DNA of 64,000 nt. It comes from Flavobacteriia bacterium (GTDB lineage: Bacteria > Bacteroidota > Bacteroidia > Flavobacteriales_D > Crocinitomicaceae). This document shows positions 1 to 64,000 of this stretch, in pieces. The position numbers were made by a program, and so were the translations under genes. The notes under the pieces are model-generated. The model did no database searches, was not told where the DNA came from, and worked only from the letters and a program-made list of their open reading frames with translations. The stretch lies in contig JACPDW010000006.1 in NCBI GenBank assembly GCA_016183815.1, positions 1 through 64,000 on the forward strand. Reading direction: 5' to 3'. Within the stretch, counting starts at the first letter, position 1. Each line of letters opens with the position of its first letter.

Positions 1-180
1 GTATTTACTTAATTAATTGATAATCAAGTAAATATAAGAATTATTATTGACGCAACAATAAGTTAATTCATTTATTTTTAAATAGTTATTAAGTATTAAT
101 TGTTAATATCAATCTAAAAAAAAGTATGAGTTTGCCCTGATCGCTTAAATAAAATATTTTTAATAAAGGGGAAAATTTAC

Positions 181-188
181 TATTTTTG
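181..188 (+). promoter_or_regulatory. Bacteroidota -7 element before thiolase
   Basis: TATTTTTG matches the TAnnTTTG -7 consensus of the Bacteroidota primary sigma factor. It ends 18 nt before the ATG at 207. No clear -33 TTG lies at the usual distance, so this is a half-site match only. Confidence 0.55.
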
Positions 189-206
189 CATTCGAAAGAT
201 AAATTT

Positions 207-1385
207 ATGAAAAAAGAAGTTTTTATTGTAGCCGCCAAAAGAACTCCAATGGGCTCATTTTTAGGTAGTTTAAGTACTTTAACCGCAACTGAATTAGGTT
301 CAATTGCAATTAAATCATGTATTAAAGAATCAAAACTTTCAGAAGACACTATAGAAGAAGTTTTTATGGGCAATGTTTTGCAAGCAGGAGTTGGTCAAGC
401 ACCTGCACGACAAGCTGCAATCAAAGCGGGTTTATCGACTCATGTTGCGTGTACCACAGTAAATAAAGTATGTGCATCTGGAATGAAAGCAATGATGTTA
501 GGTGCTCAAAGTATATTAGCTGGAGATAGAGAAATAGTTCTAGTTGGAGGAATGGAAAGTATGAGTCAAACGCCACATTATCAAGATGCTAGAAGAGGTT
601 CAAAATTTGGCAATATCGTTTTACAAGATGGGATAATGAAAGATGGTTTACTTGATGTATATAATAAAATTCCTATGGGCAATTGTGCAGAAGTTTGTGC
701 TAAAGAACATAATATTACTAGAGAACAACAAGATAATTTCGCTATTGAATCCTATACTAGAGCTGCAAAAGCATGGAGTGAAGGTCGTTTTAATAACGAA
801 ATAGCACCAGTTAGCGTTCCTCAAAGAAAAGGAGAAGATTTGATTATTTCAGAAGATGAAGAATACAAAAATGTACAATTGAATAAAATCCCTGAATTAA
901 AACCAGCTTTTGAAAAAGAGGGTACAATAACAGCTGCTAATGCCTCAACAATTAATGACGGTGCTTCTGCATTAATTCTTGTTTCAAAAGAGGCACTTGA
1001 AAAATATCAATTAAAAGCAATCGCCAAAATTATTTCATATGGAGATGCAGCACAAGATCCTGTTTGGTTTACAACTTCTCCTTCAAAAGCAATTGAAGTG
1101 GCTTTAAATAAAGCAAATCTGAAAACTTCTGATATAGATTTTTGGGAATTAAATCAAGCATTTTCAGTTGTTGGATTAGCTAATATTAAAATTTTAGGAT
1201 TAGACCCTTCAAAAGTTGATGTAAATGGTGGAGCAGTTGCTTTAGGACATCCACTTGGAAATTCAGGTTCAAGAATTGTGGTTACCTTAATTAATGTATT
1301 AAAACAAAATAATGCAAAATATGGAGCTGCAGCTATTTGTAATGGTGGTGGTGGTGCTTCTGCAATTATTATTGAAAATTTGTAA
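207..1385 (+). CDS. Acetyl-CoA C-acyltransferase (thiolase)
   Basis: A 392-residue biosynthetic-type thiolase that condenses two acetyl-CoA to acetoacetyl-CoA, or cleaves 3-ketoacyl-CoA in the reverse direction, in the cytoplasm. The catalytic set is complete: nucleophilic Cys89 in NKVCASGMKA, His348 in VALGHPLGNSG and Cys378 in CNGGGGASA. Length and residue spacing are those of the classic AtoB/PhaA-type enzymes. I chose the ATG at 207 (protein begins MKKEVFIVAA), because the upstream in-frame start at 186 lies inside the TATTTTTG promoter element. The gene is monocistronic by position, with a convergent neighbour downstream. Sequence alone does not separate a degradative from a biosynthetic role. 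Confidence 0.95.
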   Translation: MKKEVFIVAAKRTPMGSFLGSLSTLTATELGSIAIKSCIKESKLSEDTIEEVFMGNVLQAGVGQAPARQAAIKAGLSTHVACTTVNKVCASGMKAMMLGAQSILAGDREIVLVGGMESMSQTPHYQDARRGSKFGNIVLQDGIMKDGLLDVYNKIPMGNCAEVCAKEHNITREQQDNFAIESYTRAAKAWSEGRFNNEIAPVSVPQRKGEDLIISEDEEYKNVQLNKIPELKPAFEKEGTITAANASTINDGASALILVSKEALEKYQLKAIAKIISYGDAAQDPVWFTTSPSKAIEVALNKANLKTSDIDFWELNQAFSVVGLANIKILGLDPSKVDVNGGAVALGHPLGNSGSRIVVTLINVLKQNNAKYGAAAICNGGGGASAIIIENL

Positions 1386-1421
1386 ATAGGTTTGCAATAA
1401 AATTCAAAAGACTTCGTTATT

Positions 1422-1883
1422 CTATTTTGCTAAAAAAATAAATAGATCTTTGTATTCTTGATAAAATTTATCAAAATTTATTAATGTTTTTTCAAAAAAA
1501 TCGTAGATAATTTCAGTATCATGACTATTTTTATAAAAGACATGGTCATATTTCCATTCCAATCTTAACATTTGAATATTTTGCTCATTATAATCTTTTT
1601 CAATTAACAGAGGATGATTTATAATTTGTTCCATGATTTTTTTTAATTCTAGAATTTGATCAAAAAAAACTTCCCTCACTTCTAGAGATTGGTGTTGAAT
1701 ATCAAAACAAACAGACACACTGCTTTCTTTTGTGACTAAACGTAAATAAAAAAAGTTAATTTCGGTAGGGTAGTGGAGCCAATTAATCTTTTTTCCATTG
1801 TATGATCTATGTTTATTCATTCGTTTTTTAAACGAAGACCAAAAATGAATGTGATATTCTTTCTTTTCTTCTTTAGTCCACAC
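1422..1883 (-). CDS. DUF4268-like protein
   Basis: A 153-residue cytoplasmic protein with no signal peptide or membrane segment. The N-terminus (FWSSFKKRMNKH, then GKKINWLHYPTEI) and the run of aromatic and acidic residues resemble the DUF4268 family, common in Bacteroidota and of unknown function, though related domains occur in nuclease contexts. The start is GTG at 1883-1881, placed directly after the TAA of the upstream lipoprotein gene (1886-1884), so the two are probably translated in a coupled way. There is no ATG that would keep the conserved N-terminus. Family assignment is from memory of the pattern. Confidence 0.7.
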   Translation of the reverse strand: MWTKEEKKEYHIHFWSSFKKRMNKHRSYNGKKINWLHYPTEINFFYLRLVTKESSVSVCFDIQHQSLEVREVFFDQILELKKIMEQIINHPLLIEKDYNEQNIQMLRLEWKYDHVFYKNSHDTEIIYDFFEKTLINFDKFYQEYKDLFIFLAK

Positions 1884-2792
1884 TTATTTTTTCCATTTTT
1901 TATAAGTTAGAATGAATTTTTTCTTATTAAAAATATAGTTTTTTAGTTGTTTTTTGTCATTATAAATCAATTCAATATGTTTACTTTTTTTTCCAACATT
2001 CCATTCCATAAATAAGATTGGTTGATTGTAATCATTATATTGCCATTCTTTACATTTTTCTAAAATAACCCATTGTTGATTTAAATGGTAACTTTCAAGA
2101 GGAAAGAGATTGTCTTTATATGTAATTATTTTTTGAGCAATATCAAAAGTGAGTAGGGTAGAATCAATTTGTTTTATTTTATCAATAAATGAGGTGGCGC
2201 TTGTGTTTTTATGAACAAAAACTTCTAAATAATTAATAAAATCTCCTATTTTTTCTTTAATAATTGAAGGATTTTGAGAATTTGGGTAATAAAACAAACT
2301 GTCATTTTTATTAAAATTTCTTTCCTTTATAAAACACTCAAATTGTTCGGTTCTATATACTTTTACAGGTGCTTGATTTCCGATTAAAGCATATTTATAG
2401 ATAATTATCCTATTGAGAATTTCGTTTTGATATAGAAATTCAAAATTATCAACTAATAAAAAAGTATCTTTTGTAGCAAAATAGGATGAAATGTCTAATG
2501 TACCATCTTTATTAAAATCAAATTCTTGACTTTCATAAACGGTATTTTTATCATAGTCTGAACGATATTGGATTAAAATTTTTTGTATTTTTTTTTGTTT
2601 AATTTTTTCAGTAAACCATGGATTTGGAGAAATAACAGGTAATTGTAATATTTTATCTATATAAAAAGGGTTAATCATATTATATTGATTTTCATATAAT
2701 TTTCTATGTTCAGCTTCTTTTAATTCAGGATTACATGAAACCAAAAAGAAAATAAACAAAATAAGATGGTAATATTTAAAAAAAATCATCAT
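1884..2792 (-). CDS. Uncharacterised lipoprotein
   Basis: A 302-residue protein with a short hydrophobic N-terminus ending in a lipobox (FFLVSC, Cys about residue 20), so probably a lipid-anchored envelope protein. The rest is rich in Tyr, Lys and Phe with many short beta-prone stretches such as KHIELIYNDKKQ. I do not recognise a family. It starts at ATG 2792 or the adjacent ATG at 2789. Its stop abuts the GTG start of the DUF4268-like gene, giving a two-gene operon with zero spacing. The cytoplasmic partner offers no functional clue. Confidence 0.75.
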   Translation of the reverse strand: MMIFFKYYHLILFIFFLVSCNPELKEAEHRKLYENQYNMINPFYIDKILQLPVISPNPWFTEKIKQKKIQKILIQYRSDYDKNTVYESQEFDFNKDGTLDISSYFATKDTFLLVDNFEFLYQNEILNRIIIYKYALIGNQAPVKVYRTEQFECFIKERNFNKNDSLFYYPNSQNPSIIKEKIGDFINYLEVFVHKNTSATSFIDKIKQIDSTLLTFDIAQKIITYKDNLFPLESYHLNQQWVILEKCKEWQYNDYNQPILFMEWNVGKKSKHIELIYNDKKQLKNYIFNKKKFILTYKKWKK

Positions 2793-2929
2793 TTATACAA
2801 ACACTATAAAATTAAAAAACATTTTTGTTTAATTATAAATAAGATAAAATTTTGTTTAAAAATCGGAAAAAATTTAAATTAATTACAGAAAAGTATCTTA
2901 AGTTACATACTGAATAAAGTTTTAAATAT

Positions 2930-2937
2930 TAAATTTG
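2930..2937 (+). promoter_or_regulatory. -7 element before rhodanese gene
   Basis: TAAATTTG matches TAnnTTTG. It overlaps the in-frame TTG at 2935, which therefore cannot be the translation start. The real start must be ATG 2950 or ATG 2962. Confidence 0.55.
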
Positions 2938-2949
2938 TGTTCAATTCTA

Positions 2950-3330
2950 ATGATAAATGTTATGTTAAATAGAATAGCAGTAATATTAATGATACTTTTT
3001 GTCAGTTTTTCTTGTAATGCACAAGGGAAAGGAGTTAAATTGATAAAAAATACAGAATTAAAAGAAGTATTACAAAAGAATAATAATATTCAACTTATTG
3101 ATGTAAGGACTGAAAATGAATTTAATTCAGGAACAATCAAAGGTGCAAAAAATATAAATTATTTTTCAAAAGATTTTAAACAAGAAATATCTAAATTAGA
3201 TAAAAATAAAGCTATTTATATTTTTTGTCAAGTTGGAGGTCGAAGTGCTAAAGCAGCAAAAATTGTATCAGAATTAGGTTTCAAAGAGGTTTATGATTTA
3301 AAAGACGGTTATTCTGAGTGGAATAAGTGA
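2950..3330 (+). CDS. Secreted/lipid-anchored rhodanese-domain protein
   Basis: A single rhodanese domain of about 100 residues behind an N-terminal export signal. The active-site Cys sits in the loop IFCQVGGRSAKAA, and the domain also carries the family landmarks IDVRTENEF near its start and GYSEWNK at its end. The signal region ends FVSFSCNAQ, which fits either a lipobox (SFSC) or signal peptidase I cleavage, so the protein probably acts in the periplasm or on the outer membrane. Single-domain rhodaneses transfer sulfane sulfur or handle thiols; the substrate is not predictable. Starts at ATG 2950 (MINVML) or 2962 (MLNRIA). The longer frame back to 2935 overlaps the promoter. It is monocistronic. 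Confidence 0.85.
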   Translation: MINVMLNRIAVILMILFVSFSCNAQGKGVKLIKNTELKEVLQKNNNIQLIDVRTENEFNSGTIKGAKNINYFSKDFKQEISKLDKNKAIYIFCQVGGRSAKAAKIVSELGFKEVYDLKDGYSEWNK

Positions 3331-3498
3331 TTAAGTTTTATAAGAATATAATTTTGTACTAATTATTAAATATTTCTATTTAACATAATATTAATTATAA
3401 GACATTTTATTAATTTATTAATAAATCTATAAAATTTTGCATTTTTTCTATTTTCTAATTAGTTTATTAATATAAAGCGAGTTTGTTGGTAATAAAAT

Positions 3499-5448
<1,950 letters not shown>

Positions 5449-5478
5449 TTAATGTTGAATTTTTTAATTTAAAGAGAG

Positions 5479-5486
5479 CAAATTTA
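5479..5486 (-). promoter_or_regulatory. -7 element before gyrB
   Basis: On the minus strand this reads TAAATTTG, a full TAnnTTTG match, giving a predicted leader of roughly 25-30 nt before the gyrB ATG. A second, looser copy (TAAATTTTG) lies directly upstream. Confidence 0.5.
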
Positions 5487-5609
5487 CAAAATTTATCTCA
5501 CTTAAAAGGAATCAAACATAAACAATATTGAAGAGTTATTAACAAAATAATTAAGGACAGATTCAAAATTATTACGCTAACTAAAAACTTAGATTTTGAA
5601 TAAATTTGT

Positions 5610-5617
5610 TATTTTTG
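5610..5617 (+). promoter_or_regulatory. -7 element before der
   Basis: TATTTTTG, a full TAnnTTTG match, ends 14 nt before the der ATG. An additional TAAATTTG lies just upstream at 5601-5608. No well-placed -33 TTG is visible. Confidence 0.5.
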
Positions 5618-5631
5618 CATAAATTCATCTC

Positions 5632-6942
5632 ATGAGTAATATTATCGCCATTGTTGGCAGACCAAATGTTGGAAAATCCACCTTATTTAATAGATTAACA
5701 GAAAGCAATAATGCAATCGTTAAAGAAGTGAGTGGTGTTACAAGAGATAGAATTTACGGAACTGGTGAATGGAATGGAAAAAATTTTTCAGTTATTGATA
5801 CTGGTGGATACATTCACGGATCAGAAGATGTTTTTGAGAGCGAAATAAGAAAACAAGTAGAATTAGCCATTCAAGAAGCAGATGTGATTCTTTTTTTATT
5901 AGATGTAAGTACTGGAATTTTAGATTTAGATTTAACTGTTGCACAATTACTACGTAAATCAAAAAAGAAAATATTTGTATGTGCAAACAAAGTTGATGGA
6001 AATGAACGTGTGGGTTGGTCTTCTGAATTTTGGTCACTTGGATTAGGCGAAGTATATGACTTATCTGCTATAAACGGTTCAGGAACAGGCGATATATTAG
6101 ATGAAGTGGTAAAAGACTTCGAAAAACCTACATCGGACACAGAAAATGAAATAGAATTACCTAGAATTGCAGTTGTAGGAAAACCCAATGTTGGAAAATC
6201 TTCATTTATTAACGCTTTAATGGGTGAAAATAGAAATATAGTAACTAACATTTCTGGAACAACAAGAGATTCAATTTTAACTCATTACAAAAATTTCGGA
6301 TTTGATTTTTTAATAATAGATACGGCAGGGATTAGAAAAAAAGCAAAAGTTTTTGAAGATATAGAATATTATTCAGTTGTAAGATCAATTAGAACAATTG
6401 AAAATTCTGATGTTTGTATTTTTATGGTTGATGCCCAAGAAGGTATTCAAAAACAAGATTTGGCGATTTATTACATGATAGAAAAAAACAGCAAAGGAGT
6501 TGTATTACTAGTAAACAAATGGGATTTATTGGAGAAAGACCACATGACCATGAAAGCTTTTGAAGAAAAAATAAAACAACAATTGGCTCCTTTTAATGAT
6601 GTACCAATAATTTTCACTTCAGTAATCAATAAACAAAGGATTCACAAAGCGATAGAAAAAGCTATGGAAGTTTATAAAAATAGGGTTTCAAAAATCTCAA
6701 CTTCTGAATTAAATGAATACATTTTACCTGTTATTCAAAACAATCCTCCACCAGCAGAAAAAGGAAAATACATAAAAATAAAGTTTGCAACACAGTTACC
6801 CACTCACGCACCTTCTTTTGCTTTTTTTTGTAATCATCCTCAATATATTACTGAAAGTTATAAAAGGTTTATCGAAAATAAAATAAGAGAAAAGTATTCT
6901 TTTTCTGGAGTTCCTATAAAAATATTTTTTAGAAAAAAATAA
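5632..6942 (+). CDS. der: Ribosome biogenesis GTPase Der (EngA)
   Basis: A 436-residue essential GTPase that acts in 50S ribosomal subunit maturation. Two tandem G domains are clear: GRPNVGKST with DTGG and NKVD in the first half, then [13 protein letters not shown] and NKWD in the second. A C-terminal KH-like domain follows, including [18 protein letters not shown]. The tandem-G architecture is unique to Der. The ATG at 5632 puts the first P-loop immediately at the N-terminus, as expected. It is followed 22 nt later by a secreted hydrolase gene on the same strand, which may be co-transcribed. Confidence 0.97.
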
Positions 6943-6964
6943 AATACTTACTTTAGCTACTGAA

Positions 6965-8365
6965 ATGAAAAATTTATTCATATTTTTTTTACTTATTTTC
7001 AACTTTTCAGTTTTTTCTCAAAATCATGAAAAAGAATTGATTGGCACATGGAAAGGTAAATTAAAAATTGAAAACGAAAAAAGTTTAAACATTATTTTTC
7101 ATTTTTCTTTAGATAAAAATAAGAAATTAATGGCTTCAATGGACAGTCCAGATCAGGGAGCTTATCAACTAGAAATGGAAAATGTTCGTCTAGTTTTAAA
7201 ATATATAAAAGCTGAAATTCCTGCATTTAAGATTTCTTTTAAAGGAAAAATTGTTTCAAAAGACTCCATTGCAGGCGAATTTTCTCAAGGAAACCTTAAT
7301 AGTATTTTAAACTTAAAAAAATCAAGTTCAGAAGTTAAAAGATTTGTTCGTCCACAAGAACCTGTTCCACCTTTTCCTTATAAAAAAGAAGAGGTAGTTT
7401 TTAATAATAATCAATCAAATATATCATTGTCAGGAACACTAACTTATCCGAAAGGTAAAGGTAAATTCCCTGTCGTGGTGCTAATTTCTGGATCAGGACC
7501 ACAGGATAGAAACGAAGAAATAATGGGACATAAACCATTTTGGGTTATTGCTGATTATTTAACAAAAAATGGAATTGCAGTATTTAGGTACGACGACAGA
7601 GGTGTTGGTGAATCAAAAGGAGATTATTCAACTGCTACTACAGCAGATTTTGCACTTGATGCTCTTTCTGCAATTCAATTTTTAAGAAATCATCCTAAAA
7701 TTAATCATCATAAAATTGGACTAATTGGTCATAGTGAAGGAGGAATGGTTGCTCAAATGTTGGCTGCTTCAGACAAAAATATTGCCCACATAATTTTAAT
7801 GGCTTCACCTGGTATTCCAATTAAAGAATTAATGATTCAACAAACGGAATCTACTTTAAGAATGAGTGGAATTAAAAAAGAGGAAATTGATGTTAGTATT
7901 GAACTAAATAAAAAATTTTATTCTTTGATTATTAGTAACGATGATGATGAAAAGTGTAGAGGTGAAATAGAAAAAATTATTAATGACCATTCAAACTCAA
8001 TGCCTACTTCTGAATCAAATGAATTAAAGAAAAAAACACCTTATATTATCAAGTCTTTATTATCTCCTTGGTTTAGATATTTTATTCGTTTTAATCCAGA
8101 ATTTTATTTAAAAGACATTAAATGTCCAGTTTTGGCTTTAAACGGAGAAAAAGACGTTCAAGTTCACTATAAAAATAATTTAAATTCTATACAAAGTATA
8201 TTAAAAAACAATGGAAATAATCAGGTTAGTATAAAATCCTTTCCTTCGCTAAATCATTTGTTTCAAAATTCAACAACAGGTGCTGTTTCCGAATATCCAT
8301 TGATTGAAGAAACGATATCGCCAGAAATATTAGAAGAAATTAAAAATTGGTCAATGATTCATTGA
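6965..8365 (+). CDS. Secreted alpha/beta hydrolase
   Basis: A 466-residue protein with a clear signal peptide (hydrophobic residues 3-18, FSQ cleavage site). Residues about 25-120 form a small beta-rich domain of the kind found N-terminal to Bacteroidota hydrolases. The rest is an alpha/beta hydrolase with oxyanion segment ISGSGPQDRNEE, nucleophile elbow GLIGHSEGGMVAQ, a likely acid in LNGEKDVQ and a likely His in LNHLFQ. It is probably a periplasmic esterase or peptidase-like enzyme; substrate unknown. Its last 15 nt overlap the end of the convergent glycosyltransferase gene at 8351. Confidence 0.85.
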   Translation: MKNLFIFFLLIFNFSVFSQNHEKELIGTWKGKLKIENEKSLNIIFHFSLDKNKKLMASMDSPDQGAYQLEMENVRLVLKYIKAEIPAFKISFKGKIVSKDSIAGEFSQGNLNSILNLKKSSSEVKRFVRPQEPVPPFPYKKEEVVFNNNQSNISLSGTLTYPKGKGKFPVVVLISGSGPQDRNEEIMGHKPFWVIADYLTKNGIAVFRYDDRGVGESKGDYSTATTADFALDALSAIQFLRNHPKINHHKIGLIGHSEGGMVAQMLAASDKNIAHIILMASPGIPIKELMIQQTESTLRMSGIKKEEIDVSIELNKKFYSLIISNDDDEKCRGEIEKIINDHSNSMPTSESNELKKKTPYIIKSLLSPWFRYFIRFNPEFYLKDIKCPVLALNGEKDVQVHYKNNLNSIQSILKNNGNNQVSIKSFPSLNHLFQNSTTGAVSEYPLIEETISPEILEEIKNWSMIH

Positions 8366-9490
8366 TTTTTTAGCCTTAAGTTCTTCATATAAATTCATAA
8401 TTTGAATCGAAAATTTTTCCCATGTCAATTCTTCTTTCAATTTTTCAATATTTTTTTTCATTGTACTTTGATAGTCATTACTATAAAACTCAATGATTGA
8501 TTCATAAAGTAATTGTACTTCGGGTTTTTCAATTATAAGTCCTGTTTTTTTATCTGTAATTGTTTCTTTCAAACCACCAACATCTGTTGCAATAATAGGA
8601 GTTAAAAAATGTGTAGCAATTCCAGTTATACCACTTTGAGTAGCTGATTTATATGGTAAAATACAAACATCACAAGCAGAAAAAAACACAGACACTTCAT
8701 TATCAGGAATATATTGATTAAACATTGCTATTCTATTTCCTAATTGGTGTTTTTCTATCAGTTGTTCGTATTTATCAAACGAACCATATACTTCCCCAGC
8801 AATAATTAATTGATATTCATCATCCAATTTAGATAAACATTCAATCAGTAAATCTAATCCTTTGTAATCCCTTATTAAACCAAAAAAAAGTAAAGTTTTT
8901 TTATTTTCATTGAGTTTTAATTGTCTTCTAGCTGTTTTCACATCGATTTTTTCTCCAAAATGTGAATAAATAGGATGTGGTACCAAGCGATAAGTTGCCT
9001 TTGGATTATAAAAAAGTAAATCATTTTTCACTTTTTCTGTCATTACTATAAATCCATCATTATTATTGATAAAAAAACGATTAAATGGGTTGTCAAAAAA
9101 ACGCTTTTCATGTGGAATTACATTGTCTAAGATACTTATACGGACAGCTTTTTTGTTTTTTTTAAGGACAAAACCTAATGATGGTGCAAAAAATGTCATC
9201 CAGTATTTACTTAAAATTAAATCAGGGTTTATTTTTTTTACATAATTTGCTGCACGAAAATAGGTTAAAGGATTGATTGAATCTAAGATTCTTTTTGAAG
9301 GTATTTTATCTGCCTCATCGTTCTCATTTACCATTTGAGTTTTGCCAGGAAACAATAAATTAGGATATTGACGTGTAAAAGTTAAAGCGATAATTGAATT
9401 TTTAAATTCTAAAACTCTATATAATAGTGCGTTAAATTGTGCAATACCACCTCTAAAAGGATAAAAAGTTGATAAATAAACAATTTTCAT
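8351..9490 (-). CDS. GT4-family glycosyltransferase
   Basis: A 379-residue GT-B fold glycosyltransferase, group 1. The N-terminus (YLSTFYPFRGGIAQF) carries the acceptor-side glycine loop. The C-terminal donor domain has LFFGLIRDYKGLDLL, then ILPYKSATQSGITGIA and GGLKETI, the usual E-x7-E region being represented by a shortened SATQSG form. It has no membrane segment and probably acts on the inner face of the inner membrane. It is the last gene of the operon ridA - GT2 fusion - GT9 - GT4. Its ATG shares one base with the TAA of the GT9 gene (TAATG), so translation is likely coupled. Sugar and acceptor cannot be predicted. Confidence 0.9.
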   Translation of the reverse strand: MKIVYLSTFYPFRGGIAQFNALLYRVLEFKNSIIALTFTRQYPNLLFPGKTQMVNENDEADKIPSKRILDSINPLTYFRAANYVKKINPDLILSKYWMTFFAPSLGFVLKKNKKAVRISILDNVIPHEKRFFDNPFNRFFINNNDGFIVMTEKVKNDLLFYNPKATYRLVPHPIYSHFGEKIDVKTARRQLKLNENKKTLLFFGLIRDYKGLDLLIECLSKLDDEYQLIIAGEVYGSFDKYEQLIEKHQLGNRIAMFNQYIPDNEVSVFFSACDVCILPYKSATQSGITGIATHFLTPIIATDVGGLKETITDKKTGLIIEKPEVQLLYESIIEFYSNDYQSTMKKNIEKLKEELTWEKFSIQIMNLYEELKAKKSMNH

Positions 9491-10599
9491 TAAAACAAGC
9501 TTTTTACTGCATTAAAAACTGAGACTGGAGTGATGTCGTGCATACAAGATGTGCCTTTTTTACAGGTATTACCGTAATAGCAAATACAATCTAATGGTGG
9601 ACTAACTATCACTCCCCTACCGTATAATTCAAATTCATATTTATTAAAAATATTATTCATTAAAACTAATTTTTTTTGTAAAGCAGTTGCAATATGCATC
9701 ATCATAGATACTTGAGTAACAATCAATTCACAAGAATTAGTTAAAGCGATAAATTCTTCAAGAGAAAAATATCCTGGATAATACACATTAGTAACTCTTG
9801 CCAATTCTTCATTTTTTTCGTGTTCTAATTCTCCACCTAAAAATACAGGAAAAAATCCATTTTCATCAAGTAATAAAGCTAATTCTTGCCAAAATTCAAT
9901 CGGCCAAAGTCTTGTATTCCATCGAGGACCACAACCTGTATTTAAACCGATGATTTTTTTGTTTGTAAAATTTTGAAATTCAATTTTCCATTTATCAGAC
10001 AGAAAATGATTTATATGAATTGAATATTCTTCTTTATTAAAAGAAAAATCGCAAATTTCAAATATTTCTTCTAAATAACTTTTTGTATTTTTTTTAGAAA
10101 TTTCATCGAACAATCCAGTAATTAATTTGTGTTCAGCTCGTTGATTTACCGCAGAAATATGATTATTTTCCCAGGTAAATCCATATTTTTGTTTTGCATT
10201 TATTCTTGACAACAATTGGCAGGCCTCCTCTTCTTTATCTAAATTAATTGCGATGTCAAAATGAACTTCTTGCAAACTAAAAATTGAGATACCATCCCAT
10301 TTAAGTATTTTATGTATTTCATTTTTAGATAAAATTTCTGGACTTTGGGTTATCCATGTAAATTGCACGTTTGGATACAAAGAACGGAACTTTTTCAACA
10401 ATGGAGTAGTTCTAATAACATCACCTAGAGCACCTAATTTTATAATAAGTATTCTAGTTTTAATCGGGTAATAATCCGAACAGTTTTTACAAATTGAACC
10501 CTTTTCTTTATTAGGTGCACAAGGAACACCCCCTTTAAAATGTAAACAATCGAAATGTATTTCATTATAATTCATATTAGTCAAATTAAAATTTATCAA
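9490..10599 (-). CDS. GT9-family (heptosyltransferase-like) glycosyltransferase
   Basis: A 369-residue GT9 protein. RILIIKLGALGDVIRTTP is the GT9 N-terminal signature, and the C-terminal half has IIGLNTGCGPRWNTRLWP and the donor-site segment ELIVTQVSMMMHIATAL, where canonical heptosyltransferases have a D-[ST]-x2-MH-x-A motif. It probably adds a sugar to a lipid-linked or LPS-core acceptor. Extra cysteines before residue 45 (HFKGGVPCAPNKEKGSICKNC) and near the end (CICYYGNTCKKGTSC) suggest a bound metal, a feature I have seen in Bacteroidota members. Starts at ATG 10599, overlapping the upstream gene by 14 nt, or at ATG 10575 without overlap; the latter is equally credible. Confidence 0.88.
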   Translation of the reverse strand: MINFNLTNMNYNEIHFDCLHFKGGVPCAPNKEKGSICKNCSDYYPIKTRILIIKLGALGDVIRTTPLLKKFRSLYPNVQFTWITQSPEILSKNEIHKILKWDGISIFSLQEVHFDIAINLDKEEEACQLLSRINAKQKYGFTWENNHISAVNQRAEHKLITGLFDEISKKNTKSYLEEIFEICDFSFNKEEYSIHINHFLSDKWKIEFQNFTNKKIIGLNTGCGPRWNTRLWPIEFWQELALLLDENGFFPVFLGGELEHEKNEELARVTNVYYPGYFSLEEFIALTNSCELIVTQVSMMMHIATALQKKLVLMNNIFNKYEFELYGRGVIVSPPLDCICYYGNTCKKGTSCMHDITPVSVFNAVKSLF

Positions 10600-12532
10600 G
10601 TTTTTTCCATGAATTCTTTAAAATTTTCCAATCTTTCCAGATAGTATAATCTCTAGCGTACAACCAATTTATTTTATCAATAGAAATTTCTTTTTTAGAA
10701 GGATAGGAATCTAATGGACTTAAAATTCCTCTTTTAATTTTTGGTAGATTTTTAGCTTGATTTTGTATATTATATTCATATCCAACTATACTTTTTTCAC
10801 CTATTAAACAAAACAACATGTTTAGCAAAAATCTTCTTTTATTATTATAAAAAAATAAAAAAATAGGACTGAAAAGCAAAAAGATTAAAGAAATGAAATG
10901 GTCAAAAGTTCTTTTCCAACGTATATTTTGTTTTTTACTAATTTTATTTATATCTACAATATATAATTCGCCACTGGTTTCAATAGAGTTACTTCCAATT
11001 AAAAAGGGACTTTCTGCTTGTGCTATTTTAAAATCGACTTCTTTTTCTTCCAATTTACTCATGGTCGTTATAATTTCATGAGAAGATATGTTTTTAGCAC
11101 AAAAAATTACCTCATTTATCAAATATGCTTCAATCAATTGATCTAATTGAGACAATATACCAATATCATTTTTGTTTTTAACAGTGGTAGAACTTACGGT
11201 AAAAATTCCTTCATTTTGATTGTAAATTTGATATAAAAAATCTTGAACTCTTTCAGTTTCGTCCTTTTCACCAACAATTATAAAGCGTTTTTTGACATTC
11301 GATGAAAACGAAAAAATTTTCGGAAATAACAAACTAAAATACCACCTTGAAATTAAAAAGTAAAAAAATGACCACACACTACCAATTAATAAGTATAACC
11401 TTGAAAACTGATACTCTTTAGGTAATAGACCATAAATTAATAATAAAATTAAAAGACCAAATACGCTTCCAAAAAAAAAGTTTTTAATCAGGATAGGTTT
11501 GTCATAAGAACCAGAATAAAAATGTGATATTATCCAAATCAAAGCATAAAGTGGAATTGATATAAAATATATACTGTCTGGAAAAATAATTCCTTGATAT
11601 TGCCAATAGTTGCACAATAAGGTCAAAGAAATAAATAAAAGAAAATAATCGCTAGCAATTAAAAAAGTTTTTTTGATAAATCGATTTAAAATGGCCAAAG
11701 TTGCTCGAAAATAAATTGCAATATGGATAAAAAATGAAAATAATCCTGCATTTTTTTTTTGAAAATGTTTTTGAGCAAAAATAATCATTGCTCTGTAAAA
11801 AACAAAAACGTAGTTTATCGAACTTTTTTTAGTGCTTTCACCTTTATAGTGAATAATACTTGTTTCTGGTAAGTAATAATTATCATAACCAGCTTTTTTA
11901 ATACGGTAAGAAAGATCTATATCTTCCCCATACATAAAAAAACTTTCATCTAACAATCCAATTGTATCCAGTACACTTTTTCTAATTAGCATAAAGGCAC
12001 CACTTAAAACATCCACTTTATGAGTTTCAAATTCAGACAAAAAACTAAGATGATATTGACCAAACCTTTTCGTTTTAGGAAACAATCTAGAGAAACCAAA
12101 TATTTTATAAAAAGCAACCATTGGAGTTGGCAAACCTCTTTTAGATTCAGGTAAAAACTTTCCTTTTCCATCTAACATCCGAACACCTAAACCACCAGCA
12201 TTTGGATTTAGTTCCATAAACTTCACAATTATGCTAAAAGTATTTTCTTCAACTATGGTATCGGGATTTAATAAAAGAATATATTTCCCTTTTGCATTAA
12301 TTATGGCTTGATTATTTGCACGTGAAAATCCAACGTTTTCTTTGTTTTCAATTAAATTACAAAGCTTAAACTTTTCTTTAACCATTGTTACTGAATTGTC
12401 AATAGAATTATTATCTACAACAAAAACCTCTCCTTCAATATTTTTTAATGCTTTAATAACAGAGTTTAAACATTGCTCTAAAAAATAGGAAACATTATAA
12501 TTAACAATGACAATAGTTAAATCCAATTTCAA
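10586..12532 (-). CDS. GT2 glycosyltransferase fused to degenerate WcaJ/PglC-like tail
   Basis: A 648-residue fusion. Residues 1 to about 245 are a GT2 domain (VIVNYNVSYF, VVDNNS, LLLNPDT, FFMYGEDIDLSYR). About 265-400 hold several membrane segments, and about 414-525 a Rossmann-like domain (RFIIVGEKDETERV) like that in polyprenyl-phosphate sugar transferases. Residues 539-648 echo the ends of a phosphoglycosyl transferase: KRTFDHFISL, GEKSIVGYE in place of GDMSLVGPRP, and RDYTIWKDWKIL. Only about 40 residues separate the first two landmarks instead of the usual hundred or so, so the catalytic Asp-Glu region is missing. It starts with TTG at 12532, directly after the ridA stop; no internal ATG preserves the first GT2 strand. 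Confidence 0.85.
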   Translation of the reverse strand: MKLDLTIVIVNYNVSYFLEQCLNSVIKALKNIEGEVFVVDNNSIDNSVTMVKEKFKLCNLIENKENVGFSRANNQAIINAKGKYILLLNPDTIVEENTFSIIVKFMELNPNAGGLGVRMLDGKGKFLPESKRGLPTPMVAFYKIFGFSRLFPKTKRFGQYHLSFLSEFETHKVDVLSGAFMLIRKSVLDTIGLLDESFFMYGEDIDLSYRIKKAGYDNYYLPETSIIHYKGESTKKSSINYVFVFYRAMIIFAQKHFQKKNAGLFSFFIHIAIYFRATLAILNRFIKKTFLIASDYFLLFISLTLLCNYWQYQGIIFPDSIYFISIPLYALIWIISHFYSGSYDKPILIKNFFFGSVFGLLILLLIYGLLPKEYQFSRLYLLIGSVWSFFYFLISRWYFSLLFPKIFSFSSNVKKRFIIVGEKDETERVQDFLYQIYNQNEGIFTVSSTTVKNKNDIGILSQLDQLIEAYLINEVIFCAKNISSHEIITTMSKLEEKEVDFKIAQAESPFLIGSNSIETSGELYIVDINKISKKQNIRWKRTFDHFISLIFLLFSPIFLFFYNNKRRFLLNMLFCLIGEKSIVGYEYNIQNQAKNLPKIKRGILSPLDSYPSKKEISIDKINWLYARDYTIWKDWKILKNSWKKLDKF

Positions 12533-12910
12533 TTATTTAATTGCAATACAAGAAATTTCGATTGGAACATCTAAAGGCAAACGACTAACCTGAACCGTCT
12601 CTCTGGCAGGAGGAACTACCTTAAAATAAGAACCATAAATTTCATTAACTTTTGCGAAATCATTTAAATCTTTTAAGAAAATACTACATTTAACAATATG
12701 AGTATAGTCCATTTCTGCTTCCACCAATAATTTTCCGATATTATTCATCACTTGAGTACAACTCTTTTCTATTGAATCAATTACCAACTGACCATTTTCA
12801 GGATTGAGAGGAATTTGACCACTAACAAATAATGTGTCTTTTATTAAAATAGCTTGGCTATATGGTCCAATTGGTGCAGGTGCATTTGGAATTTGAATTG
12901 CTTTTTTCAT
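12533..12910 (-). CDS. ridA: RidA family enamine/imine deaminase
   Basis: A 125-residue RidA/YjgF/TdcF protein. These trimers hydrolyse reactive enamines and imines such as 2-aminoacrylate released by PLP enzymes. Family landmarks are PNAPAPIGPYSQAI near the N-terminus, LFVSGQIPLNP, and PPARETVQVSRLP with the substrate-binding Arg. Length is exactly typical. It is the first gene of a minus-strand operon whose remaining three genes are glycosyltransferases, an odd partnership. Its TAA is immediately followed by the TTG start of the GT2 fusion. Confidence 0.94.
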   Translation of the reverse strand: MKKAIQIPNAPAPIGPYSQAILIKDTLFVSGQIPLNPENGQLVIDSIEKSCTQVMNNIGKLLVEAEMDYTHIVKCSIFLKDLNDFAKVNEIYGSYFKVVPPARETVQVSRLPLDVPIEISCIAIK

Positions 12911-12997
12911 TATAATTATAAATTTTCTGCAAGTTTACTAATTTTAACTCAATTTTAATAAAGTAATATTGTATTGTTTTAATCAAAATTTGTGCAA

Positions 12998-13561
12998 ATG
13001 AAAGTACTTTTAATAGACAATTATGACTCATTTACTTATAATATTGTACATTATTTATATTCTTTTACTGAAAATATTACCGTTATTAAAAACGATGAAA
13101 TTGAAAATAAATTTTACGACTATGATGCAATAATTATATCTCCTGGTCCTGGTTTGCCCTCCGAATCTGGAAATCTAATGAATTTTATTGAAAATCATTT
13201 CACTCAAATTAAAATATTAGGAATTTGCTTAGGAATGCAAGCGTTGGCTTTTTTTACTCATAAAAATTCACTTTTTAATTTAAAAAAGGTTAAACATGGA
13301 ATACAAGAACCTATTTTTATATTAGAAAAAAGTGATATTTTATTTAAAGATTTACCGAAATCATTAAATGTTGGACTTTATCACAGTTGGGCAGTTAACG
13401 ATGATATTGAAAACGAATGGTTTATTACGTCTAAAAATAAGGAGAACATCAATATGTCCATCAAAAATAAAAAATATCCAATTTGGGGAGTACAATTTCA
13501 TCCTGAATCAATAATGACTGAAAATGGAAAACAAATTATTAAAAATTTTCTTTTTTCATGA
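12998..13561 (+). CDS. Glutamine amidotransferase, TrpG/PabA family
   Basis: A 187-residue class I glutamine amidotransferase that supplies ammonia to anthranilate synthase or aminodeoxychorismate synthase. Features are LLIDNYDSFTYN at the N-terminus, the nucleophile in ILGICLGMQALAF, and the His-Glu pair in GVQFHPESI. The gene stands alone with no trpE or pabB beside it, which fits a folate-type PabA or a shared subunit more than a dedicated trp operon, but the sequence does not decide. I take ATG 12998 as start; the in-frame GTG at 12992 overlaps promoter-like sequence AAAATTTG. Confidence 0.9.
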   Translation: MKVLLIDNYDSFTYNIVHYLYSFTENITVIKNDEIENKFYDYDAIIISPGPGLPSESGNLMNFIENHFTQIKILGICLGMQALAFFTHKNSLFNLKKVKHGIQEPIFILEKSDILFKDLPKSLNVGLYHSWAVNDDIENEWFITSKNKENINMSIKNKKYPIWGVQFHPESIMTENGKQIIKNFLFS

Positions 13562-13607
13562 TTATTTTTTAAAATATATTTATATTAGACGAAATTTTTT
13601 ATTGTAA

Positions 13608-14174
13608 ATGGATTTTTTTGATCAAATGGATGTATTGGAAAGAACTTTTTGGTTCATTGCTCTTCCAAGTAGTTTATTTTTTATAATTCAAACCATTATG
13701 ACTTTTTTAGGAAGTGATGCAAGCGATGGTAATGTACCAGATTTTGATGGAGATTTTGATATTGGTCACGCTCCCTTTCAATTATTTTCTTTAAGAAATT
13801 TAACTCATTTTCTACTTGGTTTTTCTTGGACTGGAATTTCATTTTATCACTATATCAGCTCTTCTGTTGTTTTAATTCTTTTATCCTTGATTGTCGGCTT
13901 GAGTTTTATTGCTTTATTTTTCTTTCTTTTAAAAGCTATAATGAAATTAGGAGAAGACAATACATTTCAGATTAATCAATGTCTTCAAAAGACAGCAACA
14001 GTATATATTAAAATACCTGAAAAAAAATCAGGAGTAGGTAAAATTCAAGTTTCAGTAAATCACACCATTCAAGAATTATCTGCTATAACAAACGGTGACG
14101 GTGCTGAAAGTGGAAGTTTAGTTAGGATTATTGAAATACTTGATAATCAGTTAGTATTAGTTGAAAAAATTTAA
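13608..14174 (+). CDS. NfeD-like (YuaF-type) membrane protein
   Basis: A 188-residue membrane protein with three predicted helices (about 14-34, 62-82, 86-112) and a C-terminal domain (about 118-188) with the alternating beta pattern of an NfeD OB-fold. There is an acidic loop (SDASDGNVPDFDGDFD) between helices 1 and 2. It lies 11 nt before a flotillin gene, the classic NfeD-flotillin pairing seen in Bacillus yuaF-floT. Such proteins are thought to be membrane partners of flotillin assemblies. Identification rests on topology plus context more than on strong motifs. Confidence 0.78.
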   Translation: MDFFDQMDVLERTFWFIALPSSLFFIIQTIMTFLGSDASDGNVPDFDGDFDIGHAPFQLFSLRNLTHFLLGFSWTGISFYHYISSSVVLILLSLIVGLSFIALFFFLLKAIMKLGEDNTFQINQCLQKTATVYIKIPEKKSGVGKIQVSVNHTIQELSAITNGDGAESGSLVRIIEILDNQLVLVEKI

Positions 14175-14185
14175 TAATTATTGAT

Positions 14186-15742
14186 ATGATTTTATTAGAA
14201 AATTCAAGTGCTGTAGTATCACCTGTTACAATTATAGTTGTTGCAGTAGTTGTTGCTTTTGTTTTAATTACTGCGATGATTTCTCGCTACAAAAGATGTC
14301 CCTCCGATAAAATTTTAGTTGTTTATGGAAAAACAGGTGGTGCATCAGCTAAATGTATTCATGGAGGTGGTGCGTTTATTTGGCCTGTAATTCAGGATTT
14401 TGCCTATTTAGATTTAAAACCAATTTCTATTGAAGCTAACTTAACCAATGCATTATCTAGACAAAATATACGAATTGATGTACCTTGTCGTTTCACAATT
14501 GCAATTTCTACTGATCAAGAAAGTATGGGAAATGCTGCTGAACGATTATTAGGATTAACACAAGAGCAAATACAGGAATTGGCAAAGGATATTCTTTTTG
14601 GTCAGTTAAGATTAGTAATAGCGACTATGACAATTGAGGAAATTAATTCTGATAGAGATAAATTTTTAGATAATATATCCAAAAATGTAGATACTGAATT
14701 AAAAAAAATTGGTTTAAAACTTATTAATGTAAATGTTACTGATATTAGAGACGAATCAGGGTATATAGAAGCTTTAGGAAAAGAAGCAGCTGCCAAAGCA
14801 ATAAATGAGGCAAAGATTAGCGTAGCTGAACAAGAAAAAATTGGAGAGACGGGCAAGGCAATGGCTGACCGTGAAAAAGATGTACAAATCGCAGAAACCC
14901 ATCGAGATAGAGACGTTAAAATAGCTATTACTCAAAAAGACAAAGAAATAAGTATAGCTGAAGCAGCAAAAGATGAAAATATTGGTAAAGCAGAAGCCGA
15001 AAGAGATAGAAGAATAAAAACCTCAGAAGCTAATGCGCTGGCCGTTAAAGGTGAAAATGAAGCAAAGATAGACATTGCAAATTCCGATGCTTTAAGAAGA
15101 GAAAAAGAAGCAGAATCATTAAGAATTGCTATTACAGCTGAAAAAGTTCAACAAGCTAGAGCATTGGAAGAAGCATATCTTGCAGAACAAAAAGCAGAAA
15201 CTGCTCGACAAGAAAGAGAACGTTCATCACAGATTGCAAATATTATCGTTCCAGCTGAAATAGCTAAAAAAAGACAAATAATTGATGCTCAGGCAGAAGC
15301 TGAAAGAATTAGAGAAAATGCAAAAGGCGAAGCTGATGCAATATATGCTAAGATGGAAGCTGAAGCAAAAGGTTTGTATGAAATTTTAACTAAACAAGCG
15401 GAAGGGTACGAACAAGTTGTCAAAGCAGCTGGTGGTGATCCTACAAAAGCTTTTCAATTGTTATTAATCGAAAAATTACCCGAATTAGTTAAAACTCAAG
15501 TTGAAGCAGTTAAAAACATTAAAATTGATAAAATAACAGTTTGGGATTCAGGAAATAATAACGAGAATAATGGATCTTCAACATCTAATTTTGTTTCTAA
15601 TTTAATGAAAACAGTTCCTCCTTTAAATGATTTGTTTAATATGGCTGGTTTAAATTTACCAACTTATTTAAAAGGAAATGAATCTAATGATAATAAAGTA
15701 AATAATTCAGATAAGGATAAATCTGAAGAAGAGTCGAAATAA
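14186..15742 (+). CDS. Flotillin family protein
   Basis: A 518-residue flotillin (FloT/YqiK type). It has an N-terminal membrane segment (about 11-33), an SPFH/band-7 domain (about 40-220, with DVPCRFTIAIS and LINVNVTDIRDE), and a long Ala/Glu/Lys-rich coiled coil (about 205-400) with many AE repeats. The conserved flotillin C-terminal region follows, including GGDPTKAFQLLLIEKLPEL. Flotillins scaffold membrane microdomains. The last 50 residues are a low-complexity Asn/Ser/Asp/Lys tail. Middle gene of the NfeD - flotillin - NhaC operon, 18 nt before the antiporter. Confidence 0.95.
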   Translation: MILLENSSAVVSPVTIIVVAVVVAFVLITAMISRYKRCPSDKILVVYGKTGGASAKCIHGGGAFIWPVIQDFAYLDLKPISIEANLTNALSRQNIRIDVPCRFTIAISTDQESMGNAAERLLGLTQEQIQELAKDILFGQLRLVIATMTIEEINSDRDKFLDNISKNVDTELKKIGLKLINVNVTDIRDESGYIEALGKEAAAKAINEAKISVAEQEKIGETGKAMADREKDVQIAETHRDRDVKIAITQKDKEISIAEAAKDENIGKAEAERDRRIKTSEANALAVKGENEAKIDIANSDALRREKEAESLRIAITAEKVQQARALEEAYLAEQKAETARQERERSSQIANIIVPAEIAKKRQIIDAQAEAERIRENAKGEADAIYAKMEAEAKGLYEILTKQAEGYEQVVKAAGGDPTKAFQLLLIEKLPELVKTQVEAVKNIKIDKITVWDSGNNNENNGSSTSNFVSNLMKTVPPLNDLFNMAGLNLPTYLKGNESNDNKVNNSDKDKSEEESK

Positions 15743-15760
15743 TTTATAATATTATAGATA

Positions 15761-17230
15761 GTGAATTTAAACAGAAAATTTAGAGAAATCCCTTTATGGT
15801 TAGCTTTTCTTCCCATTTTGATATTAGTAATTTTTTTAAGTGTAAATGTATTTGTTTTTCCTGATGCCTTAGGGGGACCAAATCAAATTGCTTTATTACT
15901 TTCGGCTGGAGTTGCAGGTTTAATTGCTTGGTCTCTTGGATTTTCGTGGCATAAATTACAAGAAGGAATTTTGCAAAGTATTCATTCCTCAATGAGTGCA
16001 ATACTTATTTTGCTCATAATTGGAGCTTTGGCAGGAACTTGGATGGTTTCAGGAATTGTTCCTACAATGATTTATTATGGTTTAAAAATATTACATCCCT
16101 CCTATTTTCTAGTAGCTTCCTGTGTTATTTGTTCCTTAATTTCATTAGCCACTGGTAGTTCTTGGAGTACAGTCGCAACAGTTGGCGTTGCATTACTTGG
16201 AGTTGGAAATGCTTTAGGAATAAACGAAGGGATAACCGCTGGTGCAATAATTTCTGGTGCTTATTTTGGAGATAAAATTTCTCCACTTTCTGACACAACC
16301 AATTTAGCTCCTGCAATGGCTGGAACAGACTTGTTTACTCATATAAGGTATATGACTTTAACTACAATTCCAACGTTAGCAATTACTTTAATAATTTTTA
16401 CTGTAATTGGTCTTTCAACTAATTTTCATGTATCAAAAAGCGGTGTTGATAACTTGCTACATGCAATTGAAAACAAATTTTTTATTTCACCTATTCTTTT
16501 TTTAGTACCAATAGTAGTTATTGTATTAATAGTTAAAAAAGTAGATGCCCTACCTGCATTATTAATTGGCAGTTTATTAGGGGCTTTATTCGCAATAATA
16601 TTTCAAGCTCCGATTATAAAAGAAATATCAGGAATTTCAAACAATTATTTTAAAGCGTCCTATTCTACTTTTTTTCAAAGTATGTCTTTCAAAACATCAA
16701 TAGATACAGGAAACGCTACCATAAATGATTTATTAACAACAAAAGGTATGCATGGCATGCTTAATACAATTTGGTTAATTGTATGTGCAATGACTTTTGG
16801 TGGAATTATGGAAGCTAGTGGTATGTTACAAAAAATTACTGATACTATTGTTAAAAAAGCTAAATCAACAGGTTCTTTAATTTCTAGTACTGCTTTAACT
16901 TGTATTTTCTTTAATGCAACTGCATCAGATCAATATTTAGCAATTGTGGTTCCTGGTAAAATGTTTGCAAAAACATTTAATAAGAGAGGATTAGCACCTG
17001 AGAATTTAAGTAGAACTTTAGAAGATTCTGGTACCGTTACTTCAGTATTATTCCCATGGAATACTTGTGGAGCAACACAGGCTTCAGTTTTAGGCGTTGC
17101 TACTGGAAGTTATTGGATGTATTGTTTTTTCAATTTAATTAGTCCGATAATGACAATTATTTTTGGTATATTTCAGATTAAGATTAAAAAACTAAAAATA
17201 GATGAACAAATAAAATCTTCTTCAGATTAG
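15761..17230 (+). CDS. nhaC: NhaC-family Na+/H+ antiporter
   Basis: A 489-residue inner-membrane antiporter with about 11-12 hydrophobic segments. Recognisable features are SLATGSSWSTVATVGVALLG, GDKISPLSDTTNLAPAMAG (the substrate-site region of the family), and the C-terminal FNATASDQYLAIVVPGKMF and EDSGTVTSVLFPWNTCGA. It exchanges sodium (or a related substrate) for protons. Starts with GTG at 15761, 18 nt after the flotillin stop; no ATG is available before the first membrane segment. Sharing an operon with NfeD and flotillin suggests that the transporter may sit in a flotillin domain, but this is inference. Confidence 0.93.
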   Translation: MNLNRKFREIPLWLAFLPILILVIFLSVNVFVFPDALGGPNQIALLLSAGVAGLIAWSLGFSWHKLQEGILQSIHSSMSAILILLIIGALAGTWMVSGIVPTMIYYGLKILHPSYFLVASCVICSLISLATGSSWSTVATVGVALLGVGNALGINEGITAGAIISGAYFGDKISPLSDTTNLAPAMAGTDLFTHIRYMTLTTIPTLAITLIIFTVIGLSTNFHVSKSGVDNLLHAIENKFFISPILFLVPIVVIVLIVKKVDALPALLIGSLLGALFAIIFQAPIIKEISGISNNYFKASYSTFFQSMSFKTSIDTGNATINDLLTTKGMHGMLNTIWLIVCAMTFGGIMEASGMLQKITDTIVKKAKSTGSLISSTALTCIFFNATASDQYLAIVVPGKMFAKTFNKRGLAPENLSRTLEDSGTVTSVLFPWNTCGATQASVLGVATGSYWMYCFFNLISPIMTIIFGIFQIKIKKLKIDEQIKSSSD

Positions 17231-17341
17231 ATTTCATAAAAATCCAATAATATAAAGGTAAGAGTTCTTGTTTTTTAAAAAAAATGTTTAAGTTTGTTAA
17301 AAATTTATTAATATTTTCTTAATACTTGGTTTATATAAATT

Positions 17342-17743
17342 ATGAAAATTCAAATCGTTATCGTCTTATTATCAGTTTTTCTCTTATCTTGCAAAAAAGA
17401 AGAAGGGACGGGTGGCAAGGCGTCAATTCAAGGTTTTGTATGGCTTAAAGAATACAATTCAAGTTTTAGTACCCTACAAAAAGAAGGACCTGGATACGAT
17501 ATTTATGTATATATCATTTATGGAGATGAAATCAGTTATGGAGATCGTATCAAAACTAGTTACGACGGAAGATTTGAGTTTAAATACCTTAGAAAAGGAA
17601 AATATAAAGTGTATTGCTTTTCTAAAGATCCAGAAGATACAGACAACATAAAACCTGAAGAAACAATGGTTGTTTTAAAAGAGGTTGATTTGACAACAAA
17701 AAAACAAGTTTTATCTTTAGATACACTTATAGTTTATGATTAG
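17342..17743 (+). CDS. Small lipoprotein with Cna-B/carboxypeptidase-regulatory-like fold
   Basis: A 133-residue lipoprotein with lipobox FLLSCKKE (Cys about residue 17) and a body resembling a prealbumin-like domain: KASIQGFVWLKEYN, then YDGRFEFKYLRKGKYKVYCF and a final strand. Such domains usually serve as structural or binding modules on the cell surface. First gene of an overlapping operon that includes the VTC polymerase. Its last 8 nt overlap the next gene (ATGATTAG). No catalytic motif is visible. Confidence 0.75.
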   Translation: MKIQIVIVLLSVFLLSCKKEEGTGGKASIQGFVWLKEYNSSFSTLQKEGPGYDIYVYIIYGDEISYGDRIKTSYDGRFEFKYLRKGKYKVYCFSKDPEDTDNIKPEETMVVLKEVDLTTKKQVLSLDTLIVYD

Positions 17744-18278
17744 AATCTTTCCTATTCTTTTTATTTTAATTCTTTCAAATTTGTTTTTTGCTCAGTCGAA
17801 AAAAAAGTTGATTAGAAATAATATCACATCAATTCAAACTGAAAAAATTACTGATTCAGGAAGGCAAATTGTTAATATAAAGAAATTTAATAAAAAAGGT
17901 GAATTAATTTTAGAAGAAGATTATGATAAAAATGGTAAATGGAAAAGTAAAGATGAATGGATTTATGATAAAAATGGTAATATCATAGAAAAAACAGAAT
18001 ATAAAGAAAATAATGAAATTAAAGCCAAAGAAATTTATCAATATAAAAATGATTTCCTTATACAAATTACTTATTTTAAAGAAAAAGAGATAGAAAAAAT
18101 AGAACAATACGCCTACAATGCATTTGGTGAAAAAATTGAAGAAAAAATTTTTAATAAAAAAAATGATTTAATTGAAAAAATCATCTATGAGTACGACAAA
18201 CATGGTCTTAAAATAAAACGGATAACATATAACGCTTTAAATGAAATATTAGAACAAAGAATTTACACTTATCAATGA
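17736..18278 (+). CDS. Secreted YD/RHS-like repeat protein
   Basis: A 180-residue secreted protein with a signal peptide (residues 1-20, ending FFAQS). The mature part is a run of short repeats of the type EWIYDKNGNIIEKTEY, YNAFGEKIEEKIF and YEYDKHGLKIKRITYNA. These resemble the YD/RHS-like beta repeats of Bacteroidota envelope proteins, which probably form an elongated sheet. It is very lysine- and glutamate-rich. It overlaps both neighbours (8 nt upstream, 4 nt ATGA downstream), which ties its expression to the polyphosphate polymerase gene. No enzymatic function is suggested. Confidence 0.75.
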   Translation: MIRIFPILFILILSNLFFAQSKKKLIRNNITSIQTEKITDSGRQIVNIKKFNKKGELILEEDYDKNGKWKSKDEWIYDKNGNIIEKTEYKENNEIKAKEIYQYKNDFLIQITYFKEKEIEKIEQYAYNAFGEKIEEKIFNKKNDLIEKIIYEYDKHGLKIKRITYNALNEILEQRIYTYQ

Positions 18279-19039
18279 CTATAAATTTAGATTTATTAAA
18301 CGAGTTTAATCCCATTAGTTTGGAGCAAATGGATAATGTGGCACTCATGGATCGTGTTGATACTAAATTTATTTTTAATCAGATTACTTTAAGTGAAATT
18401 CTTAATGATTTAAAAGAAGATTATTCTGTCCTTGAAATAAACCAAATTAGAGCATTTCAATACCATTCTCTTTATTTTGATACTCCTGATTTTAAATTGT
18501 TTTACAACCATCATAGAGGTAAAACAAGTCGTTTCAAGTTTCGTTTTCGTTCTTATATCGAAAGTAAATTGACTTTTTTTGAAGTAAAATATAAAGATAA
18601 TAAAGGAAGAACCAAAAAAAGTAGAATTAAAGAAAATCATAGTGAATACTTATTAAATGAAAATACGAATATTTTTTTAAATGAGAAATCTACATTTAAG
18701 AACATAGATATTGAAGAAAAAATATGGGTTAATTATAAAAGAATAACTCTTGTGAATAATACTGAAAATGAAAGGGTGACTATTGATATGGACATCGAAT
18801 TTCTCAATCAAAATGAAACATTTAAATTAGAAAATATAGTTTTAGCAGAGGTTAAACAAGATAAACAAATTAACTCTGTGTTTAAAAGAATAATGCATAA
18901 AAAACATATACGTCCAGGTTCAATTAGCAAGTATTGTCTTGGAATATGTTTTTTATACAAAAATCTAATTCATAATAATTTTAAACCTTATATTCACCAA
19001 ATTCAAAAATTTACAAAAAAACAATTGCAATATGCTTAA
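18275..19039 (+). CDS. VTC-domain polyphosphate polymerase
   Basis: A 254-residue single VTC domain, the tunnel-shaped fold that in yeast Vtc4 makes polyphosphate from ATP. Likely tunnel residues are seen in MDRVDTKFIF (Arg27, Lys31), SRFKFRFRSY (Arg86 to Arg92), FFEVKYKDNKGR (Glu103, Lys105), DMDIEF, LAEVKQDKQ and the C-terminal RPGSISKYCLG. There is no SPX domain and no membrane segment. It overlaps the next gene, a DUF4956 membrane protein, by 8 nt; this pairing is widespread in bacteria. Polyphosphate product is inferred from the family, not proven for bacterial VTC in general. Confidence 0.92.
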   Translation: MTINLDLLNEFNPISLEQMDNVALMDRVDTKFIFNQITLSEILNDLKEDYSVLEINQIRAFQYHSLYFDTPDFKLFYNHHRGKTSRFKFRFRSYIESKLTFFEVKYKDNKGRTKKSRIKENHSEYLLNENTNIFLNEKSTFKNIDIEEKIWVNYKRITLVNNTENERVTIDMDIEFLNQNETFKLENIVLAEVKQDKQINSVFKRIMHKKHIRPGSISKYCLGICFLYKNLIHNNFKPYIHQIQKFTKKQLQYA

Positions 19040-19625
19040 TTTATCTTTTATGGCTGTTCAGTTTACAGGAAATAGCGAGTTTTATCTACGTTTACTAATT
19101 GACATAGTTAGTTGTTTAGTATTAATTAGATTAATCTATTACCCAATCTATAAAAACAGAGAATTTTTCTTTACGTTTATTATTTTCAATATTATAATAT
19201 TTTTTATCACGTATTTGATGAAAAACGTTGAAATGAGTATGGGAGCTGCTTTTGGTTTGTTTGCGGTTTTTTCAATGCTTCGTTATAGAACGGAAGGTTT
19301 GTCTATGAAAGACATGACATATCTTTTTTTAGTCATTGCTTTAGGTCTTATCACAGCTATTGGAATGGGTACATTGATTGAAATTACAATTCTTAATGCA
19401 CTTATCATCATTTTTACCTATGTTTTGGAAAGCAATCTGTTAATTAAGAAAGAGTTTACAAAAGTGATTCAATACGAAAATATTGAGTTAATTAAACCTG
19501 ACAAATATAATGAGTTGAAATTAGATTTAGAAAATAGAACAGGATTAAAAATTACTCGAATTGTTGTAGATAGAATTGATTTCCTTAGAGATACAGCTTT
19601 ACTTACAGTTCATTATAATGAATAG
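19032..19625 (+). CDS. DUF4956 membrane protein
   Basis: A 197-residue protein with four or five predicted membrane helices in residues 15-135 and a cytoplasmic C-terminal domain of about 60 residues. The DUF4956 signature is strong: MGAAFGLFAVFSMLRYRTE, then MKDMTYLFLVIALGLITAIG. DUF4956 is the usual neighbour of bacterial VTC polymerases and may anchor them or move the polymer across the membrane; the second is inference from the yeast VTC complex, which couples synthesis to translocation. Starts at ATG 19032 (8 nt overlap) or possibly ATG 19050. Confidence 0.92.
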   Translation: MLNLSFMAVQFTGNSEFYLRLLIDIVSCLVLIRLIYYPIYKNREFFFTFIIFNIIIFFITYLMKNVEMSMGAAFGLFAVFSMLRYRTEGLSMKDMTYLFLVIALGLITAIGMGTLIEITILNALIIIFTYVLESNLLIKKEFTKVIQYENIELIKPDKYNELKLDLENRTGLKITRIVVDRIDFLRDTALLTVHYNE

Positions 19626-20259
19626 GTTTGTATTATATTTAATTTTTATCTATCCTTTTTATTCAATAAGTCAATTTAAAGATTTGGCATTATGGATGGA
19701 ATTGGACTTAGAAAAAAAAATAAACACACAACATTCTATTCTATTTTCACAGAATTTAAGATTAAATGAAAATTTAAGTCAATTAACAACACATTTTTCT
19801 CAGCTAACTTATTGTTTTAAAAAAAAAGATTGGAAATTTAACACAAGCTATCGTTTCAGTGAAAAATTTAAATTCGATAATTCAATTAATTATAGGCATC
19901 GATTTATGTTGGATATTATTTACAGAAAAAAAATTCAAAATTTTTCACTTTCATTAAGAGAAAGAATTCAATATTCAAGTGAATATCCATTAGACAATTT
20001 CAGACGAAAATCAGTTCTAACTTCAAGGCATAGATTAGAGTTTTCTTACGATTTATTCTATTTCGATTTAGGTCTTTCTGGAGAATTTTTTTTAGAAAAA
20101 GCTTATGATTTAAATGAATACCGAACTATAATTTCTTTAAATAAAACATGGAACAAATATATTTCATCGGAATTATATTATGGTATTCATTTTGACCGTT
20201 CTTCCTCTGTTCCTAGTGATTTATATATCATCGGTTTAGGTTCTAAATATAGATTTTAA
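19618..20259 (+). CDS. DUF2490-like outer-membrane protein
   Basis: A 213-residue secreted protein with signal peptide (MNRFVLYLIFIYPFYSISQ) and an alternating, aromatic-rich beta pattern to the end (final residues GLGSKYRF), as expected of an outer-membrane barrel. The layout matches DUF2490 (LALWMELDLEKKI, FNTSYRFSEKF, HRLEFSYDLFYFDLGL). I start it at ATG 19618, which overlaps the DUF4956 stop by 8 nt (ATGAATAG) and gives a proper signal peptide; the longer frame from 19576 would add 14 residues that spoil it. It closes the five-gene overlapping group. Confidence 0.8.
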   Translation: MNRFVLYLIFIYPFYSISQFKDLALWMELDLEKKINTQHSILFSQNLRLNENLSQLTTHFSQLTYCFKKKDWKFNTSYRFSEKFKFDNSINYRHRFMLDIIYRKKIQNFSLSLRERIQYSSEYPLDNFRRKSVLTSRHRLEFSYDLFYFDLGLSGEFFLEKAYDLNEYRTIISLNKTWNKYISSELYYGIHFDRSSSVPSDLYIIGLGSKYRF

Positions 20260-20273
20260 GCAAAATATATTTT

Positions 20274-21215
20274 ATGTTTAAAGTAACTAATCTAAGCGTT
20301 GAAAGAAATAGACCAATTATAAATGATATTTCATTCTCAGTAAACAAAGGAAAATTATTATGTGTAGTTGGAAAAAGTGGAGTTGGAAAAAGTACACTTT
20401 TACATTGTTTAGCAGGTTTAATCCCACAGTCTCAAGGAACAATAGTACTTAATCATCAAAAACAAAATTTTTCTGATCAAGGATTGATTCCTGGTTATAA
20501 AGATGTTGTATTAATGAATCAAGATTTTGCATTAGACAACTATCATCTTGTGGAAGAAAATTTAAAAAATGCGTGTTCTCTACTACCAACTCCTATTCAA
20601 CAAGAATGGGTCAATGAATTGTTGACATTATTTGAGTTAAATCATTTAAAAAAAGAAAAAGCCATTCATTTGTCAGGTGGAGAACAGCAGCGACTTGCTT
20701 TTGCAGTAGCTTTAGCAAAAGAACCTTCAGTTTTGCTTTTAGACGAACCATTTTCAAATATGGATGTTCATCTTAAAGACAAAGTTATGAATTACCTTAT
20801 TTTATTAAAGAAAAGGCAAAAAACAGCAATAATTATGGTTACTCACAACGGACAAGAAGCTTTGAATATAAGTGATCATATTGTATTTTTGGAGAAGGGG
20901 AAAATGCAAAGATTTGCACAACCAAAAGAAGTTTATTTTTTTCCTTTTTCTTTTTATGAAGCTGTTTTTTTTGGAAAGATTAATGAGATAAAAATAAATA
21001 GGGAAAAACTTCTATTCAGACCGCAACAGTATGAAATAGAGGAAAATAAGAATGCTATATCTATAGAAATTCAATTTAAGAGGAAACATTTTTATGGTAT
21101 CTTTGAATTATATGAATATTCATACAAGAAGACTCCTATTTATTTATTACAAAAAAATGATGTAATTTTAGAAAAAATATTTGTAACTGCATCAAATGAA
21201 AAAAAATTGGAATAA
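20274..21215 (+). CDS. Orphan ABC transporter ATP-binding protein
   Basis: A 313-residue ABC ATPase. All motifs are intact: Walker A GKSGVGKSTLL, Q-loop MNQDFAL, signature LSGGEQQRLAFAVALA, Walker B VLLLDEPFSNMD and H-loop MVTHNGQEAL. About 75 residues follow the ATPase core, in the position of a TOBE-like regulatory domain of the PotA/FbpC import class. No permease or binding protein is nearby. It lies 14 nt after the DUF2490-like gene and overlaps the BrkB-like gene by 20 nt, so it may be part of one long transcript from 17342. Confidence 0.88.
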   Translation: MFKVTNLSVERNRPIINDISFSVNKGKLLCVVGKSGVGKSTLLHCLAGLIPQSQGTIVLNHQKQNFSDQGLIPGYKDVVLMNQDFALDNYHLVEENLKNACSLLPTPIQQEWVNELLTLFELNHLKKEKAIHLSGGEQQRLAFAVALAKEPSVLLLDEPFSNMDVHLKDKVMNYLILLKKRQKTAIIMVTHNGQEALNISDHIVFLEKGKMQRFAQPKEVYFFPFSFYEAVFFGKINEIKINREKLLFRPQQYEIEENKNAISIEIQFKRKHFYGIFELYEYSYKKTPIYLLQKNDVILEKIFVTASNEKKLE

Positions 21216-22071
21216 ATTCAAATTTCCAGTATTAAAACAAACCTTTATAGAATTTTTTAAAGAGAATAGTTTTGTTCATTGTGCTGCTTTTTCCTATTAT
21301 ACTGTTTTAACGATTGTACCAGTAATTTATTTAAGTTTTGTTTCATTTGGTAAAATTATTGGACAGCAATCTATGCTCAACATCATTCAAAATTTTTTAA
21401 AAGAAAATGTTGGTATTGAAGATGTTAGTGGTATTATGTCTTTTTTAGATGAAATTGATTTTGAAAAAGGGAATATTATTTTGGAAATTTTTGGGTTAAT
21501 TATGTTGCTATTTTCTGTTTCTGCATTGTTTAATACTTTAAGATTCAGTATTAACGAATTTCTAGATATTACAAAAGAATTTGAATCGAAAAAAAAAGCT
21601 TTTTTAGCCGGATTAAAAGCACGTTTAATTTCTGTCTCGTTGATGAGTTTTTTTGGATTGGTGGTGATTTTAACTTATTTCGTTCAAACAGTCATGATTT
21701 CAATTGGAAAAATTATTTTTTCAGATTTCAATGAGTTTCAACAAATATTGTATGTAATAATTGAACACAGCATTTCCATCACATCAAATATTATTATTTT
21801 TTTATTGATATTCAAATATTTACACGATGCTAAAGTTCCTTGGACTTTTGCATTAAGAGCTTCTGTATTCACTTCAATTTTTTTATATTTCGGACAATTA
21901 GGAATCAAGTATTATATCAGTCATTATTTTTTCGCTAGAAATGGTGGAGTAGCTGGAAGTATATTTATTATTCTAATTTGGATGTATTATTCTTCTCATA
22001 TAATTTTCGTTGGTGCTAAATATTTAAAAGTTTTTGCAGATTTTAAAAACAAAAGTTTAAAAGTTGATTAA
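21196..22071 (+). CDS. YihY/BrkB family membrane protein
   Basis: A 291-residue inner-membrane protein of the YihY family (once misnamed RNase BN). Family marks are HCAAFSYYTVLTIVPVIYLS after the N-terminal amphipathic part, six predicted helices, and the C-terminal GGVAGSIFIILIWMYYSSHIIFVGAKY. Function is unsettled. It overlaps the ABC ATPase gene by 20 nt and is followed 9 nt later by lhgO, so all three are probably co-transcribed. There is no known functional link between them. Confidence 0.92.
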   Translation: MKKNWNKFKFPVLKQTFIEFFKENSFVHCAAFSYYTVLTIVPVIYLSFVSFGKIIGQQSMLNIIQNFLKENVGIEDVSGIMSFLDEIDFEKGNIILEIFGLIMLLFSVSALFNTLRFSINEFLDITKEFESKKKAFLAGLKARLISVSLMSFFGLVVILTYFVQTVMISIGKIIFSDFNEFQQILYVIIEHSISITSNIIIFLLIFKYLHDAKVPWTFALRASVFTSIFLYFGQLGIKYYISHYFFARNGGVAGSIFIILIWMYYSSHIIFVGAKYLKVFADFKNKSLKVD

Positions 22072-22080
22072 TTTTACCAT

Positions 22081-23289
22081 ATGAAATACGACATTGCAAT
22101 AATTGGAGGTGGAATTGTTGGTGCAGCAACCTTTTATAAATTACAAAAAAAATATCCAAAATTAAACATAGTTTTAATTGAAAAAGAAAAACATTTAGCA
22201 GATCACCAAACAGGAAACAATTCTGGAGTTTTGCATTCTGGTTTATATTATACTCCTGGTTCATTAAAAGCTAAAAATTGTGTCGAAGGACGAAAAGAAA
22301 TAGTTGCCTTTGCAAAAGAAAATAATATAGCCCACGAAGTATGCGGAAAAGTTGTTGTCGCTACCAATGAAAACGAGTTACCATTCATGGAAAAAATAAT
22401 CCAAAATGGAATTGCAAATGGAATTGAAGGAATTAAAAAAATTGATTCTTATCAAATTCAAGAACTTGAGCCTTTTGTAAAAGGAATTGCAGGAATTTGG
22501 GTTCCAGAAACTGGAATTATTGATTTTAGAGCTGCTACCGAAAAAATGGTTGAATTGGCTTTAAATACTAATACAGAGAGTAAACTTTTATTAGAACATG
22601 AAGTTTTAAGTATTTCAAAAGATAAAGTTTTTTCATTAATTAAAACCAATAAAAGTACTATTGAAGCTAAATACCTTATTTTTTGTGCTGGTTTACAAGC
22701 CGATCGTTTAGCAAAAAAAGACGGTATTCAACTAAAAGAAAAAGTAGTTGGTTTTAGAGGTGATTATTACGAATTGACAGATCAAGCCAAACATAAGGTT
22801 AAAAACTTAATTTATCCTGTTCCAAACCCAGATTTTCCGTTTTTAGGTGTTCATTTTACTAGAATGACCAATGGCGACATCGAATGTGGACCAAATGCAG
22901 TATTCACTTTTAAAAGAGAGGGTTATAAAAAAACAGATTTTTCTTTCACAGATACTTGGGACGCTTTGACTTATAAAGGCACTTGGAAATTGTTCTTCAA
23001 AAACATGAAGTTTGGTATTGATGAGTACAGAAGGGCTTTTTCAAAAAAATTATTTTTAAAAACCTTACAAGGACTTATCCCCGATTTAACAATGGAAGAC
23101 ATCAAACCAGGAAGAGCAGGTGTTAGAGCACTTTTATTAAGAGAAGATGGAGATACAAGAGATGATTTTCGTATCGAATATCAAGGAAATTCTATTCATG
23201 TACTCAACGCCCCCTCCCCTGCTGCAACTGCTTCATTATCAATAGGAAATTACATTTGTGAAGAAGCAGAAAAACATTTTGGTCTTTAG
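22081..23289 (+). CDS. lhgO: L-2-hydroxyglutarate oxidase
   Basis: A 402-residue FAD-dependent oxidoreductase of the DAO superfamily. It has the dinucleotide-binding loop IIGGGIVGAAT at the N-terminus, a conserved region with NSGVLHSGLYYTPGSLKAK and CVEGRKE, and a C-terminal GRAGVRALLLREDGD plus NAPSPAATASLSIG. This combination and length are those of LhgO/YgaF, which oxidises L-2-hydroxyglutarate to 2-oxoglutarate and feeds electrons to the respiratory chain. It lies 9 nt after the BrkB-like gene. Confidence 0.94.
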   Translation: MKYDIAIIGGGIVGAATFYKLQKKYPKLNIVLIEKEKHLADHQTGNNSGVLHSGLYYTPGSLKAKNCVEGRKEIVAFAKENNIAHEVCGKVVVATNENELPFMEKIIQNGIANGIEGIKKIDSYQIQELEPFVKGIAGIWVPETGIIDFRAATEKMVELALNTNTESKLLLEHEVLSISKDKVFSLIKTNKSTIEAKYLIFCAGLQADRLAKKDGIQLKEKVVGFRGDYYELTDQAKHKVKNLIYPVPNPDFPFLGVHFTRMTNGDIECGPNAVFTFKREGYKKTDFSFTDTWDALTYKGTWKLFFKNMKFGIDEYRRAFSKKLFLKTLQGLIPDLTMEDIKPGRAGVRALLLREDGDTRDDFRIEYQGNSIHVLNAPSPAATASLSIGNYICEEAEKHFGL

Positions 23290-23332
23290 TTTTTTTTAGA
23301 CATTTCTAAATATAGGGTTAAATTTATTGCTT

Positions 23333-24697
23333 ATGAAATGTGTTTTTTTCCTATTTTTTCCATTCGTTTTATTTTGTCAGAATGAAGCCAGTACTTTATT
23401 TTTTGGAAATGCATTAATTGATTTTAAAAGCATTCCTCCTTCAGTAGTTTATCCGCTTGAAATGAACACTTTAGAGTGTGCTACCTCAATTTGTTCACAA
23501 AATGGAGAAATTCTATTTTACTCCAATGGTGGAAAAAGCCCTACATCAAATATTTTTGGTGGAATTTGGAATAAAAATAATCAAATAATGGAGAATGGAG
23601 TACTTGGAACCGATTCAAGTGGTTGTACCAGTTCTTTTCAAGGAGCTATTATTGTGCCTTTTCCATCAAGTTTAAAAAAATCCAACGTCGGTTTATATTA
23701 TTTGTTTACTAAAGACTGTATAGAAAGTTCATTTTCAAATAACCAATATAATTCTTATTTAAATTATTCTATTATTGATATGAATGAAAACAATGGATTA
23801 GGCAAAGTAATTCAAAAAAACACTCCTCTTATTCCCTATTCTGTTGCTGATATGCATTCTACAAGTTATGAACCAGTTACAGCTATTTTACATGGAAATA
23901 ATACAGATTATTGGTTGTTTTCATATACAATTGACTCACTTTATCGTTTATTGATAACAGAAAATGGAATTGAAGGTTTTAAAACTTTAGTAAAAGATAA
24001 AGGAAGGATAACTATTTCTCCTAATCGATTGTTTCTATGTACGGACAATAATAAAATATATCATTTTAACCCTAATACTGGAGAAATTGAATTTATAACC
24101 AACACTGGTGCTTTAAATTCACTTACTTTTTCACCTGATGGAACAAAACTTTACGGAATTGAAGATTCAAAACTCTATCAATGCGATTTAAATCAAACCA
24201 ATTTTTTGGAAAGTAAAACATATCTTGCAAATACTAATTGTGAATTATTTCTTGCACCAAATAATATAATTTACTTATATTATGAAGAAGCAAATAATTT
24301 TTTGGGTGAAATTAGATGTCCAAATGAAATTGGAGCAACTTGTGAATTTTCATTTACCAACACTTTACTGCCAAATGTAAGTTTGTTCGCCTATTCTAAT
24401 GTCATGTCGCATTATTTATATTATCAAGGTAATTGTGTTGCAAATATTATAGAAAACTCGTTAGAAACAAAAATTATTATTTCACCAAACCCATCTTACA
24501 ATTTAATTTTGGTTGAAAGTGAAGAGGAACTTTTCGGAATTGATATTGTTGATTGTTTAGGGAATTTGATTTTTAGTGAAAAAATCCATGAATACAATTA
24601 CACAATAAACACTTCTAATATAAGAAATGGAGTTTATTTTATAAAATGTTTTACAAAAAACGATAATATAGTCATGAAAATTGAAATTGAAAAATAG
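23333..24697 (+). CDS. Secreted protein with T9SS type A sorting domain
   Basis: A 454-residue secreted protein. A signal peptide (MKCVFFLFFPFVLFCQ) is followed by a beta-propeller-like region: ISPNRLFLCTDNNKIYHF and LTFSPDGTKLYGIEDSKLYQ look like blades. The C-terminal 75 residues form a type IX sorting domain (IIISPNPSYNLILVE, then NGVYFIKCF). It should be exported across the outer membrane by the type IX system. Start is ATG 23333; a TTG six bases upstream is unneeded. It converges with the PpiD-like gene, 5 nt apart. Confidence 0.88.
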   Translation: MKCVFFLFFPFVLFCQNEASTLFFGNALIDFKSIPPSVVYPLEMNTLECATSICSQNGEILFYSNGGKSPTSNIFGGIWNKNNQIMENGVLGTDSSGCTSSFQGAIIVPFPSSLKKSNVGLYYLFTKDCIESSFSNNQYNSYLNYSIIDMNENNGLGKVIQKNTPLIPYSVADMHSTSYEPVTAILHGNNTDYWLFSYTIDSLYRLLITENGIEGFKTLVKDKGRITISPNRLFLCTDNNKIYHFNPNTGEIEFITNTGALNSLTFSPDGTKLYGIEDSKLYQCDLNQTNFLESKTYLANTNCELFLAPNNIIYLYYEEANNFLGEIRCPNEIGATCEFSFTNTLLPNVSLFAYSNVMSHYLYYQGNCVANIIENSLETKIIISPNPSYNLILVESEEELFGIDIVDCLGNLIFSEKIHEYNYTINTSNIRNGVYFIKCFTKNDNIVMKIEIEK

Positions 24698-24702
24698 AAT
24701 TT

Positions 24703-26910
24703 TTACAATTCTCTTTTTATTCCTAAATAAGCAAATCTTCTATTATCAACAACTTCAGCTAATTTTTTTAATGCTTGTTTTGCATTATTATCATTTTGTG
24801 CTTTTATGCTATTTAGTAGTTGTTCTTTTTCTACATTATAGTTTGAAGCCACTGGAGCTTTCACCGATTTAGTTAATTGAATAACATATACTCCTTGTTC
24901 ACCTTTTAAAGGAATAGTAACTTGACCATTTTTCAAACCTGAAAACAAAGAACCTACTATTTCTGGTTCGTAGCCTCCGTTTGGAATTTGAGGGTTAGCA
25001 AAAGTGACTTCTGCTTTATTTACTGTTGTATTCAATCGTTTAGAAAGTTTATCTAAATTTCTTTCATTTAGCATCATTGTAATGAAACGTTTAGCTTTTC
25101 TTTCTTTTACTACTTCTGCTTTCATTCTATCGTAAACATCTTCATATTTTGGAACACCTTTTTCACGAATAGAACTCACCATTGCTATAATAAATCTTTT
25201 TTGATCTTTAATTGGTGCCGAACAAAGAGTACCAATTTCAGCATTCTCATCGTAAGCTAATTTGAAAATTTTGTCTTCAGCAAATTTGGTTTCAAAACCA
25301 TTTAATTTTGGATTTTCTTCAAAAATTCGAGCTGGTCGTACAAAAAATCCTTCTTTTTTAGCAAGTGTATCAAAAAGAGCTAATTTTTCCATAACAGATG
25401 ATTTTCTTGAAATCTTTTCATCTAATTTGTACAACAATTCATGTGCTTTATCACTAATCATTGTTTCGGTTTCTTGACTTGCAGTAATTGTTTTTTCAAT
25501 AACTGCTAACAATGGGAATTTAACTTCTTTTCTATCTAATACTTCGATGATATGTACTCCAAAATCAGTTTGAACTGATCCAATTTTTCCTATCGGTTCT
25601 GTAGTTGAAAATTTTGAAAATTCAGGAACCATTTCACCATCTATAAAATCCTCATATACACCTCCTTTGTCAACAGAACCTGGATCTTTTGAATATTTTT
25701 TTACATATTCTTCAAAGTTGTCTTTATTTAATGATTTCATCAAACTATCAGCTAATTTTTGAGCTTCAGTCATCTTAACTTTATCGTCTTTTGGAACAGA
25801 CAATAAGATATGACGAACTTTACATAATTTTGTATTGAAATCCAATACTTTAGCCATACGTGTTTTTCCTTTGTCGTCATATGGACCAATGATATCACCA
25901 ATATTTGCCATTTTAAATACAGTATCCATAGCTAATGGAATTGTTAAACCTTTTTTTGCTTTAGGGTCATTTTCAGGTCTAAATGCCAATCCTTTTTGAG
26001 AACTAAAAAATTTAAAATCACTATTCGATAAAACAAACAAACTGTCTTCTTTGGTATTAACAAATTCATTTTTTAATTTAGCCATTAACAGATTAAAATT
26101 CGTACTGTCTTTTTTGCTTGGTTGTATCAGGATGTCAAAAAACTTCACATCACGACCAGCTGTTGATTCATATTTTTTTTCATTTTTATGTTCCTCATAA
26201 AACTTTTTGACCATTTCATCGTTCACTTTTATTTCATTATCAGGAATTTCTGAATATCTTTTTACAACAAATGAGATATTTTTCATTTCTTTTTGAGCAA
26301 GATATTCGTTTTTAGCTTCAAGTTCTGTTACATATAGACCTTGAGAAAGTAATTGAAAATATTTTTCGTTTTTTCTTGATTCTTTTAACTGTAGTTTATT
26401 GTTTGCCCAAGATTGAGAAGTTTTTGGATCACTTGAGTTTTCCATTTCTTCTATTCTTTTTTCAAGTAAACGTGGACTAAATTGACCAGTTAATGAATCA
26501 ATAAAATTTTGAGCTAAATCTGGTAATACAGAAAACCCATCTAATCCATATAAATAGGATTCAAGTTCTTTGTCACTACAATCGATACCTAAAGCATCAA
26601 ATTCTTTTTGTAAATAGATTCCTTCCGTAATCATGCTCCAGGCTCTGTCAGCCGAATTGTCTTGATCACGTTGAGTATATTCTTTTTGTTGCTGTTGTGC
26701 TTGTTGCTGATCCATCATCATACTATTGTCAACGGCAGCTCTATACTTATTTTCATCAACTTTTTCACCATAAACGGTTCCTATTCCTAAGGTGTCAGAA
26801 TAAGATCCAAACATAGAATCCCATCCACCCATTATGAAAGCTAACATAGCTACACCTACTACAATCAATAATAATCCTGATTTTTCTCTGATTTTACCAA
26901 TTATTGCCAT
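24703..26910 (-). CDS. PpiD-like periplasmic peptidyl-prolyl isomerase/chaperone
   Basis: A 735-residue protein anchored by one N-terminal membrane segment (about 12-32: GLLLIVVGVAMLAFIMGGW). A SurA/PpiD-type chaperone N-domain includes a Gln-rich patch (DQQQAQQQQKEY). A PpiC/parvulin domain at about 360-470 has CKVRHILLSVPK, YSKDPGSVDKGGVYEDF and FGVHIIEV, and a second, degenerate parvulin-like region follows. It probably helps fold exported proteins leaving the Sec channel. A TATATTCG element (one mismatch to TAnnTTTG) lies at 26951-26944 upstream. Confidence 0.92.
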   Translation of the reverse strand: MAIIGKIREKSGLLLIVVGVAMLAFIMGGWDSMFGSYSDTLGIGTVYGEKVDENKYRAAVDNSMMMDQQQAQQQQKEYTQRDQDNSADRAWSMITEGIYLQKEFDALGIDCSDKELESYLYGLDGFSVLPDLAQNFIDSLTGQFSPRLLEKRIEEMENSSDPKTSQSWANNKLQLKESRKNEKYFQLLSQGLYVTELEAKNEYLAQKEMKNISFVVKRYSEIPDNEIKVNDEMVKKFYEEHKNEKKYESTAGRDVKFFDILIQPSKKDSTNFNLLMAKLKNEFVNTKEDSLFVLSNSDFKFFSSQKGLAFRPENDPKAKKGLTIPLAMDTVFKMANIGDIIGPYDDKGKTRMAKVLDFNTKLCKVRHILLSVPKDDKVKMTEAQKLADSLMKSLNKDNFEEYVKKYSKDPGSVDKGGVYEDFIDGEMVPEFSKFSTTEPIGKIGSVQTDFGVHIIEVLDRKEVKFPLLAVIEKTITASQETETMISDKAHELLYKLDEKISRKSSVMEKLALFDTLAKKEGFFVRPARIFEENPKLNGFETKFAEDKIFKLAYDENAEIGTLCSAPIKDQKRFIIAMVSSIREKGVPKYEDVYDRMKAEVVKERKAKRFITMMLNERNLDKLSKRLNTTVNKAEVTFANPQIPNGGYEPEIVGSLFSGLKNGQVTIPLKGEQGVYVIQLTKSVKAPVASNYNVEKEQLLNSIKAQNDNNAKQALKKLAEVVDNRRFAYLGIKREL

Positions 26911-26999
26911 ACACTTTTATCTAAAAAATTTTATTTAAGGGTGCGAATATAGTTAATTTACATGAAATAACAAAAACTCATTTTTTTTTTGTAACCTTT

Positions 27000-27091
27000 T
27001 TTTAAATCTGCCGTTAAAGGAGATAGGATCGATATATTAACATCTACAGGTTAATATTAAAGGGGTAAAGCGAAAGTTTTACCCTTTTTTT
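27000..27091 (+). ncRNA. Candidate small RNA or structured leader before mnmA
   Basis: The 226-nt divergent gap between the PpiD-like gene and mnmA contains two stacked hairpins. The first has perfect 8-bp arms, ATATTAAC (27034-27041) and GTTAATAT (27050-27057), around an 8-nt loop. The second is an intrinsic terminator (27063-27091). No gene lies upstream on this strand to need a terminator, and mnmA has its own promoter element at 27124. So this is either a short independent RNA of about 90 nt or a leader. No upstream TAnnTTTG was found, and I could not match it to a named family. Confidence 0.4.
27063..27091 (+). terminator. Intrinsic terminator
   Basis: GGGTAAA (27063-27069) pairs with TTTACCC (27078-27084) around an 8-nt loop and is followed at once by seven T residues. 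The T-tract is on the plus strand only, so it ends plus-strand transcription just before the mnmA promoter. Confidence 0.75.
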
Positions 27092-27123
27092 ATTTTTATA
27101 TAACTCAAATTTTTTGTTATGCT

Positions 27124-27131
27124 TAACTTTG
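27124..27131 (+). promoter_or_regulatory. -7 element before mnmA
   Basis: TAACTTTG is a full TAnnTTTG match ending 5 nt before the ATG at 27137. The frame could be read back to 27119, but that start would sit upstream of or inside the promoter, so the shorter protein is right. The predicted leader is very short. Confidence 0.6.
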
Positions 27132-27136
27132 CATCA

Positions 27137-28318
27137 ATGAAACAAAGAGTGGTTGTTGGAATGTCAGGAGGTGTGGATTCATCTGTAGCCGCCTACCTTT
27201 TAAAAGAACAAGGTTACGAAGTGGTTGGAATGTTTATGAAAAATTGGCATGACGAAAGTGTTACATTGTCTGACGAATGTCCATGGATTGAAGACTCTAA
27301 CGATGCAATGTTGGTAGCAGAGCAATTGGAAATTCCTTTCCATGTAATAGACTTAAGCACAGATTATAAAAATAGAATTGTTGACTATATGTTTGCTGAA
27401 TATCAAGCAGGTAGAACACCTAATCCTGATGTTTTGTGTAATAGAGAAATTAAATTTGATGTTTTTTTAAAAGCAGCCAAAAATTTAGGTGCTGAATTTG
27501 TTGCAACCGGGCATTATTGTAGAAAAAAAGTTGATTCACATGGATTTTTTCATCTTTTTAGTGGATTAGATAAAAATAAAGATCAATCCTATTTTTTGTG
27601 TCAACTAAATCAATACCAACTCTCCAAAGCGTTATTCCCTATTGGTGAACTACAAAAAAATGAAGTTCGAGCGATTGCTGAAAAAGAAAATTTGGTGACA
27701 GCACAAAAAAAAGATTCACAAGGATTATGTTTTGTTGGAAAGATTAGTTTGCCACTATTTTTGCAACAAAAACTAAAAATAAAAGTGGGAAAAGTTATTG
27801 AAATCCCCTCTGACCATAATCTTTTATTGGCATACTCTCAAATTCCAGTTGATTTATCCAATGTACATAAACTTTCCAATAGATTTCAATTTGTTGAAAA
27901 CGATGGAATTGAAGTAACACAACATCAAGGAGCTCATTTTTATACCATTGGACAAAGGAAAGGTCTGCATATTGGGGGAAGACCTCTACCCTCTTTTGTT
28001 ATTGAGACAGATATTAATCAAAATATTGTTTATAGTGGACAAGGAGAAAATCATCCAGCATTGAATAAATGGGCTTTAAGAATTAAAAAGAACGATGTCC
28101 ATTGGATAATTCCTGATAATACAATAAAAGAAAATGAAACTTTAGAAGTGTACTGTAGAATACGATATAGACAAGCTTTACAAAAAGCTACTCTTTTTTT
28201 AAATTCTGATTTTTTATACGTTTTATTTAAAGAAAAACAAAAAGGAGTTAGTCCTGGTCAATTTGCTTGTTTTTATTTAGATGAGGAATTAATCGGATCA
28301 GGTATTATTGAATCTTGA
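27137..28318 (+). CDS. mnmA: tRNA 2-thiouridine(34) synthase MnmA
   Basis: A 393-residue enzyme that thiolates U34 of tRNA-Lys, Glu and Gln. It has the PP-loop GMSGGVDSSVAAYLL at residues 8-22 and the two catalytic cysteines, in NPDVLCNREIKF and in KDSQGLCFVGK. The conserved GHYCR, KDQSYFLCQL and HQGAHFYTIGQRKG blocks are also present. Length is slightly above the usual 360-370 because of an insert around KVIEIPSDHNLLLAYSQIP, which I think is common in Bacteroidota members. Start taken at ATG 27137. Confidence 0.96.
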   Translation: MKQRVVVGMSGGVDSSVAAYLLKEQGYEVVGMFMKNWHDESVTLSDECPWIEDSNDAMLVAEQLEIPFHVIDLSTDYKNRIVDYMFAEYQAGRTPNPDVLCNREIKFDVFLKAAKNLGAEFVATGHYCRKKVDSHGFFHLFSGLDKNKDQSYFLCQLNQYQLSKALFPIGELQKNEVRAIAEKENLVTAQKKDSQGLCFVGKISLPLFLQQKLKIKVGKVIEIPSDHNLLLAYSQIPVDLSNVHKLSNRFQFVENDGIEVTQHQGAHFYTIGQRKGLHIGGRPLPSFVIETDINQNIVYSGQGENHPALNKWALRIKKNDVHWIIPDNTIKENETLEVYCRIRYRQALQKATLFLNSDFLYVLFKEKQKGVSPGQFACFYLDEELIGSGIIES

Positions 28319-28633
28319 ATCTTTTTATAACTTCGATTGACTATTTGTTTATATGAAAGTATTAATTTACTTTTAATTATAATTAAAGAAGGAATTAAAG
28401 AAAATGTGCTGAATTTCTTTACACTAGATTGTTATGTACAATAAAGTATCATTATCTGTTTGTCCACTTTTTCTTATAAAGATAATTTTTAATAGATTTT
28501 GAATTAAAAAATCTAACTAATTTTTTTATCAAATAAAAAAAGTTCATTTCTTTCTAAGTCATTCCAAAAATTTATTGCTTTTTAATGTTATTTTTGTTTT
28601 TACAATTATTTTACTCGTTTTCAAAAATATTAA
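28319..28633 (+). other. 315-nt gap before the restriction island
   Basis: AT-rich stretch with no convincing ORF, tRNA or strong hairpin. Near its right end, TATTTTTG at 28589-28596 matches the -7 element and probably drives the restriction-modification gene (ATG 28634). This is the left edge of the accessory island. I see no integrase, inverted repeat or tRNA here that would explain insertion. Confidence 0.5.
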
Positions 28634-31600
28634 ATGGAACTCAAAGAACTTAAACCACGTATCACACTCAACAAAGCTTACTTAAAAATAAAGCCAAATC
28701 GTTCTGAAATTGAGGGTTTTAAATTCAATTTAATTCAATTACTTGATCGAACGAATGACAAGGAATCGGAAGAGTTTCATAAAAATTTAGTCATTGATTT
28801 TTTGAAGAAAACTTATTACGAACCGATGCATTTTGTCAATACCAAAGGACGTAATGATTTGGTGATACATAATGGAGCAGATGCCAAAAGTTCTGTTGGT
28901 GTAATTATTGAAGCAAAGAAGCCTACGAATAAAGCAGAAATGCTCACAAAAAGTAAAATCAATGTTAAAGCTTTTCAAGAATTGGTATTGTATTTTCTTC
29001 GTGAACGAATTACACTCAAAAACCTTGAAATAAAATACTTAATTGCGACAAATATCAATGAATGGTTTATTTTCGATGCGAACTTTTTTGAAAAAATATT
29101 TGCTCAAAATAAGACTTTTGTAAAGCAATTTACTGATTTTGAAAATGGAACTTTGACCGGAAAAACGACCGATTTTTTCTACAAGGAAATTGCGGAACCA
29201 TTTATTGCAGGTTTAAAACAAGATATTGAATTTACGCATTTTGATATTCGGGATTATGACAAACCGCTACGAAATAATGACAAGCTAGATGATAGACAAT
29301 TGATTGCTTTATTCAAATTATTGTCTCCGGAACATCTACTAAAACTCCCTTTTGCAAATGACAGTAATACGTTGGATAAGCGATTTTATGGCGAATTACT
29401 TCACATTATTGGTCTGACTGAAAATAAAGTAGGAGGTAAAAAGATCATTGAACGTTTGCCGAAAAATGACCAAAATACAGGTTCCTTAATTGAAAATGCT
29501 ATTATTCAACTAGATAGTTTAGATAAGATAGGTCAATTGAATAACCCCTCACATTTTGGAGATAGCCATGACGAACGATTGTTTAATGTTGGTTTGGAAT
29601 TAGTTATTACTTGGGTAAATCGGATTTTATTTTTGAAACTACTCGAAGCTCAATTAATTACTTACCACAAAGGAGATAAAACGTACTCCTTTTTAAATAT
29701 CGAAAAGTTACATGACTATGACGACTTAAACAGTTTATTTTTTCAAGTGTTGGCAAAAAAGCATGAGGATAGAAATAAAGATGTTAAAAGTCCATTTGAG
29801 AAAGTTCCTTATTTGAATAGTTCCTTATTTGAACCAACCGGAATTGAACACGGTACTATTTTTATTAGCAATTTAAGAGACGACAATACAATTCCTGTTT
29901 ACTCTTCAACTGTTTTAAAGGATGAGAATGGCAAGAAAAAAAGCGGCGAAATTAATGCACTTGCCTACTTGTATGAATTTTTGAGTGCTTATGACTTTAG
30001 CAGTGAAGGTTCTGAAGAAATACAGGAAGATAATAAAACCTTAATTAATGCTTCTGTACTTGGACTGATATTTGAAAAAATTAATGGTTATAAAGACGGT
30101 TCATTTTTTACTCCTGGTTTTATCACGATGTATATGTGCCGGGAGACCATCCGAAAGGCTGTTGTACAAAAGTTTAATGAAACAAAGGGCTGGAATGTTG
30201 AGCAATTTGAGGATTTGTACGATAAAATTGAAGACCGGACAGAAGCGAATAAAATTGTTGATAGTTTAAAAATTTGTGATCCTGCTGTTGGTTCTGGTCA
30301 TTTCTTGGTTTCTGCCTTAAATGAAGTTTTAGCCATAAAAAATGATTTAAAAATATTACAAGACCGAACTGGAAAACGTTTGAAAGAATACCAGTTGGAG
30401 GTTGTAAATGATGAGTTAATTGTTACGGACGAAGAGGGAGAATTATACGAATACAATCCTAAAAACAAAGAAAGTCAACGCATACAAGAAACGCTTTTTC
30501 ATGAAAAACAACGTATCATAGAAAATTGCCTTTTTGGAGTGGATATCAACCCCAATTCGGTTAAAATTTGTCGTTTACGCTTGTGGATTGAGTTATTAAA
30601 AAGTGCTTACTACAAAAGTGAAACTGAATTAGAGACCTTACCAAATATTGACATCAATATTAAGTGTGGTAACTCTCTCATTTCTCGATTTGATTTGGAC
30701 GCTGATTTAAGTGAAGCTTTGAAAAAAAGTAAGTGGAACATACAAAGTTACCGTTTAGCTGTTGACACTTACCGAAATGCGAAAACAAGGGAGGTGAAAC
30801 GTGAAATGGAAAGTTTTATACAAAAAATTAAAAGAGATTTTAAAAATGAAATCTTCCAAACTGACCCAAAAGTTCAAAAACTAAAAAAAATACAATATGA
30901 CCTAGGGTTAAGCTCTTCAGTGATGCTTTTTCATGAACCAAGTGCTTTTTATGGAAACGAAGAAAATGAGAAAAAAGCTAAAGAGCAACATGAAAAAAAG
31001 GCAAAGGAAGAAGAGAAACTAAGAAAAGAAATAGATGAAAGTATAAACAATAAAATCTACGACAATTCTTTTGAATGGCGATTTGAGTTTCCTGAGGTTT
31101 TAGATGATAATGGAAATTTTATTGGTTTTGATGTGGTGATTGGGAATCCGCCTTATGTTGGAATAGAAGCAATTAATTTTGATCAGAAAAAACATTATGA
31201 AACAAAATACGAGACAGCAGTTGGAAGATTTGATTTATATACCATATTTATTGAAAAGGCTGAATCAATTCAAAATTTGAAGAGTGCATTTTCTTTCATT
31301 ATCCCAGGTAAATTCTTAAATAACAAGCAATTTGTGAACGCAAGAAAAATTTTGTGTAAAAGCTCAAAAAGTGTCACGGTAATTAAAATTGATAACAAAG
31401 TTTTTGATGATGCACAAGTTGATAGTGTTATAGTTGAAAATTATTTTGATAAAAAAGAAACATATAAAGTTTCTAAATTTATTGATAAAATCCTGACTAA
31501 TACATCCGAAACTATTATTAAATCAATATTACAAGATAAAGAAGTTATTTTCAGAATTGAATTTAATGCAGAAATAGATAATTTGTTAGCGAAAATAGAA

Positions 31601-32284
31601 GAAAATTCCTTTAAAGTAAAAGAAATAGCTGAGGTGAAAGATGGAATAATAGCAGGCAGAGTAAAAGATATTTTATATGTAAATGAATCAAAAGGCGATA
31701 ATTATTTTAAATTGTTTTTTGGAAAACATCTTTCAAAATATAATCTTACAGATACTGAAGTTTGGGTGAATTATAACCCAGAAGAAGTAATGAAAGAAGA
31801 AATGATAAGAGTTGGAGGAAAAGGACCAGGTCTAAGAATGAGAAATAAAGACATATTTCAAAGAGAAAAAATACTTTCAAGATTTGTAGCAAAAGAAATT
31901 ATCGCAACATACGACAATGAAAATAGGTACTATGAACACACCTTACATAGCACACATGTTTTTGATAAAAGATTTAATACAAAATATGTCTTAGGTCTTT
32001 TTAATTCTTCACTTTTAAAATTTTATTATCATAAAACCAACTCACAGGGAGGAGATATTTTCCCACAAGTTAGAATATCATCAGTTGAGAATTTGCCAAT
32101 TAAAATTGTTGATTTGAAAAAGCAAGAACAGATAATAAGTTTAGTAGACAAAATTTTAAAAATTAAGGAGGAAAATCCAGTAGCAGATACAACAGAATTA
32201 GAAACAGAAATTGATAAGTTTGTTTTCAAATTTTATGAGTTGACAGAAGAGGAAATAAAATTTGTTAAGGAGAGTGAGGGATGA
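28634..32284 (+). CDS. Type IIG restriction-modification enzyme (Eco57I-like)
   Basis: A 1,216-residue single-chain restriction endonuclease and N6-adenine methyltransferase. The N-terminal nuclease domain (DUF7149-like start) shows a PD-(D/E)xK site: Asp75 in KGRNDLVIHN, Glu93 and Lys95 in IIEAKKP. The gamma-class methylase has SAM motif DPAVGSGHF (549-557) and catalytic NPPY (838-841). A helical, charged spacer (EKKAKEQHEKKAKEEEKLRK) precedes it. The C-terminal third is the target-recognition part, ending in a TaqI-type coiled region. Both activities look intact. Bases after about 31,170 are clearly more AT-rich than before. It is followed 39 nt later by an OLD-like nuclease gene. Confidence 0.92.
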   Translation: MELKELKPRITLNKAYLKIKPNRSEIEGFKFNLIQLLDRTNDKESEEFHKNLVIDFLKKTYYEPMHFVNTKGRNDLVIHNGADAKSSVGVIIEAKKPTNKAEMLTKSKINVKAFQELVLYFLRERITLKNLEIKYLIATNINEWFIFDANFFEKIFAQNKTFVKQFTDFENGTLTGKTTDFFYKEIAEPFIAGLKQDIEFTHFDIRDYDKPLRNNDKLDDRQLIALFKLLSPEHLLKLPFANDSNTLDKRFYGELLHIIGLTENKVGGKKIIERLPKNDQNTGSLIENAIIQLDSLDKIGQLNNPSHFGDSHDERLFNVGLELVITWVNRILFLKLLEAQLITYHKGDKTYSFLNIEKLHDYDDLNSLFFQVLAKKHEDRNKDVKSPFEKVPYLNSSLFEPTGIEHGTIFISNLRDDNTIPVYSSTVLKDENGKKKSGEINALAYLYEFLSAYDFSSEGSEEIQEDNKTLINASVLGLIFEKINGYKDGSFFTPGFITMYMCRETIRKAVVQKFNETKGWNVEQFEDLYDKIEDRTEANKIVDSLKICDPAVGSGHFLVSALNEVLAIKNDLKILQDRTGKRLKEYQLEVVNDELIVTDEEGELYEYNPKNKESQRIQETLFHEKQRIIENCLFGVDINPNSVKICRLRLWIELLKSAYYKSETELETLPNIDINIKCGNSLISRFDLDADLSEALKKSKWNIQSYRLAVDTYRNAKTREVKREMESFIQKIKRDFKNEIFQTDPKVQKLKKIQYDLGLSSSVMLFHEPSAFYGNEENEKKAKEQHEKKAKEEEKLRKEIDESINNKIYDNSFEWRFEFPEVLDDNGNFIGFDVVIGNPPYVGIEAINFDQKKHYETKYETAVGRFDLYTIFIEKAESIQNLKSAFSFIIPGKFLNNKQFVNARKILCKSSKSVTVIKIDNKVFDDAQVDSVIVENYFDKKETYKVSKFIDKILTNTSETIIKSILQDKEVIFRIEFNAEIDNLLAKIEENSFKVKEIAEVKDGIIAGRVKDILYVNESKGDNYFKLFFGKHLSKYNLTDTEVWVNYNPEEVMKEEMIRVGGKGPGLRMRNKDIFQREKILSRFVAKEIIATYDNENRYYEHTLHSTHVFDKRFNTKYVLGLFNSSLLKFYYHKTNSQGGDIFPQVRISSVENLPIKIVDLKKQEQIISLVDKILKIKEENPVADTTELETEIDKFVFKFYELTEEEIKFVKESEG

Positions 32285-32323
32285 GAAAAATGTCCAAAAC
32301 TAAAAAATAAACATGGTAAAGTA

Positions 32324-34189
32324 ATGATAAAAAGTATTGAATTAAAGGATAATATTTTAAAAGAGTATCATTTTGATGACGCACCTTTCCTCAATGAACT
32401 TGCTAAAATTAATGTTTTCATTGGAGGAAATAACTCTGGTAAAAGTAGGATTTTAAGATATCTTTTTGCAGATAATGATAAATATAGATATTTTGACTAC
32501 ACAAGCTATGCAGATGAAAAATGGAAACTTTTAGTCAATAATTTAATTCAGCATACTAAAAGCGCATTAAAAAGAGTTAGTGAAAGTGATTTTGTTGAAC
32601 AAGATAAATTAGCCATTTTAAACGAAATTGAATTAGTAGTTAATGTTTCATCGCAAGTAGCCAGAATATTGCGAATTATTAATTTAATAGAGCATTTAAC
32701 ACCTGCAGATTTTAGCACAATAAATAGACATCAATCAAATACTGTTTCTCATAGTTATTTTCAAAGAATTATGCAGACGATAAAACCGTATTATGATCAA
32801 TTAGCTTCAAAAACAACTAGTGAATCAAAATTATATATCCCTATATTAAGAGGGCTGAGACCTATTCAGCATAAAGAAGGAAAAGTTTTTTCAAATTTTG
32901 ATAGTTTCAAATTAAGAAGTTCAATTGATTATTTTGATGAAATTAAAAATGACAATCTCAATATCTTTTCGGGATTAACAATGTATGATGAAGTGATGAA
33001 ATTGCTTTTAGGTTCCGTTTCAGATAGAAAATTAATTGGCGATTTTGAAGATTTCTTGGCGGAATATGTATTTGGAGAAAATATTACGTTGATACCAAAA
33101 TACCAAGACGATGTTTTACATATTAAAATTGGTGATGAAGAGCAACTAGAAATATATAATTTGGGTGATGGTTTGCAAGCTTTAATTTCGATTTTATTTC
33201 CTGTTTTTATTAGAAAAGATAAAAAAATGCTAATTTTTATTGAAGAACCTGAAGCACATTTACATCCAGAATGGCAATTAAAATTATTAAGTGCCTTGAA
33301 ATCTTTTGAAAATCATCAATATTTCATTAGTACTCATTCAAATGCATTTATTAATGATGATCAAGCTTCCATCTATCATGTAAAAAGAGAAAAAGAATTT
33401 TCACTTATAAAAAATTCAAATTTAGAATTTGATAAATTAAATATTATTAAAAATTTAGGATATAGACAAAGTGATTTACTATTGGCGAATTTTATATTGT
33501 GGGTTGAAGGACCAAGTGATAAAACCTATTTCGAATATTGGATTAGTAAAATCGCACCTGAACTGAGAGGGGGTATTGATTATACAATTATGTTTTATGG
33601 AGGTAGTACATTCAAATATCTAATCGAAAAAAATCAAATGATTGATTTATCATTTATAAAAAAAATAAATCAAAATTTTGGTATTGTCTTGGATAGTGAT
33701 AGAAAATCAAAATCTGAAAATCATAATTCAAACAAAAAAGAAATTGAAAAGCATTTTTTGGATAATGGTGCGTTTTGCTGGTTAACCACTTTTAGAGAAA
33801 TTGAAAACTATATTGATTATGACGTTTTCTCTGATGCTGTTAAAGCGTTTCACAAGAAAAAAAATATTAGTATTTCAAGTGGAAATTTTGACGATAGATG
33901 CATGGTTCTTGATAATGATGCAAAATTGGAATTCAAACCCAAAATTCAAATTCCTCAAGAAATATTTAAAAAAATCCAAAAAAATAAGGATGGGACTACA
34001 AAAGGAATTGAATCTAATATATTGAGAAATGCCATTGAAAATGCTATTCAGGAAACTGGAAAATCAGTTTTTAAGGTTGATAAAATCAACGTAGCTAAAG
34101 TTGTTGTCGATAATAATCCAGAAATGAGTGAACCAGAATTAGTTAAAAAAGTACAGGAATTGGTTAAAAAAATAAAAAATGTAAGATGA
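32324..34189 (+). CDS. OLD-like ATPase with TOPRIM nuclease domain
   Basis: A 621-residue two-part protein. The ATPase half has Walker A IGGNNSGKSR (about 33-42) and a Walker B region IFIEEPEAHLHPEWQ (about 304-318) with the D-loop/H-loop segment FISTHSNAF. The C-terminal half is TOPRIM-like: Glu395 in WVEGPSDKTYFEYW, glycine turn FYGGST (about 424), Asp457-x-Asp459 in VLDSDRK, then LTTFREIENYI. This is the OLD-family plan, the class that includes Gabija GajA; fused AAA-plus-TOPRIM forms of PARIS also look similar. It sits directly behind the restriction enzyme, which supports a role in phage defence. No UvrD-type helicase partner is adjacent. Confidence 0.82.
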   Translation: MIKSIELKDNILKEYHFDDAPFLNELAKINVFIGGNNSGKSRILRYLFADNDKYRYFDYTSYADEKWKLLVNNLIQHTKSALKRVSESDFVEQDKLAILNEIELVVNVSSQVARILRIINLIEHLTPADFSTINRHQSNTVSHSYFQRIMQTIKPYYDQLASKTTSESKLYIPILRGLRPIQHKEGKVFSNFDSFKLRSSIDYFDEIKNDNLNIFSGLTMYDEVMKLLLGSVSDRKLIGDFEDFLAEYVFGENITLIPKYQDDVLHIKIGDEEQLEIYNLGDGLQALISILFPVFIRKDKKMLIFIEEPEAHLHPEWQLKLLSALKSFENHQYFISTHSNAFINDDQASIYHVKREKEFSLIKNSNLEFDKLNIIKNLGYRQSDLLLANFILWVEGPSDKTYFEYWISKIAPELRGGIDYTIMFYGGSTFKYLIEKNQMIDLSFIKKINQNFGIVLDSDRKSKSENHNSNKKEIEKHFLDNGAFCWLTTFREIENYIDYDVFSDAVKAFHKKKNISISSGNFDDRCMVLDNDAKLEFKPKIQIPQEIFKKIQKNKDGTTKGIESNILRNAIENAIQETGKSVFKVDKINVAKVVVDNNPEMSEPELVKKVQELVKKIKNVR

Positions 34190-34228
34190 AATTTGTTTTA
34201 TGACTTTTAATATCAAACAAAAACACCA

Positions 34229-35117
34229 GTGAAACAAGAAAATTATATCGTCGAAATTTAACAGCTTCTGCATAATGCTAGGCAACAGGCGTATCGAGCT
34301 GTTAATAGTGTCATGGTAGAAGCCTACTGGAAAAGTGGAAAACGAATTGTTGAAGAAGAGCAAGGTGGAAAAGATAGAGCTGCATACGGAAAAGCAATTC
34401 TTAAAAACCTATCTCATGCACTTACAGAAGAATTTGGGCGTGGCTTTTCTGAACGAACTTTAAGAGAAATTCGACAGTTTTACCATACTTTTCCTAGTAT
34501 TGGGGAACTATTATCTCTTGATAATGAAAAACAGCGAACAGCAATCGCCAATTCAGAAAATGAAAAATGGCGAACAATCTTCGCCAAATTGAATTGGACA
34601 CATTTTCAACGCGTTTTAAAAGTAAAAGATGAACAAGCACGTTACTATTATTTGAAAGAAGCAGCAGAACAAAATTGGTCGATTGGAACACTTGACCGAA
34701 ATATTTCAACACTTTTTTATCAACGGCTACTTTCAAGCCAAACAAAAGATGAGCTTGAACAAGAAATGAAAAATAAAACCAAAATTTTCCAGAATGATTC
34801 ATAAGATTTTATTAAAAACCCATCCGTTCTTGAATTTTTAAATTTACCAAGTAATACGAGCTATACAGAACAAGAATTTGAAAAAGGTTTAATTGAAAAC
34901 ATACAACAATTTTTGTTGGGAACTTGGAAAAGGATTTTCATTTGTAGCAAGATAAAAACATATTCGAACAGAAAGTGCTGATTTTTATATTGACTTGGTA
35001 TTTTACAATTACATTTTAAAGTGTTTCGTGATTCTCGAATTAAAAACAACTAAAATAACGCATCAAGATATTGGTCAACTGGACATGTATGTGCGTATGT
35101 TTGAAGATTTAGAACGA
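34229..35117 (+). pseudogene. Broken DUF1016 (YhcG-type) PD-(D/E)xK nuclease gene
   Basis: Conceptual translation from GTG 34229 follows the DUF1016 family from end to end but is broken at least four times. There is a TAA at 34259-34261 inside the N-terminal helix, before QLLHNARQQAYRAVN. A second in-frame TAA lies at 34802-34804, before DFIKNPSVLEFLNL. One extra G in the GGG at 34918-34920 shifts the frame within LLELGKGFSF. A fourth stop, TAA at 34953-34955, sits where ARQKHIRTE is expected. The nuclease core (ADFYIDLVFYN, LELKTTKITHQDIGQLDMYV) then reads on to Arg at 35115-35117 and stops abruptly at the last base of rlmN; about 80 residues are lost. The longest surviving frame is 34313-34804. 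Confidence 0.88.
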
Positions 35118-36155
35118 TTACACTTGCATTTTATTTGCTAACTGACCACAAGCGGCGTCAATATCTTTTCCCCTACTTCGTCTAACATTTACAATCAAAT
35201 TTTTACTTTCTAAAAAAGTAGCAAAAGCATCGACCTTTTCCACTTCACTTTTTTGATAAAGTTTATCCCCTATTGGGTTGTATTCTATCAAATTTATTTT
35301 GCAAGGAACACTTTTGCAAAATTCAGCTAGTTCATAAGCATCTTGAAGTGAATCGTTAAAATCTTTCAACATTACATATTCAAAAGTGATTCTGTTCTTT
35401 GTTTTTTCATGAAAATAAATCAATGCATCAGTAAGAGATAAAAGGTCATTAGAATCGTTTATTTCCATAATTTGACTTCTTTTTTTATCGTTTGCAGCAT
35501 GTAATGAAAGAGCCAAATTAAATTTTACTTGATCGTCACCTAATTTTTTAATCATCTTAGCAATTCCAGCAGTCGATAAAGTAATTCTTCATGGTGAAAT
35601 TTCTAAACCCTCTTTTGAAGTAAGAATTTCGATTGATTGAAGTACATTCTTGTAATTGAGTAAGGGTTCGCCCATTCCCATATACACTATATTTGTTAAG
35701 CCCTGCTGATATTCTGATTCAGCTAAGTTTTTTATATACACCAGCTGATCTACAATTTCTCCGACACTTAAATTTCTTTTAAAACCTAATTTTCCTGTTG
35801 CACAAAATTTACAAGACAAACTACAACCCACTTGAGATGAAATACAAGCGGTCATTCTAATTGAAGTTGGAATCAACACACTTTCAACCAATTGATGTTC
35901 ATCTGTTGTTTTAAAAGTACATTTAAAAGTTTTATCTTTTGATTTTTGTTGATGTATTTGTTCTATCGAGTCAATATAGGCAATTTCTTCAATTTTTTTT
36001 CTGAAAGATAGAGGAATGTTGCTCATCTGATCAAAAGAAGAAGCATTTTTTTTCCACAACCACTCGTACAATTGATTGGCTCGAAACTTTTTTTCACCAT
36101 ACTTTTCTGTAAGTGTTTGAAGTTCCTCTTTCGATAATTGTCTAATATTAATCAA
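35118..36155 (-). pseudogene. rlmN: rlmN (23S rRNA/tRNA m2A methyltransferase) with in-frame TGA
   Basis: Together the two halves give a full-length RlmN (about 345 codons) in one reading frame, interrupted only by TGA at 35591-35589. The radical SAM cluster motif CKFCATGKLGF, preceded by SSQVGCSLS, is in the first half, with MGMGEPLLNY. The second half has RITLSTAGIAKM, ALSLHAANDKK, and the C-terminal Cys in DIDAACGQLANK. The stop replaces the residue before RITLST, usually Arg, so a single C-to-T change (CGA to TGA) would explain it. RlmN methylates A2503 of 23S rRNA and A37 of some tRNAs. Lies 6 nt after secA. Sequencing error is the main alternative. Confidence 0.85.
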
Positions 36156-36161
36156 AGTAAA

Positions 36162-39100
36162 CTATTTACCGTGACATTGTTTGAATTTTTTACCACTTCC
36201 ACATGGACAAGGGTCATTTCTATTTATTTTTGGTTCAGCAATAATTGGAGTCTTTTTAACTGGCTCACTATAAGAGTTTTCTATTGCTTCTTGATAACCT
36301 TCAGAACTATTAAAACGAGGAGCTGAAGTTGAACTTTGATTAGAAATGCTTGCTTTTTCATAAGCATTAGGTCCTTTTACACTTTTATTGGTGCTTTTAA
36401 TCTGTTCTAAGTATCCTGGAATATCCATTTTGACAAGCATTTCAATGGTTTCAATATTCATTCTTGACATCATACTTTTAAACAACTCAAAAGATTCTAA
36501 TTTGTAAACCAATAAAGGATCTTTTTGCTCATATACAGCTTGTTGAACAGATGTTCTCAAATCATCCATTTCTCTTAAATGTTCCTTCCATTCATTGTCA
36601 ATTAGTGATAAAACAATATTTCTTTCAAAAAAATCAACTAAATTTTTACCTTGACTATCGTAAGCTTCTTTTAGAGGAACGATTATTTGTAATTCTTTTT
36701 TGCCGTCAGTTAATGGAAAAGCAATGTTTTGATATTGATTACTAGGATTTTCAAAAACAGATTTTATTTGAGGAAAAGCCATTTGTGTTATCCTTTGGTT
36801 TTTTACTTTATAATGACTTAAAACAGCATCGTATAATTTTTCAGCTAGTTCAGTTTTATTCATTGTGGCAAATTCTTCTTGTTTAAATGGAGTTTCAATG
36901 CCTAATACGCGATAGATTTCCAAAGTTAAATCTTCATATTGATTTACATTAGGGAAATTAAACATAATGTTATCACAGACATCGTAAAACATATTAGCTA
37001 TATCAAATCCTAAACGTTCACCAAAAAGTGCATTTTTTCTCTTTTTATAAATAGCTTTTCGTTGTGCATTCATCACATCATCGTATTCCAACAATCTTTT
37101 TCTAATACCAAAATTGTTTTCTTCCACTTTTTTCTGAGCTCTTTCGATAGACTTAGAAACCATACTGTGTGTAATCACTTCACCTTCTTTTAAACCCAAA
37201 CGATCCATGATTTTAGCAATACGTTCAGATCCAAACTTACGCATTAAATCATCTTCCAAAGAAACAAAAAATTGTGATGAACCAGGATCTCCTTGACGAC
37301 CAGAACGGCCTCTGAGCTGTCTGTCAACGCGTCTTGAATCATGGCGTTCTGTTCCGATAATGGCTAAACCACCTTTACTTTGAACTCCTTCTCCCAGTTT
37401 TATATCTGTACCCCTACCTGCCATGTTTGTAGCAATAGTTACAGCACCAGATAATCCTGCACTTGCAACAATTTCAGCTTCTTTTTGATGTAATTTAGCA
37501 TTTAAAACATTGTGTTGAATACCACGCATTTTTAACATTCTGCTCAACATTTCAGAAATTTCAACCGTTGTTGTACCAACTAACACTGGTCTTCCTTGTT
37601 CAACTAGTTTAACTATTTCATCAATAACAGCAGCAAATTTCTCTCTTTGAGAACGGAAAACCAAATCGTTTTTATCTGTCCTTGAAATGGGTCTATTAGT
37701 AGGAATACTAATTACTTCAAGTTTGTAAATATCCCAAAATTCTTTTGCTTCTGTTTCTGCAGTACCCGTCATACCTGCCAATTTATGGTACATCCTGAAA
37801 TAATTTTGTAATGTAATGGTTGCATAAGTTTGTGTTGCTGCTTCTACCGTTACATTTTCTTTCGCTTCAATAGCTTGATGTAAACCGTCTGAATATCTTC
37901 GGCCTTCCATAATACGACCAGTTTGTTCGTCAACAATTTTCACTTTACCTTCCATTATCACATATTCTACTTCTTTTTCAAATAATGTATAGGCCTTTAG
38001 CAATTGATTTACAGAATGAATTCTTTCCGATTTAATACTAAAATCCCTTATGATTTCATCTTTTTTCTTCAATAAATCTTGAGGATTGAGAGAATGTGAC
38101 TGTAGTTTAGCTATTTCACTACCAATATCAGGAATAATATAAAAATCCCTACCTTCAGATCCTGAAATTAAATCTATACCTTTATCAGTCAATTCAATAG
38201 TATTATTCTTTTCATCGATTACAAAATACAATTCTACATCGATTTTTTTCATATTTTTACCTTGTTCCTGTAAATAGAAATTTTCGGTTTTTTGTAAATG
38301 AGCTTTAATTCCTGACTCAGATAAAAATTTAATTAGAGCTTTATTTTTTGGTAGTCCTCGGTGGGCACGTAACAAGGCAATTCCACCCTCTTCCAACATT
38401 GTTTTTGTGTCTTTTTTATCGTCTAATGGAGAGTTGATGACTTCTAATTTTTTCTTTGCTTCAACTAAACACTGATTTACATAAGATTTTTGAGCATTAA
38501 CTAACTTTTCAATTCTCGGTTTTAACTCATGAAATTCATGTTCATCACCTTTTGGCGTTGGACCAGAAATAATTAAGGGAGTTCTTGCATCATCAATTAA
38601 CACAGAATCCACCTCATCTACTATTGCATAATGGTGTTTTGCTTGAACTAAATCTTCCGTTGAAGAAGACATATTGTCTCTTAAATAATCAAAACCAAAT
38701 TCATTGTTTGTTCCAAAAGTAATGTCAGACAAATAGGCCTCTCTTCTTTCTTGGGAGTTAGGACGAGTTTTATCCAAACAAGACACTTTTAAACCATGAA
38801 ACTGATATAATGGCCCCATCCATTCGGAGTCTCTTTTTGCCAAATAATCATTTACCGTAACTAAGTGAACACCTAATCCAGTTAAGGCATTTAGATAAAC
38901 TGGCAAGGTTGCAACAAGTGTTTTCCCTTCCCCAGTCTGCATTTCAGCGATATTTCCTTTATGTAATACTGCCCCACCCATAAGCTGAACATCGTAATGT
39001 ACCATATTCCATTTCACCTTTGTTCCAGCAGCAGTCCATTCGTTATGCCAAATTGCATAATCACCATCAATGGTAATACCATCTTTTTCTTTAGCTAATT

Positions 39101-39512
39101 GACGATCAAAATCTAAAGCTTTTACTTTTAAATGCCCGTTTTCAACCCATCTTCTCGAGGTTTCTTTGATAACCGCAAAGGCCTCAGGCATTATTTCTAA
39201 TAAAACTTCTTCTAATTTAGTGTCAATTTCATTTGTAATCTCATCAATTCTATTGTACAATTCGTCTTTTTCAAAAATAGGTGTTGAATCTAAATTTGCT
39301 TTGTTTTTTAACTCGTCTAATTCTTTGTCAAAAGAGGAAATCGACTCTTTAAGTTTTACTTTAAATTCAAAGGTCTTATTTCTTAATTCATCGTCTGTTA
39401 AAGATTGTAATTTTTCAGAATATTTTTTTGTTTGATCAATTATAGGTTGATATTTTTTTGTGTCTTGAGCAGATTTATCACCAAAAATGGTTTTTAATAT
39501 GGATGTTATCAT
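36162..39512 (-). CDS. secA: Preprotein translocase ATPase SecA
   Basis: A 1,116-residue SecA motor that drives secretory proteins through SecYEG. It shows Walker [12 protein letters not shown], Walker [53 protein letters not shown] and the zinc-binding SEC-C tail [19 protein letters not shown]. It is longer than E. coli SecA (901), with an N-terminal coiled insert (about 60-110) and a large insert after the preprotein-binding region, as usual in Bacteroidota. It is followed 6 nt later by rlmN, so probably bicistronic. TAATTTTG lies 21 nt upstream. Confidence 0.97.
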
Positions 39513-39532
39513 TGTTTAATTAAATTATTATA

Positions 39533-39540
39533 CAAAATTA
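39533..39540 (-). promoter_or_regulatory. -7 element before secA
   Basis: On the minus strand TAATTTTG matches TAnnTTTG and ends 20 nt before the secA ATG. Confidence 0.5.
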
Positions 39541-39645
39541 GCTAATATTTAGCATAAGTTTTCGTATAAGACTAAAATCATTCCAAAAAAATCAGATATG
39601 ACAAATTGTCGCTATTAATTTCAATAACTTATGATAAATCAAAAC

Positions 39646-39675
39646 TTGCTTTTTTCATTTTTGGATTTATTTTTG
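39646..39675 (+). promoter_or_regulatory. -33/-7 promoter before 39694 gene
   Basis: TTG at 39646-39648 and TATTTTTG at 39668-39675 are separated by 19 nt, the spacing expected for a Bacteroidota sigma promoter. It ends 18 nt before the ATG at 39694. Confidence 0.6.
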
Positions 39676-39693
39676 TTAGAACTATTTTGATTG

Positions 39694-40596
39694 ATGAATA
39701 AACTGATTTTTACATTTTTTTTTCTTAAAATATTATTACCAAATGATGTTTTTTCTCAGAACTGGATAAGTAATTTTACACTTTCTGTTTCGCTTGGAAC
39801 ACATCAACAATCTATTGGAGTTAAAGCAAATATTGGATTAAACTACTATTTTGTTCAAAATAATTTTTCAACATCATTTAGATATGTTTTTAATTCGTAC
39901 GGAAAAAGAAGTAATTTTTGGGAAAATAGAACGGGAGTCGGGATTGTTGTAATGGGTGGTAAAAAAGAAAATAATCTCCCCTATCAAATTAGTGAGATAC
40001 ATCATAACACTAAGTACTCTTACTCATTATCTTACGCTTATTTATGGTATTTTGACCAAATAGGGACTTCTCAAAGGTCTGGTTTATGGGCTTCTCAAAT
40101 TAAAAATGTTTCGATAATTTTTGAAAACGATGTGTTTGGTGGACAAGCTCGTGATAGATTTAGAACAGGTTTACTTCGTTTTTCTTATAATCAAAAAGAC
40201 TATTCTATTTTTACAAAATTAATTATTTGGACAGGTGAAACAAAAAACTCATTTTGGGACAAAACTCCTTATCCTCAATCTCCCTTTGGATATAGAAGTC
40301 TAGAAAATTTACCCTACGGAAAAACTAGTCATGGTATTGTAAGTATTGGTTTTCAAAGGCATTTGAATACTTTTAACCAAATACAAATTGAAAGTGGACT
40401 AGATAGTGAAGAAATAAGACATTTTTTTCAGAATAAAATTTCTCATGACCTTATTTTATTTCCTGCAAAGATGAAAAGAAATACTCCACATTATCCGAGA
40501 TTAGACAAAGAAGGATGTGCTGTTTTTGATAAAAAGGAAAGAAAAAAAGACCGTTTATTTTTTCAGATTTCTGTTAATGAAGGGATTAGTTATTAG
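39694..40596 (+). CDS. Secreted protein, possibly Bacterial toxin 23-like
   Basis: A 300-residue exported protein with signal peptide (MNKLIFTFFFLKILLPNDVFSQ). The first half has an amphipathic, aromatic-rich beta pattern like an outer-membrane barrel (FSTSFRYVFNSYG, YSYSLSYAYLWYF). The region FENDVFGGQARDRFRTGLLRFSY recalls the Ntox23 family, annotated in Bacteroidota as polymorphic toxin type 23, but my match is from memory and an ordinary barrel is possible. No immunity gene is apparent. Start ATG 39694; the TTG three bases before is unneeded. A repeat patch follows the stop. Confidence 0.6.
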   Translation: MNKLIFTFFFLKILLPNDVFSQNWISNFTLSVSLGTHQQSIGVKANIGLNYYFVQNNFSTSFRYVFNSYGKRSNFWENRTGVGIVVMGGKKENNLPYQISEIHHNTKYSYSLSYAYLWYFDQIGTSQRSGLWASQIKNVSIIFENDVFGGQARDRFRTGLLRFSYNQKDYSIFTKLIIWTGETKNSFWDKTPYPQSPFGYRSLENLPYGKTSHGIVSIGFQRHLNTFNQIQIESGLDSEEIRHFFQNKISHDLILFPAKMKRNTPHYPRLDKEGCAVFDKKERKKDRLFFQISVNEGISY

Positions 40597-40598
40597 TG

Positions 40599-40696
40599 TT
40601 GGATTGTTGGATACGCTACGTTATGGATGGTTGGATTGTTAGATAAGCTTCACTTTGGATTGTTAGATGATTAGATAAGCTTCGCTTTGGATTGTT
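40599..40696. repeat. Degenerate tandem repeats of TTGGATTGTT units
   Basis: Between two genes lies a patch of imperfect direct repeats built from GGATTGTTRGATA and AAGCTTCRCTTTGGATTG. TGGATTGTT occurs four times and AGATAAGCTTC twice. It is more GC-rich than its surroundings. No protein or stable hairpin is encoded. It looks like a small intergenic repeat element or a slippage product. Confidence 0.7.
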
Positions 40697-40701
40697 TTAA
40701 A

Positions 40702-41475
40702 TTAACTCATTCCTCTATTCTTTTTAATATTTTCGTATGCCTCTTGAATTTTTTGAAATTTTTCTTTTGCTCCTTTCTGGAATTCTTCACCCATTGATGC
40801 TACTTTGTCGGGATGATATTTAATAGCCATCTGTCTATATGCTTTTTTTACTTCTTCATCACTGGCGTTTTTCGTAATTTCTAAAACTATATAATCAGAG
40901 TTCACATCTCTATAAAACATGTTTTTAACGCTTTCAAAATCAGAAGAATGTAAGCCTAATAGTCTTGAGATATTTTGAATGACATTCATCTCGCTAGTAT
41001 CCACATGACCATCCGCCTTGGCAATACCAAAAAGATAATAAAGTAATTGAATTCTCACTTCTTCAGAAGTTCTATTTCTAATATCTAAACAAATTTCTTG
41101 AAGTGGAATTTGATTCGATTGAATATACTTTTTTAAACTTTGTAAATGATCTGCTGTAAAACGTGGTCCAAATTGTTGTGAGAAAAAATTTTTAACAAAA
41201 TCCAATTCATTTTTTAACACTTTACCATCTGCATTCATTACTGCTGCCGACAAAGCTATCAACATCGTAGCAAAATCATTTTGAGACGACCTTTGTTGAT
41301 AATGTCGATAAAAATCGTCTGATGAAAATCCTTTTGAACTCGACCCTGCTTGAGAAGAATACTTTTTTATTTGTTGAAAATTATCTATAAATGTTCCGAC
41401 AAAAAAAGCTAAAAAAGACAATGCAATACTTCTAAAAAAGAAATACGCTAATAAAGGTAAAATAAATTTAAACAA
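40702..41475 (-). CDS. Membrane-anchored TerB/DnaJ co-chaperone (DjlA-like)
   Basis: A 257-residue protein with the DjlA plan: an N-terminal hydrophobic hairpin (about 3-28), a TerB-like helical domain (about 65-180; [34 protein letters not shown]), and a C-terminal J-domain with the HPD motif (AIKYHPDKV). J-domains stimulate DnaK. It starts with TTG at 41475, as no ATG occurs before the TerB domain and the TTG keeps the membrane segment. It lies downstream of htpG, but a strong terminator (41495-41532) lies between them. Confidence 0.88.
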
Positions 41476-41494
41476 GTGTTCTTTTTTTATTTAA

Positions 41495-41532
41495 AAAAAA
41501 TGGATAGATCAAAATTAATCTACCCATTTTTT
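41495..41532 (-). terminator. Intrinsic terminator of htpG
   Basis: On the minus strand, arms AAAAAATGGGTAGAT and ATCTATCCATTTTTT (one G:T-type mismatch position) enclose an 8-nt loop, with two more T residues following. It begins 5 nt after the htpG stop. The A/T-flanked symmetry could also let it work on the plus strand. Confidence 0.75.
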
Positions 41533-41536
41533 AATT

Positions 41537-43426
41537 TTATACTAATTCTATACTTCTCTCTATAAACTGATTAAGTGCTTCTCCTTTAAGTAAGTTTTGA
41601 GATAACATCGCAATGTCTGACAATAATTTAAGTTTATTTTTTTGTTCCTCATTGTCTTTAATTGCCAAGATTGATGAAATTTTAGGGTGATTACTGTTGA
41701 CAATCATATTGTACATTTCAGGAAATGCACCATAAAATCCTCCGCCACCCATTTTTTGTTGCTCCATCATTCTTCTTATAAATTCTTGTTGAGTAATTAA
41801 TATTGGCGACTCATTTTCGTTCATACTTTGAAATTCAACTTTAAATTTATCTTTGTTTACTACTTCTTCAATTAATTTCTGTAGTTTTTCTTCTTCTTTT
41901 TTGCTTAATTTAGATGGAATTTCGTCTGATTTCTCAATTAATTTATCTAACGTATTTGAATCAACACGAACAAAAGTGACATCTTGATCATTTTGTTCCA
42001 ATTTAGAAATCCAATGAGGAGCTAATGGACCATTTATTACTAATACATCATAACCTCTGTCTTTAGCAGATTTTATCGGACCAAAATGAGCTTCTTTGTC
42101 ATGAGTGTAAAGTACCACAACTTTATTTGATTTATCTGTTTGAAGAACTTTTATTTTTTCTTTATATTCTTCAAAAGTATGGTAAGTATCATCGGTACTT
42201 TTTAACAAAGTGAAATTTTTAGCTTTTTCTGCGAATTTTTCATCGGTTAATGAGCCATATTCTACGAAAATTTTTAAATCATCCCATTTGTTTTGAAAAT
42301 CCTCTCTGTCTTTTTTAAACATTTCAGACAATTTGTCGGCAACTTTTTTAGTGATGTGTGTAGAGATTTTTTTCACATTAGCATCACTTTGAAGGTAAGA
42401 CCTTGAAACATTTAATGGAATATCAGGTGAATCAATCACTCCATGTAATAAAGTTAAAAATTCAGGCACAATTTCTTCTACGCTATCCGTTATAAAAACT
42501 TGATTACTGTATAAATTGATTTTGTTTTTTTGTATTTCTACATTTTCTTTGATTTTAGGAAAATAAAGAATACCTGTTAAATTAAAAGGATAATCAACAT
42601 TTAAATGTATGTGAAACAATGGATTATCAAAAGTCATTGGATACAACTCACGATAAAAACTTTTATAATCTTCGTCGTTTAAATCAACTGGAGCTTTTGT
42701 CCATGCAGGACTTACATTATTTATTTGATTTGGATTTTCAACAGAAATTCTTTTAACGTGTCCATCTTTGTCTTTTTCACCTTTTGGATCGTCAATGTAG
42801 TCTGTTTTAGTTCCAAAAATAACTGGAATAGGTAAAAATTTACAGTATTTATCTAAAATTCCTTGAATTCTATTTTTTTCTAAAAATTCTTTAGATTCTT
42901 CGTTAATAAATAAAACGATATCTGTTCCTCTTTCGTTTTTATCAATATCAGTGATTGTATATTCTGGAGATCCATTACTTTCCCATTGAACCGCTTTGGC
43001 ATTTTCAGAATGTGATAAAGTTTTGATTTGAACTTTTTCGGCAACCATAAATGCAGAGTAAAAACCAAGACCAAAATGACCAATTATTTGTTCTGCTCCG
43101 TCTTTTCCTTCGTATTTTTTAACAAACTCTTCAGCTCCAGAAAAAGCAATTTGATTGATGTATTTATCGATTTCATCAGCTGTCATCCCTACCCCTCTAT
43201 CTCTGATAGTCAAAGTCTTTGTTTCATTATCCAACAAAATTTCGACTTTCAAATCACCAATTTCACCTTTTAATTCTCCAGTTTTTGATAATACTTTCAC
43301 TTTTTGTGAAGCATCAACTGCATTAGAGACCAATTCTCTTAAAAATATTTCGTGATCTGAATATAAAAACTTTTTAATAATTGGAAAAATATTTTCCGTT
43401 TGTACATTTATTTGACCTGTTTTCAT
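41537..43426 (-). CDS. htpG: Chaperone protein HtpG (Hsp90)
   Basis: A 629-residue bacterial Hsp90, an ATP-driven homodimeric chaperone. The GHKL ATP site is intact: FLRELVSNAVDASQK, TIRDRGVGMTADEI, GHFGLGFYSAFMV. The middle domain holds NLTGILYFPK and LNVSRSYLQSDANVKK, including the conserved catalytic Arg. The C-terminal dimerisation domain is complete. It is followed by its own terminator. Upstream there is a paired TGnCA motif that may be a stress-response site. Confidence 0.97.
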   Translation of the reverse strand: MKTGQINVQTENIFPIIKKFLYSDHEIFLRELVSNAVDASQKVKVLSKTGELKGEIGDLKVEILLDNETKTLTIRDRGVGMTADEIDKYINQIAFSGAEEFVKKYEGKDGAEQIIGHFGLGFYSAFMVAEKVQIKTLSHSENAKAVQWESNGSPEYTITDIDKNERGTDIVLFINEESKEFLEKNRIQGILDKYCKFLPIPVIFGTKTDYIDDPKGEKDKDGHVKRISVENPNQINNVSPAWTKAPVDLNDEDYKSFYRELYPMTFDNPLFHIHLNVDYPFNLTGILYFPKIKENVEIQKNKINLYSNQVFITDSVEEIVPEFLTLLHGVIDSPDIPLNVSRSYLQSDANVKKISTHITKKVADKLSEMFKKDREDFQNKWDDLKIFVEYGSLTDEKFAEKAKNFTLLKSTDDTYHTFEEYKEKIKVLQTDKSNKVVVLYTHDKEAHFGPIKSAKDRGYDVLVINGPLAPHWISKLEQNDQDVTFVRVDSNTLDKLIEKSDEIPSKLSKKEEEKLQKLIEEVVNKDKFKVEFQSMNENESPILITQQEFIRRMMEQQKMGGGGFYGAFPEMYNMIVNSNHPKISSILAIKDNEEQKNKLKLLSDIAMLSQNLLKGEALNQFIERSIELV

Positions 43427-43752
43427 TTTAATTATTTTTTCGACTATTACTCAACTTGTATGCCATTTGATGAAAACTGCCAAACTGTCACTTTTTAAAT
43501 AGTATTAAATGTACTAATAAGAAAATCTGTCGCCATAAAGTGATTTTTTTAAATGAATTGTTCTATTCAAAGTCTCTAAACTCACATAAGACATTGATTT
43601 AATTCATTTAAATCAGTGTTGTATTTTAAAAGTATAAATCAAAATGTATCAAGAGTAGTAAAATTTTTGAAATCATTTTTATAAAATAACATTTAAATTT
43701 ACTAAAGTTACATTAAATATGCCATTTAACATTGAGAGATAACGAAACTATT
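43427..43752. other. Intergenic region between htpG and the ATPase island
   Basis: Apart from the TGnCA pair near htpG I see no gene, tRNA or strong terminator. GATTTAATTCATTTAAATC at about 43598-43616 is a near-palindrome that might form a weak hairpin. Confidence 0.5.
43478..43490. promoter_or_regulatory. Paired TGnCA motif upstream of htpG
   Basis: TGCCA-AAC-TGTCA fits TGnCA-N3-TGnCA, a pattern that reads the same on both strands. A further TGCCA stands at 43461-43465. It lies 52-64 nt upstream of the htpG start, where a heat-shock regulator or alternative sigma factor could bind. Function is inferred from position only. Confidence 0.4.
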
Positions 43753-43844
43753 TATAATATGTAAAGTAATTTTCTTATAATTTGTAAAATAAAATAGTTA
43801 TAATTTGTAAAATAAAATAGTTATAATATGTAAAATAATTGTAT
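43753..43844 (+). repeat. Four 23-bp tandem repeats upstream of AAA_14 gene
   Basis: Four contiguous 23-bp units start at 43753, 43776, 43799 and 43822. Units 2 and 3 are identical; units 1 and 4 share the TATAATATGTAAA start but differ at their ends. The array runs into the TATATTTG promoter (43842-43849). There are no unique spacers, so it is not a CRISPR. Confidence 0.88.
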
Positions 43845-43849
43845 ATTTG
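43842..43849 (+). promoter_or_regulatory. -7 element before AAA_14 gene
   Basis: TATATTTG, a full TAnnTTTG match, ends 20 nt before the ATG at 43870 and touches the last 23-bp repeat, so anything that binds the repeats could control this promoter. Confidence 0.6.
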
Positions 43850-43869
43850 CAATAAATTATAGAATATAA

Positions 43870-45135
43870 ATGTCAAAAAGTACAACATATATTGAGCGTA
43901 TTTCAGATACTGAATTAAGGCGAAAACTAAATGCTTCGGGGGTATTGTTAATACGAGGAATGAAGGCATGCGGTAAAACGCAATCAGCTAAACAGTTCGC
44001 ATCAAGCAGTATCTCTTTTGATCAAGATGAGCAAATCTCCCTACTTATGGAAACGGCACCTCAGCGACTATTGTTAGGAGAATCTCCACGTTTAATAGAT
44101 GAATGGCAAGAGTTTCCAAAAATTTGGAATTATGTCAGACATGAAGTAGATCAGCGTAATCTGGTTGCACAATTTATTTTAACAGGATCTTCAAACCCTG
44201 AAGAAAGTGCCAAAATACACTCTGGAGCAGGCAGATTTACTGTGTTAGATATGCGTACTATGAGTTGGCAAGAAATCGGCTGGTCAACAGGAAAAATAAG
44301 TTTAGGTAAATTGTTCTTAGGTAAAAATCAAATTGCAAATGATAGTCCCACTGATTTAGAAACTATTGTAGAACGTATTATTAAAGGTGGATTTCCAGCA
44401 TTAATCAATAAAAATTTGTCGCAAGCAATGGAAATAAATCGTGCTTATATTGATTTACTCACAGAAGTGGATATGAGTAGAGTTTCTAACATGAAAAGAA
44501 ATCCTAGTAAAGTGCTAAGTCTTTTGCGTGCTCTAGCTAGAAATACTGCCACAACTGTAGATGTTACAGTATTAGAAAAAGATGTTAAACTTAAAGAAAA
44601 TACCGATATTTCACGACCCACAATTTATGATTACCTTGAAGCACTAAACCGTCTTATGATTATTGAAGACCAAGCTGTATGGAATGTCCATATTCGCTCT
44701 TCGGCAGCTTTGCGTAAATCTTCTAAGCGTCATTTTTCTGATGTTTCTCTAGCTGTTGCTGCCCTTGGTGTTGGAAAAGAAGCATTATTAAATGATTTGA
44801 AATTTACAGGATTTTTATTTGAGTCTTTGGCAGTACATGAACTTAGGGTGTACGCCCAAGCAAATGACGCAAAAGTCTATCATTATTATGATTCAACTGG
44901 ACTTGGAGTGGATGCAATTGTGCAAAAATATACTGGAGAATTCTGTGCATTTGAAATTAAATTAGGAATTGGACAAATCGATGATGCAGCTAAAAATCTA
45001 TTAAAATTCCAACAAATATTAGGTGATACAAGTAGATCCAAATTAATTTCTTTAAATGTGATTACTGGTACAGGAATTAGTTACATTCGAAAAGATGGAG
45101 TAAATGTTATTTCTTTAGCATCTTTGGGTTATTAA
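43870..45135 (+). CDS. AAA_14/DUF4143 ATPase
   Basis: A 421-residue protein with an N-terminal P-loop ATPase (RGMKACGKTQSAKQ at about 29-42; Walker B-like PRLIDEWQEFP; sensor LTGSSNP) and a C-terminal DUF4143 domain. The latter includes SRPTIYDYLEALNRLMIIED, where a winged-helix-like segment is expected, and the nuclease-fold-like CAFEIKLGIGQIDDAAKNL. The family is abundant in Bacteroidota, often near toxin-antitoxin genes, and its function is unknown. It begins an accessory stretch and is preceded by four 23-bp repeats. Confidence 0.92.
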   Translation: MSKSTTYIERISDTELRRKLNASGVLLIRGMKACGKTQSAKQFASSSISFDQDEQISLLMETAPQRLLLGESPRLIDEWQEFPKIWNYVRHEVDQRNLVAQFILTGSSNPEESAKIHSGAGRFTVLDMRTMSWQEIGWSTGKISLGKLFLGKNQIANDSPTDLETIVERIIKGGFPALINKNLSQAMEINRAYIDLLTEVDMSRVSNMKRNPSKVLSLLRALARNTATTVDVTVLEKDVKLKENTDISRPTIYDYLEALNRLMIIEDQAVWNVHIRSSAALRKSSKRHFSDVSLAVAALGVGKEALLNDLKFTGFLFESLAVHELRVYAQANDAKVYHYYDSTGLGVDAIVQKYTGEFCAFEIKLGIGQIDDAAKNLLKFQQILGDTSRSKLISLNVITGTGISYIRKDGVNVISLASLGY

Positions 45136-45164
45136 TCAAGCTGAGAGGTTTGTTATCCTTTACA

Positions 45165-45200
45165 AAATCCATTAAAAAACAAATTTAAATTTCATAATTT
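45165..45200 (+). repeat. 36-bp direct repeat, left copy
   Basis: Begins AAATCCATTAAAAAACAA. It matches 46431-46466 at 34 of 36 positions in the same orientation. The two copies enclose the MazEF-like and HicBA-like genes. Confidence 0.8.
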
Positions 45201-45223
45201 ATTTTTATTTCATATTTTTATTT

Positions 45224-45231
45224 TACATTTG
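45224..45231 (+). promoter_or_regulatory. -7 element before antitoxin gene
   Basis: TACATTTG matches TAnnTTTG. It overlaps an in-frame TTG at 45229, so the antitoxin must start at ATG 45250. Confidence 0.55.
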
Positions 45232-45249
45232 TATTTTATAAATAAGCTG

Positions 45250-45483
45250 ATGATTACATTTACTAGTACACTACCAAATGATTTACTGCAATTGCTTAAT
45301 GAAAAAGCAAAAGAGTTATCCTTGCCTAAAAATAAATTAATAGAAAAAGCATTGCGTATTTATTTAGAGCAATTGAATAAAGCAGCTTACCTAAAATCTT
45401 ATCGAAATATGAGTGATGATGTTGATGTCTTACAATTAGCAGAGGAAGGAATGGCAGATTATCATAAGCAAATTAAAAAGTGA
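45250..45483 (+). CDS. Ribbon-helix-helix antitoxin (MazE-like role)
   Basis: A 77-residue small protein. The N-terminus (MITFTSTLPNDLLQLLNEKAKELSLPKNKLIEKALRIY region) has the strand-helix-helix pattern of ribbon-helix-helix repressors, followed by an acidic tail (SDDVDVLQLAEEGM) suitable for masking a toxin. It precedes a MazF/PemK toxin gene with a 4-nt GTGA overlap. Expected to repress its own operon. The start at 45250 excludes the promoter-overlapping TTG upstream. Confidence 0.85.
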   Translation: MITFTSTLPNDLLQLLNEKAKELSLPKNKLIEKALRIYLEQLNKAAYLKSYRNMSDDVDVLQLAEEGMADYHKQIKK

Positions 45484-45812
45484 AGCAAGGCGAAATTTGG
45501 TTTGCGTCTTTAAATCCTATAAAGGGAAGTGAACAAGTAGGCTTCAGACCGGTTCTAATTGTTAGTGGAAATTTATTAAATGAAAATGCACCAGTTATAT
45601 TTATTTGTCCTTTAACTACAAAAATTAAAAATTATCATGGCAATTTAATCTTAACTCCAAATAAGGTTAATAAATTGAATAAAAAATCGGAGGTTTTAAC
45701 TTTTCATATTCGTTCTATAGCAAAAACAAGATTGAAAGAGAAAATTGGGAAAATTGATTCAAAAGAGTTAGCCGTAGTTCACTGTTGCATCAATGATATT
45801 TTGAAGTATTAA
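45480..45812 (+). CDS. MazF/PemK-family toxin
   Basis: A 110-residue endoribonuclease-type toxin. Family marks are KQGEIWFASLNPIKGSEQ, FRPVLIVSGN, ICPLTTKI, and LTFHIRSIAKTRL with the conserved Arg and Thr/Ser positions. MazF/PemK toxins cleave mRNA at short motifs; the target cannot be read from sequence. The start is GTG, overlapping the antitoxin stop (GTGA), so translation is coupled. It appears intact. Confidence 0.92.
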   Translation: MKQGEIWFASLNPIKGSEQVGFRPVLIVSGNLLNENAPVIFICPLTTKIKNYHGNLILTPNKVNKLNKKSEVLTFHIRSIAKTRLKEKIGKIDSKELAVVHCCINDILKY

Positions 45813-45885
45813 ACATTCTTAGTTTCGCTTCTCCAGCTAAGATAGATATGCAATCTTTTAAAAAAAAAATCCTTTTTTATAACCA

Positions 45886-45917
45886 TTTTGATATTTCATC
45901 AAAATTTATTAACTTTG
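45886..45917 (+). promoter_or_regulatory. Full -33/-7 promoter before hicB
   Basis: TTTTG (45886-45890) and TAACTTTG (45910-45917) are 19 nt apart, the best Bacteroidota promoter match in the window. It lies 16 nt before the hicB ATG, so HicBA is transcribed separately from the MazF pair. Confidence 0.7.
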
Positions 45918-45933
45918 TTCAAATATTAATCCA

Positions 45934-46155
45934 ATGTTTACATACAAAATTCATTTGCACAAAGAGATAGATGGTGGTTACACAGTAAATGTTCCCTCTC
46001 TTCCAGGTTGTGTTACTTATGGTGAAAATGTTGATCATGCTATTGAAATGGCAAAAGAAGCTATTGAATTGTATTTAGAAGAATTAAAAGAGCAAGGTCA
46101 AGAAATTCCTGATGATAGCAATACTTTAGAGTATTCTTTAAATTTATCTGCCTAA
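45934..46155 (+). CDS. hicB: HicB-family antitoxin
   Basis: A 73-residue HicB: a partial RNase-H-like fold with the signature DGGYTVNVPSLPGCVTYGEN and AIEMAKEAIELYLEELKEQG. It has no C-terminal DNA-binding domain, so it is the short form. It neutralises the HicA toxin encoded 8 nt downstream. The antitoxin-first order is common in Bacteroidota. Confidence 0.93.
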   Translation: MFTYKIHLHKEIDGGYTVNVPSLPGCVTYGENVDHAIEMAKEAIELYLEELKEQGQEIPDDSNTLEYSLNLSA

Positions 46156-46163
46156 AATTTTAA

Positions 46164-46367
46164 ATGAACTTAACCACAAAATTTTTAATAAAACTATTAG
46201 AAGATAATGATTTCTTTTACAAAAGAGCAAAAGGTTCCCATCAATTGTTTTACAATTCTACTACTAATAAAACAGTAATCGTACCAGTTCATTCAAAAGA
46301 TATGAAGAAAGGAACTTTTTTAGCAATACTAAAGCAAGCTGGAATTGATAAAAATCTATTGGGTTAA
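46164..46367 (+). CDS. hicA: HicA-family mRNA interferase toxin
   Basis: A 67-residue HicA with a double-stranded-RNA-binding-like fold. The catalytic His26 is in RAKGSHQLFYN, followed by VIVPVHSKDMKKGTFLAILKQAGI, typical of the family. Normal length and intact. Confidence 0.93.
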   Translation: MNLTTKFLIKLLEDNDFFYKRAKGSHQLFYNSTTNKTVIVPVHSKDMKKGTFLAILKQAGIDKNLLG

Positions 46368-46430
46368 TTTAAATTAATAATTCTAATTTCATTAAAAATA
46401 ATGTAATGATTTTAATATTCGTTCTTATAT

Positions 46431-46466
46431 AAATCCATTAAAAAACAATTTTAAATATCATAATTT
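46431..46466 (+). repeat. 36-bp direct repeat, right copy
   Basis: 34 of 36 positions match 45165-45200, in the same orientation. It lies between hicA and the rnpB promoter. Copy-to-copy distance is 1,266 bp. Confidence 0.8.
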
Positions 46467-46531
46467 TTTTCATTTTGAATTTATCTCACAAAATTTCTCT
46501 TTTCTTAAATGCTAAGGTTATAAAAATAAAC

Positions 46532-46539
46532 TAACTTTG
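46532..46539 (+). promoter_or_regulatory. -7 element of rnpB
   Basis: TAACTTTG, a full TAnnTTTG match, places the transcription start at about 46544-46546, where the P1 helix of RNase P RNA begins. Confidence 0.65.
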
Positions 46540-46543
46540 TATC

Positions 46544-46949
46544 AGCAAATCATCTGTCGCTGGCTCAAAGAAATTTGGGAAAGAGGAAAGTCCGGGCAGC
46601 AAAGAGAGTCGTACTTCCTAACAGGAAGGTCTTTATTTGGTGACGAATAGGGAACAGAAAGTGCCACAGAAAGGAAAACTACCTTCGATTCGTTCGGGGG
46701 AAAAGGTGAAAAGGTGGAGTAAGAGCCCACCGTTTCCGATAGTAATATCGGGATGCAAGGTAAACCTTACGAGCTGTAAGACCATGTAAACTGAGGTTTG
46801 TTTTTACCTCAAGGTAATTAACATAAAGGGTTTCTCGCCCCACTCAGAGGGTAGGTTGCTTGATCCTAAAAGTGATTTTAGGACTAGATAAATGACAGAT
46901 AAAAAAGTTTTTTTAACTTTTTGAAACAGAACCCGGCTTATGATTTGCT
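46544..46949 (+). ncRNA. rnpB: RNase P RNA (type A)
   Basis: The catalytic RNA of RNase P, which matures the 5' ends of tRNAs. The universal core is clear: GAGGAAAGTCCGGGC at 46583-46597 near the 5' end, and ACAGAACCCGGCTTAT at 46926-46941 near the 3' end. The terminal P1 helix is a perfect 10-bp pairing of AGCAAATCAT (46544-46553) with ATGATTTGCT (46940-46949). Length about 406 nt. A T-run at 46949-46956 right after P1 serves as terminator. Several internal hairpins are visible, such as CTTCCT/AGGAAG at about 46614-46630. Confidence 0.95.
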
Positions 46950-47000
46950 TTTTTTTATAAATTATATAACTAAATTGATAATTTTTCGTATCAAGTTTCA

Positions 47001-48392
47001 ATGAGAACAAAATATATAGATTTAATAGATCAAACATTTGAATTCCCACAAGATGAATTTAATTTAAAGGACGACCGATTAATTTTTCATGGGATTGATT
47101 TAATGCGCTTGATAGACGAGTATGGTACACCGTTAAAATTCAATTATTTACCGCAAATTTCGTATAATATTCAACGTGCCAAAGGTTGGTTTCGTGAAGC
47201 AATGAATAATTTAGGATATGGTGGAAATTATTATTATTCATACTGTACGAAAAGTAATCACTTCTCTTATGTTCTTGAAGAAGTTTTGAAAAACGGTGTG
47301 CATATTGAAACTTCCTCTTCTTACGATATTGAAATCATTCACCATCTATATAAAAAGAAAAAAATTGATGATGGAAGTTATATTATATGTAATGGTTTTA
47401 AACCAGAAAAATATTTAGAAAATATTGCCAAACTTATTGAAAAAACAAAATTGGAAGTAATTCCTGTTGTTGATAATACTCAAGAGCTACAAGATTTAAT
47501 GAATACAATCGACAAACCATTTAATATTGGGATTAGGATTGCTGCTGAAGAAGAACCAAAATTTGAATTTTATACTTCACGTTTAGGTATAAGATATAGA
47601 GAAATAGTGCCATTTTATAAATCAATGTTACAAAATAATCCACAGGTTAAAGTAAAAATGTTGCATTTTTTTATCAATACAGGAATTAATGATACAGCAT
47701 ATTATTGGAATGAATTAACCAAATGTTTAAGAATTTACTGCGATCTTAAAAAAGTTTGTCCTGAATTGGATTCTTTAAATATAGGTGGAGGTTTTCCAAT
47801 AAAAAAATCCTTAGCTTTTGATTACGATTATGCCTATATGGTAAAAGAAATTATTTTGCAAGTTCAAAAAGTTTGTGCTGATAATGAAATTGAAGAACCT
47901 CATATTTTCACAGAATTTGGTTCATTTACTGTCGGTGAAAGTGGTGGAGCGATTTTTAGTATTCTTCACCAAAAACAGCAAAATGATCGAGAAAAATGGA
48001 ATATGATTGACTCTTCTTTCATGACCAATTTACCAGATACATGGGCAATAAATCAACGTTTTATTTTACTACCAATTAATAGATGGAACGACGATTATGA
48101 AAGAGTCCTTTTAGGTGGTTTAACTTGTGATAGTGATGATTATTATAATTCAGAACAACATTCAAATGCTATATATTTACCAAAATTTAATAAACAAAAA
48201 ATATTATATATAGGATTTTTTAATACGGGTGCTTATCAAGAAACATTAGGTGGTTTTGGCGGTTTGAAACACTGTTTAATACCAGAACCAAAACATATTT
48301 TGATTAAAAGAGATGAACATGGGAAAATTCAAACTGAGTTATTCTCAGAAGAACAAACTGCAAAAGATTATATGAATTTATTAGGATATTGA
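47001..48392 (+). CDS. speA: Biosynthetic arginine decarboxylase (PLP fold III)
   Basis: A 463-residue PLP-dependent decarboxylase. The PLP-binding Lys84 lies in YYYSYCTKSNHFSY, the glycine-rich phosphate site in LNIGGGFPIKK, and the C-terminal active-site Cys in GGLTCDSDDYY. TEFGSFTVGESGGAIF is also typical. Bacteroidota enzymes of this length are annotated as SpeA and start polyamine synthesis through agmatine; they are shorter than the E. coli SpeA (658). Other fold III decarboxylases (ornithine, diaminopimelate) are less likely but not excluded. It stands alone downstream of rnpB. Confidence 0.88.
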   Translation: MRTKYIDLIDQTFEFPQDEFNLKDDRLIFHGIDLMRLIDEYGTPLKFNYLPQISYNIQRAKGWFREAMNNLGYGGNYYYSYCTKSNHFSYVLEEVLKNGVHIETSSSYDIEIIHHLYKKKKIDDGSYIICNGFKPEKYLENIAKLIEKTKLEVIPVVDNTQELQDLMNTIDKPFNIGIRIAAEEEPKFEFYTSRLGIRYREIVPFYKSMLQNNPQVKVKMLHFFINTGINDTAYYWNELTKCLRIYCDLKKVCPELDSLNIGGGFPIKKSLAFDYDYAYMVKEIILQVQKVCADNEIEEPHIFTEFGSFTVGESGGAIFSILHQKQQNDREKWNMIDSSFMTNLPDTWAINQRFILLPINRWNDDYERVLLGGLTCDSDDYYNSEQHSNAIYLPKFNKQKILYIGFFNTGAYQETLGGFGGLKHCLIPEPKHILIKRDEHGKIQTELFSEEQTAKDYMNLLGY

Positions 48393-48503
48393 CATTGAAA
48401 CTTTTTTAAAACTTTTACGTTAAATTGAAATGTTTTTCGTTTTGTTCAAAAATATTAATTATATTCGGCACGAAAATTGAAACTAATTATTAAAAAATAA
48501 TTT

Positions 48504-49223
48504 ATGAAAAAAATACTTACTTTTATTTTTATTTGTCAATTAGGATGGTTTTATTCACAACCACCACAATTTGATGATTTATTAATACTTTTTGCAGATG
48601 GTAATTATCCAAAACTCATCAGAGAATCTATAAAATATAGTGAAAAAGATGCTACGAAAGGTGATCCACTTGTTTATTTGTATCTCGCAAAAGGATATTA
48701 TAAAATTTCATTCGTCGCAGATAGAGACGAAGAGTATAAAAATGCTTTTAAAGACTGTTTAGGAGCAATTGGAAAATGTATTGGTAAAGACAAAGATGGT
48801 AAAATAAGAGAAGAACACCATGAGTTTATTTCTCAATTAAAACAAACACTTTTAGAAACCATAATCAATGATATAGATGCTAAAGACTATAGAAAAGCAT
48901 CAGGTTGGGCAAATAAAGTATATAAAGTTAGTCCTAATGATATCGGAGCCAAGTATTTAGAAGGTGCATGTAAATATCAATCTGGAGATAAAGGAGGAGC
49001 TAATGCCTTTTGGAAAGAAGCAGATAAATTATTTACTGGAATTAAAGATTTTAGCACTATGACACCTGAAGATAAAGAATTATTAAAATTGGGTATTTAC
49101 GAAACAGCTCAATGTTATATGGCTATGCGTCAAGCAGAAAAAGCAAAAACTCTAGTAAATAAATTTTCCAAACATTTTGAAGGTGATGCTTCTTTTAAAG
49201 AGAAGTTTGAATCTTTTATGTAA
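48504..49223 (+). CDS. Secreted TPR-like protein
   Basis: A 239-residue protein with signal peptide (MKKILTFIFICQLGWFYSQ) and a helical body with TPR-like pairs (DPLVYLYLAKGYYKISF, YRKASGWANKVYKVSPNDIGAKYLEGACKYQSGD, AQCYMAMRQAEKAKTLV). Probably a periplasmic or surface scaffold. I do not recognise a named family. It lies 20 nt before meaB and may be co-transcribed. Confidence 0.78.
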   Translation: MKKILTFIFICQLGWFYSQPPQFDDLLILFADGNYPKLIRESIKYSEKDATKGDPLVYLYLAKGYYKISFVADRDEEYKNAFKDCLGAIGKCIGKDKDGKIREEHHEFISQLKQTLLETIINDIDAKDYRKASGWANKVYKVSPNDIGAKYLEGACKYQSGDKGGANAFWKEADKLFTGIKDFSTMTPEDKELLKLGIYETAQCYMAMRQAEKAKTLVNKFSKHFEGDASFKEKFESFM

Positions 49224-49242
49224 ATTATAACTACACTCTTTG

Positions 49243-50277
49243 ATGGACAATCAGCATTTAAACGAATGGTTTTCCAAAAGAGAAAAACTTAAGTCAGAAC
49301 ATACTGCCGAAAAACTATTTCCTCAATTGATAAAAGGAAGTATTATAGCCTTGTCTAAAGCTATTACTTTAATCGAAAGTAAAAAAGAAAACGATAAAAA
49401 AGAAGCAGATTTTTTATTGCAAAAATCATTACCTTATACTGGTAAATCAAAAAGAATTGGAATAAGTGGTATTCCTGGGGTTGGAAAAAGCAGTTTCATT
49501 GAAAATTTAGGATTAGAATTAATAAAAAAAGGGCATAAAGTTGCTGTTTTAGCTATTGATCCAAGTAGTGAAAAAAATTTGGGTAGTATATTGGGCGACA
49601 AAACTCGAATGCAACTTTTATCACAAAATGAAAACTCTTTTATCCGTCCTAGTCCTTCGAACTTGAGTCTTGGTGGTGTTGCCAAACATACAAGAGAATG
49701 TATCTATCTATGTGAATTAGCTGGTTTCGATATTATTATAATTGAAACTGTTGGTGTTGGTCAATCGGAAACCCAAGTGAAAAAGATGATAGACTATTTT
49801 CTTTTACTTCATTTGCCAAATTCAGGTGATGAATTGCAAGGAATTAAAAGAGGTATTATGGAAATTGCTGATGGTATTGTAGTAAACAAAGCAGATGGGG
49901 AAATGCAAAAAAAAGCTCAACTTGCAAAAAAAATGTTAGAAAATGCATTACATCTTTTTCCAAAAAATGATATTAATTGGACGGTAAAAGTTTTTTGTTC
50001 AAGTATTTATGATATTTCTTCCTACGAAAAGATAATTCAAAATATTGAATATTATTTTTTACATTTAGAAAAAAACAATCAATTAAATGAAATAAGAAAT
50101 TTACAAGATATTTATTGGTTTAGAGAATATATAAATGAACAAATACTATCTTATTTCACTGAATCTACAAATGCTAAGGAAGAATTAAAGATTCTAGAGC
50201 AAAAAATATACTTAAAAGAACTTCCTGTTTATGTTGCATCTAAAGAATTTCTAAATAAATTCAAGTCTAAATTTTAA
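49243..50277 (+). CDS. meaB: Methylmalonyl-CoA mutase-associated GTPase MeaB
   Basis: A 344-residue G3E GTPase that guards and repairs the B12-dependent methylmalonyl-CoA mutase. Motifs are GIPGVGKSSF (P-loop), LAIDPSS, GDKTRMQLL, IIETVGVGQSE (Walker B/switch) and NKADG (base specificity). The start is ATG 49243; a TTG immediately before it is unneeded. The mutase genes are not in the window. It ends with a 4-nt convergent overlap with the bestrophin gene. Confidence 0.95.
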   Translation: MDNQHLNEWFSKREKLKSEHTAEKLFPQLIKGSIIALSKAITLIESKKENDKKEADFLLQKSLPYTGKSKRIGISGIPGVGKSSFIENLGLELIKKGHKVAVLAIDPSSEKNLGSILGDKTRMQLLSQNENSFIRPSPSNLSLGGVAKHTRECIYLCELAGFDIIIIETVGVGQSETQVKKMIDYFLLLHLPNSGDELQGIKRGIMEIADGIVVNKADGEMQKKAQLAKKMLENALHLFPKNDINWTVKVFCSSIYDISSYEKIIQNIEYYFLHLEKNNQLNEIRNLQDIYWFREYINEQILSYFTESTNAKEELKILEQKIYLKELPVYVASKEFLNKFKSKF

Positions 50278-51146
50278 TTAATTTCAAAAATTTCATTCAC
50301 ATTTGATTTTATTTTTAGACAAAGTTCGTCAGTGGGTAAATCGTTGTCGTCTTTTCCAAAAGGATCTTCAATTTCTTCTGCAAGTACTTCCATACTAACT
50401 AAGACATAAAAAACATAAGTAGCAATTAATGCAGAAAAATATCCAAATATACTAACAAATGCTAAAGGTAATGTAACAACGTAAATAAAAATAAATTTTT
50501 TAATAAACAAGCTATAAGAAAATGGAATAGGCGTATTTTTTATCCTTTCACATGAACCACATGAATCCATTAGTGAATTTAAATTCTTATCAATTAATAA
50601 CAAATCTTCACCAGTTAATATCTTTTTATCTTTTAACAACATCAAATATTCATACATTATTTGAGTTATTGCTAAAGGTATATGTTTTTTATTTAAAAGA
50701 AATTTTTTCTCATTATTATTTAAATCTAATTCATTCCAAAGTAAGGTATTACGTAAATGATTTTTTGTAGCGAAGGTAAAATTTGGAATCATTCTTTTAA
50801 AAAATTGTCTATCTTCTTCATTTTTTAGCAACGAATTGATTTTCAACGCAATATTACGTGTGTCATTTACCAATTCACCCCATTTTCTTCTCCCCTCCCA
50901 CCATCTATCATAAGCAGTGTTTGTTCTAAATACTAATAAAAGTGATATGACAAAACCAATTAGTGAATAAACTGAAATTAATTTTTCTAAAACTTGATAA
51001 TTAGGGAAAAAACGAATTTCAATAAAAGAAATGAACAAAGTGAAAACACCCATATACAACAATTCTTTCCATAGAATCCTGAGTGTGTCACTTTTGTGAA
51101 TAGCAAAAATAAGAGTAATCCAACTTTTTGGATTATAATTTATCAT
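50274..51146 (-). CDS. Bestrophin family ion channel
   Basis: A 290-residue membrane protein of the bestrophin/UPF0187 family, whose members form pentameric chloride or cation channels. The signature RTNTAYDRWWEGRRKWGELVNDTRN is clear, as are four hydrophobic segments (about 30-45, 55-75, 210-230, 232-252) and the acidic EEIEDPFGKDDNDLP C-terminal motif that lines the cytoplasmic side. It is probably the last gene of a three-gene operon behind a lipoprotein and a DUF5723 barrel (gaps 5 and 10 nt). Confidence 0.92.
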   Translation of the reverse strand: MINYNPKSWITLIFAIHKSDTLRILWKELLYMGVFTLFISFIEIRFFPNYQVLEKLISVYSLIGFVISLLLVFRTNTAYDRWWEGRRKWGELVNDTRNIALKINSLLKNEEDRQFFKRMIPNFTFATKNHLRNTLLWNELDLNNNEKKFLLNKKHIPLAITQIMYEYLMLLKDKKILTGEDLLLIDKNLNSLMDSCGSCERIKNTPIPFSYSLFIKKFIFIYVVTLPLAFVSIFGYFSALIATYVFYVLVSMEVLAEEIEDPFGKDDNDLPTDELCLKIKSNVNEIFEIN

Positions 51147-51156
51147 AAAATTTTAC

Positions 51157-52548
51157 TTATTTAGTCTGGTCTCCGGGAAGAATTGCATCAACTACTTTTT
51201 TTGTTACTTTTTTGTCTTTGATAGCAAAAGCCATTCCAACACATATATGAAAACTTTTCTGTGAATTTCTTGAAAATAAACCAAGAATATTATCTGTTAT
51301 TAGATAAGTTTGAAAAGGTCCTCCAGCTTTTATACTTAAACCTAATCCTAAATTAGACCAAGATTTATTAGCATAAGTATAATTGATGTTAAAAGTCAAC
51401 CAATTTTTAACTGCTGCATTAAATCCAAGAGTAAGAGCAGGTAAATGTGTTTTAGAAATTTTATAATCTTGAAAAAGAAGTGAAATATTCATTTTTTCAC
51501 CTAATTTATAAAATGCACCAAAATAATATTTTGTTCCTAATCCTGTTTTATAAGAATCGCTATTTTCATTTGTTTTGAAAATTCCTGTGATTGTATCTTT
51601 TAGTATTTGAGTAGCCGATTTACTTGAATCGCTTAAAAATTCATTAAAATCAACACCTCTGAATTTAAAGTTAAAATCTTCTTTTACATAATTTTTAGTA
51701 TTGTTTTTCCAATTAATTGATCCAATATCAATAACACTTGCAGTAATTGTTAAAAAATCATTTAAATCATACGATGCACCTAAATCTAAACCAAAACCTT
51801 TGTTTTTAAAATTAAAATTGTTTTTTAAAATATCTGACGCTGTTTTAACAATAGAACTGTCTTTAAACAAACCATCAAAACCCGAAGTGTTTATTTCACC
51901 ATGTCCATCTATAGTTAAATCAAAAGTATTTGGATCGGTGTAAATACCTAATGATAAGTCTTTTGTTGTAAAATTTGTTCCTCCAGATAAAAGTTTAATT
52001 CTACCTCCTACTGACAATTTATCTCCTATTTTTCGAGCAACACCTAAACCATATTCCATATAAGTACTTAAATTGAAAGCTAAACCATCGAAAGAAGCCC
52101 TTTTATCAAGAAAATTTGCACCATTTCCTTCTAATGCAAATTGAACAAAATCTTTAGGATAAGTTAAATCTAATTTAAATCTATTAACAACTGAACCAGA
52201 AAAATAAAATCCAGCGGCTTTAACAGCAACACAAAAAAATTCATTTTGAGTTTCAAAAGATAAAGTGTTTTTGTCTTTCAATTTACTTACAACACTTTCG
52301 GAATCAAATAAATATTTTCCATTATCATCTTTTTTTACTAAATCATTGAAAGTTATACCAGTATTACCATAATAAAAATTTTGCATACCGATTGGCAAAG
52401 CAACATAAACTTTTACCTTTGGAATAAAAGAAGGATTTACATAAGTTGCCTGATGTAAACCTCTCATGTTATACAAAGTCAAATTTCTTTGACTAAATCC
52501 AATTTGGAAAAGCAAAGAAAAACAAAATAGAAAAGTTAAATTTTTCAT
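51157..52548 (-). CDS. DUF5723 family outer-membrane protein
   Basis: A 463-residue exported protein with signal peptide (ending QIGFSQ) and the DUF5723 pattern: NMRGLHQATYVNPSFIPK near the start, then a long series of amphipathic beta strands (YMEYGLGVARKIGDKLSVGGRIK, GLDLGASYDLNDFLTITASV, YYFGAFYKLGEKMNISLLFQ). This resembles an FadL/PorV-type outer-membrane barrel. Function unknown. It sits 5 nt after the lipoprotein gene upstream, so the two probably act together. Confidence 0.85.
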   Translation of the reverse strand: MKNLTFLFCFSLLFQIGFSQRNLTLYNMRGLHQATYVNPSFIPKVKVYVALPIGMQNFYYGNTGITFNDLVKKDDNGKYLFDSESVVSKLKDKNTLSFETQNEFFCVAVKAAGFYFSGSVVNRFKLDLTYPKDFVQFALEGNGANFLDKRASFDGLAFNLSTYMEYGLGVARKIGDKLSVGGRIKLLSGGTNFTTKDLSLGIYTDPNTFDLTIDGHGEINTSGFDGLFKDSSIVKTASDILKNNFNFKNKGFGLDLGASYDLNDFLTITASVIDIGSINWKNNTKNYVKEDFNFKFRGVDFNEFLSDSSKSATQILKDTITGIFKTNENSDSYKTGLGTKYYFGAFYKLGEKMNISLLFQDYKISKTHLPALTLGFNAAVKNWLTFNINYTYANKSWSNLGLGLSIKAGGPFQTYLITDNILGLFSRNSQKSFHICVGMAFAIKDKKVTKKVVDAILPGDQTK

Positions 52549-52553
52549 AGTGA

Positions 52554-54182
52554 TTAGTTATTTTTTTTAAACTTTAAATCCATTGACAATTGAAAATCTA
52601 ATTTATAAAAATCATAAAATTTTACAATTTGTGATCCACTCGGGTTTGATGGATTGTATCCTGTGGAATTGGTTTCAGCCCTAATAATAATGTATTTTAC
52701 ATCTTTAAGAGATTCTAAATCTCCTTTAGTTAAAGAAATATCATTTATTTTACTCAAAGAACTCGTAACCTTTCCATTTGCATCAACAGGTGCTCCATCA
52801 ATAATTTTATCTCCAATATTAAATAGATTAAAAAGAACTTTATAATTTTTATCTACAAATTTTATAACAGGAGAAACATCTACTGGGAAACCATTGTCAC
52901 TTATTAATCTAAATAAAAGACTTTCTATATTTTCAGTTTTTTGATTAAAAGAAAAATCAAAGGTATCTTGAACATAAAATCCATACATATATCCTTCCAA
53001 AGGTAAATTTACATCAGCTGAAATTTCAAAATTACTATTTTCATCAACAAAATTCAAAACTCCAGTATTCCCCAGAGGATTTGGCAAAGCATTGGCTTCA
53101 AAATAAAAATATTTAGGAGTAGGAGAAATAATTGTATTTAAATTTGTTGTATTGTCTTCATTTAAAATTAAACTGGTTGAAGCAGTTTGACCTGGATTTG
53201 TAGGAGTATTAACCGTTATTGGAGAGGGGAAACCATTTAAAGGAAAAGTTTGCCCTCCTTCAAATGCTTGAATGGTTTTTAAATTATTAAGATGTAAATC
53301 AATAGGAATACCGAAAGAATTTACAATATTAAATTCTACTTGTGGATTAGAAAATTCAAAGTGACCAGCTGTATCAGTATTTTGAAAAATACGAATTAAA
53401 ATAGAATCTTGATCGTTTACTAAAGAATTTTGACCAAAATATCCATCCATATTTTTAAAAACCATGTCTTGAGAGGTTAAATTTACATTAAATAGCTCAT
53501 TACCAACAATATCATTTTGTCCATTTCCAACAACTTGAATTTGGATTTCTAACTCAAGAGCATTAAATTGCGTACCATCAATTGTAAAATCGCCATTTAA
53601 ATTGGTTAAATCTAAAGGTACGTCAAGAACAGTAGTATTACCACCTGTATAAATTAATTCTATATCTTGGGTAATAGGAGTTGAACCGTTCAACAATCTA
53701 GGATATGTAATCGTTAAAAATACGTTTTGTTTTAATTGAGTCTCAAAATGGAAATTAAAAAATCCACTTTTAAAATTCATGTGATGTAATTCCTCTCCAT
53801 TTTGTGTTTGAAATTGTAAAATTTCTGTCCTAATAGAATTTATTGTACCATCAAAATTTGCACTAGGAGTTAAATTTAAATCAGCAATATTATATTGATA
53901 GTCTTCGTTAAAAGAAATATCACCGTATAACTCTTGGGCAGTTAAAGATTTCAACACTTTGGAATAAACCAGAGAAATAGCTCCGGTTGTCGGATTAGAA
54001 ATTATCAATTCTGAGGAATCATTTTTTGCCAATACATCTTTCACACCAAACGATGAATAAGCTAATGGAAATGCTAAATCAGGATTCCAAGCTCCATCAA
54101 AAACATCTTTATCGAATTTCTTACAAGATTGAATAATTAAGACTAAAGTAGTTAATACTAAGACTAATTTAAATATTTTCAT
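52554..54182 (-). CDS. Uncharacterised lipoprotein
   Basis: A 542-residue lipoprotein with lipobox LIIQSCKK (Cys20). The remainder is beta-rich and Asn/Thr/Ser-heavy, without a domain I can name; stretches such as QDIELIYTGGNTTVLDVPLDLTNLNG look like stacked beta sandwiches. It precedes the DUF5723 gene by 5 nt, a pairing I have seen in Flavobacteriales, which suggests a surface lipoprotein working with the barrel. No active site is visible. Confidence 0.75.
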   Translation of the reverse strand: MKIFKLVLVLTTLVLIIQSCKKFDKDVFDGAWNPDLAFPLAYSSFGVKDVLAKNDSSELIISNPTTGAISLVYSKVLKSLTAQELYGDISFNEDYQYNIADLNLTPSANFDGTINSIRTEILQFQTQNGEELHHMNFKSGFFNFHFETQLKQNVFLTITYPRLLNGSTPITQDIELIYTGGNTTVLDVPLDLTNLNGDFTIDGTQFNALELEIQIQVVGNGQNDIVGNELFNVNLTSQDMVFKNMDGYFGQNSLVNDQDSILIRIFQNTDTAGHFEFSNPQVEFNIVNSFGIPIDLHLNNLKTIQAFEGGQTFPLNGFPSPITVNTPTNPGQTASTSLILNEDNTTNLNTIISPTPKYFYFEANALPNPLGNTGVLNFVDENSNFEISADVNLPLEGYMYGFYVQDTFDFSFNQKTENIESLLFRLISDNGFPVDVSPVIKFVDKNYKVLFNLFNIGDKIIDGAPVDANGKVTSSLSKINDISLTKGDLESLKDVKYIIIRAETNSTGYNPSNPSGSQIVKFYDFYKLDFQLSMDLKFKKNN

Positions 54183-54258
54183 GACACAAAATTTGTATAA
54201 AGTTAGTATTTTTTTTAATTTTACAAAAATATGTTAAAAAAAATATCGTTTTATTTTT

Positions 54259-55071
54259 ATGAGTAAGTTTTTACTAATTTTTGTTTTTATTCAATCTGTT
54301 GTTTTTGCTCAATTTCAAAACTTCAAATCTAGGTCAGAAGTTGGAATGTCTTTAGGTGTGATATACTATATCGGTGATTTAAACCCTACCTCTCATTTTA
54401 AATTTTCATCACCTTGTTACTCAGCTATATATAGATATACGATTAATCCAAGACTTGTAATAAAATCAACTATTTTAGGTGGTAATTTGCTTGCTGATGA
54501 TGCTCAATCAAGTTCGACTTATCAAATAAATAGAAATTTATCCTTTAAAACTTCTGTTTATGAATTTGCAGCAGGATTAGAAATTAATTATTTAAATTAT
54601 TTTACTGGAAGCAAAGACAAACGTATTACTCCATTTATTTCCTTGCAAATGGCTCTTTTTAAAATTAATCCTAAAGCAAATTATAACGGAGAGTGGATTG
54701 ATTTACAAAGTTTAGGTACTGAAGGTCAAGGCACAGAACTGTCAGGGAAAACCTATTACAAAAAAGTTCAATTGGCTTTTCCTATTGGTATTGGACTAAA
54801 AGCATCTATTTCTAAGAGATTTAGTTTCTGTTTAGAATATGGATTAAGAAAAACTTTCACCGATTACATAGATGATGTCAGTAATTTTTCATACATTAAT
54901 TATGGCAAAATGGTTGAAATTAACGGACCAATCGCTGCTGATTTATCTAATAGAAGTTTGGATAAAAATCCTTATGGTCAAAGAGGTAATCCTACTACAA
55001 AAGACTGGTATTTTGTTTGTAATGCATCTTTAAACATAAAACTAGGAAATCCAGATAAATGTTTTTACTAA
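54259..55071 (+). CDS. DUF6089-like outer-membrane beta-barrel protein
   Basis: A 270-residue exported barrel. A signal peptide (MSKFLLIFVFIQSVVFAQ) is followed by SEVGMSLGVIYYIGDLNP, the start typical of DUF6089, and alternating strands ending in WYFVCNASLNIKLGN. Function unknown; such barrels are abundant outer-membrane proteins in the phylum. It converges with the 55105 gene over a shared hairpin. Confidence 0.85.
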   Translation: MSKFLLIFVFIQSVVFAQFQNFKSRSEVGMSLGVIYYIGDLNPTSHFKFSSPCYSAIYRYTINPRLVIKSTILGGNLLADDAQSSSTYQINRNLSFKTSVYEFAAGLEINYLNYFTGSKDKRITPFISLQMALFKINPKANYNGEWIDLQSLGTEGQGTELSGKTYYKKVQLAFPIGIGLKASISKRFSFCLEYGLRKTFTDYIDDVSNFSYINYGKMVEINGPIAADLSNRSLDKNPYGQRGNPTTKDWYFVCNASLNIKLGNPDKCFY

Positions 55072-55074
55072 ACT

Positions 55075-55104
55075 AACTGTATTTTAATATTATTAATTAC
55101 AGTT
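55075..55104. terminator. Possible bidirectional terminator
   Basis: AACTGTA (55075-55081) and TACAGTT (55098-55104) form a 7-bp stem between two convergent stop codons, with an AT-rich loop. There is only a short T-run on the plus side, so it is a weak candidate. Confidence 0.4.
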
Positions 55105-55734
55105 TTACTTTTGACATTCTTTGAGCATATTTTCCGCTTCTTCTTTTCCCCAATTTGGATGTAAATCTGAAGCTAATGTATATTTATTATATAACTCTAC
55201 AGATTTTTCAAAAAGAGGTTTAGCATTTTTTTTACCTCCTCCAAATTGTTCAGGTGTGTTAACAACAGTTTGAGCTTCTAAAAAATAAATTCTTGGATTA
55301 CTTGGTTCAATTACTTTGGCCTCTTTTAAAGCATTACTAGCTTTTTGACCATAAGTCATCCATCTTGTCATTGGATCAGTACTCATCTGCATGACAAACA
55401 TCATCTGACGTAAACAAAATAATTCTGCATTGTTTTTTTCTAATATTTCTGCTTTTTCAATTAAAGCTAAAGTCTTTTCTGATACTTTGTCTTTGTCGGC
55501 TTGCAAATCCCAACCTGAAAGATGATTGTATAAAGCAGCGTAATAATAGGGCAGCCATTTGTCCTTCTCTGCATTAGCAATTCTTTCAAAATAAGCAGAA
55601 ATTGGAATATATTCCGATGGTTTTGATGTTTTTTTTGCATCATCTAAACCCTTTAACATAGCTAACTCATACTTAGATTGAGATAAAGATAATAAGGAAA
55701 TAAAAAAGACTAAAATAAACAGTAAGTGTTTCAT
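55105..55734 (-). CDS. Secreted helical-repeat (TPR-like) protein
   Basis: A 209-residue exported protein with signal peptide (ending LLSLSQS). The body is helical and TPR-like: KWLPYYYAALYNHLSGW, ALIEKAEILEKNNAELFCLRQ, ASNALKEAKVIEPSNPRIYFLEAQ, then KKNAKPLFEKSVELYNKY. Related hypothetical proteins are common in Bacteroidota. TATTTTTG on the minus strand (55755-55748) lies upstream. Function unknown. Confidence 0.8.
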   Translation of the reverse strand: MKHLLFILVFFISLLSLSQSKYELAMLKGLDDAKKTSKPSEYIPISAYFERIANAEKDKWLPYYYAALYNHLSGWDLQADKDKVSEKTLALIEKAEILEKNNAELFCLRQMMFVMQMSTDPMTRWMTYGQKASNALKEAKVIEPSNPRIYFLEAQTVVNTPEQFGGGKKNAKPLFEKSVELYNKYTLASDLHPNWGKEEAENMLKECQK

Positions 55735-55747
55735 AATTTTTTTTTTA

Positions 55748-55755
55748 CAAAAATA
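55748..55755 (-). promoter_or_regulatory. -7 element before 55734 gene
   Basis: Minus-strand TATTTTTG, a full TAnnTTTG match, 13 nt before the ATG. It lies just beyond the terminator of the giant adhesin gene, so the two genes are separate transcription units. Confidence 0.5.
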
Positions 55756-55770
55756 AACAAAAATTGTTCC

Positions 55771-55803
55771 AAAAAAAATACCGATTATTTATAATCGGTA
55801 TTT
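55771..55803 (-). terminator. Intrinsic terminator of the giant adhesin gene
   Basis: A perfect 13-bp hairpin: AAATACCGATTAT (55776-55788) pairs with ATAATCGGTATTT (55791-55803) around a 2-nt loop. On the minus strand it is followed by five more T residues (eight in all counting the stem end). It lies 23 nt beyond the stop of the 2,221-residue gene. Confidence 0.85.
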
Positions 55804-55826
55804 ATATTTTCAATGAATAGTGTTTT

Positions 55827-58800
55827 TTATTTTATGACTTCAAAACTTTTAACAATTGTTTGTTCACCAATCAACTGTAAAAAGTATTTTCCATTTGACA
55901 AATGAGAAACATCAATTGTACTGATATTATTAGAAGAGAAAACTTTTCTTCCTAAATTATCTAAAACAATTATATAGTTTATTTTCATATTATCTGATAC
56001 TGTTACATTTATAAAATCAATACTTGGATTAGGGTAAATTGATACATAATTTGAAATATTTTCATGAATTCCCCCACAAATATCGACATATAAAACCAAG
56101 CTATCACTTGACGAACAATTATTTGCATCAGTACCTGTTACATGTACAGTTATATATTCATTAAATGGTACTCCTATCTCCGATCCATAAATTAATACAT
56201 CGTTGATAATGTTGTAATCCCAGTTATAAGAAACTGCCCCAGTTGCAGAAAAAGTAACTTGATCAATATCACAAATTGTCATATCAGTACCAGCATCAAC
56301 ATTTGGCAAACTATTTACTGTTACTTCCACTTCATCAGTTGATTGACATGAATTTACATCAACTATTGAAGCGGTATAAGTTTGAGTAACTGAAGGAGTG
56401 AATTCTTCTCCATTAATTACACCATTGTTCCAAGTAATGTTACCAGTTCCTGTTGCTGTTAAAGTAACACTTGATCCAAAACAAATAGCAACATTGCTAC
56501 CTGCATCAATTGTTGGTAAAGAATTAACAGTAACTAAAACATCATCAGAAGCTGAACAACCATTTGCATCATTTATTGTTGCAGAATAAGTTTGGGTTAT
56601 AGATGGCATAAATGCCACCCCATCTTGCACTCCATTGTTCCATGATACAGTTCCTGTTCCATTTGCAGTTAATGTTACATCTTGACCTAAACAGATACTT
56701 ACATCTGTTCCAGCATCAACAGTTGGATTTGATAACACATTTACTGATATAGGTAATGAAGTTGAACTACAGTTTCCAGCACTAACTGTTACATAATATA
56801 CCCCTGTTGTGTTTACATTAATACTTGCAGTTGATAATCCATTTGACCAAGTAATGCCAGAAGTAACATTTGATATTAAATTAACGCTTTGTCCTGAACA
56901 AAATTCAGTTGGTCCATCAGCAACTACAACTGGTGTAGCTGGAGCTCCAGGGTCTGAAATTGAAATAGATAATAGGTTAGATGAACAAGCTTGTTCAAAA
57001 ACCACTGAATAAGAACCAGCTGTTAAATTTGAAATCAATTGAGGTAATTGGATGTTATTTATAGAGCCATTACTAGTTCCTGACCAAGTTAAAGAGCCAT
57101 TACCAGAAGTACCAGAAATGAGTATTGATGCATCAGAACCTCCACATGAACTTGGACTATTTTGTGAACTTAAATTAATTATTGGAGAAACAAGTTCATT
57201 TATATTAAGCATATTTGAAATACTACTACAACCATTTTCAGTTAATGTAGCATAATATGTACCTTCTGCTGAAACAACTATTGAATTTCCATTTTCACCA
57301 TTTGACCAAATTAAGTTACCGCTTATATTTGAACTTAAAATAGTACTAGTACCAGGACATAAATCTAATCCATTGGAACTAGAGATAATTGGTGCAGTAG
57401 GAGCTCCTGGGTCTGTTAATGTCGTAGTTTCAGTTGATGACATACATCCATTAAAATCAACAACATGAACATAATACACTCCAGCACCAACATTATCAAT
57501 ACTCAATGGTAAGGTTCCTAAATCATTACCTGTTTCTGTACCTGAATAATACATATACACTTCACCTGTTCCGTTTACAATTATTGAACCATCATTGGTC
57601 CCACAAGCACTTGGATTTTGATTACTTAATGAGATTTGAGGTAAATTATTTACCGTAACTATTACTTCATCAGATACTTCACATCCATTTGAAGCTGTTG
57701 TTGTTACTGTATAAGTTTGAGTAACTGAAGGAGTAAATGTCATTCCATCTTGTACTCCATTGTTCCAAGAAAAAACACCAGTTCCATTTGCAGATAATGT
57801 TACATTATTACCAAAACAAACAGAAAGATCATTACCAGCATCAACAGTTGGATTTGATAAAACATTTACTGTAATTGGTAATGAGGTTGAACTGCAATTT
57901 CCAGCACTAACTGATACATAATAAACTCCAGAAGAGTTTACATTAATACTAGCTGATGATAAACCATTTGACCATGTGATTCCATTGGTTACATCAGAAG
58001 TTAAATTCACACTTCCGCCTTCACAAAAAGTTAGAGGACCATCTGCAACGATATTTGGCATTGATGGAGCCCCAGGATCTGAAATAGAAACTGAAATAGT
58101 GTTAGAAATACAAGCTTGTTCAAAAACCACCGCATAAGAACCAGCACTTAAATTACTAATAGTTTGAGGTAAAGAAACGTTATTTAAAACGCCATTAGAT
58201 GAACCACTCCAACTTAAATTACCCATACCTGAAGAACCAATAATTTCAATTGTTGCATCTGAACCTCCACATGAACTTGGACTATTTTGTGCATTTAATG
58301 TAATCATAGGAGCAGAAAGTTGGGTTATTTCAATTGTATTTGATGAGCTACTACATCCATTTTCTGTCAATGTTGCGTAATAAGAACCAAATCCATTTGA
58401 ATTAACATTAATTGAAGTGCCTGTTTCTCCATTAGACCAAATTATGTTTCCTCCGACATTAGATGATAAAATGGTACTAGACCCTGGACATAATTCTGTT
58501 CCATTTGAGCTAGATATAATTGGTGCAGCAGGAGCTCCAGGTTCAGTTAATGTTGTGGTTTCTATTGAAGACATACAACCATTTTGATCGAATACATGAA
58601 TCATATATACACCAGAACCTAAATCACTAATATTAAGTGGTAAATTCCCAGTTTGAGTACCAAAAGCAGCACCTGAATAATGTAAAGAAACAGATCCAGT
58701 TCCATTAACGGTAATCATTCCATTGTTAAATCCACAAGCTGAAGGATTTTGAGAAATTAAGGTAATTTGTGGTAAATCATTTACTGTAATTAAAACTTCA

Positions 58801-61800
58801 TCTGAAGATGAACAACCGTTTATATCAGTAATTGTAGCAGTATAAGTTTGAGTTACAGAAGGTGTAAACGATACTCCATCTTGAATTCCATTGTCCCAAG
58901 TAATAGTTCCAGTTCCACTTGCAGATAAGCTAGTGCTTTCACCTAAACAAATACTAAGATCAGAACCTGCATTTACAAAAGGTAAAGAATTAACAGTAAC
59001 TATAACCTCATCAGATGAAGAACAACCGTTTATATCAGTAATTGTAGCAGTATAAGTTTGAGTTACAGAAGGTGTAAACGATACTCCATCTTGAATTGCA
59101 TTGTCCCAAGTTATAGTTCCAGTTCCACTTGCAGATAAGCTAGTACTTTCACCTAAACAAATACTAACATCATTACCCGCGTTAATAGAAGGTATAGAAT
59201 TAACAGTTACAGTAATTTCATCATAATTAGTACATCCATTTACTCCTAAACCAGTAACCATAAATGTAGATGTATTAGTAATCGTGAAAGGTACACCATC
59301 CAATACACCGTTATCCCAGGTATAAGTTAATGCTCCATTTCCTGATAATGTTATTTCTGATGATCCACAAACATTAAAGTCTGAACCTGCATTTACATTT
59401 GGTAAAGATTTAACCGTAACAAATAAAGAATCTTTATTAACACAATTGTTAGCATCGGTAGCAGTAGCTACATAATATTGACTATTAGTAGGAACAAATA
59501 TCACACCATCAATCACTCCATTATTCCATGAAATAGTAGAAGTTGAAGTGGCATTTAAACTTAAACCATTTCCTTGACAAGCTGCAGTATCTATACCCGC
59601 TTCAATATTTGGTAAACTTAAAACATTAACGACAACATCATCTGAAGAAATACAACCATTTAAATCAGTAGCAGTAGCAGTATATGTTAATGTTGAACCA
59701 GGACTAAAAGAAACTCCGTCAGTAACTCCATTATTCCAAACCACTGTACCACTTGTTAAAGCTGTAAGAGTAACTTGGTTACCTAAACAAACATTTTCAT
59801 CGATTCCTGCATTAATCATAGGTAACATATTAACTGTAACCAACACATCTTCTGTAGCTGTACATCCATTTAAATCAGTTACGGTAGCCGTATAAGTTTG
59901 TGTATTTAATGGAATAAAAGGAGTAGAATTAGTAATTCCGTTACTCCATGAAATTGTTCCTGAACCACTTGCAGTTAGTGTAACGCTTGTTCCTGAACAA
60001 ACAGTAATATCATCAGATGCAGTAATAGTTGGAGGAGTAGAATTAATTGAAACAACAATATCATCAGTTGCTGAACAACCATTGGCTCCATAACCAGTAA
60101 CATTAAAAGTTGTTGTAGAAGTAATATTAAATGGAACACCATCAATTACACCATTATCCCAAGTATAACTTACTCCACCTGTTGGATTAAATAAAAACAT
60201 TCCAGCTTGACAAAGTAAAGTATCATTTCCTGCAAATACATTTGGTGTAGGATCTACAATTACACTAGAAGAAACTCTTTGACTTGTTCCACAAAGACCT
60301 AAATCTTCTTGAACCCAAAAAGTTACATTTGAAGTTAAAGGTGGTGTTGAATAAGTTGTTCCAGTAAAAAATGGTAAAGTTGCAAATTCAGAATCATACC
60401 AATAAATTGACGAACCTGAATATTGAGGATTAGCAGAAAGTGTTGCACTTGTTCCGCTACATATTACTTCATTGTTAACGGTTAAATCAACAATTGGATT
60501 TGGACATGCACTTAAATCACAAAAAGAAGTATGAGATCCTAAGTTCGTAATATCATCATTTGGCATAATAATCCATTCAGACGTAATTTCATCTATACCA
60601 GAGGAGATATTCCAATCGGGATTTGGTGTACAAACACTTGATTTTCTTTTTAAAGTATGATTGATTGCTCCATTAACATCACCAGCAACAGACCAAGAAG
60701 TACCAGGATTTATACCTTCAATTCCTACCCTATCAATAACTGTTGAAGCATTCAACAATTGTAACGCATCATTCCCATTAAAAGATGTAACACCTCCACT
60801 AATCAAATCTGCTTGAGCTAATATGGATGCATTAGCTGATGTATTAGCTACGATGTAAACGTCATAAGGTGCTAAATTACCAGAAAGATTTAAAGTAGAA
60901 TTTGCTGTTGCTGAACCATTTGAAAACAATTTAATCGAATAAGTTGATAAATCTATAGTATTGTTAGTAGGGTTATAAATCTCAATGTATTTATTATTAC
61001 TTGAACCTTCACCGTATTCAGAAATAAAAGCATCAGAAGAAGAAACAACTGAATTATCTGAAATTGCAATTCCTATAGCAGCAACATATTGATCTCCAAA
61101 TCCTAAAGGATTAAATTGAAAATCAACTCTATTCATTGCGATAGGTTGAGGACTAATTGAATTTGTTTTGGTGTAATTCAAATTTGTATATCCTAAAAAA
61201 GTATTTAAATCATATGTTAATACACAAGCCAAATATCTTGTATTATTAGTTAAAACCAATCCACCTAAATCAGCATAAACAGTAGTAGATTGAGCTTCTG
61301 ATGTGAAATCATAGTTAACACTATGAAAACCAGTAATATTATATGAACTTAAATTAGTGTAATTTGGGTCGTTCATGTCCGTAAACACATCATTCCATTC
61401 GTAAATATCTATAGCAAAGGTTTGTCCCATTAAAGTACTTCCATTATTTGTTTGAGCACTAAAGTAAATTCCATCCAATTCCAAAGAACCTGTTGGTGGA
61501 GTTTTATAGAGCATACATGAACTAAACTCTGAAGTCATAGAAGATGGTTTGTAAAAATTTACTGGAGTTGGTTTGTTTTGAGCATCTAATTGTGCATAAG
61601 AAACAATACCATTGGTAAGATAAAAATCAAGAAATGATAAATTATCTGATGGATATTCTTCAGTCTCATCAGCAGTTAAACTATAAGAAAGAGTATAAGT
61701 TCCTGAAAGATAAGTAGTTTGTGAAAATATCGGAAAAGAGACTGTTCCAACATTCCCATTCAAAACACTTCCAATATTAACTGATTCATTATATAGTACA

Positions 61801-62492
61801 TTTCCTCCATAAGTTATTTGACATGTAGCAATTACATTGTTTTGAATTTGTGATCCATCATTTGAGTATTCAAAAGAAGGAGTAAATCCGTTCATTTCAA
61901 CATTTCTGTTTGTTATAGGGGAAGGAATAAATGAACCATTCTCTGTAATTGACATATTATTATTGTAATATGGACTTCCAATAAAAACATTTACTGTATT
62001 AGAAAGATTCATTTCATTAGCAATCAAATTCCCATCTGTATTACTAATTAGAATTACAGGTATATATACATTAATACCATCTACTCCTGATCCAATATTA
62101 AGAGATACATCATCTCTATTAATAATTACAACGCCAATTGCACCAGCACTTTGTGCATTAAGAGCTTTTGTTCCAAATTCGCATGTATTTCTATATATAA
62201 CTGCAATTTTTCCTGTAAGATCATTAATTAAAGTATTACATCCTTCACGAGAAATTGGATTTCCTTGTGCATTTGTACCAGATGATCCATCTTCAACAAA
62301 CATCAACTCACCTGTAATAGCATTCATTGGATTTGTTAAATCACCTACTCCCCAGCCGTCTGCTGAGCTAGCATAACTCAAAGAATATTGATTTGCAATA
62401 GAAATAGGTGAAGTAACTTCAAAAATTACTTGTGCTTTTACAAAAGTGATACAAGTAACAAAACAACATAAAAGTAAATTTATCTTTTTCAT
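55827..62492 (-). CDS. Giant T9SS-exported adhesin with PA, lamin-tail and Ig-like repeats
   Basis: A 2,221-residue surface protein. Order: signal peptide (1-20); a protease-associated-like domain (about 30-170; GKIAVIYRNTCEFGTKALN, SAGAIGVVIINRD); a middle beta region; a lamin-tail domain (about 490-620; YGEGSSNNKYIEIYNPTNN); and one Ig-like module. Then come eleven roughly 70-residue modules of the type AGxDxxxCxG ... NGCxSxDEVxVTVNSLP. Among them are two copies of a block of four other modules that hold NPSACG, PSSCGG and SDPGAP motifs. The C-terminus is a type A sorting domain (VSIYPNPSIDFINVTV, NGKYFLQLIG). Probably an adhesin; the PA domain has no protease partner in the chain. Confidence 0.93.
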   Translation of the reverse strand: MKKINLLLCCFVTCITFVKAQVIFEVTSPISIANQYSLSYASSADGWGVGDLTNPMNAITGELMFVEDGSSGTNAQGNPISREGCNTLINDLTGKIAVIYRNTCEFGTKALNAQSAGAIGVVIINRDDVSLNIGSGVDGINVYIPVILISNTDGNLIANEMNLSNTVNVFIGSPYYNNNMSITENGSFIPSPITNRNVEMNGFTPSFEYSNDGSQIQNNVIATCQITYGGNVLYNESVNIGSVLNGNVGTVSFPIFSQTTYLSGTYTLSYSLTADETEEYPSDNLSFLDFYLTNGIVSYAQLDAQNKPTPVNFYKPSSMTSEFSSCMLYKTPPTGSLELDGIYFSAQTNNGSTLMGQTFAIDIYEWNDVFTDMNDPNYTNLSSYNITGFHSVNYDFTSEAQSTTVYADLGGLVLTNNTRYLACVLTYDLNTFLGYTNLNYTKTNSISPQPIAMNRVDFQFNPLGFGDQYVAAIGIAISDNSVVSSSDAFISEYGEGSSNNKYIEIYNPTNNTIDLSTYSIKLFSNGSATANSTLNLSGNLAPYDVYIVANTSANASILAQADLISGGVTSFNGNDALQLLNASTVIDRVGIEGINPGTSWSVAGDVNGAINHTLKRKSSVCTPNPDWNISSGIDEITSEWIIMPNDDITNLGSHTSFCDLSACPNPIVDLTVNNEVICSGTSATLSANPQYSGSSIYWYDSEFATLPFFTGTTYSTPPLTSNVTFWVQEDLGLCGTSQRVSSSVIVDPTPNVFAGNDTLLCQAGMFLFNPTGGVSYTWDNGVIDGVPFNITSTTTFNVTGYGANGCSATDDIVVSINSTPPTITASDDITVCSGTSVTLTASGSGTISWSNGITNSTPFIPLNTQTYTATVTDLNGCTATEDVLVTVNMLPMINAGIDENVCLGNQVTLTALTSGTVVWNNGVTDGVSFSPGSTLTYTATATDLNGCISSDDVVVNVLSLPNIEAGIDTAACQGNGLSLNATSTSTISWNNGVIDGVIFVPTNSQYYVATATDANNCVNKDSLFVTVKSLPNVNAGSDFNVCGSSEITLSGNGALTYTWDNGVLDGVPFTITNTSTFMVTGLGVNGCTNYDEITVTVNSIPSINAGNDVSICLGESTSLSASGTGTITWDNAIQDGVSFTPSVTQTYTATITDINGCSSSDEVIVTVNSLPFVNAGSDLSICLGESTSLSASGTGTITWDNGIQDGVSFTPSVTQTYTATITDINGCSSSDEVLITVNDLPQITLISQNPSACGFNNGMITVNGTGSVSLHYSGAAFGTQTGNLPLNISDLGSGVYMIHVFDQNGCMSSIETTTLTEPGAPAAPIISSSNGTELCPGSSTILSSNVGGNIIWSNGETGTSINVNSNGFGSYYATLTENGCSSSSNTIEITQLSAPMITLNAQNSPSSCGGSDATIEIIGSSGMGNLSWSGSSNGVLNNVSLPQTISNLSAGSYAVVFEQACISNTISVSISDPGAPSMPNIVADGPLTFCEGGSVNLTSDVTNGITWSNGLSSASINVNSSGVYYVSVSAGNCSSTSLPITVNVLSNPTVDAGNDLSVCFGNNVTLSANGTGVFSWNNGVQDGMTFTPSVTQTYTVTTTASNGCEVSDEVIVTVNNLPQISLSNQNPSACGTNDGSIIVNGTGEVYMYYSGTETGNDLGTLPLSIDNVGAGVYYVHVVDFNGCMSSTETTTLTDPGAPTAPIISSSNGLDLCPGTSTILSSNISGNLIWSNGENGNSIVVSAEGTYYATLTENGCSSISNMLNINELVSPIINLSSQNSPSSCGGSDASILISGTSGNGSLTWSGTSNGSINNIQLPQLISNLTAGSYSVVFEQACSSNLLSISISDPGAPATPVVVADGPTEFCSGQSVNLISNVTSGITWSNGLSTASINVNTTGVYYVTVSAGNCSSTSLPISVNVLSNPTVDAGTDVSICLGQDVTLTANGTGTVSWNNGVQDGVAFMPSITQTYSATINDANGCSASDDVLVTVNSLPTIDAGSNVAICFGSSVTLTATGTGNITWNNGVINGEEFTPSVTQTYTASIVDVNSCQSTDEVEVTVNSLPNVDAGTDMTICDIDQVTFSATGAVSYNWDYNIINDVLIYGSEIGVPFNEYITVHVTGTDANNCSSSDSLVLYVDICGGIHENISNYVSIYPNPSIDFINVTVSDNMKINYIIVLDNLGRKVFSSNNISTIDVSHLSNGKYFLQLIGEQTIVKSFEVIK
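56515..58770. repeat. Two-copy 1.13-kb higher-order repeat inside the adhesin gene
   Basis: Five consecutive modules (about 375 residues) occur twice, at 57641-58770 and 56515-57640. Each copy runs from the QISL/QITL...NPSACG module, through SSSNG...CPG, QNSPSSCGG and VADGP modules, to one TVDAG module. The copies have diverged but keep module order. Confidence 0.85.
58811..59172. repeat. Near-identical 210-bp tandem repeat in the adhesin gene
   Basis: Sequence from 58811 recurs from 59021, a 210-bp (70-residue) period. Over about 150 nt I count only about three mismatches (for example 58889/59099), far fewer than between other modules. This points to recent duplication or conversion. Confidence 0.85.
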
Positions 62493-62507
62493 AGAATTTT
62501 TTTTTTA

Positions 62508-62515
62508 CAAATTTA
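62508..62515 (-). promoter_or_regulatory. -7 element before the adhesin gene
   Basis: Minus-strand TAAATTTG, a full TAnnTTTG match, 15 nt before the ATG at 62492. Confidence 0.5.
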
Positions 62516-62622
62516 AAATTTAATTTAGATATTTTTAAAAAACATATTGAAAAATTGTAAATTCGTTATCATATTTTAAATATTCGTAAATTTTACTTTT
62601 AATTTTATAAAAATTTAAAAAT

Positions 62623-63561
62623 TTACTTCCACTTAAGTCCTTGATAAATATCATTTTCTTTACATTTTTTTAACAAACGTTCATTAAACTCAAAATTTTT
62701 TAATCCATTCCATAATGGTGCTATTAATAAATTGGGAGGAGACTCACTAATAAACCGTTCAATAATTATATCTGGTCTTAAAAACTGAATAAACTCGGTT
62801 AAAAATGATAAGTATTCATTCACATCAAATAATTTAAAAAAACTTGGGTCTTCTTTGAATTGATGAGCCATTAAACTATGTTTAACTATTTGTAAATGAT
62901 GAATTTTTAATGTTTTTATAGGTAATTGCGACAATTGTAGTGCATGACTTAACAATTCATCTTTACTTTCTTGTGGTAAACCTAAGATTATATGTGCACC
63001 CAAATAAATGCCCCTGTTTTTTGACATTTCAAATGCATTTATTGTATCTTCAAAAGTATGACATCGATTAATTAATTCTAAAGTTCTATTTAAGGTGCTT
63101 TCTACTCCAAATTCAAGAGAAATATAATATTTTTTTGATAATTCTTCTAAAAAATTTAACAAATGTGTTGAAATACAATCAGGTCGTGTACCAATTACCA
63201 ATCCGATTACTTCAGGGTGAGAAAGTGCTTCTAAATAATGTTTTTTAATTTCTTCGATTTCACCATACGTATTGGTATAAGATTGAAAATAGGCAAAATA
63301 TTTTTGTGTTTTGTATTTTAGTGAGAAAAAAGAAATTCCCTCATTTAATTGTTGTGTAACCGATTTACTAGGTTTACAATAATCAGGACTAAAGGTGTGG
63401 ATATTACAATAAGTACAAGCTCCATAAGCTTTCGTACCATCTCTATTGGGACAAGATAGACCTAGATTAATAGAGATTTTTTGAATTCTTTCTCCAAATT
63501 TTTCTCTTATATATGAAGAGTAATCATTGTATGGTTTTGATGTTGACAGTTTCAATCCCAA
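62623..63561 (-). CDS. TIGR01212-family radical SAM protein (YhcC-like)
   Basis: A 312-residue radical SAM protein. The N-terminus has YSSYIREKFGERIQKISI, then cysteines in LSCPNRDG and GACTYCNIHTFSP that bind the 4Fe-4S cluster, FQSYTNTYG, GLVIGTRPDCIS, and LEFGVESTLNRTL. This is the TIGR01212/YhcC family, whose substrate is not established. The start is TTG at 63561, or TTG 63555; no ATG precedes the cluster motif. It overlaps the end of the upstream PAS gene by 10 nt. Confidence 0.9.
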   Translation of the reverse strand: MGLKLSTSKPYNDYSSYIREKFGERIQKISINLGLSCPNRDGTKAYGACTYCNIHTFSPDYCKPSKSVTQQLNEGISFFSLKYKTQKYFAYFQSYTNTYGEIEEIKKHYLEALSHPEVIGLVIGTRPDCISTHLLNFLEELSKKYYISLEFGVESTLNRTLELINRCHTFEDTINAFEMSKNRGIYLGAHIILGLPQESKDELLSHALQLSQLPIKTLKIHHLQIVKHSLMAHQFKEDPSFFKLFDVNEYLSFLTEFIQFLRPDIIIERFISESPPNLLIAPLWNGLKNFEFNERLLKKCKENDIYQGLKWK

Positions 63562-64000
63562 TCCAATAAACGTTTTTGACCTTCTAATTTTTGAATTTCA
63601 GTAACATCTTGAGACATTTCAATTACACCTTTGTAATTTTTATTTTTGTCTCTTACAGCGAAATAACGAATATGAATCATTTTGTCCTTAAACGGAATCC
63701 AAAATTCAGCTACATCTTTTGTGCCTGCTCTAAATTCTTCTACAATTCTTAGCACCATGTGAACACTTTTTGGAGGGTGACAAAATTTCACTTCACGACC
63801 TATAATACCTTTACTTCTTGGAAAAACACGATCCTCTCCCCTATTGTAGAATATTACTTTATCGTTTTCATCTACATAAGTGATATCAATTGGTAAAAAT
63901 CTTAATAATAGGTTGACTTGTTCTGGAGTCATATACCCTTCGTCATAATGAAATGAGTTTGTTGTATCGAACGAAAGCGAACGGTCTTTAAAATCTTGAC
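63552..64000 (-). CDS. PAS-domain protein (DUF438-type C-terminus), partial
   Basis: The C-terminal part of a larger gene: the frame stays open to the window edge, so the ATG at 63932 (YMTPEQVNLLL) is probably internal. The visible part is a PAS fold (LPIDITYVDENDKVIFYN, FCHPPKSVHMVLRIVEEF, VAEFWIPFKDKMIHIRYFAV) ending in the usual GVIEMSQDVTEIQKLEG. This matches the PAS domain found C-terminal to hemerythrin/DUF438 modules, which probably sense redox or small ligands. The N-terminal domains lie outside the window. Confidence 0.82.
   Translation of the reverse strand, partial: QDFKDRSLSFDTTNSFHYDEGYMTPEQVNLLLRFLPIDITYVDENDKVIFYNRGEDRVFPRSKGIIGREVKFCHPPKSVHMVLRIVEEFRAGTKDVAEFWIPFKDKMIHIRYFAVRDKNKNYKGVIEMSQDVTEIQKLEGQKRLLDWD

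Follow-up and report, generated by a model that had tools for sequence, protein, structure and literature searches.

The closest described systems include ones that join a VTC-type polyphosphate polymerase to a membrane partner. A trio of CotH, VTC and DUF4956 genes has been reported in the Pel clusters of Firmicutes and bifidobacteria, and a locus with VTC-type and CotH genes in Clostridium perfringens. In Streptococcus intermedius, the CotH, polyphosphate polymerase and DUF4956 genes (SIR_1592-1594) lie at the Pel locus, and strains deleted for the homologous genes retained Pel and aggregation, with moderate changes (PMC12345266). The same 2025 paper states that the three-gene synteny was not found outside Pel (PMC12345266). 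In yeast, VTC couples polyphosphate synthesis to translocation (PMC9911596), while in Bacteroides thetaiotaomicron neighbouring DUF4956 and DUF2490 genes (BT3498-99) appear in a transcriptome table that gives no role, in a paper with 'VTC' absent from its main text (PMC10434189). We found no description of the purpose of the bacterial VTC-DUF4956 pair in the open-access papers searched.

Layout of the operon

The window analysed here is the whole 64,000-nucleotide stretch of a Flavobacteriia contig (Crocinitomicaceae). Open reading frames and Pfam matches confirmed the five overlapping + strand genes proposed in the earlier note (termed A to E), which share 8, 4, 8 and 8 nt in turn:

17342..17743, + strand: A, lipoprotein, 133 aa, with signal peptide, Cys17 and GxGG motif
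17736..18278, + strand: B, secreted basic protein, 180 aa, with degenerate YD/RHS-like repeats; shares 8 nt with A
18275..19039, + strand: C, VTC-domain protein, predicted polyphosphate polymerase of triphosphate tunnel fold; shares 4 nt with B
19032..19625, + strand: D, DUF4956 membrane protein (PF16316); shares 8 nt with C
19618..20259, + strand: E, predicted DUF2490 outer-membrane beta-barrel (PF10677); shares 8 nt with D

The start of E was given as a TTG at 19576 in the open reading frame list; we used the ATG at 19618, which sits before the signal peptide and produces the 8-nt overlap with D. Upstream of A, no exact match to a Bacteroidetes-type promoter pattern was found, and 17100-20400 contained no terminator-like sites. 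The flanking NhaC, ABC transporter and YihY genes were considered as operon members and rejected, as their association with A to E is not a conserved one; their profiles matched in 3, 6 and 4 of 206 records, respectively, and three loci (L080, L085, L096) carry ABC and YihY genes beyond DUF4956 on the opposite strand.

As in the Gram-positive Pel loci, the VTC and DUF4956 genes are adjacent, and CotH adjoins many relatives of the operon. The window differs in adding a lipoprotein, a secreted repeat protein and an outer-membrane barrel, and no pel genes were present among the nine window proteins scanned with Pfam. The C-D pair also resembles yeast Vtc1/Vtc3/Vtc4 in combining a VTC/TTM polymerase with a membrane partner, and the same coupling is proposed for it. 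It differs in that C has no SPX domain (Pfam shows VTC alone in the 254-aa protein), the partner is DUF4956, and the proposed target is the periplasm or surface rather than the vacuole.

Predicted properties of the encoded proteins

C matched the VTC family (PF09359) at 1.5e-30, above the curated cut-off and over profile positions 2-235 of 235. Across 44 aligned VTC sequences (including that of the window), R86, K88, R90, E103, K105, R117, R156 and D171 were invariant and E192, K194 and K219 nearly invariant, and the positions of the R-x-K-x-R, E-x-K and T-x-D motifs were all in one or the other class. The catalytic basic and acidic tunnel residues of Vtc4 are R264, R266 and E426 (PMC9911596). 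When compared with solved structures, the single C sequence had no match and the C alignment had one weak, partial match to yeast Vtc2 (0.0053), insufficient for placing the Vtc4 residues on C. The same genome also has a PPK1-type gene.

D matched PF16316 at 3.4e-52, above the curated cut-off. Its AlphaFold2 model (mean pLDDT 89.5) predicts approximately five transmembrane helices followed by a C-terminal beta-alpha-beta-beta (ACT-like) domain. Profile searches gave no match to any solved structure. With Foldseek, no fold reached E 0.001 and the weak hits were to ACT-like domains; any channel role for D is therefore putative.

Neither A nor B matched a Pfam family above cut-off. A is predicted to form a small beta-sandwich-like domain; its profile matched NOMO2 (1.2e-5) as well as further beta domains from surface proteins, and its C17, G22, G24 and G25 were invariant in 33 sequences, the window's own included. 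B had an RHS repeat match below the Pfam cut-off and an NCBIfam YD repeat match just over its threshold (16.1 bits against 15.8, E 0.012), and all 57 relatives of B that were counted had a net positive charge.

E matched PF10677 at 2.3e-13 (50.7 bits against a cut-off of 29.8) and was modelled by AlphaFold2 with eleven long strands (mean pLDDT 93.3). KdgM, NanC and OprO/P are uptake porins. E is predicted to be a small outer-membrane barrel with KdgM and NanC among its best fold matches (Z 15.6-16.2), and it has conserved Arg/Lys residues. However, sequence identity to these porins is 10-12%, E belongs to another Pfam family, and autotransporter barrels scored equally well (Z 14.5-16.0, top 15). 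We describe E as a predicted outer-membrane barrel resembling the basic porins for acidic oligosaccharides. Basic charge as a hallmark of VTC-linked E was rejected: 30 unlinked DUF2490 proteins, the best-scoring ones from 60 genomes of the same family, had a mean charge of +8.2 versus +9.8 for linked ones. Because unlinked barrels are basic too, only extra K/R, more frequent at positions 33, 68, 79, 83 and 93 of VTC-linked E, separate the two groups, and these may be lineage effects.

In three gammaproteobacterial loci, the position of E is taken by a different, phosphate-type porin. A Porin_O_P (OprO/OprP-family) gene follows DUF4956 in all three gammaproteobacterial loci seen, and one of the encoded proteins matched OprP and OprO at 2.6e-36 and 2.4e-35. 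E itself is a DUF2490 protein, and no Porin_O_P was found among the nine window proteins scanned with Pfam.

Conservation across Bacteroidia and beyond

Related loci were not returned by a search with the single VTC sequence, and were returned with the DUF4956 alignment as query. The D-anchored sample consists of the 80 best matches and therefore leans to near kin; 60 were usable (named, mostly Bacteroidota), 17 were short of flank and 3 lacked a called DUF4956 open reading frame. Same-strand runs in these 60 loci held C in 57, E in 49, CotH in 36, B in 35 and A in 33, with all six parts in one run in 18. CotH, VTC and DUF4956 shared a run in 35 loci and CotH lay outside the run in 24, while A, C, D and E occurred together, in varying gene order, in 31.

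The genome's own family has a simpler arrangement, with C-D only in 61 of the 65 loci used (from 81 records, 16 of them short of flank). For the earlier note, absence of the outer three genes from most genomes with the VTC-DUF4956 pair would refute its proposal; that is what the family itself presents, and the picture was reversed by the wider sampling of the D-anchored loci. The analysis also covered 40 A-anchored stretches picked to span families (3 short of flank, 7 without DUF4956). Among 395 Bacteroidia genomes, strong A matches (E up to 1e-20) were present in 142 of the 188 with VTC versus 11 of the 207 others, as raw counts not corrected for shared ancestry. Given that 142 of 153 strong-A genomes also have VTC, the association is not one of chance. 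Of the 91 genomes showing both among the matches listed, 75 have A no more than 4 kb from VTC.

Where A lay away from VTC (it was found again in 13 of 16 such genomes), E was adjacent or one gene off in nine, CotH in five and B in four. The pair of A and E was kept at a separate locus in the six own-family genomes examined, adjoined by CotH in five. The operon is made of two separable blocks, C with D, and A with E, the latter with or without CotH. In three genomes from a single Bacteroidia family (f40, L180-L182), A, B, D and E persist in an operon that lacks VTC, and none of the three is among the VTC genomes of the sample. A Pseudoalteromonas plasmid locus likewise has DUF4956 and a porin with no VTC seen, so a requirement for VTC in cis is not universal.

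CotH as a frequent sixth part

CotH was present in 182 of the 188 VTC genomes versus 49 of the 207 without VTC in the Bacteroidia sample (raw counts, as above), leaving six VTC genomes without it. The window's own genome has four CotH genes, none of them beside the operon. The best match of one (at L206; 38% identity) is the CotH encoded directly before A-B-C-D-E in another locus (L278), and a genome of the same genus (G014) has CotH 106 nt before A. The catalytic aspartates of CotH are numbered D228 and D251 (PMC7821199). We placed the equivalent positions by inference, via the 5jd9 alignment and the 23-residue spacing, and found Asp in 77 and 83 of 93 proteins, with gaps in 13 and 9; these 93 come from all fetched loci, some of which repeat a genome. 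A 965-aa gene directly before VTC in one locus (L050) was rejected as CotH, having no CotH match and appearing by eye to encode a repeat protein.

The tie to CotH recurs outside Bacteroidia, in Pseudobutyrivibrio, in Deinococcus taeanensis and at two gammaproteobacterial loci. It was not seen beside VTC-DUF4956 in Methanoperedens and Calditrichaeota loci (L223, L272), nor with the pair on four alphaproteobacterial plasmids and in Deinococcus QL22, for which the plasmid gene tables are incomplete.

Proposed function and alternatives

The earlier view of inner- and outer-membrane parts coupled in one unit was strengthened by the recurrence of these parts across Bacteroidia, the predicted porin-type barrel of E and the porin swap in three gammaproteobacterial loci, while its five-gene picture proved incomplete, as a secreted CotH kinase is often the sixth part of a wider unit. 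Drawing on gene content, order and co-occurrence, the two blocks and the predicted folds, we put the probability at about 0.5 that A to E represent a Bacteroidota version of the CotH-VTC-DUF4956 system, adapted to cross the two-membrane envelope, a phosphate-polymer pathway serving a surface kinase. In the cytosol, C would use ATP to make polyphosphate or a similar phosphate polymer; D would anchor C at the inner membrane and feed the growing chain to the periplasm, as the counterpart of the yeast Vtc1/Vtc3/Vtc4 helices. Lipoprotein A and basic protein B may handle the polymer, either within the periplasm or at the outer membrane, which it would cross through the basic barrel E, and secreted CotH would act at the surface on or with the product. 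The identity of the polymer, its outward direction, the link to CotH and hence an export role for the operon are what we infer from this arrangement. Several observations weigh against the reading: the lineage that retains A, B, D and E without VTC, the loci with no CotH seen beside VTC-DUF4956, the basic charge of unlinked DUF2490 barrels, the uptake function of KdgM, NanC and OprO/P, the PPK1-type gene in the same genome, and the moderate effects of the deletions in S. intermedius.

Where CotH on spores obtains its ATP has been called an unanswered question (PMC7821199). A bolder and rather unlikely extension is that exported polyphosphate donates the phosphoryl groups used by extracellular CotH kinases, in an ATP-independent surface kinase system powered across two membranes; it would fit the rarity of VTC without CotH in the Bacteroidia sampled (6 of 188 genomes). 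If true, this would solve the absence of ATP outside the cell.

A role in phosphate acquisition and storage, with E and the OprO/P-type porins importing phosphate oligomers and C-D storing polyphosphate in or near the periplasm, seems improbable to us. It would fit the Porin_O_P genes adjoining DUF4956 in the three gammaproteobacterial loci, the phytase-like gene accompanying DUF4956-VTC on alphaproteobacterial plasmids (in the four examined among 12 records; one with a PHO4 phosphate transporter), and the genes for an acid phosphatase and a phn transporter found close to the VTC-DUF4956 pair of Deinococcus QL22, but it leaves unexplained both lipoprotein A and the tie to CotH, which extends from Bacteroidia to other phyla. 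We are similarly doubtful that the VTC-like enzyme produces a phosphorylated glycan, lipid or other phosphoryl carrier for phosphorylation of surface proteins or exopolysaccharide, with D as a regulator. The ACT-like domain of D suits a regulator, CotH and polyphosphate polymerase genes accompany DUF4956 in Pel clusters (PMC7112168, PMC12345266), and the CotH trio of Pseudobutyrivibrio lies in a glycosyltransferase-rich plasmid cluster; against this, the aligned VTC sequences vary little or not at all at the basic and acidic residues expected of a VTC tunnel. That C-D functions alone, with A, B and E as accidental neighbours in this lineage, is very improbable despite the C-D-only loci of the genome's own family, given that A, C, D and E recur jointly in changing orders and that A and VTC tend to share a genome even where they are not linked.

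Significance

VTC-DUF4956 pairs are common in Bacteroidia, where they are annotated as a polyphosphate polymerase and a domain of unknown function. The comparison gives this pair partners that span both membranes, together with a secreted kinase, in many Bacteroidia families, and an outer-membrane slot filled by an unrelated phosphate-type porin in three gammaproteobacterial loci. This makes the role of DUF4956, the destination of the bacterial VTC product and the supply for extracellular CotH kinases testable together.

The five-gene operon and its genome

The five plus-strand genes at 17342–20259 overlap by 8, 4, 8 and 8 nt in turn, and ORF calls match the layout described in the earlier note. 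They encode a lipoprotein (A), a secreted repeat protein (B), VTC (C), DUF4956 (D) and DUF2490 (E). C carries the VTC domain over its full length, and C, D and E all scored above the Pfam curated cut-offs; a Pfam scan found no family above cut-off in A or B. B passed the NCBIfam YD repeat model by a narrow margin (16.1 bits, cut-off 15.8, E 0.012), and in lipoprotein A a GxGG stretch is conserved downstream of the predicted lipidated cysteine. The source genome (3.24 Mb) has one VTC gene, one PPK1-type gene and four CotH kinase genes, the last all beyond the window. The motif TTTG-17to23-TANNTTTG, which we take to be the Bacteroidetes promoter pattern, occurred 16 times in the window against 8.9 expected; a pattern search of the window gave no match immediately upstream of A.

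Conservation of the unit

VTC was present in 115 of 150 genomes sampled from the Crocinitomicaceae. In the corresponding locus set (110 fetched loci plus the window, 111 records, L001 being the window's own locus), every record had a DUF4956 gene and 110 a labelled VTC. The complete A-B-C-D-E order was confined to the window's genus (window, L009, L010, L014), A-C-D-E was found in three loci, all from one other genus, and C-D-E and a rearranged A-E-C-D (L039) in one locus each. Of 81 records considered for gene content, 65 had enough flank, and 61 of these had C-D only. By eye, the gene after DUF4956 resembles lpxK (lipid A 4'-kinase) in L007, L012, L016, L030 and L041, and like-sized genes occupy this slot in many family loci.

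Across Bacteroidia, an alignment-based search recovered A relatives in 177 of 395 genomes, with strong matches in 142/188 VTC genomes compared to 11/207 VTC-less ones (figures inflated by kinship). Among the best 30 A loci, A was called in 27, and the next gene was always B, C or E. Forty longer A-anchored stretches were picked to span families; seven had no DUF4956 and 30 were usable (DUF4956 plus enough flank), containing C (27), E (27), CotH (18) and B (17). A second set, independent of A, comprised the 80 named loci best matching a DUF4956 alignment, and is biased toward near kin of the window's D. Its 60 usable loci held, in a single same-strand run, C in 57, E in 49, CotH in 36, B in 35 and A in 33; CotH accompanied C and D in 35, A-C-D-E occurred in 31, and all six parts in 18. 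The earlier note had proposed a trans-envelope route for polyphosphate or a similar phosphate polymer, to be refuted if the outer three genes (A, B, E) were mostly absent: they are so in the window's family taken alone, but not in this wider set. With CotH written as F, gene orders differ between loci (FABCDE, ABCDEF, ACDEF, BACDE, FBCDAE, among others), and this variation favours function rather than descent alone.

Lipoprotein A reaches ~240–260 aa in several families (L177, L178, L184, L185, L340–L342), and genomes G350, G328 and G387 contain two matches to A within one frame; the long form probably arose by tandem duplication. In six loci (L172–L174, L179, L186, L195) genes converging on the module resemble ispF and porV by eye, and in four of them a porU-like gene (type IX secretion, by eye) also converges on it.

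Among the matches listed, 16 genomes carried A away from VTC, which lay at another site in the genome. Of the 13 in which A was located again, 9 had E adjoining or one gene off, 4 had B and 5 had a divergent CotH. The natural reading is a unit of two blocks, an inner-membrane block (C-D) and an outer-membrane or surface block (A and E) with or without CotH. Three genomes of one Bacteroidia family (f40; L180–L182 in G348, G389 and G628) keep A, B, D and E in an operon without VTC, two with CotH in the run, and were not among the 188 VTC genomes of Bacteroidia in a genome-wide VTC search; these operons count against the two-block scheme.

CotH kinase as a sixth part

In many loci the gene preceding A encodes a CotH kinase. 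Of eight such proteins scanned, seven have a type IX secretion tail and the eighth is cut by the stretch end; some also have a lamin tail domain. CotH is missing from the window operon but lies 106 nt before A in G014, a genome of the same genus. The source-genome CotH at L206 has the secretion tail, and its best match is the L278 CotH, which directly precedes A-B-C-D-E. Positions taken as equivalent to Bacillus CotH D228 and D251 (numbered in an excerpt of PMC7821199), located by residue spacing on the alignment, are Asp in 77/93 and 83/93 CotH proteins of the fetched loci. CotH occurred in 182/188 VTC genomes of Bacteroidia versus 49/207 without VTC, figures again inflated by kinship. Further type IX secreted proteins recur upstream of CotH:

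L274, 192-3414
L269, 2296-3999
L189, 9102-10109

These recurrent proteins are arylsulfotransferase-like and propeller or X25-domain proteins, possibly CotH substrates or partners.

Predicted structures and other phyla

In the D model (mean pLDDT 89.5), roughly five membrane helices lead into a beta-alpha-beta-beta domain. Judged by their charges, the TM1-2 and TM3-4 loops may lie on the cytosolic side, a weak indication. Foldseek against known folds returned only weak ACT-like matches, in agreement with the TM + ACT layout of SIR_1592 (PMC12345266), which we equate with the DUF4956 gene of PMC7112168. The E model (mean pLDDT 93.3) is a barrel with eleven long strands; among solved structures the KdgM and NanC porins come closest (Z about 16), and autotransporter barrels score equally high. 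Lys or Arg occupies positions 79, 83 and 93 in 73–78% of 47 aligned E proteins (window included) versus 0–3% of 30 unlinked DUF2490 proteins, 29 of which have Glu at position 93; both groups are basic overall.

Given E's porin-like barrel, genes after DUF4956 were examined in other phyla. Marinobacter and Thioploca-labelled loci read CotH-VTC-DUF4956-Porin_O_P (Thioploca-labelled porin versus OprP 2.6e-36, versus OprO 2.4e-35), and a Pseudoalteromonas plasmid reads lamin-tail protein-DUF4956-Porin_O_P, with no VTC seen at that locus. In alphaproteobacterial plasmids (4 of 12 records sampled), a phytase-like gene comes after DUF4956-VTC, separated from it by a PHO4 transporter in Nitratireductor, and the genes shown include no CotH. 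At the alphaproteobacterial plasmid loci L327, L328 and L330, DUF4956-VTC has genes for an S8 peptidase and for a sigma factor nearby, and two of the three also have a named anti-sigma factor. CotH-VTC-DUF4956 occurs in Deinococcus taeanensis. In Deinococcus QL22, VTC-DUF4956 lacks CotH and lies close to phosphatase and phn genes. The trio is found amid glycosyltransferases in Pseudobutyrivibrio, and VTC-DUF4956 with no CotH alongside in Methanoperedens and Calditrichaeota loci. The shared thread is phosphate and the cell exterior; phosphate uptake or storage is a live alternative for the operon's role, as is a phosphoglycan-type product.

Interpretation

A CotH/polyphosphate polymerase/DUF4956 set has been published for Pel exopolysaccharide clusters (passages of PMC7112168), and we find the three together in Bacteroidota, Gammaproteobacteria and Deinococcus, counted regardless of pel genes in the flanks. 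In Streptococcus intermedius, Pel was still made after deletion of SIR_1592, 1593 or 1594 (PMC12345266). A table in PMC10434189 lists BT3498-99 as DUF4956 and DUF2490, and sections of PMC11677781 place polyphosphate polymerase and CotH genes in C. perfringens NELoc-2. The open-access literature searched yielded no account of the A-to-E unit.

Yeast VTC synthesizes polyphosphate in the cytosol and passes it through a basic membrane channel (extract of PMC9911596). By analogy, C-D may be its bacterial counterpart, in job rather than, for D, by descent. The polymer would presumably be polyphosphate and would move outward, and CotH may use or modify it. The block of A and E would then be the outer-membrane continuation of C-D, serving a surface CotH.
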